Positions 1-53,826 of a stretch of 53,826 bases of DNA are shown here, in pieces. Positions within the stretch are counted from its first letter, which is position 1, and each line of letters begins with the position of its first letter. The translations under genes and the position numbers were made by a program. Source of the stretch: Bacteroidia bacterium (GTDB taxonomy: Bacteria; Bacteroidota; Bacteroidia; Bacteroidales; GWF2-35-48); NCBI GenBank assembly GCA_016212695.1, contig JACREX010000079.1, forward strand, positions 1 to 53,826, in the 5' to 3' direction. The notes under the pieces were generated by a model. The model had not been told where the DNA came from. It saw only the letters and a list, made by a program, of their open reading frames with translations, and ran no database searches.

Positions 1-1071
1 AACTGTGGCTTTTATTTCTGTTGTGGTCAATTTATCAAGCGTCATCTTCACGGCGGTAATACTGTCGGCATGCATCTCTGCAAGTGTGAATTGTGTTGCC
101 TTCAATGAGTCGGTAGTAATATTTACAGATGAAATTTTTTGTGTTGTGAATTGTTCTGTTTTGATATCCTTTGTTTTTAATGAATCTACTGTAATCTGCT
201 TGGAGGCAAGGCTGTCAATCTTTCCCTTGTCTATTTCCACCTGTCCGACTTTAGCAGTGTCTGTTACCACTTTTTCGCTGTTCACCCGCTTGCCTATTAT
301 CACGCCGTCCTGCACATACAGGTAGCCGCGTATGTTGACATTGCCGTTAACATCAAGTTTTTCGAGGGGCGCATCCGTACCTATACCAATATAACCTGTT
401 GGTATGGAATACATATCATTTCCATTGATTGTCCATCCGTTTGCAGGCAGGCTGCCGAATGTGCCGTTGCCGTAAAGTACGGTGTTTGCATCGTTGTTAA
501 AATTCAGTTTCTGAAAACTGCCGTCATTGTTAAAAGTTACAAGGCCATTGCCAGAACCTGCAAAGGCAGGGTTTGTGTAAGCGCTTACATTAATAGTATT
601 GGCCGTGATGGTTCCTGAAATATTCAGGATGCCGCCACTGATTCCCGCTGTGGTGGTTATATTGTTTGCATCGAAGTCAACAGTCCCTGTTTGTGAAACG
701 ATTTTTTTCACGGTGAGCAGGTTGCCGACAGTGAGGTTTGAAATAATATTAAAATTAATAATACGTCCGTCGCCGTTTACATCGAGTATGCAGGTTGGCG
801 CAGTGATGCCAAGCCCGAACCAGCCGAATGGAGTGAACACCGCCTGCTGCGTATTGTTTGTTTTTATTATCAATGGAAAATTATTTATTGTCCCAAGAGC
901 GGAATTTCCCGAAACAATATTACAGCCGGTAGCCCATTTCTCTCCGCTCTGCGAAAAGGAGGTCATACTAAAAATTGTAATCAGCAGAATTGCTGAAACT
1001 GCTGCGAACAGGCCTGCACAGGGGGGGGCAATGTTATTCGCTGCGGAACTGAAGGTAGATTTTGTTTTCAT
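1..1071 (-). CDS. Partial secreted surface / tail-fibre-like protein (runs off left edge)
   Basis: Reverse-strand frame from ATG at 1071 is open to base 1: MKTKSTFSSAANNIAPPCAGLFAAVSAILLITIFSMTSFSQSGEKW...GYIGIGTDAPLEKLDVNGNVNIRGYLYVQDG... It has a signal peptide and the 'GIGT.AP..KLDVNGN' motif typical of Bacteroidota/phage fibre-like proteins. Missing from the ORF track because it has no stop in the window. Confidence 0.75.
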   Translation of the reverse strand, partial: MKTKSTFSSAANNIAPPCAGLFAAVSAILLITIFSMTSFSQSGEKWATGCNIVSGNSALGTINNFPLIIKTNNTQQAVFTPFGWFGLGITAPTCILDVNGDGRIINFNIISNLTVGNLLTVKKIVSQTGTVDFDANNITTTAGISGGILNISGTITANTINVSAYTNPAFAGSGNGLVTFNNDGSFQKLNFNNDANTVLYGNGTFGSLPANGWTINGNDMYSIPTGYIGIGTDAPLEKLDVNGNVNIRGYLYVQDGVIIGKRVNSEKVVTDTAKVGQVEIDKGKIDSLASKQITVDSLKTKDIKTEQFTTQKISSVNITTDSLKATQFTLAEMHADSITAVKMTLDKLTTTEIKATV

Positions 1072-1177
1072 AATGATAGAGGTTTAAGGTTAATATTATT
1101 TGTTTAAAGTTTAATGTTTGACCCGCCTGCTGCGAAGCGGGCAGGTGTTTGATGTTTTTACGCTTTGCTGTTGTTCA

Positions 1178-1245
1178 TTGTCATCCGTCATCTGTCATCA
1201 ATCGTCGATCATCCGTCGTCAAGCATCCGTCATCTGTCATCAATC
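1178..1245. repeat. Degenerate GTCATC-word intergenic repeat with a 22-bp direct repeat
   Basis: CATCCGTCATCTGTCATCAATC occurs at 1182-1203 and 1224-1245, separated by further GTCATC/GTCGTC variants. Confidence 0.7.
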
Positions 1246-1486
1246 AATAATTAAAATTATGAAAATTTTCGAGAAACAATTTTTTGTACGCAGGGTAAAA
1301 CCGAAAGGTTATGATTTAACGTAAAGATTTTTCAGCTTGTTGCAAACAGGTTATTAACAGGTTGCGATTTTTTCTGTTCAGGTTAAAACTTTATGACACT
1401 TTATGTACTTAACTAACTTTACAAACCTTATAATGTCAATTAAAATATTTATTTTTGCCCGTAATAAACAATTAAAATAAAATAAC

Positions 1487-2233
1487 ATGAAACTGTTGGA
1501 AGGAAAAACTGCCATCATCACTGGCGCTGCCCGCGGTATCGGCAGGGCGATTTCTATAAAATTTGCGGAACATGGGGCAAATATTGCTTTCACGGATCTT
1601 TTCTATGACGATAACATGAAATCCTTAGAAACAGAATTGGCCGCCTTGGGAGTAAAAGCGAAAGGCTATGCTTCGGATGCAAGCAAATATACCGACTCTG
1701 AAAAGCTGGCCGAAGAAGTGTTGAAGGATTTCAGTTCAATAGATATTCTTGTGAATAATGCCGGCATCACACGCGACAACCTGCTGATGAGGATGACCGA
1801 GGAGCAGTGGGACCTGGTTATAAATGTAAATCTGAAATCGGTTTTTAGCATGACCAAAGCAGTACAGAAGCAAATGCTGAAGCAAAAAAACGGTTCCATT
1901 ATCAATATAAGTTCTGTGGTCGGGGTTGGCGGTAACGCAGGCCAGGCAAACTATTCGGCATCCAAGGCAGGGATCATAGGATTTACCAAATCCATTGCAA
2001 AAGAATTGGGTTCAAGAAATATACGCTGCAATGCGATAGCGCCCGGATTTATTGTTACGGAAATGACAGCCAAACTACCACAGGAAGCGGTAACCGGCTG
2101 GTTTGAAAAAATTCCGTTAAAAAGAGGCGGAAGCCCCGAAGAAGTCGCTAATGTATGCGTGTTCCTCGGATCCGATATGGCATCTTATATAAGCGGACAA
2201 ACTATCAGCGTGTGCGGCGCGATGCAGACTTAA
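1487..2233 (+). CDS. fabG: 3-oxoacyl-[acyl-carrier-protein] reductase (SDR family)
   Basis: MKLLEGKTAIITGAARGIGRAI..., NNAGITRDNLLMRM, YSASKAGIIGFTKS; classic SDR/FabG motifs. Confidence 0.93.
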   Translation: MKLLEGKTAIITGAARGIGRAISIKFAEHGANIAFTDLFYDDNMKSLETELAALGVKAKGYASDASKYTDSEKLAEEVLKDFSSIDILVNNAGITRDNLLMRMTEEQWDLVINVNLKSVFSMTKAVQKQMLKQKNGSIINISSVVGVGGNAGQANYSASKAGIIGFTKSIAKELGSRNIRCNAIAPGFIVTEMTAKLPQEAVTGWFEKIPLKRGGSPEEVANVCVFLGSDMASYISGQTISVCGAMQT

Positions 2234-2307
2234 ACTGTTTCAAGTTTAATGTTTCAAGTTTAAAGTTGCAGGTGTTAATATGTTTTATGCCTGTTTAGAG
2301 TTTTATA

Positions 2308-4392
2308 ATGAGTATCATCACGGAATATCCCGTTTGGTTCATAATTTTCTGTATAGGAATTGCATTTTTATATTCATTCCTGCTTTACAGAAAAGATAAA
2401 AATTTTAAAGAAACGGCATTGTGGTGGCTCAGAACCATGAGGGCGTTTCGATTCATTGTCGTTTTTTTTCTCACATTTCTGCTCCTGTCTCCCTTTATCA
2501 AATCCTTTTCAAAATTTATTGAAAAACCGGTAATCATTATAGCCCAGGATAACTCGGAATCCATTTTGATGAATAAGGATTCCCTGCTTTATAAAAAAAA
2601 TCTTAAGACTGATTTGGAAAATTTCGTTCAAAAACTTTCTTCTGATTTCGAAGTCAAAACTTACTCTTTTGGCGATGAAATCAAAAAGGGGATGGCTTGC
2701 AGTTTCACAGACAAGCAGACGGATTTTTCGGAACTTATGAATGAACTGAAAAATAAATTCATTAACCGGAATGTTGGCGCATTGGTTCTTGCAAGCGACG
2801 GGATTTACAACAAAGGCTCAAATCCGTTGTACCTGACTTCTGATATCAATTACCCGGTTTATACGATTGCACTGGGTGACACGAGTACTCAAAAAGATAT
2901 CATCCTGTCTAAGGTAATTTACAATAAGATCGTTTTTCTGGGCAATAAATTTCCTTTGCAGATATATGTGGATGTTAAAGAACTGAATGGGATCGGCTCT
3001 CAACTCAATGTATATAATAACGGCCGGAAATTGTTTTCTAAGCCTATATTGGTTAATTCAAAATCCTATTCTGAGATTGTCAATGTGGAAACAGATGCGG
3101 ATAAAACCGGGATACAGCATTATAAAATCGAAGCGGCGCCTGTTAAAGATGAAATCAGTGTTTCCAACAATTATAAAGATATTGTGATTGATGTTATTGA
3201 CAGCAAACAGAAAATCCTGGTGCTTGCCAATTCTCCGCATCCCGATATTGCCGCTTTACGAAAAGCGCTTGAAACGAATCTGAATCTCCAGGTTGATTTT
3301 TTTATTGCTGATAAGCTTACAAACCCGGTATGGAACTATAACTTGGTTATACTGCACCAGCTTCCTTCAAAAACCAATAGTTTCATAAGGCAGTTTTCGG
3401 ATATTTTTAATAAAAGCATACCGGTACTGTTCATTCTCGGCAGCCAGAGTTCTTTTGAAAACATCAACAACCTGAAAACAGGTTTTGAGATACGGCAGAC
3501 AAAAAATGCGTATGATGAAACGCAGGGGATTTTCAACAAACAGTTTTCATTCTTCCAGGTGAGCGACGAAATGCAGGAATTCATCGGCAAAGCGCCTCCA
3601 CTGATTTGCCCTTTTGGCGAATACCGGTCTACGGATGCCCAGAATATTTTATTTTACCAGAAGATAAGTAATATTACAACATCGCGGCCGCTCATACTGT
3701 TCAGCATAAATGGCGAAAATAAAATCGGATTTATCAGCGGAGAGGGAATATGGAGATGGAGGATGAATAATTTTCTTAATCATGCGAACCATGAGTTGTT
3801 TGACGAACTGATCAATAAAATGGTACAGTTTCTCGCACTGAAAGTGAACAAAGATAATTTTGTGATCACCAACAAGAAGATAGTTAATGAAAATGAACCG
3901 CTGATTTTTGAGGCCGAAGTTTACAATGAAACCTTTGAACTGATCAATACTCCGGATGTTTCTCTTGAAATAATTAATCCCCGGAATAAAAAATTTCAGT
4001 TTATATTAGATAAAACCAATAATGCCTATCGCCTCAATGCCGGAATATTCCCTATCGGCGATTATTCATGGAGCGCCAAAGTAAAAGTCGGCAAAAAGGA
4101 ATTTACGAAAAACGGTAAATTCACAGTGGTTTCGCTTAACATGGAAGGAGAACGGACTGTTGCAGATCACAAGCTTTTATATCAGTTGTCAGGAAATAAC
4201 AATGGCAAACTCTTTACTCCTGCTCAAATGGATAAACTCTATGAAGCAATAAAAACGAACCGGGATATTGTTCCTGTTTCGTATTCGGAAAAGCAACTGA
4301 TTGATATCATCAACCTCAGATGGATATTTTTCCTCCTGCTTGCCCTTGCTTCCGCTGAGTGGTTTTCCAGAAAATATTTCGGGAGTTATTAG
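2308..4392 (+). CDS. Membrane protein with VWA-like periplasmic domain (uncharacterised, Bacteroidota)
   Basis: 694 aa; two N-terminal TM segments, 'PVIIIAQDNSESI' VWA/MIDAS-like start, C-terminal TM helix. Confidence 0.6.
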   Translation: MSIITEYPVWFIIFCIGIAFLYSFLLYRKDKNFKETALWWLRTMRAFRFIVVFFLTFLLLSPFIKSFSKFIEKPVIIIAQDNSESILMNKDSLLYKKNLKTDLENFVQKLSSDFEVKTYSFGDEIKKGMACSFTDKQTDFSELMNELKNKFINRNVGALVLASDGIYNKGSNPLYLTSDINYPVYTIALGDTSTQKDIILSKVIYNKIVFLGNKFPLQIYVDVKELNGIGSQLNVYNNGRKLFSKPILVNSKSYSEIVNVETDADKTGIQHYKIEAAPVKDEISVSNNYKDIVIDVIDSKQKILVLANSPHPDIAALRKALETNLNLQVDFFIADKLTNPVWNYNLVILHQLPSKTNSFIRQFSDIFNKSIPVLFILGSQSSFENINNLKTGFEIRQTKNAYDETQGIFNKQFSFFQVSDEMQEFIGKAPPLICPFGEYRSTDAQNILFYQKISNITTSRPLILFSINGENKIGFISGEGIWRWRMNNFLNHANHELFDELINKMVQFLALKVNKDNFVITNKKIVNENEPLIFEAEVYNETFELINTPDVSLEIINPRNKKFQFILDKTNNAYRLNAGIFPIGDYSWSAKVKVGKKEFTKNGKFTVVSLNMEGERTVADHKLLYQLSGNNNGKLFTPAQMDKLYEAIKTNRDIVPVSYSEKQLIDIINLRWIFFLLLALASAEWFSRKYFGSY

Positions 4393-4542
4393 TATATTAC
4401 CCATCTGCACGGCTAAAAGCATCTATCCACTTTATTTGTACTGATCAAAGGTAAGACTAAACATTTTGCGTTAAGTCATCTTCCAAAGCGAAGCACATTG
4501 AGTGGTGCAAATTAAATACATCGAAGAAAATGTTTCGACGAA

Positions 4543-5482
4543 CTATTTCTTGTATCTACTCAGAATGATTTCCATCTTTGATTCGGTGGGCAGTGTTCCA
4601 TCTATCCAGTGAATTTTCATACCGTTTCGTTCCATCTTTCTGAACCATGTATCCTGGCGTTTTAAGAACTGATGTATTGCTGTTTCCAGCAGGCGGAACA
4701 TTTCATCATAGCGGATCAGGCCGGTGAGATATTGCGTAATGAATTTATATTCCAGGCCGTAATAAATTAGGTCAGCTGAAGAGATACCCGATTTCAAAAG
4801 CCGGTCAACTTCTTCGATCATTCCGTTTTCCATCCGTTGTTTCAGTCTTTCTGCAATCCGCTTCCGCTGGACTTTCCGGTCGAATGAAATTCCGAAAAGT
4901 ATGCTTTTTATCTCTGGATAATCCGGTTGAGTCCTGAGATTTTTTTTATAAAACATTTCTATCTCAATGGCACGAATGACTCTTTTTTTGGTATCAATTT
5001 CAGATACATTATGAAGCTTTTTCAAAGATGCCAGCAATGCAGATAATTCTTCAAGTGATTTATTTTCGAGTTCTTTTCGCAACGCTACATCAGGCGGTAC
5101 TTCCATCAATTCGTATCCTTTCAGCACCGCTTCGATATACAAACCCGATCCGCCACAGAGAACAGGCAATTTACCCCGTTGCAATACATCTTTAAAAACC
5201 CTGATAAAATCTCTCTGGTATTCGAATACATTATATTTATATCCTGCATCGGCAATATCAATAAGATGATACGGAACCGGAATGCCATTCACGACATAAT
5301 CATCAATATCTTTTCCTGTACCTATATCCATGCCGCGGTAAACCTGGCGTGAATCTGCGCTGATCACTTCCCCGTTGAGCTTACAGGCCAGATGAGCGGC
5401 AAGTGTTGTTTTCCCGGTTGCCGTGGGGCCTATGATAGCTATTAAATTATGTGATTTGTGTTTTGTAATAATAATGCATTAA
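4543..5482 (-). CDS. miaA: tRNA dimethylallyltransferase; N-terminus extends upstream of the listed ORF
   Basis: ORF 4543-5367 begins at GTG inside the domain (MISADSRQVYRGMDIGTGK). The same frame upstream encodes NLIAIIGPTATGKTTLAAHLACKLNGEV (Walker A). No ATG in frame; candidate starts are ATT codons near 5482. Confidence 0.88.
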
Positions 5483-5492
5483 TTTAGACCAT

Positions 5493-7904
5493 TCAAAACT
5501 TAGCAATGAGTTTTAAATTGATTCTTCTTGACGTAAGATAATTCGGTATCGCATACTGCCTGCCCCTGATATCAGACACCCACTGGTAAGAGATGGTATT
5601 ATTGATATCTAATAAATTAAAGATTTCTGCTGTCAACCATACGCTTTTAAAAAATCTGAAAGGATTGGAGGCAGACAATACTTTATCCTCGCTTTTTATC
5701 ACCTTTGAAAATCCGATGTCAACGCGCCTGTAGGGCCGCATGCGGTGATACGCTTCCCATCGTTCGGAGTTTGGCGGCCCAAAGGGCAACCCGGTTCCAA
5801 ATAATAAACTGAGGCTTACTTTATAAGATGGATTCTTAGGCAGATAATCCTGAAAAAAAAGACCGAAATTAACAAGCTGGTCGGCGGGCCTTGGAATATA
5901 CCCATGCCCGTCGTCATCCACATCTTCTTGTGTCTGCATTACAGACATGCTGGCCCATGAATCAACCCCGGGAACAAATTCTCCGTTAAGTTTCATATCT
6001 ATACCCGCGGCATACCCGTGCGCCATATTTTTCCCGAAATATCGTATCCTTACATTATCCACATTATAAGGTATCAGGTCATTAAGATATTTATAGTAAA
6101 TCTCGGTAACGAATTTGAACGGCCGGCTCCAGGCTTTGAAGTTGTAGTCGCTGCCTAAAACAATATGAACCGATTGCTGCGCTTTGATATCCCTGTTAAT
6201 ATTGCCTGTCAGATCACGGATTTCTTTAAAAAACGGAGGTTGATAATAAAAACCGCCTGCCAGGCGAAATACTATATCTTTTTTCCACTTTGGGTTAAAC
6301 GATAAAGAAGCTCTTGGGCTAATAAGTACATGGTTATTAAAATCCCAGTAATTGCCTCTTAAACCAAAAGTTAAAATAACTTCAGAGTTGTCAATTAAAA
6401 AAATGCGGGTATTTTGAATATAGGATGTGAACCGGTTTGTAGAAAGGTAAATAGCAGCAGTATCCAAAGTGGCTAATGTAATGATGCTATCTGTATAAGG
6501 TACAGAATAACCGGCAGAATCAAGCATTTGCCATTCATGTATCTTATTTTTGAAGATTTCATGCTGAGCGCTTAGTCCCCATTGTACTTTATTTTTTGGT
6601 TTAGAGAAGTAACCTATGTGGCTTATATTATAGACGGTTGCATTCAAATAATTTCTTGCGTGATTCAGGTATGTGCCCACCCCGATATTCATCAGGCTGT
6701 CGCCCATGGTGCTCGACCCCATTTGTTTGTCAAGTTCATTCAGGTAATACTGCCCCTGTATGTCGAAGGTTTCTTCTTCCGAGGTCTGATATACCGAAGT
6801 GATAAGTTTCAGGGTGAGTTTTTCCCTTGGCCTGTAATTAGCCGAAACAGCGCCCGTATAGGCAATGAATTTATCCATTTCCTGGCCGTCGAAATATATT
6901 TTAAATTTTAGCGCTTCATTGATAGTTCCAAATATTGTTTCCCTGTTTACCGGGACAAACTCATATTTATTCTGTGCATAATTCCCAAGAAAATTAATGT
7001 CTAACTTATCGGTAATTACATAAGTCCAGAAGGTTTGAAAGTCTATAAACGAAGGGTTGTAATCTCCTTTTACATCTAAAGTATTGAGTACATATTGAGT
7101 GGTTTTATAACGGATTCCGGAAATATGAGAAAAGCGTTTATCTTTTGAAACACCCTCTACATGAGCCGATGCGCCAAGCAGGCTTAATGTAACAGAGGAG
7201 GCAAAGGATACTGGCCTTTTGTATTTAATATCAAGAACCGACGACATTTTATCGCCATATTTTGCATCAAATCCGCCGGCAGAAAACAGGATGGACGAAA
7301 CCATATCAGAATTAATAAAGCTCATGCCTTCCTGCTGTCCGGATCGTACCAGAAAAGGCCTGTACACTTCAATATCGTTTACATAAACAAGGTTCTCATC
7401 AAAATTTCCACCGCGCACCGAATATTGCGAGCTTAGTTCATTGGTCGAATGCGCCCAGGTGGTTTTCAGCATCGCTTCGATGGGATCGCTCATCGTAGGA
7501 ATTATAGTTGCAAGTTTCGGGTCGAGCCGTTGAAGAGTGGGTGCATTTTCCCTGTAATCTTCCACATCAACAGGCCTGAATGCTTTGATGTCAATGGTCA
7601 TGGGAATATTAACTTCAATCTTCTGACCGGGCGCTGCTTTGATTACTTTATTAAACGATTTATATCCCACACAGGAATAGACTATCGTGATGTTTTTATT
7701 TGCAGGAATTTTAAATTCATAATATCCATTCTTATCCGAATTAGTACCATGGGCTTGATTCAATATGGTTACATTTACATAATCAATGGGTTTTCCAACA
7801 GAATCAGTAATGGATCCTGCAATTATCGCATATTCTTGTGAATAAACGGTGAGTGAGAACAGCAAAAAGCAGCAGTATAAATATAGATAACGTCTGAAAT
7901 TCAT
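5493..7904 (-). CDS. TonB-dependent receptor with CarboxypepD_reg-like N-terminal domain
   Basis: Signal peptide, 'GSITDSVGKPIDYVNVTILNQAHGTNSDKNGYYEFKIP', plug 'YSVRGGNFDENLVYVNDIEVYRPFL', C-terminal beta barrel. Confidence 0.88.
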   Translation of the reverse strand: MNFRRYLYLYCCFLLFSLTVYSQEYAIIAGSITDSVGKPIDYVNVTILNQAHGTNSDKNGYYEFKIPANKNITIVYSCVGYKSFNKVIKAAPGQKIEVNIPMTIDIKAFRPVDVEDYRENAPTLQRLDPKLATIIPTMSDPIEAMLKTTWAHSTNELSSQYSVRGGNFDENLVYVNDIEVYRPFLVRSGQQEGMSFINSDMVSSILFSAGGFDAKYGDKMSSVLDIKYKRPVSFASSVTLSLLGASAHVEGVSKDKRFSHISGIRYKTTQYVLNTLDVKGDYNPSFIDFQTFWTYVITDKLDINFLGNYAQNKYEFVPVNRETIFGTINEALKFKIYFDGQEMDKFIAYTGAVSANYRPREKLTLKLITSVYQTSEEETFDIQGQYYLNELDKQMGSSTMGDSLMNIGVGTYLNHARNYLNATVYNISHIGYFSKPKNKVQWGLSAQHEIFKNKIHEWQMLDSAGYSVPYTDSIITLATLDTAAIYLSTNRFTSYIQNTRIFLIDNSEVILTFGLRGNYWDFNNHVLISPRASLSFNPKWKKDIVFRLAGGFYYQPPFFKEIRDLTGNINRDIKAQQSVHIVLGSDYNFKAWSRPFKFVTEIYYKYLNDLIPYNVDNVRIRYFGKNMAHGYAAGIDMKLNGEFVPGVDSWASMSVMQTQEDVDDDGHGYIPRPADQLVNFGLFFQDYLPKNPSYKVSLSLLFGTGLPFGPPNSERWEAYHRMRPYRRVDIGFSKVIKSEDKVLSASNPFRFFKSVWLTAEIFNLLDINNTISYQWVSDIRGRQYAIPNYLTSRRINLKLIAKF

Positions 7905-7982
7905 CGGGGCAAAACTAACAATTTTTAATTAACTTTTATTTCATGCAAATATTGTTTGAAATGAGTAAAACAAGGCAATAAA

Positions 7983-8011
7983 AAAGCTCACCCGGATGCC
8001 GGATGAGCTTT
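7983..8011 (-). terminator. Rho-independent terminator downstream of the S9 peptidase
   Basis: AAAGCTCA...TGAGCTTT inverted repeat with a flanking A/T tract, just 3' of the minus-strand gene ending at 8040. Confidence 0.7.
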
Positions 8012-8039
8012 CTTTAATACTTTTCTGATTGTTCAATAG

Positions 8040-10235
8040 CTATAAATTTTCGAGTATATAATTCGTCATCTTCACGTATAAATGCTGGCGAGTATACCTT
8101 CCGGTATAAATACCGTGGTTGCTGTTGGGATAAAACATCATGTCGAACTGCTTGTTCGCTGCCAGGAGTTTTGTAACAAGCTCCATGGAATTTTGCAGAT
8201 GTACATTATCATCGGCAGTGCCGTGACATATAAGAAGTTTTCCTTTTAGTTTATCAACATGGTTTATCGGCGAGTTATCATCATACCCTGCGGCATTGTC
8301 CTGCGGAAGCCCCATGAACCGTTCCGTGTAAATTGAATCGTAATACCGCCAGTTGGTAACAGGCGCCACAGCAATGGCCATTTTAAAATACTCCGCGCCT
8401 TTTGTCACACACAGAATTGACATATAACCTCCATAGCTCCAACCCCAGATACCAATCCGCTTAGCATCCGCATATGGCAGTGAACCAAAATATTTCGCTG
8501 CTTCGATCTGATCAATGGTTTCAAATTTTCCGAGTTGTCCGTACGTAATTTTTTTGAATTCAGCCCCTCTTCCGCCCGTTCCGCGGTTATCAACGCATGC
8601 AATAATATATCCCTTCTGTGCCAGCATCTGGAACCAGGGCATCTGGTAGTCCCATTCATCTTTCACTTCCTGCGAACCGGGGCCTCCGTACTGATACATG
8701 AAAACAGGGTATTTTTTATTTACATCAAAATTCAGCGGCTTAATCATCCATGTATTCAATTCAACACCTTCTGAAGTTTTAAATTTCAAAAATTCTTTTT
8801 TTGCAAATCCATATTCTTTCATTTTTAAAACGATGTGGGCATTGTCCTGTACTACCCGGATTTCCTTACCTGCAGCATCATTAATGGTAATACAGGAAGG
8901 AGTATTTGCATCTGAAACCGTATTGATGAAATATTTAAAACCCATGCTGAATTTAGCTTTATTCGACCCGCTTTTCCGGGATAATTTTTTCTTATTGTCG
9001 CCGGATATGGAAACTGAATATATATCTTTTTGCATGGGAGAACTTTCATTCGATGCAAAATAAATTACCTTGTTTTTTTCATCATAGCCAAGGAAACTCA
9101 GTATCTCCCAGTTGCCTTTGGTAACCTGTTTTATTAAATTTCCATTCAAATCATATTGGTAAAAATGATTGTACCCGTCTTTCTCGCTGGTTATAATAAA
9201 ACTCTTTTTATCATCGGTAAAATAAAGAAAATCATCGTCGGGGATCTCCACATAACACGCATCGGTTTCAGTATAGATCACCTGTGATTTTCCAGTATTT
9301 GCATCAGCCAGCAACAGTTCAAATTTATTCTGCAAACGGTTCAGCCGGATAAGCGATAAAATATTAGAATCTTTAGTCCATAATATTCTTGGTATATATT
9401 GATCCTTCTCAGTTCCGATGTCAACAGGTTTTGTCTTTTTTGTTTTTATATCATAAATATGTATGGAAATATCAGAGTTTTTCTCGCCGGCTTTCGGATA
9501 TTTATATTTGTAGCCTTCGGGGTAAAGTGTTCCATACATAGTCATATCGAACTCTTTTACCTGCGACTCATCCAACCTGTAAAAAGCTAATTTTGCCCCA
9601 TCGGGCGACCAGGCAAAAGCCTTTGAAAAGCTGAATTCTTCCTCATACACCCAGTCGGTTGCGCCGTTTATAACGAAATTAATTTTACCGTCGTTCGTAA
9701 CATTTATTTCTTCATCGGTTTTAAGATTGCGAATAAAAATATTGTTTTCACGCACAAAAGCCACCATCTGCCCGTCGGGCGAAAAGGTTGCTAATTGCTG
9801 CTTGCCCTTTGATGAAACCGGAGTTAATTTCTTTTTTGGAATGTCCCACACATAATAGCTTGCTTTATAAGAATGGCGGTAAATATGCTTGGTCTCGGTA
9901 TTAAAGAGTATCTTCGACTCATCTTCGCTGAAATCATATGCATCAATACCGGTTATGCTGAATTCTTTTCCAATATCTTTCAGGCTGAAAATTGTTTTTA
10001 TTTTTTCGTCGGAAACATAACTGTACTGGTTGATATCGTCGTCTTCCAACACAGTGTAATGATCGCCGTCTTCCAAGGGATTGAAGCCCTCTACCGGCTT
10101 GCTGAAAAAAGCATACTTACCCCATATCTCTTCAACGGTAAGCTCTTTTTGCGCCAGTACAAAAAGTGAAAAAAACATGAAGAATATCAAAGAACCAAAG
10201 CGGCAAAATGTATTCATATAATTTCTGGTTACCAT
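8040..10235 (-). CDS. S9 family peptidase (dipeptidyl peptidase IV-like)
   Basis: DPPIV_N beta-propeller followed by 'GIWGWSYGGYMSI' nucleophile elbow and 'HGTADDNVHLQNS'. Confidence 0.9.
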   Translation of the reverse strand: MVTRNYMNTFCRFGSLIFFMFFSLFVLAQKELTVEEIWGKYAFFSKPVEGFNPLEDGDHYTVLEDDDINQYSYVSDEKIKTIFSLKDIGKEFSITGIDAYDFSEDESKILFNTETKHIYRHSYKASYYVWDIPKKKLTPVSSKGKQQLATFSPDGQMVAFVRENNIFIRNLKTDEEINVTNDGKINFVINGATDWVYEEEFSFSKAFAWSPDGAKLAFYRLDESQVKEFDMTMYGTLYPEGYKYKYPKAGEKNSDISIHIYDIKTKKTKPVDIGTEKDQYIPRILWTKDSNILSLIRLNRLQNKFELLLADANTGKSQVIYTETDACYVEIPDDDFLYFTDDKKSFIITSEKDGYNHFYQYDLNGNLIKQVTKGNWEILSFLGYDEKNKVIYFASNESSPMQKDIYSVSISGDNKKKLSRKSGSNKAKFSMGFKYFINTVSDANTPSCITINDAAGKEIRVVQDNAHIVLKMKEYGFAKKEFLKFKTSEGVELNTWMIKPLNFDVNKKYPVFMYQYGGPGSQEVKDEWDYQMPWFQMLAQKGYIIACVDNRGTGGRGAEFKKITYGQLGKFETIDQIEAAKYFGSLPYADAKRIGIWGWSYGGYMSILCVTKGAEYFKMAIAVAPVTNWRYYDSIYTERFMGLPQDNAAGYDDNSPINHVDKLKGKLLICHGTADDNVHLQNSMELVTKLLAANKQFDMMFYPNSNHGIYTGRYTRQHLYVKMTNYILENL

Positions 10236-10238
10236 GTT

Positions 10239-10655
10239 TTATTCCCCGATTATTTTTACAAGCGCTCTTTTTCGTCTTTTGCCATCAAACTCACCATAGA
10301 AAATCTGTTCCCATGGTCCAAAATCTAACTTACCATTCGTTATTGCCACCACCACTTCGCGGCCCATAACTGTTCTCTTCAAATGAGCATCCGCATTGTC
10401 TTCAAAGCCATTGTGCCTGTATTGCGAATACGGTTTTTCAGGGGCAAGTTTTTCGAGCCATACTTCAAAATCATGATGCAGGCCCGATTCATCATCATTA
10501 ATAAAAACGCTGGAGGTAATGTGCATGGCGTTCACAAGACACAAGCCTTCTTTAATACCGCTTTCAGCAAGACACCTGTCTATTGCCGGGGTGATATTAA
10601 TATATTCTCTCCGGCTCTTTGTTTCAAACCAGAGTTCTTTTCTGTAAGATTTCAT
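10239..10655 (-). CDS. YjbQ family protein (secondary thiamine-phosphate synthase enzyme)
   Basis: [45 protein letters not shown]...[50 protein letters not shown]. Confidence 0.9.
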
Positions 10656-10663
10656 AAAATAAT

Positions 10664-11389
10664 TTATCTGCGGAGTTCGAAATTTTTTCCAAGGTAAAGG
10701 TTTCGTACCTGTTCGTCTTCTGACAATTCAATTGAAGTTCCCGATTTCAGAATATCACCCTCATACAGAAGGTATGCTCTATCTGTAATAGAAAGCGTTT
10801 CATGCACATTATGGTCTGTGATCAATATCCCGATATTTTTTTCTTTGAGTTTTGAAACGATTTCCTGTATGTCTTCCACTGCAATCGGGTCAACACCGGC
10901 AAAGGGTTCATCGAGAAGAATGAATTTAGGATTTATAGCAAGAGCCCTTGCTATTTCGGTTCTGCGCCGTTCACCGCCTGACAGTTGAAATCCTTTGCTC
11001 TTTCTAATTTTATGCAAGCCAAATTCAACCAGCAGGTTTTCTAAGCGTTCACGCTGAATTTCTTTTGAATAGCCGGACATTTCGAGTATAGCCCGTATAT
11101 TATCTTCAACGCTCAGTTTCCTGAACACCGATGCTTCCTGAGACAGGTAACCAATACCTTTCTTAGCCCGCTTATACATGGGTTCGCCGGTAATCTCCAT
11201 GTCATCGATAAAAATTTTGCCTGCATTGGATTTTATCAGGCCTACGATTATATAAAACGTGGTGGTTTTTCCGGCGCCGTTAGGGCCTAGCAGGCCAACG
11301 ATCTCGCCCTGTTCCACATTTACTGAAACACTTTTAACTACAGTACGGTTGCCGTATTTTTTTACCAAATCTTCAGCTATCAGCTTCAT
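10664..11389 (-). CDS. lptB: LPS export ABC transporter ATP-binding protein
   Basis: Walker [18 protein letters not shown], signature [16 protein letters not shown], Walker [14 protein letters not shown]. Confidence 0.93.
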
Positions 11390-11407
11390 ATCAAAATAAG
11401 GAATGAA

Positions 11408-12037
11408 TTACGGCTTCCCTTTTCTCTTTTTAATCTCATCTCTCACCAGAGAAGCTTTTTCGTACTCCTCATTTTTTATAAACTTGTTGAGCATATTATC
11501 TAATTCGCTGATCGAAAATTCAGCAAATTCATTTTTGCCTTTACCGGCAGCATACGTCTTTTGAGATTTTTCAATTTTCTCAGGATTATTGGAAACATCT
11601 GTCTTTTCGCTTTTTTCATCTTTTTCAAAATTGAGAATAATTCCTGTTTTAGAAAGGATGTCAGAAGTAGTATATATGGGGCATTTGAATTTTAAAGCCA
11701 AAGCAATGGCATCAGAGGTGCGTGAATCAATCTTGATACGCTCATAGCCATTGTCAAAGATAAGGTCTGAATAAAACACGCCTTCTTCAAGTTTACTGAT
11801 ATTAACCTCTATTAGATTTATTCCAAAAGCGCTGGCAAAATCAACAAACAGGTCGTGGGTCAATGGTCGCGGAGGCTTCAGGCTTTCTAATTCAATAGCA
11901 ATCGCCTGCGCTTCTGCGCTTCCGATAATAATGGGGATCCGTTGATTGCTCTCTTCATCAGCCAGTATCAGGGCATATGCTCCCGACTGGGTCTGGCTGT
12001 AAGAAAGCCCTAACACATTTAATTTTATTCTTTTCAT
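11408..12037 (-). CDS. Bifunctional nuclease family protein (DUF151) with C-terminal UVR-like motif
   Basis: LGLSYSQTQSGAYALILADEESNQRIPIIIGSAEAQAIAIELE...RTSDAIALALKFKCPIY; C-terminal EEYEKASLVRDEIKKR. Confidence 0.88.
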   Translation of the reverse strand: MKRIKLNVLGLSYSQTQSGAYALILADEESNQRIPIIIGSAEAQAIAIELESLKPPRPLTHDLFVDFASAFGINLIEVNISKLEEGVFYSDLIFDNGYERIKIDSRTSDAIALALKFKCPIYTTSDILSKTGIILNFEKDEKSEKTDVSNNPEKIEKSQKTYAAGKGKNEFAEFSISELDNMLNKFIKNEEYEKASLVRDEIKKRKGKP

Positions 12038-12109
12038 CTCTCTGCTCTAAAATGGAAAAACTTATAATTTTTCATAACCGTGAATCTGTGAGAAGATTTT
12101 TGTACGGTA

Positions 12110-12216
12110 CATCATTGCGAAGAAACGAAGCGACTGAAGCCTACCTTGCCGATAGGCAGGCAATCTCTTTCATCAAAGGAGATTCCTTCTCCGCCAACTG
12201 GCGGATCGGAATGACG
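12110..12216. repeat. MITE/REP-like palindromic intergenic element
   Basis: Ends CATCATTGCGA / TCGGAATGACG (9/11 inverted match); internal perfect palindrome CCGCCA-AC-TGGCGG (12191-12204) and AATCTC...GAGATT arms; contains GCCTACCTTGCCGATAGGCAGG. Confidence 0.6.
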
Positions 12217-12337
12217 TATTATCTTCACGGATTCAAGATAAATTATAAGTAATAGACAAAAGTAAGGAATAAATCTTGATTAATTAAATATTTTTTCAAC
12301 GATTGTTAAAAATTTATCAAATAATATGGAATAATTC

Positions 12338-12368
12338 TTTGTTTTTTTGTAAACAATTTCTACTTTTG
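12338..12368 (+). promoter_or_regulatory. Bacteroidota-type promoter for rplU-rpmA
   Basis: TTTG (12338-12341), 19 nt spacer, TACTTTTG (12361-12368), matching TTTG-N19-TAnnTTTG. Confidence 0.6.
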
Positions 12369-12397
12369 CAGTCCTTAAATAAAAAATATATTTAATA

Positions 12398-12709
12398 ATG
12401 TACGCAATTGTAGATATAGCAGGACAACAATTCAAGGTTGAAAAAGACAAGAAAATATTCGTCCACAGGTTAGAAGGAACTGTTGATTCGCAGGTGGTTT
12501 TCGATAAGGTTTTGCTCATCGAAAACGATACCAATGTTTCAGTCGGAACCCCGGTTGTTCAGAACGCAAAAGTAGAAGCTAAGATACTGGGCCATCTAAA
12601 AGGCGATAAAGTTTTAGTATTCAAAAAAACCAAAAGAAAAGGGTATCAGAAGATGAATGGCCATCGCCAGCAGTTCACACAGATACAGATTGAAAATATT
12701 GTTTCATAA
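12398..12709 (+). CDS. rplU: 50S ribosomal protein L21
   Basis: [25 protein letters not shown]...[30 protein letters not shown]. Confidence 0.95.
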
Positions 12710-12725
12710 TTATAAACTTACTATT

Positions 12726-12989
12726 ATGGCACATAAAAAAGGAGCAGGCAGTTCACAGAACGGAAGAGAATCGCACAGTAAACGGTTAGGCGTTAAAATA
12801 TTCGGCGGAGAAACCGTAAAAGCAGGAAATATTCTTGTTCGCCAGAGAGGCACGGTGCATCACCCGGGCGTCAATGTCGGTATGGGTAAAGACCACACAC
12901 TTTTTGCACTGATAGACGGTATCGCTGAATTCAAGGTAACCCGAAACGACAGATCCATTGTTTATGTAAAACCTGTTGTACAGGCTTAA
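12726..12989 (+). CDS. rpmA: 50S ribosomal protein L27
   Basis: [62 protein letters not shown]; start is internal to the listed ORF. Confidence 0.95.
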
Positions 12990-13243
12990 ATAACATATTC
13001 CATGCAATCATATAATCTCCTGGATATTTCCAAACAGGAAGTTTCAGGAGATTTTTATTTTGTATTGATTAAATATTTTACAGTTCAGCAAATAATAATA
13101 TTCACACAAAGACGAAAAAAAATTGCACGCCAAGTCGCCAAGTACGCTAAGTTTTATATAGGCAAAAATATTTCCTTTGCGAACCTGCCTACCGCAGGCA
13201 AGCTTTGCGGCATTGCGTGAAAAAAAAATTAAGAACGATATTT

Positions 13244-13621
13244 ATGAGTGAAAACGAAATAGCTAAAATATTAGTTAATATATTTTTAAAAATCCATCGA
13301 ACATTAGGACCTGGTTTACTCGAATCAGTTTATGAAGCAGCAATTTGTTACGAGTTAGATAAATTGGAAATTAAATATGCAAGACAGCAAGGGATTGAGG
13401 TAGTTTATGAAAACATAAAATTGGATTTGGGCTTCAGGGCTGACATTATTGTCGAAAATAAAATTATTATTGAAATTAAATCTGTTGAAACATTAGCCCC
13501 CGTCCATCATAAACAATTGTTAACTTATTTGAGGTTGACAAATTTAAAATTAGGTCTGCTTGTAAATTTTAATGTTGCTTTGATAAAAGACGGTATTACA
13601 AGAATAGTTAATCAATTATAA
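13244..13621 (+). CDS. GxxExxY protein
   Basis: MSENEIAKILVNIFLKIHRTLGPGLLESVYEAAICYELDKLEIKYARQQGIEVVYENIKLDLGFRADIIVENKIIIEIKSVE: GPGLLESVYE core motif. Confidence 0.88.
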   Translation: MSENEIAKILVNIFLKIHRTLGPGLLESVYEAAICYELDKLEIKYARQQGIEVVYENIKLDLGFRADIIVENKIIIEIKSVETLAPVHHKQLLTYLRLTNLKLGLLVNFNVALIKDGITRIVNQL

Positions 13622-13690
13622 ATCTTTGCGAGCTTTGCGCCTTAGCGTGAAAAAATGGTAATCTTAATAATTAATTAAAAAAGTAAAACT

Positions 13691-14965
13691 ATGCTAAGCA
13701 TTAAATACATCCAGGAAAATAAAGAAAAAGTTCTTGAACGATTAGGTATAAAAAATTTCAAAGGCGAAGAAATCATTGATAAAGCGCTTGAACTTGACAA
13801 CCTCAGAAAAACCACACAGGCCGAACTTGACAGGCAACTGGCAGAAGCCAATAACCTTGCCAAGATCATCGGCTCATTATTCAAGGAAGGCAAGACCCGG
13901 GAAGCGAATGAAGCAAAACAGAAAACAGCCCAACTGAAAGAATCTACAAAAGAACTCGGATTAAAACTTGAATCTGCCGAAAAGGAGTTAAACCTTGTTT
14001 TAGTGCAGATACCCAACCTTCCGCATGAATCCGTTCCTGCAGGAAAAGGCGCTGAAGATAATTGTATTGTAAAGACTCACGGAGAAATTCCCGTGATGGA
14101 TAACACTGCCCTTCCCCACTGGGACCTTGCAAAAAAATATGATATCATTGATTTTGAAACGGGCGTGAAAATTACCGGCGCAGGATTTCCGGTTTATAAA
14201 GGGAAAGGCGCTAAGTTACAACGTGCATTGATTAATTTCTTTCTCGATGAAGCGGAAAAAGCCGGTTTCTTCGAAGTGCAGCCCCCTATCATGGTCAATG
14301 AGGATTCAGGCTTTGGCACCGGTCAATTGCCCGACAAAGAGGGGCAGATGTATCATGCAGAAATTGATAATTTGTATTTGGTTCCAACAGCAGAGGTTCC
14401 TGTTACCAATATTTTCAGAGACGTTATATTAAACAGAAAAGACCTTCCTGTTAAATATACTGCATATACCCCCTGCTTCAGAAGAGAGGCCGGATCTTAC
14501 GGAAAAGATGTGCGCGGGCTGAACCGCCTGCATCAGTTCGACAAAGTGGAGATCGTATGTATAGACCATCCTGAAAATTCTTACCATACTTTGGAAGAAA
14601 TGGTGAAGCATGCGGAGAGCCTTATATTTAAACTGGAACTTCCTTACAGGATCGTAAAACTGTGCGGCGGAGACATGAGTTTCACCTCTGCCCTCACCTA
14701 CGATTTTGAAGTGTATTCCGGAGCGCAAAAAAAATGGCTCGAAGTAAGTTCTGTTTCTAACTTTGAATCGTTCCAGGCAAACCGTTTGAAGTTGCGGTTT
14801 AAAGACGATAACGACAAAAGAAACCAACTCGCTCATACGCTCAACGGAAGCGCGCTGGCTTTGCCGAGAATCGTAGCTGCGTTACTTGAAAATAATCAAA
14901 CTGCTGAAGGGATAAAAATTCCTAAGGTATTAGTTCCTTATACAAAGTTTGAAATGATCAATTAA
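13691..14965 (+). CDS. serS: Seryl-tRNA synthetase
   Basis: N-terminal coiled coil, class II motifs including VPTAEVPVTNIF, TPCFRREAGSYGKDVRGLNRLHQFDKVE, LNGSALALPRIVAALLENNQ. Confidence 0.95.
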   Translation: MLSIKYIQENKEKVLERLGIKNFKGEEIIDKALELDNLRKTTQAELDRQLAEANNLAKIIGSLFKEGKTREANEAKQKTAQLKESTKELGLKLESAEKELNLVLVQIPNLPHESVPAGKGAEDNCIVKTHGEIPVMDNTALPHWDLAKKYDIIDFETGVKITGAGFPVYKGKGAKLQRALINFFLDEAEKAGFFEVQPPIMVNEDSGFGTGQLPDKEGQMYHAEIDNLYLVPTAEVPVTNIFRDVILNRKDLPVKYTAYTPCFRREAGSYGKDVRGLNRLHQFDKVEIVCIDHPENSYHTLEEMVKHAESLIFKLELPYRIVKLCGGDMSFTSALTYDFEVYSGAQKKWLEVSSVSNFESFQANRLKLRFKDDNDKRNQLAHTLNGSALALPRIVAALLENNQTAEGIKIPKVLVPYTKFEMIN

Positions 14966-15804
14966 AATTTCATTTTGATACCGAGGTTCAATCCAAAACT
15001 GCTGAACGGCATTTTAAAACCCTGCTCTTTTGACGGCTCTCCATCACTTGGGTTATTATTGGAATTGGTTTCATAATCATACAGAAACTCGGTTTCTTTT
15101 TCACGGGTTGTTGCGTCAGGCAGCAAATCCGTTCCGTTATGCGAGTACTTAAGAAGTTTGCCTTTTTTGGGACCATAAGATAATGCATTCATATTAAGTT
15201 CAGCAAAAACCCCAATTTTATTTGACATCTGATAAAGAACGCCCAATGCCGAATTAAATCCAAATGCAAGGCCGCTGTAATATTTCTCCACGGTAATATC
15301 CTGATCGCCATCATAGTCGGTATCGTTTTCTTCGATCTTAAAAGAAGGCAACCCGATTATCAAACCCATTCTTGCATACGGATTAATTTTATTCATACCG
15401 CTCTCTACAACAACAGAAGGCGTGAATGCCAGCATGGCTCCTTTGAAGTTATTAATATCTGTAGACGTTTTTCCTGATGAATTTGTTGACTTGTCAGTAG
15501 TCTCAGTACTTAAACCGACCAGATATGAAATACCCAATTCTGCTCCTATATTCTTGTTTAACATATAGCCGGGCGCTATTTCCACCGGAATACCTTTACC
15601 AAATGACAGATTACGTGAATCATATTTACGATTTGTATTCGAAGATGAACTTGTAAAAGTTTCATCGAATACCGAATAAGAAGCCAAAGGCAAACTGATT
15701 CCCAGACTTGCTCTCACATAGGGCCCCTGAGAAAATGCATTACTATTGAAAGACAAAATGCTTATCAACACGAAAGCAATAACACACAAAGAAGTTGTTT
15801 TCAT
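14962..15804 (-). CDS. Outer-membrane beta-barrel protein
   Basis: Signal peptide; repeated amphipathic beta strands; terminal aromatic-rich strand 'FSSFGLNLGIKMKF'. Confidence 0.7.
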   Translation of the reverse strand: MKTTSLCVIAFVLISILSFNSNAFSQGPYVRASLGISLPLASYSVFDETFTSSSSNTNRKYDSRNLSFGKGIPVEIAPGYMLNKNIGAELGISYLVGLSTETTDKSTNSSGKTSTDINNFKGAMLAFTPSVVVESGMNKINPYARMGLIIGLPSFKIEENDTDYDGDQDITVEKYYSGLAFGFNSALGVLYQMSNKIGVFAELNMNALSYGPKKGKLLKYSHNGTDLLPDATTREKETEFLYDYETNSNNNPSDGEPSKEQGFKMPFSSFGLNLGIKMKF

Positions 15805-15960
15805 AATTATTAAATTTAAATGATTATTTTTTATACTGCAAAATTATACAATCGATCTGTATTTTCAAAGAAAGCATTTTATTAATTCCGGAACGGGCAA
15901 TACAAAAAAGCTCCGTAATTTGATATTGCAAGACAAAGTAAAAAATAGCAATACCAATTA

Positions 15961-17202
15961 TTATTGAATGATGATTTTTTCTGTTCTTATAAAATTATCT
16001 CCTTTTATTTTTAACAGGTAAAACCCTTTCCCTATTCCTGTGAGATTAATTCTGTCGTCAATATCCGTTTTCATACGCTGCGAGTAAACCAATTTACCGC
16101 AATAATCAAATATTTCGACAGAGATATTTTTTGGATAATTATTCATGCCGAAAGAAATTTTGATTTCATTACTGGCAGGATTTGGAGAAACAACAATCTT
16201 TTGATTGCTTTGATTATTCCTGACAGAAGTGGTTTCACATATCCAATCGTGAAGATGTGTTGTCACATAACCGAGCACGGTATCCATATACAGCAGATAA
16301 CTTCCGCCTGCATTCTGATCGTAGGGGATATGCTGCTTTCCCCAGAAAGTATAAAAGGGATTTTCAATTCCGATGTGCTGCATCCTCAAATTAACTGAAG
16401 CGCTTCCATCCACTTCCATAATGGGAACAATCATGGTGATCGTTGCAGTACCATACGGCACTTCGGTATCTAAGTTGCCATGCATGCTGACAGCCGGAAT
16501 ATTTCCGGGCTCAATCCATGTTGTATCTGCTATGGCGCCGCATAAATTTACCACATAATTCACTTCTGTAGAATATCCCGGATTTCCGCTATTCCCTTCC
16601 ATTCCGCCAAGTCCGGTCGTATCAATATATGTGGGCACTTCAGAAACTTTATCAAGGTATGCCACATGCAAGGCAGTTATGGCGCCGGCAGAACTTCCGC
16701 CTGCAATGATCATATCCGGATCTATCTTATATGTATTTGCAGTTGCAGCATCTTTTCTGAAATACCGGATGGCAGCTTTATAATCATGATACGCCCGCAA
16801 TACGGCATAGGTAAATTCCCTGGGCGCATTCTGCATGACTAAAGTATAATTCACGCCAACCCTGTAATCAATAGCTGCGGCCACATATCCCAGGGATGCA
16901 AAATGAGTGCACAACTGCACCATGGTCAGTTCAGCTTTATTTTCCTGTATAAAACTTCCCTTGGGTGCAAAAATAATCAACGGCCGTTCAGCGAGAGTAT
17001 CACCTGTGGGAGTATAAATATCCATCATCAAATCCCGCGCTGTACCATTATAATTAAAGTTATGGCCGTAGAGAACATTGGATGTCACCGTAACCCCAAA
17101 AAGGCTGTCGAGGTACCTGCCACCGGAGCAGTCGAACTGCTGCGCAAATAACACCAGGCTTTGCAGTGTTATTATCAAAATGGTGATATTTGATTTTTTC
17201 AT
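15961..17202 (-). CDS. Secreted alpha/beta hydrolase (esterase-like) with T9SS type A C-terminal sorting domain
   Basis: 'IIAGGSSAGAITALHVAYL' GxSxG nucleophile; C-terminal 'VVSPNPASNEIKISFG...GIGKGFYLLKIKGDNFIRTEKIIIQ'. Confidence 0.85.
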   Translation of the reverse strand: MKKSNITILIITLQSLVLFAQQFDCSGGRYLDSLFGVTVTSNVLYGHNFNYNGTARDLMMDIYTPTGDTLAERPLIIFAPKGSFIQENKAELTMVQLCTHFASLGYVAAAIDYRVGVNYTLVMQNAPREFTYAVLRAYHDYKAAIRYFRKDAATANTYKIDPDMIIAGGSSAGAITALHVAYLDKVSEVPTYIDTTGLGGMEGNSGNPGYSTEVNYVVNLCGAIADTTWIEPGNIPAVSMHGNLDTEVPYGTATITMIVPIMEVDGSASVNLRMQHIGIENPFYTFWGKQHIPYDQNAGGSYLLYMDTVLGYVTTHLHDWICETTSVRNNQSNQKIVVSPNPASNEIKISFGMNNYPKNISVEIFDYCGKLVYSQRMKTDIDDRINLTGIGKGFYLLKIKGDNFIRTEKIIIQ

Positions 17203-17300
17203 AGGATGGTTTTTTACAAATATAATAAATATTCCTAAACAATACTTCGGTAATTTTTTTTAATGAAGGGCTAAAACCCTTGGTATTTCTTCGTTTTATC

Positions 17301-17330
17301 AATTACCCCGACCTTAAGGTCGGGGTAATT
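17301..17330. repeat. 30-bp perfect palindrome
   Basis: AATTACCCCGACCTTAAGGTCGGGGTAATT is identical to its reverse complement. Confidence 0.9.
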
Positions 17331-17358
17331 CAAAACGCTCACGAATAGCGGGCTTTAG

Positions 17359-17395
17359 CCCACGATGAGTAGCGTTGCCACCACGTGGCTCACGC
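17359..17395 (+). repeat. 37-bp dispersed repeat, copy 1
   Basis: CCCACGATGAGTAGCGTTGCCACCACGTGGCTCACGC; an inverted copy at 34591-34627 differs at 2 positions. Confidence 0.8.
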
Positions 17396-17495
17396 TAAAA
17401 TAACCCCAAAAATTACCGAACTATTCCTAAAACGATTTAGATTTTAATAAATATTTTAAAGCAGTTTTTGAATTACTTTGAAAAGTTGAATCGTT

Positions 17496-20400
17496 TTATA
17501 GTTTTTTAGCGGGAATGATTGCATTCCAATATCTGCGGGCGAGTTCTCCGAAGGTATTAAAATCTTCCCTGTAGAATAAACCCATTCCCTGCGTATAGGG
17601 CGAGTTGTTCATCACATTATCGTTTGCCTTGGTGAATGCTTTTACACGGAGTTTTCCGTTCTTTGTAATCTTATAAGCGATGTCGAAATCCCCTACGACT
17701 CCGCTTGAACTGGCCTTTTGCTGGCCAATACCCACATTGCCGTTAATCGTAACACGGTCGTTTAGTACCTGGGTGGATAATGCCACTTCCACCTGGTCGC
17801 TGCTGATTTCATCTCCGGGGCGGTAATTGACGCCGATATCAAAATCATTGCTGATCTGGGAGAGCCAATGGCTGAGCTGGTTCGAAAGCAGTTCGCTGGA
17901 GGTTACCCCGCCTACGCTGGAAGATCTTTTTGTTTCATTGGCAGTGCTTCCCTTCATGGTTTCAGGCGTCATAAAACGGTTTAATATAAGCAATGAAAGG
18001 AACTGTTTGTTTTTCTCATCCGAAGAAAGGGAACTCAGTATAGTCTTGGTTTTTTCATCGGCAGTCGGTAAATCAATATCAAAAGTGATGATCGGTTCCA
18101 TTAGTTTATTGGTCATGGAAAGCAGGCATTCCGTAGGCGAACGTTTTTTATACACATCGCTGGTGTCGAGCACCATGTCGTATAACGGGGCTTTGAGTTT
18201 ATACACGGCTTTCAGGTCAACAGTAGCATCAAGCGGATCGCCGTTCCACGAGATGTAACCGCCCTTTTGAACATCGAATTTTTTATTGATAATATTTTGC
18301 AGAGTAAACAGGTAATCGCCCCGGTCTATCACAAAATCGCCATACATATTAAATTTGCCCAGCGTATTAATTTCAATCTTCAGATTGGAAGATCCGCGGC
18401 CTTTAATAAGGTCTCCCGTCTTGGCGTCAAAAACAATCTGCGCTTCAGCATCCGGCGTGATCTCAAGATCGAAATTCAATGTGACGCCTGAAATATTTAC
18501 TTTTTCACCTTTCGCATTTTTCGTTGAATCCTTTTTTTCCTGTTTATTTATAAAGGTTATAAAGTCGCTTTCCGTAGCCTCGCTGGTGGATGTGAGCGGT
18601 ATATAGAAATACGTGTCTTTTTCGGTTTTTGCAGCGATATCAACCACTATATTTTCGGGGCTGCCTTGTATTTTAAATACTCCGGTCATATAGGCCGTAC
18701 CGTAAAATGCGTCGTTGTCTGCTTCCTCGGTATTCAGAAACATAAAAGCATTGTCTGTTGTATTCATAATAAGATCAAGCCGGATGTCCTGGAAATTATG
18801 ATGTTTAACGGAACCGTTCAGCACAAGCATTTTCCAGTTCGGATCGAAAATATTAAACTCTTCGAATTTGATCTCATTATTTGTGATTTGAACTGTATTT
18901 TTTATGCAATACCGGACCTTTGAAAAATCAAGCGTAAAATACGTTTCCAAGATATCCAGGCTGCCTTCGATAAGAGGTTTGTCGGCGGTTCCTGAAACTG
19001 TAAAATTACCGTTTACCTCGCCTTTTAATCCGGAGACGATCCCGGTAAGAAAGGGTTGCAGAATATTCAGTTTAAGCCGGTTCAGATTAATATCAAAAGC
19101 TATCTGTTTAGTAACTGGCGAATAATCTCCGTTAATAGTAAGGGTTTTTACTTTTCCAATCTTGGTGTATACCTGCAGCGCTATCTTCTTCGTTTCTTCG
19201 TTCCAGTTTGTTTTTACAAATGTATTGCCAAGCATTTCCTGGTTAAAGGTAAAACCTTTTATACTGATATCGGAATTGAAAAGTACTTTATTATATACAT
19301 CATTTACATTTGCATAACCGTCTAATCTTCCGGTAATTTTCGGGCCGCTAGTACCCAACATAGCGCTAAGACCGGCAAGGTCAATTTTATTGAAAAAAAT
19401 TGAAAGTGTGTCGGATGGTTTTTGTGATACTTTGCCGTTAATGTTCAGGAATTGATACCTGTTTTGAATTTTCAGGTTCTCAATTTTTATTGCCGAGGTA
19501 TCAATTTGTATTTTCGATTCATCTAATTTCCATGCCACATCGCCAAGAATAAATTCAGAGGGCTCAATCTCAATATTGATAATCGTATTTTTATGATTTT
19601 CGGGTTTTGTAAAATAAGCAAGCATAGACAGGTTCACCCCGAATTCCGCCGAATCCCTGTTATGATTATTGGCTGCTATATAAATACTGTCGTTGCGGAT
19701 ATCCGCATTCAGACTCAGATTTTCCACCTTCAGCCCCGCTGCATTGATCCGGTTCCCTTCAATATTTACCGAAAGCGCATTGTTTGCCGTGAATGCATCG
19801 AGATACAGGTTTGTTATGATATTATCTCCGGATACGATCTCAGGAATGGTGCCTTTAAAAGCAAACTGATGCGTGGCAGAATTGAATGTACCCGAAATCC
19901 TTGTCCTGGGATTTAATTTAAGTGCAGGCGCAAACAATTTACAAATTTCGTCGGTTCGTTTGATTTTGATGTCGAATTTAATATTATTAACCGTCGTGTC
20001 GGTCTGTGCCACATAATTCGGCGACGCAAACGAAGGAAGATATTTATACACTAAATTTGACAAAGAACCGATAAGGGGCTGTAATTTATATTGCCCGATA
20101 AGGTCCACATCCAGGAGGTCGGAGGCAAGACTCACTTTCCTGTAGGAATTATAATCGTTCAGGTTTAAAACAAAATCCTGCATGGAGATCGATCCTTTCT
20201 GGTTTGCATAATACACTTTGGCAAGAACCAACTTCCCGGTAAGATCATCCGCATTGCTGCCTTTCAGGTCTGCATTAAGTTGCAGGCTCGCCAAACTCAT
20301 GGTATCCGAAGGATTCAGTTTTAACCGTTTCAGGTCGGCCCGGTCAACATTCAGTGTCATATTGATTGCAGCTTGTTTATCCAATTCTCCTTTGGCATCA

Positions 20401-21905
20401 AGAGTCAACGTAACATTCGGATCATTGACGGTTATTTTTGAATTGAGTTTTTTATCGTTTAACACGCCATCGAGAGTGATATTCTGATACGTATAATTGT
20501 TGAATTCCACACTGCTGATAAAACCTTTTGCCGTTGCATCAAACTTATTGTTCTTAAATTTTTTCCCTTTTACGGTAAGGTCGGCGGTGATCGTTCCCAT
20601 CAGTTGTTCATTGGCTGCAAGTTTTCCGATATTCAGGCATGTAGCTTTCACTTTGCCGTCGAACTGCATTTCTTTTTTAGCCGTATCATTTTTTAAAATA
20701 ATATCCGTAACTAATTCGCCAATATCTGTTGTGATTGTTCCTTTTGTTACAAGATCGGTGATACCGCCATTAAGCGTACCATGATATGCGATGGTTCCAA
20801 GCATGCCTACCTGCGGGGGCAATTGCAGGGGATGATTTTCCGTGAACGGCGGCAACTTAATCTGAGCCAGATCATTCTGGCTCACCTTTATTTTTTTCAC
20901 ATCAATATCCACACGGGTATTGTTGATATCCGGAAGCCCTTTGATTTTAAAATCCGTCTGCACTAAGGTATGTTTCCCGTATTGAAGATCCAGGTTTTTT
21001 GCTTTGAGGTTGCAGACTTTTCCGGTCAGTTCACCGGAAATTTTTATGCTCTGGTTTATTCCCCAGAGGTCTGTAACAATATAGGCAATGTCATCAGCGC
21101 CAAATTTTGATTCTTCTAATTTTGCCGTAAGTTCAACCCGGTTCAGGAAATCAGAAAAATCGCCAAGGCTGTCGAAACCAAAAGTAAGTTGTGGCGCTTT
21201 CAGATCGGTATTCGGAGTTTTGAGTTCAAACTGCCTGAGGTCTATATTTTTACCGGTAAACTGCAGCCATGTGGATAAATTCTCAATGCACAGGCCGCTC
21301 TTTTCTTTTATCCGCAGGCTGTCCAAATGCACATCAATCGTATCGCCATGTATGGCGAGGCCTTTAATGTCAAGATTAAAATCACTGAAATAAAGGTCGT
21401 CTAAATTCAACCCGTGCTTAAGTTCGGCAGGTTTATATTTTTTCATGGAGAACCGTGTGTTCCTGATCATAAAATTCTGGCATAATACTGAAAAGGCCGA
21501 CTGGGTTGTATCTTTTTTCTTCTTTTTCTCTTTGGAAGCAAATGCATCGAGCAGGAACTGCATATTCATCACTTTGGTAGAATCTTCATACAGGTTTGCA
21601 TATAGGTCGTCAATAATTATTTTATCCAGAAAGACCTTATTCTCCGACAGGTTTAAACTTGTAACATGAGCATCAAAATTCTTTATAAAAACCAACGTAT
21701 CTTTTTTCTGATATTCAACATAAACATCCCTGAAAATAACGCTGCTGAAAAAGCTGATATCAATTTTCCGGATACTCACGGTTGCATTGTATTTATCAAA
21801 TAAAAATTTGCTTACGCGATTGGTAAGGTAGGTCTGCACGCTGCTGCTCTGTAAAGCAACATAACTGGCAATAAGCAGTGTAAATATACTGCAGAAAAAA
21901 ATCAA
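17496..21905 (-). CDS. Translocation/assembly module TamB-like protein (DUF490)
   Basis: 1469 aa, N-terminal TM, repetitive beta/AsmA-like domain, C-terminal 'GRGSSNLKIEINTLGKFNMYGDFVIDRGDYLFTLQNIINKKFDVQKGGYISWNGDPLDATVDLKAVY'. Confidence 0.88.
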   Translation of the reverse strand: MIFFCSIFTLLIASYVALQSSSVQTYLTNRVSKFLFDKYNATVSIRKIDISFFSSVIFRDVYVEYQKKDTLVFIKNFDAHVTSLNLSENKVFLDKIIIDDLYANLYEDSTKVMNMQFLLDAFASKEKKKKKDTTQSAFSVLCQNFMIRNTRFSMKKYKPAELKHGLNLDDLYFSDFNLDIKGLAIHGDTIDVHLDSLRIKEKSGLCIENLSTWLQFTGKNIDLRQFELKTPNTDLKAPQLTFGFDSLGDFSDFLNRVELTAKLEESKFGADDIAYIVTDLWGINQSIKISGELTGKVCNLKAKNLDLQYGKHTLVQTDFKIKGLPDINNTRVDIDVKKIKVSQNDLAQIKLPPFTENHPLQLPPQVGMLGTIAYHGTLNGGITDLVTKGTITTDIGELVTDIILKNDTAKKEMQFDGKVKATCLNIGKLAANEQLMGTITADLTVKGKKFKNNKFDATAKGFISSVEFNNYTYQNITLDGVLNDKKLNSKITVNDPNVTLTLDAKGELDKQAAINMTLNVDRADLKRLKLNPSDTMSLASLQLNADLKGSNADDLTGKLVLAKVYYANQKGSISMQDFVLNLNDYNSYRKVSLASDLLDVDLIGQYKLQPLIGSLSNLVYKYLPSFASPNYVAQTDTTVNNIKFDIKIKRTDEICKLFAPALKLNPRTRISGTFNSATHQFAFKGTIPEIVSGDNIITNLYLDAFTANNALSVNIEGNRINAAGLKVENLSLNADIRNDSIYIAANNHNRDSAEFGVNLSMLAYFTKPENHKNTIINIEIEPSEFILGDVAWKLDESKIQIDTSAIKIENLKIQNRYQFLNINGKVSQKPSDTLSIFFNKIDLAGLSAMLGTSGPKITGRLDGYANVNDVYNKVLFNSDISIKGFTFNQEMLGNTFVKTNWNEETKKIALQVYTKIGKVKTLTINGDYSPVTKQIAFDINLNRLKLNILQPFLTGIVSGLKGEVNGNFTVSGTADKPLIEGSLDILETYFTLDFSKVRYCIKNTVQITNNEIKFEEFNIFDPNWKMLVLNGSVKHHNFQDIRLDLIMNTTDNAFMFLNTEEADNDAFYGTAYMTGVFKIQGSPENIVVDIAAKTEKDTYFYIPLTSTSEATESDFITFINKQEKKDSTKNAKGEKVNISGVTLNFDLEITPDAEAQIVFDAKTGDLIKGRGSSNLKIEINTLGKFNMYGDFVIDRGDYLFTLQNIINKKFDVQKGGYISWNGDPLDATVDLKAVYKLKAPLYDMVLDTSDVYKKRSPTECLLSMTNKLMEPIITFDIDLPTADEKTKTILSSLSSDEKNKQFLSLLILNRFMTPETMKGSTANETKRSSSVGGVTSSELLSNQLSHWLSQISNDFDIGVNYRPGDEISSDQVEVALSTQVLNDRVTINGNVGIGQQKASSSGVVGDFDIAYKITKNGKLRVKAFTKANDNVMNNSPYTQGMGLFYREDFNTFGELARRYWNAIIPAKKL

Positions 21906-22046
21906 TATTATTTTAAGAATCCTACGGATAAGGCTGTACTATTTTGGTTAATACAAACATACAAGAATTTTTTTATTCTCACAAATGAAAAAAATTAATG
22001 CTATACTCCAAACAGAATAAAATCGTACTGTTGGTAATCGGTTACC

Positions 22047-22061
22047 TGCCTGCCGCAGGCA
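22047..22061. repeat. CCTGCC-type small palindrome (7+1+7)
   Basis: TGCCTGC-C-GCAGGCA perfect inverted repeat; related cores at 13184-13202 and 34635-34645. Confidence 0.6.
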
Positions 22062-22180
22062 AGGTCGGTAAACGGTAATCAGAATTACCAATCACCGAAT
22101 ACTGAATACTGATTACCAAATGTGAATTGTATCAAATTAAAGTGTTCAAAGCATAAATTGAAGATGTCAAATAAAAAATT

Positions 22181-23756
22181 CTATATTTTTATTCCTATCA
22201 GTGAAACATCATCAATTTGTTCATTACCGCCTTTCCAGTTCTCGAAAATGGAAACCATTTTGATTTTTTGTTCGGGCATCGAAAGGTTCTGAATTTGTGT
22301 CAGTATTTCTTTAAGGCGTTTTTTCAGAAATTTTTTCCCGTTATCTCCTCCAAACTGATCGATAAATCCGTCGGAAAACAAATACAACACATCATCTTTC
22401 TTCATTTGAATTTCATGATTGGTAAAAGGAGTCATGTTTTCGTAGATGGCTATTGGCATAGTGTCTGCTTTATATTCAATGAAGTCGCCGTTCCTGAAAA
22501 AATAGAGCGGATTATTAGCGCCCGCATAATGAACAGTGTAGACCTCACTGGTTTTACCTGGCTCAGAGCCAAGCGAAACTGGTGAGGTCTGAGGGTTGAG
22601 ATCAATCGCCACAAACGCGATATCCATTCCGTCTTTCTGCTCATAAAAAGCGCCTTTCTGATGAAGCGAGAAAATAACATATTCTCTGAGTTTATCGAGC
22701 GCATGGCTTGCCTGTTGTACTTCTTCCTGTGCGATGATTTCGTTCAGGAAAGAAATACCAAGCATGCTCATGAAAGCACCCGGCACTCCGTGTCCCGTGC
22801 AATCCGCAAGGGCTGCAAGTATCCAGTTCTTACGTTTGGCAAACCAGTAAAAATCTCCGCTCACTATATCCCGCGGCTTATAAATAATAAAATATTGTAT
22901 GCCCAGCGAATCCACAAATTCATCCGTCGGGATCACAGCCCTCTGAATACGCTCTGCATAGCGGATACTGTCTATCACATCTTCATGAATTTCTTCAATA
23001 CGTTCTTTCTGTTTTGTTACCAGGTCGCGCTGAGCGGTAATTTCGTCGCGCTGTGTTTCAATCTCGTCCCGTTGCGCTGCAATCTCTTCATTTTGCCGGT
23101 TCAGCTCTTCGTTTTTCTCTTCTATCTCATGCTTTTGTTTTGCCAGTAATATATTGGCTTTCTGCTTATCCCTGTAACTTTTAAAAATTACAACGGATAA
23201 GACCATCATTAATACAAAGCCGCAGATAAAAGCAATCTTTTGTGTGCGTTGCTGCTTTACTTCAATATCCTTTTTTGCAAGCTTCGATTCCTGCAATTCT
23301 ATTTCTTTCTGCTTTTTCTCATTCTGATATATCGCTTCCATCTCGGAAAGTTGCTTGTGCTTTTCTTTATTGAAAAGGCTGTCTTTAACGGCAGTATAGA
23401 GCTTATGAAATTTATAGGCATCTTTAAAGTTACGGGTTGAATCATAGATTTCCGACAGGTATTCGTAAGCTGTCTTTTCATTATTTAATGAACCGGTCTC
23501 TTTAGAAAGGGCTAAGCCCTTTCCTGAAATTTATTTTTTCTGCAAAGGCAATACCCTGTGCGGCATATTCCATAGCTTTTACAGGATCGCTGCTGCGCAG
23601 GTTATCGGAGAGTTTTGACAGTAAAATGATTTTGGTTGTATCATGCCCTGCCGCCCCCAGTTCTTTTACTAAGTTGTCGTTTGCCCTGTTCTGAACCTGG
23701 GCAAAAGCAGAGATAATAAATAGTATGGAAACCAGCAGTACCGGCGCTTTTTTCAT
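22181..23756 (-). pseudogene. SpoIIE/PP2C phosphatase with TPR sensor, disrupted between N-terminal fragment (23502-23756) and phosphatase part (22181-23341 and upstream frame)
   Basis: Fragment 1 has a signal peptide and TPR-like AEKINFRKGLSPF*. The other frame upstream of 23341 continues GLALSKETGSLNNEKTAYEYLSEIYDSTRNFKDAYKFHKLYTAVKDSLFN...TM...SpoIIE (DCTGHGVPGAFMSMLG, LFSDGFIDQFGG). Confidence 0.7.
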
Positions 23757-23860
23757 ATACGAATATCAGAAAGGATTTCCTGTAAAGATAGAAATATTTT
23801 AGATAAAGCTAAAAATGATTTAATCGCAGAGTTTTCTAGGAGTTGTTAGCGGTAGCTTTT

Positions 23861-24259
23861 CTATTCTATAATAGTCATTTTCAAACTATCAATCCGATCA
23901 AAATGTTTACGGTTCAATGTCGCAAATCCTAATTTATTTTTTATTGCCGTTGCTGCAATTAATATATCAGGTATGTCTATCAATTTATTTTTCAATTTAA
24001 GTTCATTGTATATTTTCACAGCTATTTTATTTGTTTCTGTATCATACGGTAAAACTGTAACTCGTTTGAAAAAATCGTTCCAAAATTTTTCTTGCTCGAC
24101 AGTCGTGTTTCCAATATAAATCTCATATTCAGTAATCACAGAAACCATAAATAAAGAGTACGTTTTGGTCAGTTTATAAAATAACGATTTACTCTTATCG
24201 TTCTTCCTATAATAATCAATTAATACAGAAGTATCTATGCAAGCTATTCTTGTCTCCAT
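23861..24259 (-). CDS. PIN-domain toxin (VapC-like)
   Basis: RIACIDTSVLIDYYRKNDKS...VSVITEYEIYIGN...IDIPDILIAATAIKNKLGFATLNRKHFDRI. Confidence 0.85.
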   Translation of the reverse strand: METRIACIDTSVLIDYYRKNDKSKSLFYKLTKTYSLFMVSVITEYEIYIGNTTVEQEKFWNDFFKRVTVLPYDTETNKIAVKIYNELKLKNKLIDIPDILIAATAIKNKLGFATLNRKHFDRIDSLKMTIIE

Positions 24260-24480
24260 AAATTAACTCGTTTTCTATGTTGTTTAAAATCATTGTATTG
24301 TTCGTCTGTCATCACAGGGCCTCTCAGTAGAAATTCTTGAAATTCTGTGATTTCTGTTTCAGATTTTGCAATAATATATTTATCGTCAAGTTCTGCCTTT
24401 AATTTTACAATTTGATTTGCTGGAAGTTGTCGAACTAATCCAATTATTTGTTCAAATCCTAAATTTACAGTTAATTCCAT
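24244..24480 (-). CDS. Antitoxin of the PIN-domain toxin
   Basis: 78 aa, overlaps the toxin start by 16 bp in the same orientation: typical type II TA organisation. Confidence 0.75.
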   Translation of the reverse strand: MELTVNLGFEQIIGLVRQLPANQIVKLKAELDDKYIIAKSETEITEFQEFLLRGPVMTDEQYNDFKQHRKRVNLWRQE

Positions 24481-24675
24481 AATTTACATTTTTTACAAAA
24501 TTACTAAATTTTTGGTTATTACAAGATTTGTTGTCGTTTAAAGTTACAGCCAACTTGTTTGCTTGTTAACTTTATAAACTTTTAAACTTTTTACTTCTTC
24601 GTCATCCCGATAAAAGACTTCATTTTTTGGAAGAATAAGTCTATTTTAAAATAGAGTATTACTTATCAATATGAT

Positions 24676-27600
24676 TTAATATTTATTTTTTATGTTATAA
24701 AATTTATAAGGACCAAAACCTTTTACCTCAATATCTTTTCTATCGGGTTCAACAAATAAATCCGGAACATCTTTACGCTTGGCTTCTACTCTCCAATAAA
24801 ATTCACCATCCTGTATTTCCCCAAAAACCTCAAATGTATTTCCTAATAAATTATCAGCGCTTAACAGATAAGGGGTTTTTCCTTTTGCAGTCAATGTAAT
24901 TGTTTCAGATCCTTCTTGTACTAAAGCCTGAAAATAGTCCGGCAGATTTACTGTAGCTTTTCCGGCAATTAATTTACCTGTGCCTCTATAAAAAACAGCA
25001 TTTTCAGGACCTTCCAGTGTAGTGTGCACCAGATATTTATTTTTATCAACCGGATGGTCTATAATAAAATTCTTTACATTCGTGGCATCTACAACAAAAT
25101 GTAATGTACTACCATCCCAATCGAAAGAGATATTATTATCGCTGCTTCTGTCTTGTATAACTCCATAGCCCGATGGTCCGGTAAGAACAGATGCATTTAC
25201 TGAACCACTTGTCCATAAATCTCCACCAGGGTTTACAGAAAGCACTGCAGCATAAAATGGCGAACCCCAGGTGCCTTTACATACAACCAAAGGATAATTT
25301 TCAGAAGCAATTACAGAACCGGGTTCAAATTCACTTGACCAATCGTAAGCTGAATTTAAAGCTGTAAAATCACCCCAGGTTCCATCCCAACCGCATTGAA
25401 TAAAACTTTTTCCATTACCGTTGATAATTGATGGAGCACCATTTGTAAAATATAAATTATCTTCTAAGGTTGCGCTACCATGGACTTTTATGTCATTACT
25501 CACTTCTAATTTAAAAGTAGGGCTATTAGTCCCAATCCCAACATTCCCGTTTTTCAGTATTACCATAGCATTTGACCTAACCAAATGAGGAGGAGGAGGA
25601 ATATTAGAACTGCCATTACCCTTACCAACGATGAATATTGGGTCAGTATCAACCCAACTGGTAGAGGAAGTGCCGTAATCCCTGCCTTGTTGTCCTACCA
25701 TAAAACAGGCATAAGATGTTGCAGAGTTATTATGTCCTAATGCGGTTGCATAATTTCCGGAGGCATAATTGCCATGACCAAATGTACTTGCTCCATATCC
25801 AGTGGTATTACACGAATATCCCATGGCAATTGAGTAGGAATTTGTTGCATAATTGCTGATACCAACAGATACAGCGTAATCTCCGGTAGATTGAGATCCC
25901 TGGCCAAAAGCAAGTGAAGAATTATGATCAGCCAATGTTGAAGCAGAAATAGGATTGCCTGACGAATCAACCCCACTCCCTGCAGAACCAAAAGCAAAAC
26001 TTGCCTGGCCTGTAGCCTGCGCTCCTGCTCCAAATGCATAACTATATTGACCCGATGCATTTGCCCCAGCGCCTAAAGCATATGCATTTAATTGAGTTGC
26101 CTGCGCATTACTTCCAAGGGCATAGCTTTCGTCTCCTGTTGCTGATGCGTTTTTGCCAAATGCATAGCAATTTGTTGCAGCAGGAGAAGAACTACCGGCA
26201 ATAACATTTACTCCAAATGCAAAACTCCCACTACCTGATGCAGAAGAACTTTGGCCAAAAGCATAACTCCCGCTAGCTGTTGTTGAAGAATTATAACCAA
26301 ATGCATAAGAATTATTCCCATGCGCATGGGAATTTACACCAAATGAAAAGGCATCAGTAGCAGTAGCTTGAGCCATGTTGCCAAAAGAATAACTCCCGCT
26401 TCCAGTTGCAGAAGAACTTTTTCCAAATGCAAAACTATTGACAGCGCTGGCTGTTACACCATCGCCAAAGGCAAATGAGTTATCACTGTTAACCTGGGCA
26501 TTTTTTCCAATGGCAGTGGAATAATTTCCCAGCGCAGTGGCCTGGTAACCGAATGCCTGCGACCAGTTGCCTTTTGCTTTTGAATTGTATCCTGTGGACA
26601 TGGAATTAGTGCCGACATCAACAGGGCTGGTTACCAAAACCCTTCCTGAAAGGAATGCTTCTTTTTTCGGATACCAGAGTACTCTTGCGCCGGTTACAGT
26701 ATCCAATGAAGTGGCAGAAGAAATTTTAAAATAATTATCTGTTTCAAATGTTTTGGTAGAACTCCGTCCGCTCACTGCAAAGCTACCCCTGTTCTGAGCC
26801 TTTGCTGCATTTTCATTTACATACACATGGGCGCCATCGGGCCATACCACAAAAACCGTTTTTCCGCCTTTTTCCTTTACTTCAAATAAGGGAACCGAAT
26901 CAGCAGAAAGAGTATCGCCCTGTATTACCAACCTTCCTACCGGTGTTGTGGTTCCCAGTCCCATATAATTTCCGTTTTCGTAAAATAAAGAATTCCCAAG
27001 TGTGGAAGGGCTGGTGAATTTAGTAACATAATTTTGGGTTCCTGAAATAGAAGTGATGGCAGGCATCACCCAATCCACATTTCCTGTGGCATCAGACATC
27101 AGCACTTTGCCCGGCCCTTCGTTGTCATTCACATACCTGAAAGAACCAAAAACGTGCAAAGTGGCAGAAGGAGTTGATGTTCCTATTCCTAAGCGCAGCG
27201 TGTTGTTGTCCCAAAAAAACAAGGGGTTTCCGCCAAACATAGTATTGTTCCTGAATTGCACATAACCGTCCGATCCGCTGGCTGTATATTCTGCATGCAA
27301 ATGATTTCCGGAGGCTATAGTTCCTATCGTGGTTCCGACATTCACATGAAACGTGGTTCCGCTTAAGAACAAACCCATACCTGCAGAATAAGTTGTATTA
27401 TTATCTGTGGAAAATATATTAAAATGCGGATACATACCAGTTACCGTAGTGGCGCCGGCACCTGTAAGCGTTATCGTATCATCAGGATTTGTGTTGGATA
27501 TGGTGTCTCCGGAAATATTTATTCCCTGCCCTGCTATGAAAACGGCAGTATTCCCGGGCAGTCCCTGCAAACCCTGCGCACCATCCTGTGCAATGATCTG

Positions 27601-28194
27601 CCAGCCGTTACCGTCAAAAACATAAGATTTTTTATCTGCAGAATTATAATAGGCATTATTTACAACCGGGTTTGTCGGCGCTGTAGAAAATGTTCCGAGC
27701 CATACAACCGATATCCCGTTTTGTCCAGATACACCCTGCGGGCCCTGCTGTCCTTGTGGCCCCTGAACGCCGCTTGCCGCATACAGGGCATACGGAACAG
27801 ACAACAATTGAGTAACACCCATTTCTGTAAACGTGCTACCGCCTGTAGCGTCCAACTCGATTTTTATAAAATAAGGCCCGGCGCTCCAGTCAATGGATGC
27901 AAAAGAACCTGTAATAATTGTTCCGTTTCCTACATTAATATTTACAAGGCCAAACGCATTTGTAGTTGCTGAATGTTGCTCCATATACACTGCAGTACCG
28001 CCCACACTGCCTTGCAGCAGACTCACCCGGAGGCTCACCTGCTGGTTCGGTATTACCTCGCCGCCGGAATTTCTCACCACTGCCTGGTATTTGAAAGCAT
28101 GAGGACTTTGGGCGAATATAAATACGCTCAGAACCATGCAAAGAATAAAAAATACTATTTTAGTTTTCATAGTCGTATGTTTTAGATTATTCAA
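24676..28194 (-). CDS. YadA-head/collagen-like modular surface protein
   Basis: Signal peptide, 'SPHAFKYQAVVRNSGGEVIPNQQVSLRVSLLQGS' domain, collagen-like GPQGQQGPQGVSGQNG, many 'SFAFGxxSxAxGxxSYAFG' YadA-head repeats, C-terminal 'KNFIIDHPVDKNKYLVHTTLEGPENAVFYRGTG'. Confidence 0.85.
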   Translation of the reverse strand: MNNLKHTTMKTKIVFFILCMVLSVFIFAQSPHAFKYQAVVRNSGGEVIPNQQVSLRVSLLQGSVGGTAVYMEQHSATTNAFGLVNINVGNGTIITGSFASIDWSAGPYFIKIELDATGGSTFTEMGVTQLLSVPYALYAASGVQGPQGQQGPQGVSGQNGISVVWLGTFSTAPTNPVVNNAYYNSADKKSYVFDGNGWQIIAQDGAQGLQGLPGNTAVFIAGQGINISGDTISNTNPDDTITLTGAGATTVTGMYPHFNIFSTDNNTTYSAGMGLFLSGTTFHVNVGTTIGTIASGNHLHAEYTASGSDGYVQFRNNTMFGGNPLFFWDNNTLRLGIGTSTPSATLHVFGSFRYVNDNEGPGKVLMSDATGNVDWVMPAITSISGTQNYVTKFTSPSTLGNSLFYENGNYMGLGTTTPVGRLVIQGDTLSADSVPLFEVKEKGGKTVFVVWPDGAHVYVNENAAKAQNRGSFAVSGRSSTKTFETDNYFKISSATSLDTVTGARVLWYPKKEAFLSGRVLVTSPVDVGTNSMSTGYNSKAKGNWSQAFGYQATALGNYSTAIGKNAQVNSDNSFAFGDGVTASAVNSFAFGKSSSATGSGSYSFGNMAQATATDAFSFGVNSHAHGNNSYAFGYNSSTTASGSYAFGQSSSASGSGSFAFGVNVIAGSSSPAATNCYAFGKNASATGDESYALGSNAQATQLNAYALGAGANASGQYSYAFGAGAQATGQASFAFGSAGSGVDSSGNPISASTLADHNSSLAFGQGSQSTGDYAVSVGISNYATNSYSIAMGYSCNTTGYGASTFGHGNYASGNYATALGHNNSATSYACFMVGQQGRDYGTSSTSWVDTDPIFIVGKGNGSSNIPPPPHLVRSNAMVILKNGNVGIGTNSPTFKLEVSNDIKVHGSATLEDNLYFTNGAPSIINGNGKSFIQCGWDGTWGDFTALNSAYDWSSEFEPGSVIASENYPLVVCKGTWGSPFYAAVLSVNPGGDLWTSGSVNASVLTGPSGYGVIQDRSSDNNISFDWDGSTLHFVVDATNVKNFIIDHPVDKNKYLVHTTLEGPENAVFYRGTGKLIAGKATVNLPDYFQALVQEGSETITLTAKGKTPYLLSADNLLGNTFEVFGEIQDGEFYWRVEAKRKDVPDLFVEPDRKDIEVKGFGPYKFYNIKNKY

Positions 28195-31100
28195 CTACTA
28201 ATTTTTTTCTGAATATTTTATCACACTTTATTTCTAACGTGTAGATTCCCGATGAAAGAGCGCCCCGTTCAAGATAGAATTCACCGGATGAAATATTTTC
28301 AGAGAGTCTCACTTTCTTTCCTGTAATATCATACAAAGTCAAAGTATATGCTTTAATTCCTTTATCAGAAAAAACAATCCTGCATTTATCTTTCATTGGA
28401 TTCGGAGAGATATATGCAAGAGGTAAATCTTCAGAACCGTATAAATCACTGTTTGAAATCACCACTTCCACTGTATTGGAAAGAGATTGTGTAAACGGGC
28501 TGCTCATGGTTTTGAACATTGCAGTGGGAATACAATTTCCACCGGGTTTGATGGCTGCAATCATATACCGGGTAATACCCGGGGTGAGGGCTGTGTCTGT
28601 ATAAAAATTAACAGTGCCGGGAACAACAGCCAGTTCTACCCATCCACTAGACGCCTGCCATTTATAAATCCTGTAAAAATTAAATGTAAACCCTTCATAA
28701 TTATCCGGCCATAACAGGTTGTATCCGCCGGTAGCAGGCATTACCGAAAGATGCAGAGTCCGGTGCCGCGCGCTCATTCCGGTTTCATTGCCGCAGGTAT
28801 CAATTTTGGCAAGTTTGTAACGTGAATAATTCTGATCAGGAAGCGACAATGCATCTACAAACAGGCTGAGGCTGTCATATGGAACCATTCCGATGGGATT
28901 ATAAATTCCTCCGTTGCTTTCTTTGTAAATTTTATAGAATTCAATGACGCCGGTTTGTTCTTTTTCCCATACAATTATATTTTTATTAATTGTTGAATCC
29001 ACAAGGGCTATGCAGATGTCCGGCGCTGCAATGGAAATCTCATTGAGTGTTATCTGGCTATTTCCTGTACAACCGTTAACATCTGTAACTGTTACCGAAT
29101 AGTTTCCTGCAGTAGTAACACCTGTTTGTGAAACTGTGTCACCATTCGACCAGAGATATTCTATAAATTGGAATGTAGTCGAAAGTATTACCGTATCAGG
29201 GACACATGCAGTCAAATACCCATCTGAATGAATTACCGGAGCGGGGTTTGCATTTATTGTAACACTGATGTTGTTTGAATGAGAGGTGCAATTATAATTA
29301 TTCGTAACAAGTGCATTATAACTTCCATTTGCTGCAGCAGTATAGGATGAACCGGTAGCATTATAAATGTTGTTTTCGTTCTTTTGCCACTGATAGGTTA
29401 ATCCGGATCCTGCATTTGCTGTTAAAATAACAGAACCGCCCATGCAGAATACCGTATCGCTTGCAGCGGCAATCGTAGCTTCCGGTTTAGGCTTCACTTC
29501 AACCGATATATTAACGGCTGATCCTGTGCAACCCGAAGCAGAAGGTATCACATGATATGTAACCTGGTGCGGTGCGATATCAGAATTGGTTAAGGTTTGA
29601 AAAATTATAGAACCGCTTCCGTCTGCTGCGCCGGTAATCTGTGCAGGAGACAGGGCTGTCCATGTATAAGAAGTGTAAGATATCGACGAAGTAAGAGAAA
29701 TATTTGTGGTCTCGCCGCTGCAGATGGAACTGTTGGTCGGGTTTGCAGAAACCACAGGATAAGGATTCACAGTAATGATTGCAGTAATTGGCGTACCAAA
29801 ACAATTATGGTAGCCCGGTATTATGGTATATGTTACATCCTCCGGGTTATTTCCTGTATTATACAGGGACTGTGAAATAACAGAACCTGTTCCGTTTGCT
29901 GCGCCGGTAATAACGGGAGCATACGCTGCAGTCCAACTAAACTGCGCGCCGTTAACATTCGATGATAATCCGATGGTAGCGGTACTGAAAGTACATATAG
30001 ATTGCGATGGCGGCGTGGCTGAAGCATTGGGTATAGGATATACTGTAATAATAGAATGAACGGTTGTATTATTACAAGCCGGATGCGAAACTGTGATGGT
30101 GTAATTGACCGAGCCATCCACAGAACCGGGATTATTGAGAACTTGATTTATGGTATCGCCGGAATCCGCTGAAGCGCCGTTTACATTCGTTTGAACGACA
30201 GTCCATGTAATAGAAGAACCGGGTATGTTTGCATTAAGGGCAATGTTAGTTGCAGCACCGCTGCATATAGCTTGTGACGTAGGTGTTGACGTTACTGTAA
30301 GCTGAGGATAAACGGTTACAGTTGCAGAAATCTGAGAGCCGGTGCAAAAAGCAGTTGCCGGAGTGATAGTATATTGCGCTGTTCCGGTAGAAGTTCCCGT
30401 AACAGTTAATACCTGGGCTATTGTATCCCCTGTTGCAGGGGTTGCCCCTGATATGCCGGTCTGATTAACGGTCCAACTGAATTGAGCGCCGGCAACATTT
30501 GAAGATAATGCCACAGCAGGTGCAAATCCGCTGCAGATATCCTGCAATGGTGGAACTGCTGCAACATCCGGAATCGGGTGAACAACAGCAACAGCATGAA
30601 TAGTTGAATCATGACAATTTGGATACGATACTGTAATTGTATAATCTGCAGTTCCATCCGTAAAGCCGGTAGTAGTAAGCGTTTGATTAATGGTATCGCC
30701 TGTTCCCTGCGCTGCGCCGTTCACATCAGTCTGGTCAACCAACCATGAAATAGCAGAACCCGGAATGTTGGTATTCAGAACGAAATTTACATCAGAACCG
30801 CTGCATATGGCATGCGAAGGAGGAGTTGCCGATACGGAAAGCGGCGGATGAACTGTAACAATTGTAGAAAGCGTAGAACCAGTGCAGAACCCAGTTGAAG
30901 GAATAATTGTATAATTTACTGTCCCGGCTGAAGTACCGGTAGCAGATAATACCTGCGCTATAGTATCGCCAGACAGAGCAGTTGAAGCGGTTGCTCCGGC
31001 AGCGCCGGATTGTGTGACTGTCCAGTTGAATTGTGTTCCGGCAGTATTTGAAGATAAAACAAACCCTGTAGAAAATCCGCTGCAGAAAACCTGCGATGAC

Positions 31101-33163
31101 GGCGTTACTGCTGCATCAGGAGTGAGATATACATGAACAGTATCATTCAGAAGAATGCCGCTGCATCCGGTGGAATCATTAATACTGATGAGAATGTAGT
31201 TAATAGTATCGGTTGGCGTTACTGAAAAAACATAAGGCGTAGTGACGATATTATTCACAGTAGTATCATGAACACCATTATTGTAAACCAATGTCCAGGG
31301 ATGTTTCCCGGTAAGGTTCACGGAAACATTAGCCGTATTTCCAGTACAAAGCGGAGCGCTGGCGGTGAGACTGGCTGTCGGATGTTGATAAACCGTTGCA
31401 GTAAATGAACCCACACTTCCGATATCATTCGCATCTGTAATGCTGACCAGGGAGTAAGTGGTAGTAACACCGGGAGAAACATTAAATGTATAAGGAGTAG
31501 TATTAATTCCTGAAATCGTGTGATTTGTGCTTCCATCAGAATACACAATAGTCCATGGCGCTTCTCCTGTCAAATCCACGGTTAAGCTGGTATTGGCCTC
31601 CAGACACTGAGACTGAGCGCTGCTGATGTTGGCAGTCGGCACTTTATAAACTTTGAAATCATCAATATAAAGATTATACATATCTATAGCGCTATAGCAA
31701 TCGAAACCCAAATAATATACGCCGGATGAAGATACTGTGAATGGAGTTAAAGATGTACTAAATGTTGTATTAGTAAGATTAGAGTAATTCACAATTTGTG
31801 TTGTCATGGCTGAAGATGTCTGCGAAGTGCCAATCATTACCTTTAAATTTTCAGGATATGTTGCGGATTGAACCTTATATAAGAATCTCACTTTATAATT
31901 TACCCCGGCATCAAGGTATAAACATCTCGATAATAACCAATCGTTTGCCGCACTGCTCGAATTATAAGAATATTCATAAGCCGGAGTACTGTTATATCCC
32001 GACGTATTATTAACATACCAGGTTTTTCCATCGGCATTGACATCCTCGATTTTCCAGGCTTCACGTTCTGCCACAGAATTGAAACCTGTATAATAAGAAA
32101 TCGTTTCAGGAATTGTTTTTCGTGCAGTATCGGTCTTTTGATCATCATATGCATTAGCATCTCCGGGAACGCCGCTTACTGAAACATTAATAATGTAATC
32201 GCCCGGAACAGGAGTATGCACTTTATGAATAAATGTATAAGACAACGATGAATCGGGCAAAATGGAAGATGTAATATTTTCTGTAACAGGGGAACCCCCG
32301 TTTACCGTGTAATTGACTTGAAAATTACTGATAGCTCCTGCACCGTAATTTTTAATGGTGGTAATAACCGGAAAACTATCCAACTCGCATGTCGGCTGGG
32401 GCAGGGTTAAAGAAGCAATGGCTGCATCTACGGGTAAGACTTCATAAATAGAAATATCATCAATATAAAGTGAATCCATATTTGCAGCGCTGTAAGCATA
32501 AAAGCCCATATTATAGACTCCGGATGCTGAGACTGTAAAATTAGTAGAAGAACACAGATACGACTGGTTTGATATTGTACCCAGGTCAGTAACTAAGTTT
32601 GTTAAGGAACCAGCCTGTGGCGATGTACCGCAATACACCTTTAATTTCTCGGGCCAACTGGAAGATTTTACCCTGTACCAAAACTTAAGTTTGTAAGTAG
32701 AACCTGCATTAAAATTTATACAGGGAGTGACATACAAATCATTGGCCGTATTTGTAGCATGATACGGATATGCGGCGGTACGAAAACTTGAATGCGAGCA
32801 GGAAGAATTCGAGATAACATTCCATTTTTTTCCATCTCCATTCGCATCAATAACAGTCCATCCGGAAACATCTTCGCTTGCTTCAAAACCCATGGTATAA
32901 GGAGTATTTTGGGGATTAATCTGTGTTATATTTATATGAGCCGTGTCGTTGATAAAATTTGTTTCATTCGAGAGCTGCGTGTATGCTGTAACATTATAAA
33001 TTCCAGGAACAGAAAAATCAGCAGTTGCAGTAAACATATAATTAGCGGTTGCTCCTGCAGCCAACGTTCCTGAATAGGTTTCAGTGGCAATAACAGAACC
33101 GTTCACTTTAAAGCTAAGCGGAATTGAAGAAATGGTTTGTGTTCCGAAATTTTTTATCACCAC
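28187..33163 (-). CDS. Large multi-Ig/PKD-like adhesin with T9SS C-terminal sorting domain (3' part of a longer frame)
   Basis: Repeated 'SICSG...V.SNVPGAQFSWTVNQTGISGATPATGDTIAQVLT' modules; C-terminus 'AYISPNPMKDKCRIVFSDKGIKAYTLTLYDITGKKVRLSENISSGEFYLERGALSSGIYTLEIKCDKIFRKKLVVE'. Confidence 0.85.
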   Translation of the reverse strand: MVIKNFGTQTISSIPLSFKVNGSVIATETYSGTLAAGATANYMFTATADFSVPGIYNVTAYTQLSNETNFINDTAHINITQINPQNTPYTMGFEASEDVSGWTVIDANGDGKKWNVISNSSCSHSSFRTAAYPYHATNTANDLYVTPCINFNAGSTYKLKFWYRVKSSSWPEKLKVYCGTSPQAGSLTNLVTDLGTISNQSYLCSSTNFTVSASGVYNMGFYAYSAANMDSLYIDDISIYEVLPVDAAIASLTLPQPTCELDSFPVITTIKNYGAGAISNFQVNYTVNGGSPVTENITSSILPDSSLSYTFIHKVHTPVPGDYIINVSVSGVPGDANAYDDQKTDTARKTIPETISYYTGFNSVAEREAWKIEDVNADGKTWYVNNTSGYNSTPAYEYSYNSSSAANDWLLSRCLYLDAGVNYKVRFLYKVQSATYPENLKVMIGTSQTSSAMTTQIVNYSNLTNTTFSTSLTPFTVSSSGVYYLGFDCYSAIDMYNLYIDDFKVYKVPTANISSAQSQCLEANTSLTVDLTGEAPWTIVYSDGSTNHTISGINTTPYTFNVSPGVTTTYSLVSITDANDIGSVGSFTATVYQHPTASLTASAPLCTGNTANVSVNLTGKHPWTLVYNNGVHDTTVNNIVTTPYVFSVTPTDTINYILISINDSTGCSGILLNDTVHVYLTPDAAVTPSSQVFCSGFSTGFVLSSNTAGTQFNWTVTQSGAAGATASTALSGDTIAQVLSATGTSAGTVNYTIIPSTGFCTGSTLSTIVTVHPPLSVSATPPSHAICSGSDVNFVLNTNIPGSAISWLVDQTDVNGAAQGTGDTINQTLTTTGFTDGTADYTITVSYPNCHDSTIHAVAVVHPIPDVAAVPPLQDICSGFAPAVALSSNVAGAQFSWTVNQTGISGATPATGDTIAQVLTVTGTSTGTAQYTITPATAFCTGSQISATVTVYPQLTVTSTPTSQAICSGAATNIALNANIPGSSITWTVVQTNVNGASADSGDTINQVLNNPGSVDGSVNYTITVSHPACNNTTVHSIITVYPIPNASATPPSQSICTFSTATIGLSSNVNGAQFSWTAAYAPVITGAANGTGSVISQSLYNTGNNPEDVTYTIIPGYHNCFGTPITAIITVNPYPVVSANPTNSSICSGETTNISLTSSISYTSYTWTALSPAQITGAADGSGSIIFQTLTNSDIAPHQVTYHVIPSASGCTGSAVNISVEVKPKPEATIAAASDTVFCMGGSVILTANAGSGLTYQWQKNENNIYNATGSSYTAAANGSYNALVTNNYNCTSHSNNISVTINANPAPVIHSDGYLTACVPDTVILSTTFQFIEYLWSNGDTVSQTGVTTAGNYSVTVTDVNGCTGNSQITLNEISIAAPDICIALVDSTINKNIIVWEKEQTGVIEFYKIYKESNGGIYNPIGMVPYDSLSLFVDALSLPDQNYSRYKLAKIDTCGNETGMSARHRTLHLSVMPATGGYNLLWPDNYEGFTFNFYRIYKWQASSGWVELAVVPGTVNFYTDTALTPGITRYMIAAIKPGGNCIPTAMFKTMSSPFTQSLSNTVEVVISNSDLYGSEDLPLAYISPNPMKDKCRIVFSDKGIKAYTLTLYDITGKKVRLSENISSGEFYLERGALSSGIYTLEIKCDKIFRKKLVVE

Positions 33164-33331
33164 GCCGATATGTTCTGCAGAAGTGAAAGAACAAGAAGAT
33201 GTCGGACTTGGTTGGAAGAAACCGGATATTCCGGCATCAAAAGGTGGCTGTACATAATAATATTTATTATTATTTACCGTCGGATTCGCGCATAAATCAG
33301 AAACCTGTCCTGCCAGGTGCAGTGTGTATAT

Positions 33332-34507
33332 TCACCCGGAAGTCATTGCCGGCGATACGATGATGGTAAATGTTTTTCCCATTTCACAACCTGAACCGGT
33401 AAGATTTGTAATTGAGTAAGTACCGCCCGGCCCGGAAAAAGTGAAATCGCTTGCCGAAACGCTGGAAATATAAACAGGTTTATTCAAATTAAACGTGAGC
33501 GTGGTTGAATTAAAAGCAACTGTAGTTGTATCTGCAACAAGCGCCGGTGATGAGACATCTATCCCGGCTGTGCCGCCTGTGAAACTTAAAGAAAAACCCG
33601 AACCGCCGCCGGAATAATTATCAATCAATAAAGCGTATCTTTGCCCTGCCGTAACTGCAACAGGGCTGCACCACGCACTGCCGGAACCGCCTTCAGACGG
33701 ATTTACTCCTGAAGAATTACAACCTGTGTTTCCTGCTGTGGCGGAATAATTGCATCTCACAGGAGCCAGGCCGGTAAAAATATCTTCGCAGGTATTGTTA
33801 GATAGATTATACAATGCCCAGTCATAGTCATCCGCAGTATTTACCGAAAACCATAAATTACCCGAAGCGCCTACTGTGAAAGTGAACCATTTTGAATAGT
33901 GTTCTCCTGTTAAAAGACATACCCAGCTTGTAGTTGTTGCAAGTTCGTTGATATTACCGCCGCTGGTATAAGGCTGGGTTGTAGAATATGTGGCTGTGCA
34001 AAGCGGAACAGAACCGAAACAGTCGCCGAGTGTTGGTTCAGCTACCCGGATTCCGAAAGTTCCGTAATTACCGCTTCCGACTCCCCATACTCTAATGTAA
34101 ACAGTATTACCGGCTGTAAGCCCGGCCTGATTAATTACCGGCATGGTTGCCGAGCAGTAATTGTCGCTACAGTTGATTAATGTTAAAGGGCCGGAGCAGG
34201 ATGTGGCAGAATAAAGAGCCATACCGGCATCGGTAAGCGTTCCTGCCTGCAGGTCAATTACAATATTTCCGTTTGAAGGGACTACTACAGAATACCAGAC
34301 ATCGCCGTTTATATAATTCCCGCAATCCGGCGCAGGGATTCCGGCAGTAGCCGTTGCCCCAACATTTGTTGTGCTCAGATATGTTGTCGTATTAACGGTC
34401 AGCGATACGGCGCCACAGACATTATCATTAGCGGGCTGGGCAAATACATCAGTTATACAGCCTAATAAAAACAAACCGGTTGTAAAAGAGAGAATAAATT
34501 TTTTCAT
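33332..34507 (-). CDS. N-terminal part of the same large adhesin, ended by an in-frame TGA
   Basis: MKKFILSFTTGLFLLGCITDVFAQPANDNVCGAVSLTV...; ends ...KTFTIIVSPAMTSG*; the same frame reopens immediately as IYTLHLAGQVSDLCANPTVNNNKYYYVQPPFDAGISGFFQ... Confidence 0.85.
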   Translation of the reverse strand: MKKFILSFTTGLFLLGCITDVFAQPANDNVCGAVSLTVNTTTYLSTTNVGATATAGIPAPDCGNYINGDVWYSVVVPSNGNIVIDLQAGTLTDAGMALYSATSCSGPLTLINCSDNYCSATMPVINQAGLTAGNTVYIRVWGVGSGNYGTFGIRVAEPTLGDCFGSVPLCTATYSTTQPYTSGGNINELATTTSWVCLLTGEHYSKWFTFTVGASGNLWFSVNTADDYDWALYNLSNNTCEDIFTGLAPVRCNYSATAGNTGCNSSGVNPSEGGSGSAWCSPVAVTAGQRYALLIDNYSGGGSGFSLSFTGGTAGIDVSSPALVADTTTVAFNSTTLTFNLNKPVYISSVSASDFTFSGPGGTYSITNLTGSGCEMGKTFTIIVSPAMTSG

Positions 34508-34590
34508 GGTTAAATAATTTTAGATTTGGATATTTACAAAATTAAACAACAATTTGTGGAATTATTAAATATTTGTTATACTCTGCGTGG

Positions 34591-34627
34591 GCGTGAGCCA
34601 CGTTGTGGCAACGCCACTCATCGTGGG
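34591..34627 (-). repeat. 37-bp dispersed repeat, copy 2 (inverted relative to 17359-17395)
   Basis: GCGTGAGCCACGTTGTGGCAACGCCACTCATCGTGGG; reverse complement matches copy 1 at 35/37 positions. Confidence 0.8.
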
Positions 34628-34809
34628 ATACTTACCTACCGTAGGCAGGAAATTATACATAGTAAAGTAGGCAGTCGCAGTAGGCGGCAGCAGGCGAATA
34701 ACTGCTTACTGCCACTGCTAACTGCTACTTGTAGAAATGTACGAATAGTTCGGCTTTGCTCACCATAGGTTTATCCCGTTTTATGTATAGCATTTATTAG
34801 CAGGCTATT

Positions 34810-37680
34810 TTATTTTTTCACCATCCCGATAAATACTTTTATACTTTGAATTTCGTATCTCAACTGGGTGTTATCATTTTTCAACAACGTGTTATCGGAT
34901 TTTAATAATGAATTTTCTTTTTGAAGTGTATCCATTTGCTTTTGCTGTTCTTTTATTGCTTCAACTAAAATTGGGGTAAGGCGAGGATAATCAACGGATT
35001 TATAACCGGAATTATCGGTAATTACTACTTCAGGATAAACTTTTTCAATGTCCTGCGCAATGAATCCTATTTGTTTTTCATTTGAAAAACCATTATCAGG
35101 AAATTCTTCTGTTTTCCAATAATAGTTTACTCCTTGCAATTGTAATATATATGACAATGAATTTTCAAGATGAGTGATATTCTTTTTATATCGTTTATCA
35201 GAGCAAGCGCCTATAATTCCGGTATAGCAGATATTACCATTTACTGTAAGTTTTTGGGTTGGTGGTGTTATTGTACCAATTCCTACATTTCCGTTTTTGA
35301 GAACAACTAAAGCATTATGACGGTTAACTATAAAACCATCACCTATAGGCGCGATGTTTCCACTATTGCCATTACCTATGATAAAAATCGGATCAGTATC
35401 AACCCAAGTAGTTGCATCACCAAACGAGATATTTTGCTGACCAACAACAAAGCAGCCATAAGAAGTCGAAGATATATTATGACCTATTGCGGTAGAATAA
35501 TTACCAGATGCGAAACAACTGTAACCAATTGCATTTGCACCAATACCTGTGGCATTGCAGGAATAACCCATTGCAATAGAATTGGAATTTGCTGCATAAT
35601 TACTGATTCCTACAGAAACAGCGCCATCTGCAGTAGATTGTGAACCCTGGCCAAATGCTAAAGAAGAATTTCCGCTAGCCAGGGTAGTAGTAGTAGCAGA
35701 TATAAGCGTGCCTGTAGTGTCGGTAAAAACCACACCATTCCCTAAAGAGCCAAACGCAAAACATCCAGGCCCTTGAGCAGATGCACCAGTACCAAAGGCA
35801 TAGCTTGCTGTTCCCTGAGCTGTTGCCCCGGCCCCGAAAGCATATGCATATTGTTGCGTTGCCTGCGCCTGGCTCCCGAGAGCATAACTTTCATCTCCGG
35901 TTGCCTTTGAATTTTTACCAAAAGCATAGCAGTTTGAAGCCGATGGACTGCCTGCTGTAACACTATCGCCAAATGCAAATGAATTATCACTGTTGGCATG
36001 GGCATATATTCCGATAGCAGTGGAATAATTTCCCAGCGCAGTAGCCTGGTAACCCAATGCCTGCGAGCAGTTGCCTTTTGCTTTTGAATTATACCCGGTA
36101 GCCATTGAATTTGTGCCAATACTATCTGGACTCTCTACCAAAACACGGCCTGTAAGAAATGCTTCTTTTTTGGGATACCACAGAATCCGCGCTCCGCTTA
36201 CCGTATCAAGTGAACCTGCAGAAGAAATTTTAAAATAATTGTCTGCATCAAGGCTTTTGGAAGAACCCCGGCCGCTCACTGCAAAGCAGCCCTTGTTCTG
36301 TGATTTATTGCTGCTCGAATCTTTTACATACACATGCGCGCCATCAGGCCATACAACAAATACGGTTTTGCCGTTTTTGTCCTGAACTTCAAACAAGGGT
36401 ACTGTGTCTGATGAAAGAGAGTCGCCTTTTATTATAAAGCGCCCTAATGGATTTGAGTTGCCTAACCCGATATAATTTCCATTCTGGTATAACAGGGAAT
36501 TTCCTAATGAATTTGGTGTAATAAATTTTGGTATATAATTGGCATTACCATTTGAAGAGCCGATTGCAGGCGATTGCCATGAGCAAACCCCATTGGTATC
36601 GGAGGTAAGAATTTTACCTGCGCTTTCGCTGTCGTCGGTGATTCGTAAGGTACCATTCAGATGCAATGAAGTAGTCGGGTTTGATGTTCCTATTCCAAGT
36701 CGTGAATTGGCATTATCCCAGAACAAATTAGTATTGCCTCCGAATATTCCATTATTGTTGAATTGTATATTTCCATTTGATCCGCCTGCCATATAATCTG
36801 AATGCGTGTGATCGCCTTCTGCTATCATACCGGCGCTTGTTCCAAACACAGCGTCGAAAACGCTGCCTGTCAGCGATAATCCTGCTCCTGCAGAATAGGT
36901 TGTGTTATTATCTGTGCTAAAAATGGTGAAATCCGGATAAGTACCCGTAACCGTTGTGGCACCTGTGCCGTTTAAAGTAACCACTTTATCAGGAGCAGTA
37001 TTATATAATGTATCATTTGAAATATCTATTCCGTTTCCTGCATGGTAAATTGTATTATTATCGATTGAATTAATCGTGAAATCCGGATATGTACCCGTTA
37101 CTGTTGTTGCGCCCATTCCGGTTAAAGTAATGGTTTGATCGGGGTTTGTGTTAAAAATGGTAAAATCAGGATACGGGCCCGTGATGGATATTCCGCTGCC
37201 ATTAGTTAATGTTACCAACTGGTTTGGCGATGTGTTTTTTATCGTATCGTTCAAAATGCTTATTCCATTTCCCGCTTTGTAATTGCCGGGCGAATACAGC
37301 GCATATGGAACAGAAAGCAACTGGTTTGTGCCCATTACCGTGTAATTATTCCCAGCGTTAATATCTAATTCAACTTTGATGTAATAGGTATTGTTTCCCC
37401 AGTCTATCGTAGAAAAATTACCGGACGGATTTGTTCCATTACCGATTTCGAGGTTTACCAAACCAAACGGGTTGGTGGTTGCAGAATGCTCTTCTGAATA
37501 AACAGATAAGCCTGTGGAACTGCCCTGCAGAATGTTTATCCTGAAACTCACATTCTGGTTTGGAATAACAGTACCGCTACTGTTACGCACTACAGCCTGG
37601 TAACTGAAGGCATTGGGCGATTGTGCAAATATTGTAGCACTAATCAGCATACTGATAAAAATAACTAAACACTTTTTCAT
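34810..37680 (-). CDS. YadA-head surface protein with C-terminal Peptidase_S74 intramolecular chaperone domain
   Basis: 'SPNAFSYQAVVRNSSGTVIPNQNVSFRINILQGSS', YadA-head repeats, C-terminal 'GACSDKRYKKNITHLENSLSYILQLQGVNYYWK...IGFIAQDIEKVYPEVV'. Confidence 0.88.
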   Translation of the reverse strand: MKKCLVIFISMLISATIFAQSPNAFSYQAVVRNSSGTVIPNQNVSFRINILQGSSTGLSVYSEEHSATTNPFGLVNLEIGNGTNPSGNFSTIDWGNNTYYIKVELDINAGNNYTVMGTNQLLSVPYALYSPGNYKAGNGISILNDTIKNTSPNQLVTLTNGSGISITGPYPDFTIFNTNPDQTITLTGMGATTVTGTYPDFTINSIDNNTIYHAGNGIDISNDTLYNTAPDKVVTLNGTGATTVTGTYPDFTIFSTDNNTTYSAGAGLSLTGSVFDAVFGTSAGMIAEGDHTHSDYMAGGSNGNIQFNNNGIFGGNTNLFWDNANSRLGIGTSNPTTSLHLNGTLRITDDSESAGKILTSDTNGVCSWQSPAIGSSNGNANYIPKFITPNSLGNSLLYQNGNYIGLGNSNPLGRFIIKGDSLSSDTVPLFEVQDKNGKTVFVVWPDGAHVYVKDSSSNKSQNKGCFAVSGRGSSKSLDADNYFKISSAGSLDTVSGARILWYPKKEAFLTGRVLVESPDSIGTNSMATGYNSKAKGNCSQALGYQATALGNYSTAIGIYAHANSDNSFAFGDSVTAGSPSASNCYAFGKNSKATGDESYALGSQAQATQQYAYAFGAGATAQGTASYAFGTGASAQGPGCFAFGSLGNGVVFTDTTGTLISATTTTLASGNSSLAFGQGSQSTADGAVSVGISNYAANSNSIAMGYSCNATGIGANAIGYSCFASGNYSTAIGHNISSTSYGCFVVGQQNISFGDATTWVDTDPIFIIGNGNSGNIAPIGDGFIVNRHNALVVLKNGNVGIGTITPPTQKLTVNGNICYTGIIGACSDKRYKKNITHLENSLSYILQLQGVNYYWKTEEFPDNGFSNEKQIGFIAQDIEKVYPEVVITDNSGYKSVDYPRLTPILVEAIKEQQKQMDTLQKENSLLKSDNTLLKNDNTQLRYEIQSIKVFIGMVKK

Positions 37681-37706
37681 AATTCTAAATTTATTTGTTA
37701 ATATAT

Positions 37707-40700
37707 TTATTTGTTCGATGATGTTCCGATTAATAATTTAATATTTGCAATCTCTGCTTTTAATTTGTCAATTTCCTGAATTTTTAATTTTAATTGAATA
37801 TTTTCATTCTCAAGATCAGTAATTTTATTTTTAAATTTTTTGTTTTCTTTTATCAACTCCTGAATTGCAGCCAATCCCACTCCTGCAATATCGGCAGCAG
37901 ATAAATACTTTGCAACATCCTTGTTGTTGATATCTCCTGTGGCAAATGCTTCATAGAAATCTTCGGCAAAAGGCCAAATATGATATTCATTAGTTTCTTT
38001 ATAATACCAACCGTACAAATCCATATTTTCTATTTTTAAGAGGATATCCTGTTTGTCAAGTTCTTTAAATCGGTCTTTAAATTCTTTTGAAGAACCATTT
38101 GTCCAGGCGCCGCCGGCAGATAAATAAGCTCCATTTCCATTACCCGGTAAATTTCCAACATGGATAGGGTAAGAAACATTGGCTCTGTTAAATCCTGTAA
38201 AACCATTTTTTAAAACTGTCATTGCATTAGAACGGGATAAGGAGTTCAAACCGTTACCAACCACAAATAAAGGATCTGTGTTTACCCAATTTATAGTATC
38301 TCCTGAAAATATATTGTATTGACCAATAACAAAAGATCTGCAGGATTGCGCCATTACAGAAGTTCCTATGGCAATAGAAAAATCGCCGGCAGCGTACGTA
38401 TTATTAAAGACACCCGCAGCTCCGTCATGTATGGTATTCCCGATAGCAATGGAATTAGCGCCATGAGCAATGGCTCCGTGTCCAATAGCGATTGAAGCCG
38501 GGCCGCTAGCCTGTGTTGCCGAACCTAAATAACTATTAGTTTTAGTCACGGATGAAACAAAAATAGGATTGCCAATGGCAATGGAATTATCGCCTAAGGC
38601 AATACCCCCGTTTGCAGCAAATGAATGATTGCCCGAAGCCTGACTGAAATCGCCTGCAGCCATAGAATATTGCCCGGATGCAATATTATTGGTTCCTAAA
38701 CAAAAAGCGCCTGTTTGCATGGATTGAGAACCCTGGCCTATGGCAAAAGCATATTTTCCTAATGCTGCAGTGAAGGTAGTATTTGCGATTCCGGCTGCCG
38801 TGTCAATACCTGCCGAACCGAATGCAAAACTTCCTTCTCCTTGTGCAATAGCCCCTGCTCCAAGGGCAAAACTTGCATCGCCCTGAGCTGTAGCATTAGC
38901 TCCAAAAGCATATGAAGCTATTCCGAGAGCCTGTGGAGAATTACCAAATGCAAATGAATTCTCATTGTTTGCAACAGCATTTCTACCAATGGCCGTTGAA
39001 TAATTTCCCCGCGCTATGGTCTGGAAACCCAGAGCCTGCGACCAGTTGCCTTTTGCTTTGGATTTAAATCCTGTTGCCATTGAGTTTGCTCCTACGCTAT
39101 CAGGATGCTCTATTAACACGTTTCCTGTATAGAACGCTTCTTTTTTCGGGTACCAGAGAATGCGTGCGCCTCTTACCGTATCGGGCGAATTTGACGGCGA
39201 TATTTTGAAATAATTATTCACCCCGGCGCTTTTTGACGAACTTTTTCCGCTTACGGCAAAACTGCCACGGCTCTGCGATTTGGCGCTGCTTGTGTCTTCT
39301 ACATACACGTGAACTCCGGTTGGCCACACTACAAAAACGGTAATCCCGTCCTTATCCTTCACTTCAAATAAAGGCACTGTATCTGACGAAACAGAGTCGC
39401 CTTTTATTATAAAGCGTCCTAATGGATTCGAACTGCCTAATCCGATATAATTTCCATTCTGGTACAACAGGGAATTTCCTAAAGAATTTGAAGAAATAAA
39501 TTTGGGGATATAATTGGCATTACCGGTTGAAGAGCCGATTGCAGGGTTTACCCATATGGCATTACCCAAAGCATCGGATGTTAAAACTTTATCTGCCCCT
39601 TCGCTGTCGTCTGTGATTCGTAATGTGCCATTCAGATGTAATGCAGTAGTCGGGTTTGATATTCCTATTCCTAAGCGTGAATTGGCATTATCCCAATACA
39701 AATTCGTATTGCCTCCTAATATTCCATTATTATTGAATTGCACATTTCCGTTTATTCCGCCTGCAGTGTAATCTGAATGTGTATGATTACCTTCTGCTAT
39801 TATACCGGCGCTTGTTCCAAACACAGCGTTGAAAACGCTGCCTGTAAGCGATAATCCTGCTCCTGCAGAATACGTTGTGTTATTATCTGTGGAATTAATA
39901 GCGAAATTCGGATACGTACCTGTGACCGTTGTTGCGCCTGTGCCTGACAATGTTATTGTTTGATCGGGATTGGTATTGGTGATGGTAAAGTTTGGATATG
40001 TTCCCGTTACGGAAACTCCATTCCCATTGGTTAAAACCACCGTTTGGTCCGGTGCGGTATTGATAATCTGGTTAGACCCGTTAATGTTGATACCTGTGCC
40101 GGCAGAATAGGCGGTGTTGTTATCTGTTGAATTAATAGTGAAATTCGGATAAGTACCCGTAACCGTTGTTGCGCCTGTACCTGACAAAGTAATGCTCTGA
40201 TCGGGCGTTGTATTTGTGATCGTTCCTCCCGAAATATTAATTCCCGTTCCTGCATTATAGGTTGTGTTACTATCTGTAGAATGAATAGTGAAATTCGGAT
40301 AAGTACCAGTAACCGTTGTTGCGCCAATACCGTTTAAAGTAATCGTCTGATCAGGATTTGTATTGGTAATGGTAAAATCAGGATATGTTCCCGTGATGGA
40401 TATTCCGCTGCCATCAGTTAAAGTAACAAGTTGGTTTGGCGAAGTGTTTTTAATCGTGTCATTCGAAATGCTTATCCCGTTTCCCGCTTTGTAATTGCCC
40501 GGCGAATACAGCGCATACGGCACGGAAAGCAACTGGTTTGTGCCCATTACCGTGTAATTATTCCCAGCGTTAATATCTAATTCAACTTTGATGTAATAGG
40601 TATTGTTTCCCCAGTCTATCGTAGAAAAATTACCGGACGAATTTGTTCCATTACCGATTTCGAGGTTCACCAAACCAAACGGGTTGGTGGTTGCAGAATG

Positions 40701-40904
40701 CTCTTCTGAATATACAGGAGAGCCTGTAGAACTTCCCTGCAGAATGTTTATCCTGAAACTCACATTCTGGTTTGGAATAACTGTACCGCTACTGTTACGC
40801 ACTACAGCCTGGTAGCTGAAGGCATTGGGTGATTGCGCAAAAATATTTTCATTACAGATTGCACAAATAATACAAAAGACGAGGGATAATAAAATTGTTT
40901 TCAT
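37707..40904 (-). CDS. YadA-head surface protein, tandem paralogue with a variant S74-like C-terminus
   Basis: Near-identical N-terminus to 34810-37680; repeated 'PDQTITLSGTGATTVTGTYPNFTINSTDNNTTYSAG' modules; C-terminal 'SSKEFKDRFKELDKQDILLKIENMDLYGWYYKE' and coiled coil. Confidence 0.87.
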   Translation of the reverse strand: MKTILLSLVFCIICAICNENIFAQSPNAFSYQAVVRNSSGTVIPNQNVSFRINILQGSSTGSPVYSEEHSATTNPFGLVNLEIGNGTNSSGNFSTIDWGNNTYYIKVELDINAGNNYTVMGTNQLLSVPYALYSPGNYKAGNGISISNDTIKNTSPNQLVTLTDGSGISITGTYPDFTITNTNPDQTITLNGIGATTVTGTYPNFTIHSTDSNTTYNAGTGINISGGTITNTTPDQSITLSGTGATTVTGTYPNFTINSTDNNTAYSAGTGININGSNQIINTAPDQTVVLTNGNGVSVTGTYPNFTITNTNPDQTITLSGTGATTVTGTYPNFAINSTDNNTTYSAGAGLSLTGSVFNAVFGTSAGIIAEGNHTHSDYTAGGINGNVQFNNNGILGGNTNLYWDNANSRLGIGISNPTTALHLNGTLRITDDSEGADKVLTSDALGNAIWVNPAIGSSTGNANYIPKFISSNSLGNSLLYQNGNYIGLGSSNPLGRFIIKGDSVSSDTVPLFEVKDKDGITVFVVWPTGVHVYVEDTSSAKSQSRGSFAVSGKSSSKSAGVNNYFKISPSNSPDTVRGARILWYPKKEAFYTGNVLIEHPDSVGANSMATGFKSKAKGNWSQALGFQTIARGNYSTAIGRNAVANNENSFAFGNSPQALGIASYAFGANATAQGDASFALGAGAIAQGEGSFAFGSAGIDTAAGIANTTFTAALGKYAFAIGQGSQSMQTGAFCLGTNNIASGQYSMAAGDFSQASGNHSFAANGGIALGDNSIAIGNPIFVSSVTKTNSYLGSATQASGPASIAIGHGAIAHGANSIAIGNTIHDGAAGVFNNTYAAGDFSIAIGTSVMAQSCRSFVIGQYNIFSGDTINWVNTDPLFVVGNGLNSLSRSNAMTVLKNGFTGFNRANVSYPIHVGNLPGNGNGAYLSAGGAWTNGSSKEFKDRFKELDKQDILLKIENMDLYGWYYKETNEYHIWPFAEDFYEAFATGDINNKDVAKYLSAADIAGVGLAAIQELIKENKKFKNKITDLENENIQLKLKIQEIDKLKAEIANIKLLIGTSSNK

Positions 40905-41143
40905 AATTTTTTTAAATTAAGGATATTTCATTGTAAAGATAGTGGAATTTTATCAAACAAAAAAATCAAAAGAATTTCTTTTATGAATTTCAAAAAAATA
41001 CAGTATTTTAAAGGGTTACAGATATACATTATGTCAAACTCGAAAATTACAATATGTATTATGTTAAGAAACGGTATAAAGAGTAAAAATCCGAACTTTT
41101 CTAATAAAGATAAAACCCGATTCGTAAAATTATTCCTGATAAT

Positions 41144-41174
41144 ATTGCCAATTCGAAAATATTATCTAAATTTG
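41144..41174 (+). promoter_or_regulatory. Bacteroidota-type promoter for rpsO-pnp
   Basis: ATTG (41144-41147), 19 nt, TAAATTTG (41167-41174). Confidence 0.55.
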
Positions 41175-41209
41175 CACCTCATTTTAAAATTAATGTAATT
41201 GTTGTAAGT

Positions 41210-41482
41210 ATGAATTATTTGGATTCTGAAAAGAAAAAAGAAATTTTTGAAAAATACGGGAAGTCTAATAAGAACACCGGTTCTTCAGAGGGCCAGATCG
41301 CTCTATTTTCCTACCGTATTGACCATCTCACCGAACACCTGAAGGTCAACAAAAAAGATTTCAGCACACAGCGTGCTCTGATCAAACTCGTAGGCAAACG
41401 AAGAAAATTGCTCACGTATCTGAAAGATAGCGATATCACCAGGTACAGGGCTATCGTAAAAGACCTTGACCTGCGTAAGTAG
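41210..41482 (+). CDS. rpsO: 30S ribosomal protein S15
   Basis: NTGSSEGQIALFSYRIDHLTEHLKVNKKDFSTQRALIKLVGKRRKLLTYLKDSDITRYRAIVKDLDLRK. Confidence 0.95.
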   Translation: MNYLDSEKKKEIFEKYGKSNKNTGSSEGQIALFSYRIDHLTEHLKVNKKDFSTQRALIKLVGKRRKLLTYLKDSDITRYRAIVKDLDLRK

Positions 41483-41490
41483 CGAAACGA

Positions 41491-41519
41491 AAAAGGCAAT
41501 GTTGCAGTTGCCTTTTTTA
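41491..41519 (+). terminator. Terminator/attenuator between rpsO and pnp
   Basis: AAAAGGCAA-TGTTGCAG-TTGCCTTTTTT hairpin with T run. Confidence 0.75.
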
Positions 41520-41548
41520 TTTATATAAAGAATTAAAAAAGATGATGT

Positions 41549-43690
41549 ATGTTTAAAGTAGTAGAAAAAAAAATTGAATTAAGCGATGGCAGAATTATTA
41601 CTATTGAAACCGGGAAATTGGCCAAGCAGGCTGATGGAGCCGTTGTTGTAAAAATGGGTAAGACGATGCTCTTAGCCACTGTGGTTGCCGCAAAAGAAGC
41701 CAAAGAAGATGTGGATTTCATGCCCTTATCTGTGGAATATAAAGAAAAATTTGCTTCTACAGGCCGGTTCCCGGGCGGTTTCATGAAACGCGAATCCAGG
41801 CCTTCAGAATATGAAATACTGATATCGCGCTTGGTTGACAGGGCTCTTCGCCCCTTATTCCCGGATGATTTCCATGCAGAGGTTTTTGTTACGATCAACC
41901 TGATCTCTGCCGACAAAGATATTATGCCAGATGCACTGGCAGGTCTTGCAGCATCAGCAGCTCTTGCTGTTTCTGATATTCCCTTCCATGGCCCTATTTC
42001 AGAAGTAAGAGTAGCCCGGATTGGTGGCCAGATGAAAATCAATCCAACCTTTACTGAGATGGAAAATGCCGACATTGATATCATGGTTGGAGCAACCTAT
42101 GACAATATCCTGATGGTTGAAGGCGAGATGAGCGAGGTATTAGAAACCGAAATGCTTGAAGCCATAAAATTTGCCCATGAAACGATTAAACCACAATGTA
42201 AAATTCAAATGGAGTTGATGGAGCAATTAGGCAAAACCAAAAAAAGAGAATACAGCCATGAAACCAATGATGAAGAATTAAGAAAAACTCTTCATGAATT
42301 TGCATACGACCGGGTTTATAAAACCGCCATGCTGGGTAACCCCGATAAGCACGAACGGGTTGAAGCATTCGAAGCGATAAAAGAAGAATTCCTCACGCGC
42401 TTTACGGAAGAAGAATTAGAAGAAAAAGAATTTCTTGTGAAACGTTATTTCCATGTCATAGAAAAAGAAGCTGTAAGAAACGCCCTGCTCAATGAAGGGA
42501 AAAGGTTAGACGGCAGGAAAACAACAGACATCCGCCCCATTACATGCGAAGTGGATTATTTACCGGCAACCCATGGTTCAGCTTTATTTACAAGAGGAGA
42601 AACACAATCGCTGACCACAGTTACGCTGGGTACCAAGCTTGACGAAAAAATCATAGATGAGCCATTAATACAGGGAACTGATAAATTTACCCTGCATTAT
42701 AACTTCCCTCCTTTTTCAACCGGAGAAGCAAGGCCGGCACGTTTTCTGAGCAGAAGAGAAGTTGGCCACGGCAACCTGGCACACCGCGCATTGAAACGCA
42801 TGGTTCCAGGAGATCCTGAAAATCCTTATGCGGTAAGGATAGTATCCGATATTTTGGAATCCAACGGATCTTCATCCATGGCAACAGTATGCGCAGGAAC
42901 GCTTGCCCTGATGGATGCCGGGATAAAAATTCACAGGCCGGTTTCAGGCATTGCAATGGGACTTATAACAGATAAGACCGGAAGATACGCTATACTTTCA
43001 GATATTCTGGGCGATGAAGACCACCTCGGCGATATGGATTTCAAAGTTACAGGTACAACCAAAGGGATTACTGCCACACAAATGGATATCAAGGTTGACG
43101 GGCTTTCATATGAAGTCCTGTCTAAAGCTCTAAACCAGGCTAAAGAAGGCAGGCTGCACATCCTGGACAAGATGCTGGAAACCCTTAAAGAACCCCGCGC
43201 CGACTATAAACCGCATGCTCCGAGAATTGAAAAGATCATTATTTCCAAGGAATTTATCGGCGCTGTGATTGGCCCGGGAGGAAAGATTATTCAGGATATA
43301 CAGACAAAAACCGGCACTACCATTACCATTGAAGAAATAGGCGATACAGGCGTTGTTGAAGTATTTGCAGAAAACAGGGATTCCATTGTTGCCGCTATCA
43401 AAAGAATCAAAGGCATTGTTGCTATTCCTGAAATCGGTGAAGTATATAAAGGTATTGTAAAATCCATTCAGCCATACGGAGCTTTTGTAGAATTTCTTCC
43501 AAATAAAGACGGTTTGCTGCATATCTCGGAAATTGAATGGCGCCGCCTGAAAACGGTTGAAGAAGTCTTAAAAGAAGGCGATGAAATTGATGTAAAACTT
43601 ATTGATGTGGATAAGAAGACCGGCAAGTATAAACTTTCCAGAAAAGCGATACTACCAAAACCGGATAATTTCAAAGAGAATCGTGAATAA
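41549..43690 (+). CDS. pnp: Polyribonucleotide nucleotidyltransferase
   Basis: Two RNase PH domains, KH '[22 protein letters not shown]' and S1 '[33 protein letters not shown]'. Confidence 0.96.
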
Positions 43691-43698
43691 AATAAAAG

Positions 43699-43720
43699 AG
43701 CCGGTTTTTCCGGCTTTTTT
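43699..43720 (+). terminator. Rho-independent terminator of pnp
   Basis: AGCCGG-TTTTT-CCGGCTTTTTTT. Confidence 0.8.
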
Positions 43721-43724
43721 TATT

Positions 43725-44648
43725 TTAAAATTTATACAACTCCGTAGTTAAATATCGTTCACCGGTATCCGGAAAAATGACCACGATCAGTTTCCCTTTG
43801 TTCTCTGCCCTTTCAGCAATCTGTATCGAAGCCCATGCAGCAGCGCCTGACGAGATACCGCATAAGATACCTTCGCATCTTATAATATTTTGCGCTGTGC
43901 TGATGGCATCCTCGTTTGAAACTTGGATAATTTCATCAATGATATTCCTGTTCAAAATATCCGGGACAAAACCTGCGCCTATCCCTTGTATTTTATGCGG
44001 AGAAGGCTGGCCACCTGATAAGACAGGCGATGCAGAAGGTTCAACCGCAACAGATTTTATTCCGGGTTTGTATTTTTTTAATACTTCGGAAACACCGGTA
44101 ATCGTGCCTCCTGTTCCAACGCCGCAAACTAAGATATCAATTTTTCCATCCGTATCATTCCATATTTCTTCGGCTGTTGTTCTCCTGTGTATTTCCGGAT
44201 TGGCAAGGTTTTTAAACTGTTGAGGCATAAAAGAATTTGGCGTCATTGCTATCAATTCTTCCGCTTTGGCAATTGCGCCTTTCATGCCCTTAGCTGCTTC
44301 TGTCAGTATAATCTCAGCGCCAAAACTTTTTAATATCGCCCTTCTTTCAATACTCATGCTTTCAGGCATTGTTAAAATTAATTTATATCCTTTTACAGCA
44401 CAGGTAAAAGCAAGAGCAATCCCCGTGTTGCCACTAGTGGGTTCTATGATCGTTGTTTGTTTATTGACCAACCTCCTTTTTTCAGCATCTTCAATCATTG
44501 CCCAGCCTATCCTGTCTTTCACAGAAGAAGCAGGGTTAAAAAATTCAAGTTTTGCAGCCACTTTTGCATACGAATTTCCAGTTATTTTATTCAGGTAAAC
44601 GAGGGGTGTTTTACCGATAAGCTGCCCGATATTTTCTGCAATTTTCAT
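43725..44648 (-). CDS. cysK: Cysteine synthase (O-acetylserine sulfhydrylase)
   Basis: [22 protein letters not shown]...[16 protein letters not shown]...[20 protein letters not shown]; start internal to the listed ORF. Confidence 0.92.
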
Positions 44649-44665
44649 ATCTGTAATTTTAAATT

Positions 44666-45754
44666 TTATTTTTTCCCAAACAGAACATTCCATTCGGCAA
44701 TGCCGTTCCTGAGACTTAAAAGATTATTACATCCAAAGCGTTTCTGAAGATAATTTATAGCGCTCATACTTTTTATTCCGTAATTACAAACAAACACAAC
44801 AGGTTTTTCTTTTGAGACCAACATGTTATTTTCAGGAATTTCACTCAAAGGAATCAATTCACGCTTTAGATCAAAATTATTGTACTCTTCCGGATCTCTC
44901 ACATCAATGATTTGAAAATCCTTGCCATCTTCTAATTTACGGTTTAGTTCATCTGAAGTTATTTCCTTAATGTTTGCAGCGGAAATACAAAAATCAGTGT
45001 AATCCTTCAACTCCGTGATATTGGCATGTTGTTCATCCCTGCTGAAATTTACTATATCCATTTTGAAATTTAATGCATCGAGCAGAAGCAGTTTGCCTGA
45101 TAGCACATTTCCTATTCCGGTAATAATTTTAATCACTTCATTTGCCTGCATGGTTCCGATCATTCCGGGCATTACTCCCATGATGCCGACATCCGAACAG
45201 GAGGGTGTTTCGAGAGGATCCGGCGGGTTCGGGCAAAGGCAGCGCAATGTGGGTCCGTTATGATAATTAAAGACCGTAAGCTGTCCGTTAAACCGTTCCA
45301 CAGCGCCGTAAACAAGAGGTTTTTTCAATAATACGCAGGCATCGTTAGTTAAATAGCGCGTGGGAAAATTATCGGATCCTTCAACAATAATATCATATTC
45401 TTTGAAGATATCGAGTGCATTATTTTTGGTAAGTTTAACAAAATGTATCTTAAAATCAATAAAAGGATTCAAAACTTCAAGACGTTCTTTTGCTGCAAAA
45501 ACCTTGGGTTTATCAATATCATGAGTACCGAATAAAATCTGCCGATGAAGATTCGATTCGTCCACAGTATCGTAATCTAAAATACCTATTGTGCCTATAC
45601 CGGCAGCAGTTAAATACAGTAAAACAGGGCAACCCAAGCCCCCAACTCCCACTACTAACACTTTTGCCTTTTTAAATTTTTCCTGTCCCTTCTCTCCTAT
45701 TTCGGCAAGCCTGATATGACGGCTGTATCTTTTAATTTCATCTTCTCTTAACAT
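44666..45754 (-). CDS. ThiF/MoeB-family adenylyltransferase with C-terminal rhodanese domain
   Basis: [64 protein letters not shown]...; rhodanese '[15 protein letters not shown]...[19 protein letters not shown]'. Confidence 0.9.
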
Positions 45755-45813
45755 AAAAACTAACCTTGATATAATAACAAACCTACATTTTTTTTATAAT
45801 TACACTGTAACAG

Positions 45814-46608
45814 TTAAAACAATTTTGCCATTCTCTTAGCCCTGCAGATGCCTTTGCCAAAAATCTCATAAAAATAAATCCCTGCAGGAATACCAGTACT
45901 TTTAAATTCTACAGAGTAATTTCCTTCCGTTTGCTTTTCGTTCACAATCTCCTTAACAAATTGCCCCTGGTAATCATACACTGCAATTCGAACCCAATCA
46001 TTAAATCCCGGAGGAAGCGAATAGGTAATATTGGTGGCTGAAGTAAATGGGTTCGGATTCGCAGAATAATTGTACTCATTTGATAAAATAATATTTTTTG
46101 AAGTATGAAGCCCGTTATTTGATAAAGGATTCCATTCATGGGTGTACCATTCATATTTGAAAACCGCCGTATCGGAAACCGCAAATATTCCGCTTGATGT
46201 CTGCGATCCGTTCTGATATACTGAGATTGAACTCAACTGAACCGTATCGTTTTTTCGGATCAGACCCGTGTTTTCCAAAGGAAGCCATTCTGCAAGGTAC
46301 CAGCTGTAATTGAACACTGCTGTATCGGAAACAACATAAAGCCCTTCAGTGGTGCTTGTACCGTCATTATAAACGGCGATTAATTTTAATTGTACAATGT
46401 TACCATGCCTTACTAAGCCGTTATTGGAAAGCGGAAGCCATTCGCCATAGAACCAGCTGTAATTCCATACGGCCGTATCGCTGATTCCGAAAATCCCGCT
46501 GTAAGCGCTGCTGTTACTGTAAAATACTGCGACAGATTTTATATATTGAGGAAATACAAAATAACCATTCGATACTAAGAAAATCAGTATCAGTATTTTT
46601 TTTAACAT
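45814..46608 (-). CDS. Secreted protein with three ~50-aa repeats and T9SS sorting domain
   Basis: Repeats 'G.F.VSDTAVFNYSWY..EWLPLSNNGL'; C-terminal 'YSANPNPFTSATNITYSLP...GIPAGIYFYEIFGKGICRAKRMAKLF'. Confidence 0.8.
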   Translation of the reverse strand: MLKKILILIFLVSNGYFVFPQYIKSVAVFYSNSSAYSGIFGISDTAVWNYSWFYGEWLPLSNNGLVRHGNIVQLKLIAVYNDGTSTTEGLYVVSDTAVFNYSWYLAEWLPLENTGLIRKNDTVQLSSISVYQNGSQTSSGIFAVSDTAVFKYEWYTHEWNPLSNNGLHTSKNIILSNEYNYSANPNPFTSATNITYSLPPGFNDWVRIAVYDYQGQFVKEIVNEKQTEGNYSVEFKSTGIPAGIYFYEIFGKGICRAKRMAKLF

Positions 46609-46806
46609 AACCTGTAGTTTTAAGATTCAAAGCTAATAAATTTTCAGGGAAAAACAGAAAACATAATGCAGTATGTTATTTAATGTATGCGAATATGATT
46701 AAAGTCATGTATTATTGAAAATACCTGCTATACAAAATGTTTTTATTATTTGTAAATATACTTTCTTTACATACATTTGAAACCCTAATTTAAATATGAG
46801 AAAAAT

Positions 46807-47574
46807 ATGGAATATGAAATTTTAAAACTTGAAGTACAAAATGGGATCGCCATAGTAAAAATAAGTCGTCCCCAGGCCTTGAACGCACTAAATTCAAAAT
46901 TTTTTAAAGAAATGGATAGCCTGCTTGAATCCATTTCAAAAAGAGATGACATTAAAGTGATGATACTAACAGGCGAAGGCAAAGCATTCGTTGCTGGCGC
47001 TGATATTGCCGAAATGGTGGATATGAATCCGGAACAGGGAAGTAATTTTTCACGGATTGGCCAGAATACATTTTCAAGTATTGAAAAACTTGGAGTTCCC
47101 GTTATTGCCGCTATTAATGGTTTTGCTCTGGGCGGCGGCTGCGAACTGGCTATGGCCTGCGATTTCAGGATTGCCAGCAATGTCGCTAAATTCGGTCAGC
47201 CTGAAGTGAACCTCGGATTAATTCCCGGGTATGCGGCTACTCAACGGCTTCCCAGGATTGTTGGTATCTCCAATGCATTGTATTTATTATGCACGGCAGA
47301 CATGATCACGGCCGATGAAGCATTACGCATGGGGTTGGTGCAAAAAGTCGTTGAACCGGATCAGTTAATGCCTGAGGCTATTGCCATGGCCGGCAGGATT
47401 GCTTCGAAAGGACCTAAAGCGGTTCGCAAAATAAAATATGCGGCAAGGCAAAGTATGCATACTGATTTTGTAAGCGGCAGTGAGTTAGAATCCAAAGAAT
47501 TCGGCTCTCTTTTTGGTAATGAAGGCGCAGAAGGGATGAAAGCATTTCTTGAGAAAAGAAAACCCAACTGGTGA
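46807..47574 (+). CDS. Enoyl-CoA hydratase/isomerase (crotonase-like)
   Basis: RPQALNALNSKFFKEM...GEGKAFVAGADIAEM...ALGGGCELAMACDFRIAS. Confidence 0.92.
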   Translation: MEYEILKLEVQNGIAIVKISRPQALNALNSKFFKEMDSLLESISKRDDIKVMILTGEGKAFVAGADIAEMVDMNPEQGSNFSRIGQNTFSSIEKLGVPVIAAINGFALGGGCELAMACDFRIASNVAKFGQPEVNLGLIPGYAATQRLPRIVGISNALYLLCTADMITADEALRMGLVQKVVEPDQLMPEAIAMAGRIASKGPKAVRKIKYAARQSMHTDFVSGSELESKEFGSLFGNEGAEGMKAFLEKRKPNW

Positions 47575-47637
47575 AAATAACAAAATTCAAATAAATTTGG
47601 CGCTTTAATAAAGAGTATTAATTAAAACTATATTTAT

Positions 47638-48972
47638 ATGGAATATACAGAAAGACTGCAACATGTAACAGTGCTCGGCGCGGCAGGAAAAATGGGCAGC
47701 GGCATCCTGTTGCTCACCGCGATTGAAATGGCCGATCTAAGCCTGAAACCTGAGAACAAAGGCAAACAATTTGTCATGAATGCTATGGATGTTTCTGATA
47801 TGGCTTTATCAGGGCTTATGAGTTATCTCAAAGTACAGGTTCAAAAAGCCGCTGAGAAAAAAGTTGGCCTGTTAAGAAGCGTTTATGAAAACAGGGCTGA
47901 TCTTGTAGATAATGGTGAAATTATTGACCAGTATGTTTTTGATGTTTTAAGTATTGTACGACCCACCGTCTGCATCGAAGCGGCGTATCAGTCAACAATG
48001 ATTTTTGAAGCCATCAAGGAAGATCCTGAATTGAAAATCAAAATTTTTTCACATATCAATCAGAACAATAAAAAAGAACCCTGGTTCTTTACCAATACAT
48101 CTTCAATACCCATTACCAAACTTGATACAGAAGCCAAACTCAATGGCAGGATCATCGGCTTCCATTTTTATAATCCGCCGGCAGTTCAGAAATTGGCCGA
48201 ACTGATCAAAGCCGAATCCACCTTAAAAGAAGTTGAAGAATTTGCGCTTGCCTATGCAAAAAGCCTAAAGAAAGTTGTAGTTCCTTCACATGATTTTGCA
48301 GGATTTATTGGTAACGGTCACTTCATGAGAGATGCATTGCACGGTATTTCGGAAGTTGAACGTCTGACTAAAAACTTCGGCTATACAGAGGCTCTTTATA
48401 TAATAAATAAAGTAAGCCAGGATTTCCTTATCCGTCCGATGGGTATATTTCAACTGATAGATTATGTCGGCATAGATGTTTGTCAGTATATAATGAAAGT
48501 TATGAACGCTGACGTGAAAGATGAAGAAATTCACAGCCCGTTATTAGACAAATTTATCGGGTTAAATGTTAAAGGAGGACAAAATTCCGACGGTTCGCAA
48601 AAAGACGGTTTCCTTAAATATGAAAAGGGGAGACCGGTGGCAATCTATGACATCAATAAAAAATCATACGCTGCTATTGCAGAATTTCAGGCGAAATGTG
48701 ATGATGCGTTGGGGAAACCCCCTGCATCGCTTCAACCCTGGAAAACTGTTATAGGTAACCCGAAAAAAGAAGAGGTATTCAGAAAATACTTCGGCGATCT
48801 GAAAAGCTTGGAAACATTAGGTGCGCAGCTCTCTAAAAAATATGCCGCACGTTCTAAGGAAATCGGACAAAATTTAGTGAAAGATAAAGTGGCCTTTACT
48901 GAAAATGATGTGAACACGGTGTTGCTCACAGGATTCTTCCATGCATATGGCCCGATTAATGATTATTTATAA
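47638..48972 (+). CDS. 3-hydroxyacyl-CoA dehydrogenase family protein
   Basis: VTVLGAAGKMGSGI Rossmann motif; 'FFTNTSSIPITKLDTEAKLNGRIIGFHFYNPPAVQKLAELI'. Confidence 0.85.
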   Translation: MEYTERLQHVTVLGAAGKMGSGILLLTAIEMADLSLKPENKGKQFVMNAMDVSDMALSGLMSYLKVQVQKAAEKKVGLLRSVYENRADLVDNGEIIDQYVFDVLSIVRPTVCIEAAYQSTMIFEAIKEDPELKIKIFSHINQNNKKEPWFFTNTSSIPITKLDTEAKLNGRIIGFHFYNPPAVQKLAELIKAESTLKEVEEFALAYAKSLKKVVVPSHDFAGFIGNGHFMRDALHGISEVERLTKNFGYTEALYIINKVSQDFLIRPMGIFQLIDYVGIDVCQYIMKVMNADVKDEEIHSPLLDKFIGLNVKGGQNSDGSQKDGFLKYEKGRPVAIYDINKKSYAAIAEFQAKCDDALGKPPASLQPWKTVIGNPKKEEVFRKYFGDLKSLETLGAQLSKKYAARSKEIGQNLVKDKVAFTENDVNTVLLTGFFHAYGPINDYL

Positions 48973-48990
48973 AATAAGGAGGATTTTGTT

Positions 48991-50235
48991 ATGACTAAAT
49001 TACGTAGAAAAGTTTATATGATAGCCGGGTACAACACCATTTCGATGGGTACAGGCAGAAAAGAATTCAATCCCAAGAAAGAACGGCCGGGGCTGGAAGA
49101 ATATATTAAAGAAGCAGGCCAGGGAGTGTTGAAGATGATTGGCGGCGCTAAAAATGTGGATGAAGCTGTTATCGGAAATTTCATCGCTTCGCGTTTCAAC
49201 AGGCAGGGAAACCTGGCAGGATTCATTCCATACATAGATGAAGGATTGCGATATATACCATGCACGCGTGTCGAAGGTGCATGCGGCTCAGGAGCATTGG
49301 CTCTCGCTGCAGGCATAAAATCAGTTCTTGCAGAAACTGCTGATGTGGTTCTCGTTATCGGCGTGGAAGTGCAGAACACGGTTAAAGCGATATACGGTGC
49401 GGATATTCTCGCTGCTGCCGGATGGGCCAAAGAAAGAAAAAACGGTCATGCTTATTTTTTCCCGGGCAAATTCAGCGACAGGGCAAAAGCGTACCAGGCG
49501 AAATTCGATGCAGTTAAAACCAGAAAAGCCATGGCGCGCTGGTATCGCAATGCCATTGAAAACGCCCGCCTCTGTCCTACCGCCCAAGAATTTCATAATA
49601 CAACAGAAGACCTTGATGCAGTCGGAATGACTCCTCCGAATCCAAAAGGATTTGTTGACAGCCTGAATGTTTTCGATTGTTCAAAAGTTTCCGACGGTGC
49701 ATCGGCAATCGCCATTGTTTCAGAAGAAGGATTGAAAAAAACAGGAATACCCAAAAGCGAAGCTGTGGAAATTATTGGTTTCGGAATGGCCGAAGATGAC
49801 ATTACCAGGACTCCTGCAGACCTCACCATACTCGCCACTACCCGGACAGCAGTGAAAAAAGCATTCGAATCCGCAGGTATAACCAAAGACCAGCTCGGAA
49901 CTGTTGAATGTCACGACTGTTTTACCATTGCCGGAATATTGGCTACAGAAGCAATCGGTTTTGCCGAACACGGAAAAGGACCTGATTATGTTCTTGCAGG
50001 CAAAACTGCCCGCGACGGTGAAGTGCCTTTCAACACAACCGGCGGATTAGTCGGCTGGGGACATCCCACAGGCGCTACCGGCGTGCACCAGGCAGTAACC
50101 ATATTGGAACAACTGACCGGCAAAGCAGAAGCGAACCAGATTAAAATAAAACCGGAACGTCCCTACGGTTTGTCCATTAACATGGGCGGCGATGATAAAA
50201 CGTTGGTGTCTATTGTTTACAAAAAAGCGGAATAA
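48991..50235 (+). CDS. Thiolase family protein (acetyl-CoA acetyltransferase-like)
   Basis: RVEGACGSGALALAAGIKSV active-site Cys; GTVECHDCFTIAGI; GGLVGWGHPTGATGVHQAV. Confidence 0.88.
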   Translation: MTKLRRKVYMIAGYNTISMGTGRKEFNPKKERPGLEEYIKEAGQGVLKMIGGAKNVDEAVIGNFIASRFNRQGNLAGFIPYIDEGLRYIPCTRVEGACGSGALALAAGIKSVLAETADVVLVIGVEVQNTVKAIYGADILAAAGWAKERKNGHAYFFPGKFSDRAKAYQAKFDAVKTRKAMARWYRNAIENARLCPTAQEFHNTTEDLDAVGMTPPNPKGFVDSLNVFDCSKVSDGASAIAIVSEEGLKKTGIPKSEAVEIIGFGMAEDDITRTPADLTILATTRTAVKKAFESAGITKDQLGTVECHDCFTIAGILATEAIGFAEHGKGPDYVLAGKTARDGEVPFNTTGGLVGWGHPTGATGVHQAVTILEQLTGKAEANQIKIKPERPYGLSINMGGDDKTLVSIVYKKAE

Positions 50236-50246
50236 ATATTTATTTG

Positions 50247-50576
50247 TCAGGAAACGTCTGTCTTTACGGTCAGGCGTTTCTTTTTGTTATGGTTTGAAAT
50301 GTTAAAAGTCAATACAAATTTTTCAGGATATTCTAAAGCTTCCAGTTCTATATCGCAATCAAGTTTTTTCCAATAAATTTGTCGTGGAGACAACATTTTG
50401 AAATCATAAATTTCATCCACTGAAGCTTGTTTGAAAACCGGATAATCAGTAAAAGGAATAAAATATTCTTTGCTTTCAACTAATAAATAAAAGCCCAAAT
50501 GTGTAATAGCTGTTATTGCATTATTGGTTAAAATGTTTTTTCCATTGTGAAATGATTTCATCGCTTTTATTTTCAA
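50247..50576 (-). CDS. DUF2442 domain protein
   Basis: 'NNAITAITHLGFYLLVESKEYFIPFTDYPVFKQASVDEIYDFKMLSPRQIYWKKLDCDIELEAL' matches the DUF2442 pattern. Confidence 0.75.
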   Translation of the reverse strand: MKIKAMKSFHNGKNILTNNAITAITHLGFYLLVESKEYFIPFTDYPVFKQASVDEIYDFKMLSPRQIYWKKLDCDIELEALEYPEKFVLTFNISNHNKKKRLTVKTDVS

Positions 50577-50757
50577 TTATTGTTTGAATTTCTTTTAACT
50601 CTTTTGATGATAAGTTATAAAAGTCAGTCATACTTATTATTGGTTCTAACCAGAATTTTGCCGTTCCGTTTGAAGTGGTTATATGCACATGAATTCTGGT
50701 TTCTTCTCTGCTGTTAAAAAAGAAACGATATTTCCCAATAATAAAAATTGTAGGCAT
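50521..50757 (-). CDS. DUF4160 domain protein
   Basis: MPTIFIIGKYRFFFNSREETRIHVHITTSNGTAKFWLEPI...LKEIQTIIENKSDEIISQWKKHF; overlaps the DUF2442 gene. Confidence 0.82.
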   Translation of the reverse strand: MPTIFIIGKYRFFFNSREETRIHVHITTSNGTAKFWLEPIISMTDFYNLSSKELKEIQTIIENKSDEIISQWKKHFNQ

Positions 50758-50837
50758 ACTCCTTTATTTTTTATTATTACAAAAATATATTATTTTTTCA
50801 GATAAATATTAATTTTGTAAACCTTATTTTTTTTTAC

Positions 50838-51785
50838 ATGAACCGTATAACTCAGCTTTTCAATATCAAATATCCCATAATCCAGGCCGGTATGATCTGG
50901 TGCAGCGGATGGGAACTGGCTTCCGCTGTGAGCAATGCCGGGGGACTTGGCCTTATCGGATCAGGTTCCATGACTCCGGATATCCTGCGTGAACACATTC
51001 AAAAATGTAAGAAGGCGACCGACAAACCTTTTGGGGTGAATGTTCCCATACTTTTTTCTTTCTCCGAGGAATTCCTTAAAATCATCATTGAGGAAAAGGT
51101 AAAGATTGTTTTTACCTCTGCAGGAAATCCTGCAAAATATACAACATTTCTCAAAGCGGCCGGACTTACTGTAGTTCACGTGGTAGCCAATGTGAAGTTT
51201 GCAAAAAAAAGTGAAGAGTCGGGCGTTGATGCCGTTGTTGCCGAGGGCTTCGAGGCAGGCGGACATAATGGTAAAGAAGAAACAACCACTATGGTATTGA
51301 TCCCCTTGGTTCGTGAATCGGTTTCGATCCCATTGATTGCTGCCGGAGGTATTGGTACCGGCCGTGGGATGCTTGCCGCTTTTGCATTAGGCGCTGAAGG
51401 GGTACAAATCGGTACCCGTTTTGTTGCAAGCCTTGAAAGTTCTGCACATCCTGATTTCAAAAAGAAAATACTTGAAACAAAAGACGGAGATACACACCTT
51501 ACACTGAAACGTATTGTCCCTGTGAGGCTGATAAAAAATAAATTTTACGAAGAGGTAGAAAAACTCGAACTCACCGGCGCACCGCTCGATGCCTTATCCG
51601 CCCTGTTGGGAAGAGGACGGGCTAAAAAAGGAATGTTCGACGGAGACCTCGATGATGGCGAACTCGAAATCGGGCAGATATCAGGACTTATCAATGAAAT
51701 AAAGCCTGCTGCTGATATTGTAAAAAAAATTATAAATGAATTCACACAAGCCAGGAACGATCTTGCAAAATACGATTTAGCCTGA
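50838..51785 (+). CDS. Nitronate monooxygenase-family flavoprotein
   Basis: MNRITQLFNIKYPIIQAGMIWCSGWELASAVSNAGGLGLIGSGSM...GVDAVVAEGFEAGGHNG...PLIAAGGIGTGRGMLAAFALGAEGVQIGTRF. Confidence 0.9.
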   Translation: MNRITQLFNIKYPIIQAGMIWCSGWELASAVSNAGGLGLIGSGSMTPDILREHIQKCKKATDKPFGVNVPILFSFSEEFLKIIIEEKVKIVFTSAGNPAKYTTFLKAAGLTVVHVVANVKFAKKSEESGVDAVVAEGFEAGGHNGKEETTTMVLIPLVRESVSIPLIAAGGIGTGRGMLAAFALGAEGVQIGTRFVASLESSAHPDFKKKILETKDGDTHLTLKRIVPVRLIKNKFYEEVEKLELTGAPLDALSALLGRGRAKKGMFDGDLDDGELEIGQISGLINEIKPAADIVKKIINEFTQARNDLAKYDLA

Positions 51786-51871
51786 TATGAAAGATCAATG
51801 CGAACTGATAACTGTTCACGGGAAGCAGTTACATTATGAATTATTCAATATAAAATTTTACAAACTAAAAA

Positions 51872-52181
51872 ATGGCCACGTACGATAATCTGCCTGTTTA
51901 CAAAGCAAGTTATGATTTGCTAGTTGAAATATTTCAATTTGTTAAGAACTTTAGCAAGGAATATAAATATACTGTGGGCGAAAAGCTGAAAAATGAAACG
52001 CTTGAAATGATAATGAATATTTTCAGGGCAAACAGCAAGGGAGAATATAGAAGTTCTTCGTGTATTATTAAGGCTGATAAAAGATTTAAAGCAGATAGAT
52101 TTAAAAAAATTTGTAATCATAAATGAAAAAATTGAAAATGTATCAAAGCAGCTTGCCGGATGGCAAAAAGCAAGCAATTAA
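51872..52181 (+). pseudogene. avd: DGR accessory variability determinant (Avd-like four-helix-bundle protein), frameshifted
   Basis: Frame 1: MATYDNLPVYKASYDLLVEIFQFVKNFSKEYKYTVGEKLKNETLEMIMNIFRANSK. Frame +1 from 52038: RENIEVLRVLLRLIKDLKQIDLKKFVIINEKIENVSKQLAGWQKASN* (stop 52179-52181). Confidence 0.82.
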
Positions 52182-52350
52182 AATACTGGTCGGAGTTTCT
52201 TTTGCTATTGTAAAAGAAAGTGTACCGTTTTAGTCCAATAATCTGCTTATGCAGTAAATACTGTAAAATAAAAACAGTGTGTATAAGCTATGTAATTTTG
52301 GCTGACTTAATGTAGCCGGTCAAAAGAGTTAAATGATTATTAAAACAGTA

Positions 52351-52532
52351 GGTCCTTCGGGTTATCGCAATACGAATGGCAATTACAACAATCGTGGTAA
52401 CAACACGAACGTGTGGACTTCTACTGAGAGTGGCGCAAATGCGTGGAATCGGAACTTGAATTACACGATCACGCAGGTCAACCGGAATACCAACAATAAG
52501 GCTTATGGCTTTTCGGTGCGTTGTGTTAAGGA
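52351..52532 (+). other. DGR template repeat (TR), probable template RNA region
   Basis: Translates to GPSGYRNTNGNYNNRGNNTNVWTSTESGANAWNRNLNYTITQVNRNTNNKAYGFSVRCVKD with 16 AAY (Asn) codons; sits between avd and RT; resembles the FISUMP/C-type-lectin-like VR terminus (GYR...WTSTES..AW...GFSVRCVKD). Confidence 0.82.
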
Positions 52533-52540
52533 CTGGAAAT

Positions 52541-52566
52541 AAAAGCCCCGTTTTCACGGGGCTTTT
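52541..52566 (+). terminator. Perfect hairpin immediately 3' of the TR (terminator and/or RNA 3' structure)
   Basis: AAAAGCCCCG-TTTTCA-CGGGGCTTTT, 10-bp perfect stem with 6-nt loop. Confidence 0.8.
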
Positions 52567-52581
52567 ATAAAAATAATAAAA

Positions 52582-53653
52582 ATGGAACAATTATCCTTAT
52601 GTGATAAACAAATTGAAGGTATTCCCGTAACAGACCTTTTCACGGCCTATTATGATGCCCGAAAGAATAAAAGAAAAACGATGAATGCACTGTCGTTTGA
52701 AATGAACTACGAAAGCAGCCTGTTTCAGTTGCATGAAGAAATTATAAACAGGAAATATGTGATAAAGCCAAGTATATGCTTTATAAATTTCAGCCCTGTT
52801 CAGCGTGAGATATTTGCAGCCGATTTCAGGGACAGGATAGTTCACCATCTTATTTTTAATTACATCAGTCACGTATTTGAGTCTTTGTTAATCAATGACT
52901 GTTACAGTTGCCGTACAGGCAAAGGAACACATTATGGTATAAAGCAAATAGACCATTTTATTCGTTCATGCTCACAAAATTATAAGCAGGAATGCTATAT
53001 CTTAAAACTTGATATAAAAGGATATTTTATGGGTATAAACAAGGAATTGCTTTATAATAAAGTACAACAGTCGTTACTTGACAAAAAAGAAAAATTGACC
53101 TTTGACCTTCCATTAGTCCTGTACCTGATTAAAAGAACTATATTCAACGACCCGACAAAGAATTGTGTCATAAAAGGTAAAAAATCGGACTGGAACGATT
53201 TACCGAAGACTAAAAGCCTGTTTCATGCATCAGAAAATTGCGGTTTGCCGATTGGAAATCTTACCTCACAATTATTCGGTAATGTTTATCTGAACGAATT
53301 TGATCATTGGGTTAAAAAAGATTTGCACATAAAACATTACGGCAGGTACGTTGACGATTTTGTACTTATACATCCAAGCAAAGAATATTTGAAATTATGC
53401 ATTCCGGCCATCCATCCGTGAATATTTGAAAGAAAAGCTACATCTCGAATTGCATCCCAATAAAATTTATCTGCAACATTTTACAAAAGGCGTTAAATTT
53501 CTTGGCGCAGTAATAAAACCATTCAGAATTTACATTGCCGACCGGACAAAAGGTAATTTTTATAAAGAAATTGAAGTACAAAATAAAATAGCGAGAGACC
53601 ATAAACCGAAAAAAGAAGAAAATGAAGCCTTTTTAAGTAGGGTCTGCTCATGA
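52582..53653 (+). pseudogene. Diversity-generating retroelement reverse transcriptase, frameshifted and C-terminally truncated
   Basis: Motifs: REIFAADFRDRIVHHLI, LKLDIKGYFMGINKELL, GLPIGNLTSQLFGNVYLNEFDHW (DGR [ILV]GxxxSQ signature), HYGRYVDDFVLI. Frame broken at 53408-53417 and resumed in ORF 53426-53653 (REYLKEKLHLELHPNKIYLQHFTKGVKFLGAVIKP). Confidence 0.88.
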
Positions 53654-53826
53654 ATGCGACCTGATTTTTTAAATTTAGTTCCAATTTTTTCAAGGAGATG
53701 CTACCAAAAATTCTATTTTTTCAAAAATAATGTTTTTTGAGCTTTTTGTGATACAATAGTTCGGTAAAAATTTGATATTAACAAAGGTATGTAAATAACT
53801 TTTACAACCGACCAGTAGGACAAAAG
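53640..53826. mobile_element. Possible left end of an insertion sequence truncating the RT
   Basis: RT homology stops at ...EAFLSR; the following AGGGTCTGCTCATGAATGCGACCTG... resembles GGGTCTGCT-type IS termini. No transposase is visible before the window ends. Confidence 0.3.

Follow-up and report, generated by a model that had tools for sequence, protein, structure and literature searches.

A diversity-generating retroelement that has probably decayed, and its structured template RNA, in a Bacteroidota genome

We examined a diversity-generating retroelement (DGR) cassette at the 3' end of a contig. The window, that is, the whole stretch of DNA analysed (53,826 nucleotides), is the entire contig C249 of a draft genome (G000; 4.03 Mb, 259 contigs, 90.5% complete) whose relatives are Bacteroidota. 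The cassette lies downstream of a nitronate-monooxygenase-like (NMO) gene (50838-51785), and its parts are all on the plus strand: an avd-like gene starting at 51872, a structured RNA, a template repeat (TR1), a hairpin, and a reverse transcriptase (RT). An initial annotation had described an avd-like gene, TR, hairpin, and RT in that order, and profile matches and coordinates confirm that all of these parts are real; it overlooked the structured RNA between avd and TR. The span it listed (51872-53653) does contain the DGR parts, but its last bases, past 53639, are sequence of an IS element. The features are as follows.

51872..52180, plus strand: avd pseudogene (bAvd match, alignment with intact 113-aa Avds, frames, DNA alignment with locus L058)
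52189..52347, plus strand: structured RNA domain with a conserved fold, lying 5' of the TR and related to Rfam RT-7 (RF03028, our own model R1, covariation)
about 52345..52532, plus strand: TR1, a non-coding Asn-rich template, similar in translation to a FISUMP C-terminus (Fib_succ_major; aligns with the TRs of relatives)
52539..52568, plus strand: perfect hairpin between TR and RT, A-tract/GC stem/T-tract, terminator-like (13-bp stem, fold energy)
52582..53421, plus strand: RT pseudogene, first part, a 279-aa frame with IGNLTSQ and YVDDF (RVT_1 2.2e-11; 70% identity to intact 401-aa RTs; tree)
53410..53417, plus strand: 4-bp tandem duplication ATCC-ATCC, RT frameshift (DNA alignment and frame comparison)
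53418..53633, plus strand: RT pseudogene, second part, in a shifted frame, REYLKEKLHLELHPNK...EENEAF (frame comparison, flank join)
53634..53639, no strand assigned: TAAGTA at the IS insertion point, probable target-site duplication (on both sides of the IS)
53640..53826, no strand assigned: terminal part of the IS element (GGGTCTGCTCAT end), within which the contig breaks off (repeat on other contigs; inverted end on contig C215)

The window very probably contains a decayed DGR cassette, consisting of an avd pseudogene, a template RNA (RT-7-like domain, TR, and hairpin), and an RT pseudogene cut by an IS element, that no longer diversifies.

A DGR reverse transcriptase and three lesions

The initial annotation held that the RT is of DGR type rather than from a retron or group II intron, and several lines of evidence bear this out. 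The best PDB match of the window RT is 8ub7 (1e-25), which we take to be the BPP-1 RT (bRT), and the next is a group II RT at only 1.5e-3. Its motifs fit the [ILV]GxxxSQ and YxDD patterns of DGR RTs, whereas those retron and group II RTs whose motif is readable have QGxxxSP. In a quick RT tree, a branch (SH-aLRT 95) separates off all DGR RTs, including that of BPP-1, and retrons (99) and group II RTs also stand apart; long outgroup branches make the deeper branching order in this tree unreliable. Within the Bacteroidota DGRs, the window RT pairs with the RT of L058 (96). The RT tree, the PDB match, and the order of its parts place the window cassette in the Bacteroidota DGR clade.

A profile search of the RT yielded the RVT_1 match listed above together with NCBIfam group II, Drt3a, and retron matches, all far below their cut-offs. 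These last matches are what could be said for a fragment of a group II intron, retron, or antiviral RT (DRT). We give that reading practically no credence: the RT has SQ in place of SP and groups with DGRs in the tree, its neighbours are Avd and a TR, no group II or retron RNA was found at the locus, and the adenine-specific differences between TR and variable repeat (VR) in relatives, described below, refute it.

Both protein genes of the cassette are broken. The start of the avd-like gene has sub-threshold matches to Pfam bAvd (E 1e-5) and NCBIfam Avd (E 2e-5), which uphold the Avd homology of the small protein noted initially but not an intact gene: codons 1 to 55 are in frame, an out-of-frame deletion of about 32 bp follows at ~52034-52038, and the remaining sequence (RENIEVLRVLLRLIKDLKQI...GWQKASN*) resumes in the +1 frame. 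The RT motifs reported initially are present, but the gene is split between two frames at the 4-bp duplication and ended by an IS junction. The window therefore has neither the intact Avd nor the intact RT that a functional DGR requires.

An IS element interrupts the RT at 53640, and we found both junctions. The stretch 53633-53756 recurs at 94 to 100% identity, flanked differently, on six other contigs, in most cases at the contig end. The RT C-terminus missing from the window forms the end of contig C215, where it lies beside an inverted copy of the IS end, and joining the flanks of the IS gives ...EENEAFLSSMNSYLGIMKHYK... in the RT frame. The join of C249 to C215 is supported by a same-genus genome that carries the same gene neighbours in series: it has NMO, an alpha/beta-hydrolase, acyl-CoA dehydrogenase, and EtfB in a row, and the window genome, read across C249/C215, has NMO, the cassette, the IS, the RT end, and acyl-CoA dehydrogenase, with C215 running on into acyl-CoA dehydrogenase and Etf genes. 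The cassette occupies the place of the alpha/beta-hydrolase gene of the same-genus genome (51786-51880 and the end of C215). We dropped the idea that hydrolase remnants flank the cassette on both sides: a possible remnant on the 5' side is weak (21 of 1,000 shuffles were equally good), and a remnant search of the 3' side, at the end of C215, found none.

We infer that the avd deletion, the RT duplication, and the IS insertion are real lesions rather than assembly errors. Because its proteins cannot be made whole here, the window copy no longer diversifies anything. Among 116 clade-conserved RT positions, four are altered in the window (range among relatives 0 to 11), and loss of constraint as a mark of old decay was not detected at these positions relative to relatives. 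Since conservation of the remaining RT is within the range of relatives, this suggests that the DGR was lost recently. An intact gene whose sequence contains errors would show such normal conservation too; the IS junction does not depend on that explanation.

The template repeat and its missing target

TR1 adjoins the RT and is adenine- and Asn-rich, although its adenine fraction (0.31) is the lowest among 17 TRs. When translated, it resembles the C-terminal end of FISUMP proteins (Pfam Fib_succ_major, 1.7e-9); the Asn-rich segment described initially is confirmed. DGR descent and the proposed class of targets, FISUMP or C-type-lectin-like proteins, both find support in the RT tree, the best PDB match, and the TR/VR pairs of relatives with the same cassette order. 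In the intact state, RT and Avd would reverse-transcribe the TR segment of the template RNA, with errors at adenines, and the resulting cDNA would then replace the 3'-terminal VR of a FISUMP (C-type-lectin-like) gene; we extrapolate these biochemical steps of mutagenic homing from work on BPP-1.

We searched the window genome for the product of such homing. It contains 23 FISUMP-type domain matches, two TRs included, and none of these lies adjacent to the cassette as a target. Among 15 FISUMP C-termini compared in this 90.5%-complete genome, none is a VR derived from TR1 or shows a convincing adenine bias relative to it, and in nearly every candidate around a third or more of the non-adenine positions are mismatched. 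This result counts against activity of the cassette, not against its ancestry. The initial annotation described a cassette that diversifies its targets and is either trans-acting or orphaned; orphaned fits our data, whereas trans-acting and diversifying do not. A functional trans-acting DGR, with frameshifts that are assembly errors and a target elsewhere, would account for the presence of every part in order, the normally conserved RT residues, and the many FISUMP genes. It would have to accommodate three separate lesions, one of them an IS insertion with both junctions found, as well as a target that is not adjacent and a TR1 that lacks any VR with its adenine signature, and we regard it as very improbable. 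Because the assembly is a draft of 259 contigs, a TR1-derived VR or an intact avd could be missing from it, which is evidence to be set against a relic.

Other DGR pieces occur in the same genome, none of them an intact cassette. A second cassette on contig C116 (26541-28515, L117) consists of an avd cut by another gene after about 38 homologous residues, a GxxExxY-motif gene in its place, a second TR (TR2), a hairpin, and an open RT frame of about 408 to 426 aa (RT2) with an in-frame insertion containing CCCTGAGCGGAGTCGAAGGG. Contig C37 (32300-34700, L116) holds DGR fragments only: the start of an avd, a stretch resembling a VR or TR, the C-terminus of an RT, and part of another, different SQ-type RT (IGNLTSQYF...YMDDM), alongside a short transposase-like gene. 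None of the four related small proteins in the genome is another Avd above the bAvd cut-off. Several C-termini fit TR2: that on C139 differs from it at 24 of 55 adenines and 7 of 85 other positions (p 1e-6), that on C227 at 28/55 and 16/84 (p 9e-5), and that on C33 at 26/55 and 21/86 (p 0.004). The genome thus at one time ran a DGR in trans, from a template other than TR1. At C227:890-3085 (L118), several close-set FISUMP domains lie in long frames, and more than one resembles TR2 with adenine bias.

The template RNA in related loci

We found ten related loci in GTDB genomes, and a close RT occurs in 26 of the 393 genomes of the order. In close relatives, a FISUMP target is followed by avd (about 113 aa) and then by TR and RT (about 400 aa). 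Comparing the TR with the VR of the same locus in 13 loci (L056, L057, L059-L063, L069, L072, L074, and L089-L091, some of which are near-copies and hence not 13 independent cases) gave 12 to 42 mismatches at adenines and 0 to 2 at other bases (p 8e-7 to 6e-23), the adenine-only pattern that TR1 lacks. By this pattern, the family is functional as a DGR. In the clade, the stretch 5' of the TR spans about 160 to 260 nt (more in a few loci), and the stretch 3' of it typically spans 57 to 70 nt, in which a GC-rich hairpin is frequent. A gene of ~160 aa lies immediately upstream of avd or the RNA at L058:97-576, L062:2422-2913, and L134; its L062 copy has a weak match to MutS domain I (E 0.0023).

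In the window, the spacer between avd and TR matches RF03028 over its full length with 51.5 bits (E 3.5e-11), below the curated gathering cut-off of 116.8, and most helices of that model are present. RF03028 is the Rfam RNA RT-7, a name that ties it to reverse transcriptases. It matches the same stretch in 13 of 14 related loci with 33 to 83 bits, always below 116.8, the sole exception being C116 of the window genome. Our own model R1, built from 11 spacers, gives 125.6 bits for the window, which is among its source sequences, and has no match in C116 or C37. The 11-spacer alignment has 34 pairs, 22 of them changed on both sides, and 94% of its cells pair compared to 32 to 47% when partners are slid, a large margin, albeit biased in that the structure comes from the same alignment. 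By these comparisons, the spacer is a covarying RNA related to RF03028. The fold is well kept in the window copy, which is a further point against a relic.

Searching the 393 genomes with R1 gave 17 matches, each followed by a TR (17/17), and 12 of the 13 genomes with a match also carry the RT (Fisher 5e-15). For four RNA+TR units, one of them in genome G191 and three in G288, the flanks that were read contain no RT. The G191 unit (contig C69, L128) combines a FISUMP target, RT-7-like RNA, and TR without avd or RT in 3 kb, and its TR and VR have 23 adenine differences and one at another base; a search for an RT elsewhere in G191 was made at E 1e-50 only. In G288 (contigs C5 and C15; L151, L153, and L154), two units are in tandem after avd and one is alone. 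The 5' AAAGAGTGGC/AAAGAGTGAC of the G288 units can pair with the 3' GCCACTCTTT/GTCACTCTTT, with one compensating change.

The hairpin 3' of TR1, reported initially as perfect, is indeed so: its arms (52539-52551/52556-52568) form a 13-bp stem (-21.4 kcal/mol, z -4.5). Most relatives have a hairpin at the same place with other stem sequences. A simple terminator scan made no call at 52539-52568, and "terminator" describes a likeness only. The hairpin follows the TR and not a VR, of which the window has none. In several relatives (L056-L091), TATTTGA-like repeats and then a GC-rich hairpin lie downstream of the VR, recalling the BPP-1 target hairpin.

With fold and hairpin preserved, TR1 could be imagined as a stand-alone template that persists, its own proteins dead, through use by RT2 of C116, whose frame is open; the units without an RT nearby in G191 and G288 would be precedents. 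We consider this improbable, given that the C116 avd is truncated and no other Avd exceeds the bAvd cut-off, that RT2 has an in-frame insertion, and that TR1 is matched by no VR. A cassette that has lost its function remains the reading we favour.

Comparison with known DGRs

Like the BPP-1 DGR (mtd - avd - TR - brt; L135), the window has the order avd, TR, RT, with an SQ-type RT, an Avd homologue, and an adenine-rich TR, but both of its protein genes are broken. The BPP-1 TR lies directly against avd, and a folded 144-nt spacer 3' of the TR recruits RT-Avd and primes synthesis (PMC12875486). In the window, by contrast, the structured RNA (about 160 to 190 nt) is 5' of the TR, and the stretch 3' of the TR measures only about 57 nt, hairpin included. 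Intact Bacteroidota FISUMP-type DGRs, such as L058 (JANTGP010000055.1), L056 (JAKPTX010000171.1), and L061 (JARULA010000003.1), have Avd, RT-7-like RNA, TR, hairpin (most of them), and RT arranged as in the window, and their RTs are about 70% identical to the window RT. Where the window differs is in lacking what these relatives have: open avd and RT frames and a nearby FISUMP target, with an adenine-only VR where TR and VR were examined. DGRs with an RT inactivated by transposon insertion, nonsense mutation, or frameshift mutation are already known (Schillinger et al. 2012, PMC3521204); in those, TR and VR still differ at adenines only, whereas the window has no VR left.

We tentatively suggest, with rather less than even confidence, that the DGR template of this Bacteroidota clade is a separable RNA in which a covarying RT-7-like domain lies 5' of the TR and a hairpin 3' of it, the folded domain and the BPP-1 spacer being on opposite sides of the TR. 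The 5' domain may have taken over docking as a platform for RT-Avd, and free-standing copies may be extra templates for one RT. The window provides a well-documented case of DGR death: it bears three lesions, the IS insertion is pinned down at both junctions, and the genome also holds scraps of other cassettes. RF03028 can now be placed concretely, as the 5' portion of DGR template RNAs, and docking on a 5' domain and the use of stand-alone template genes become testable.
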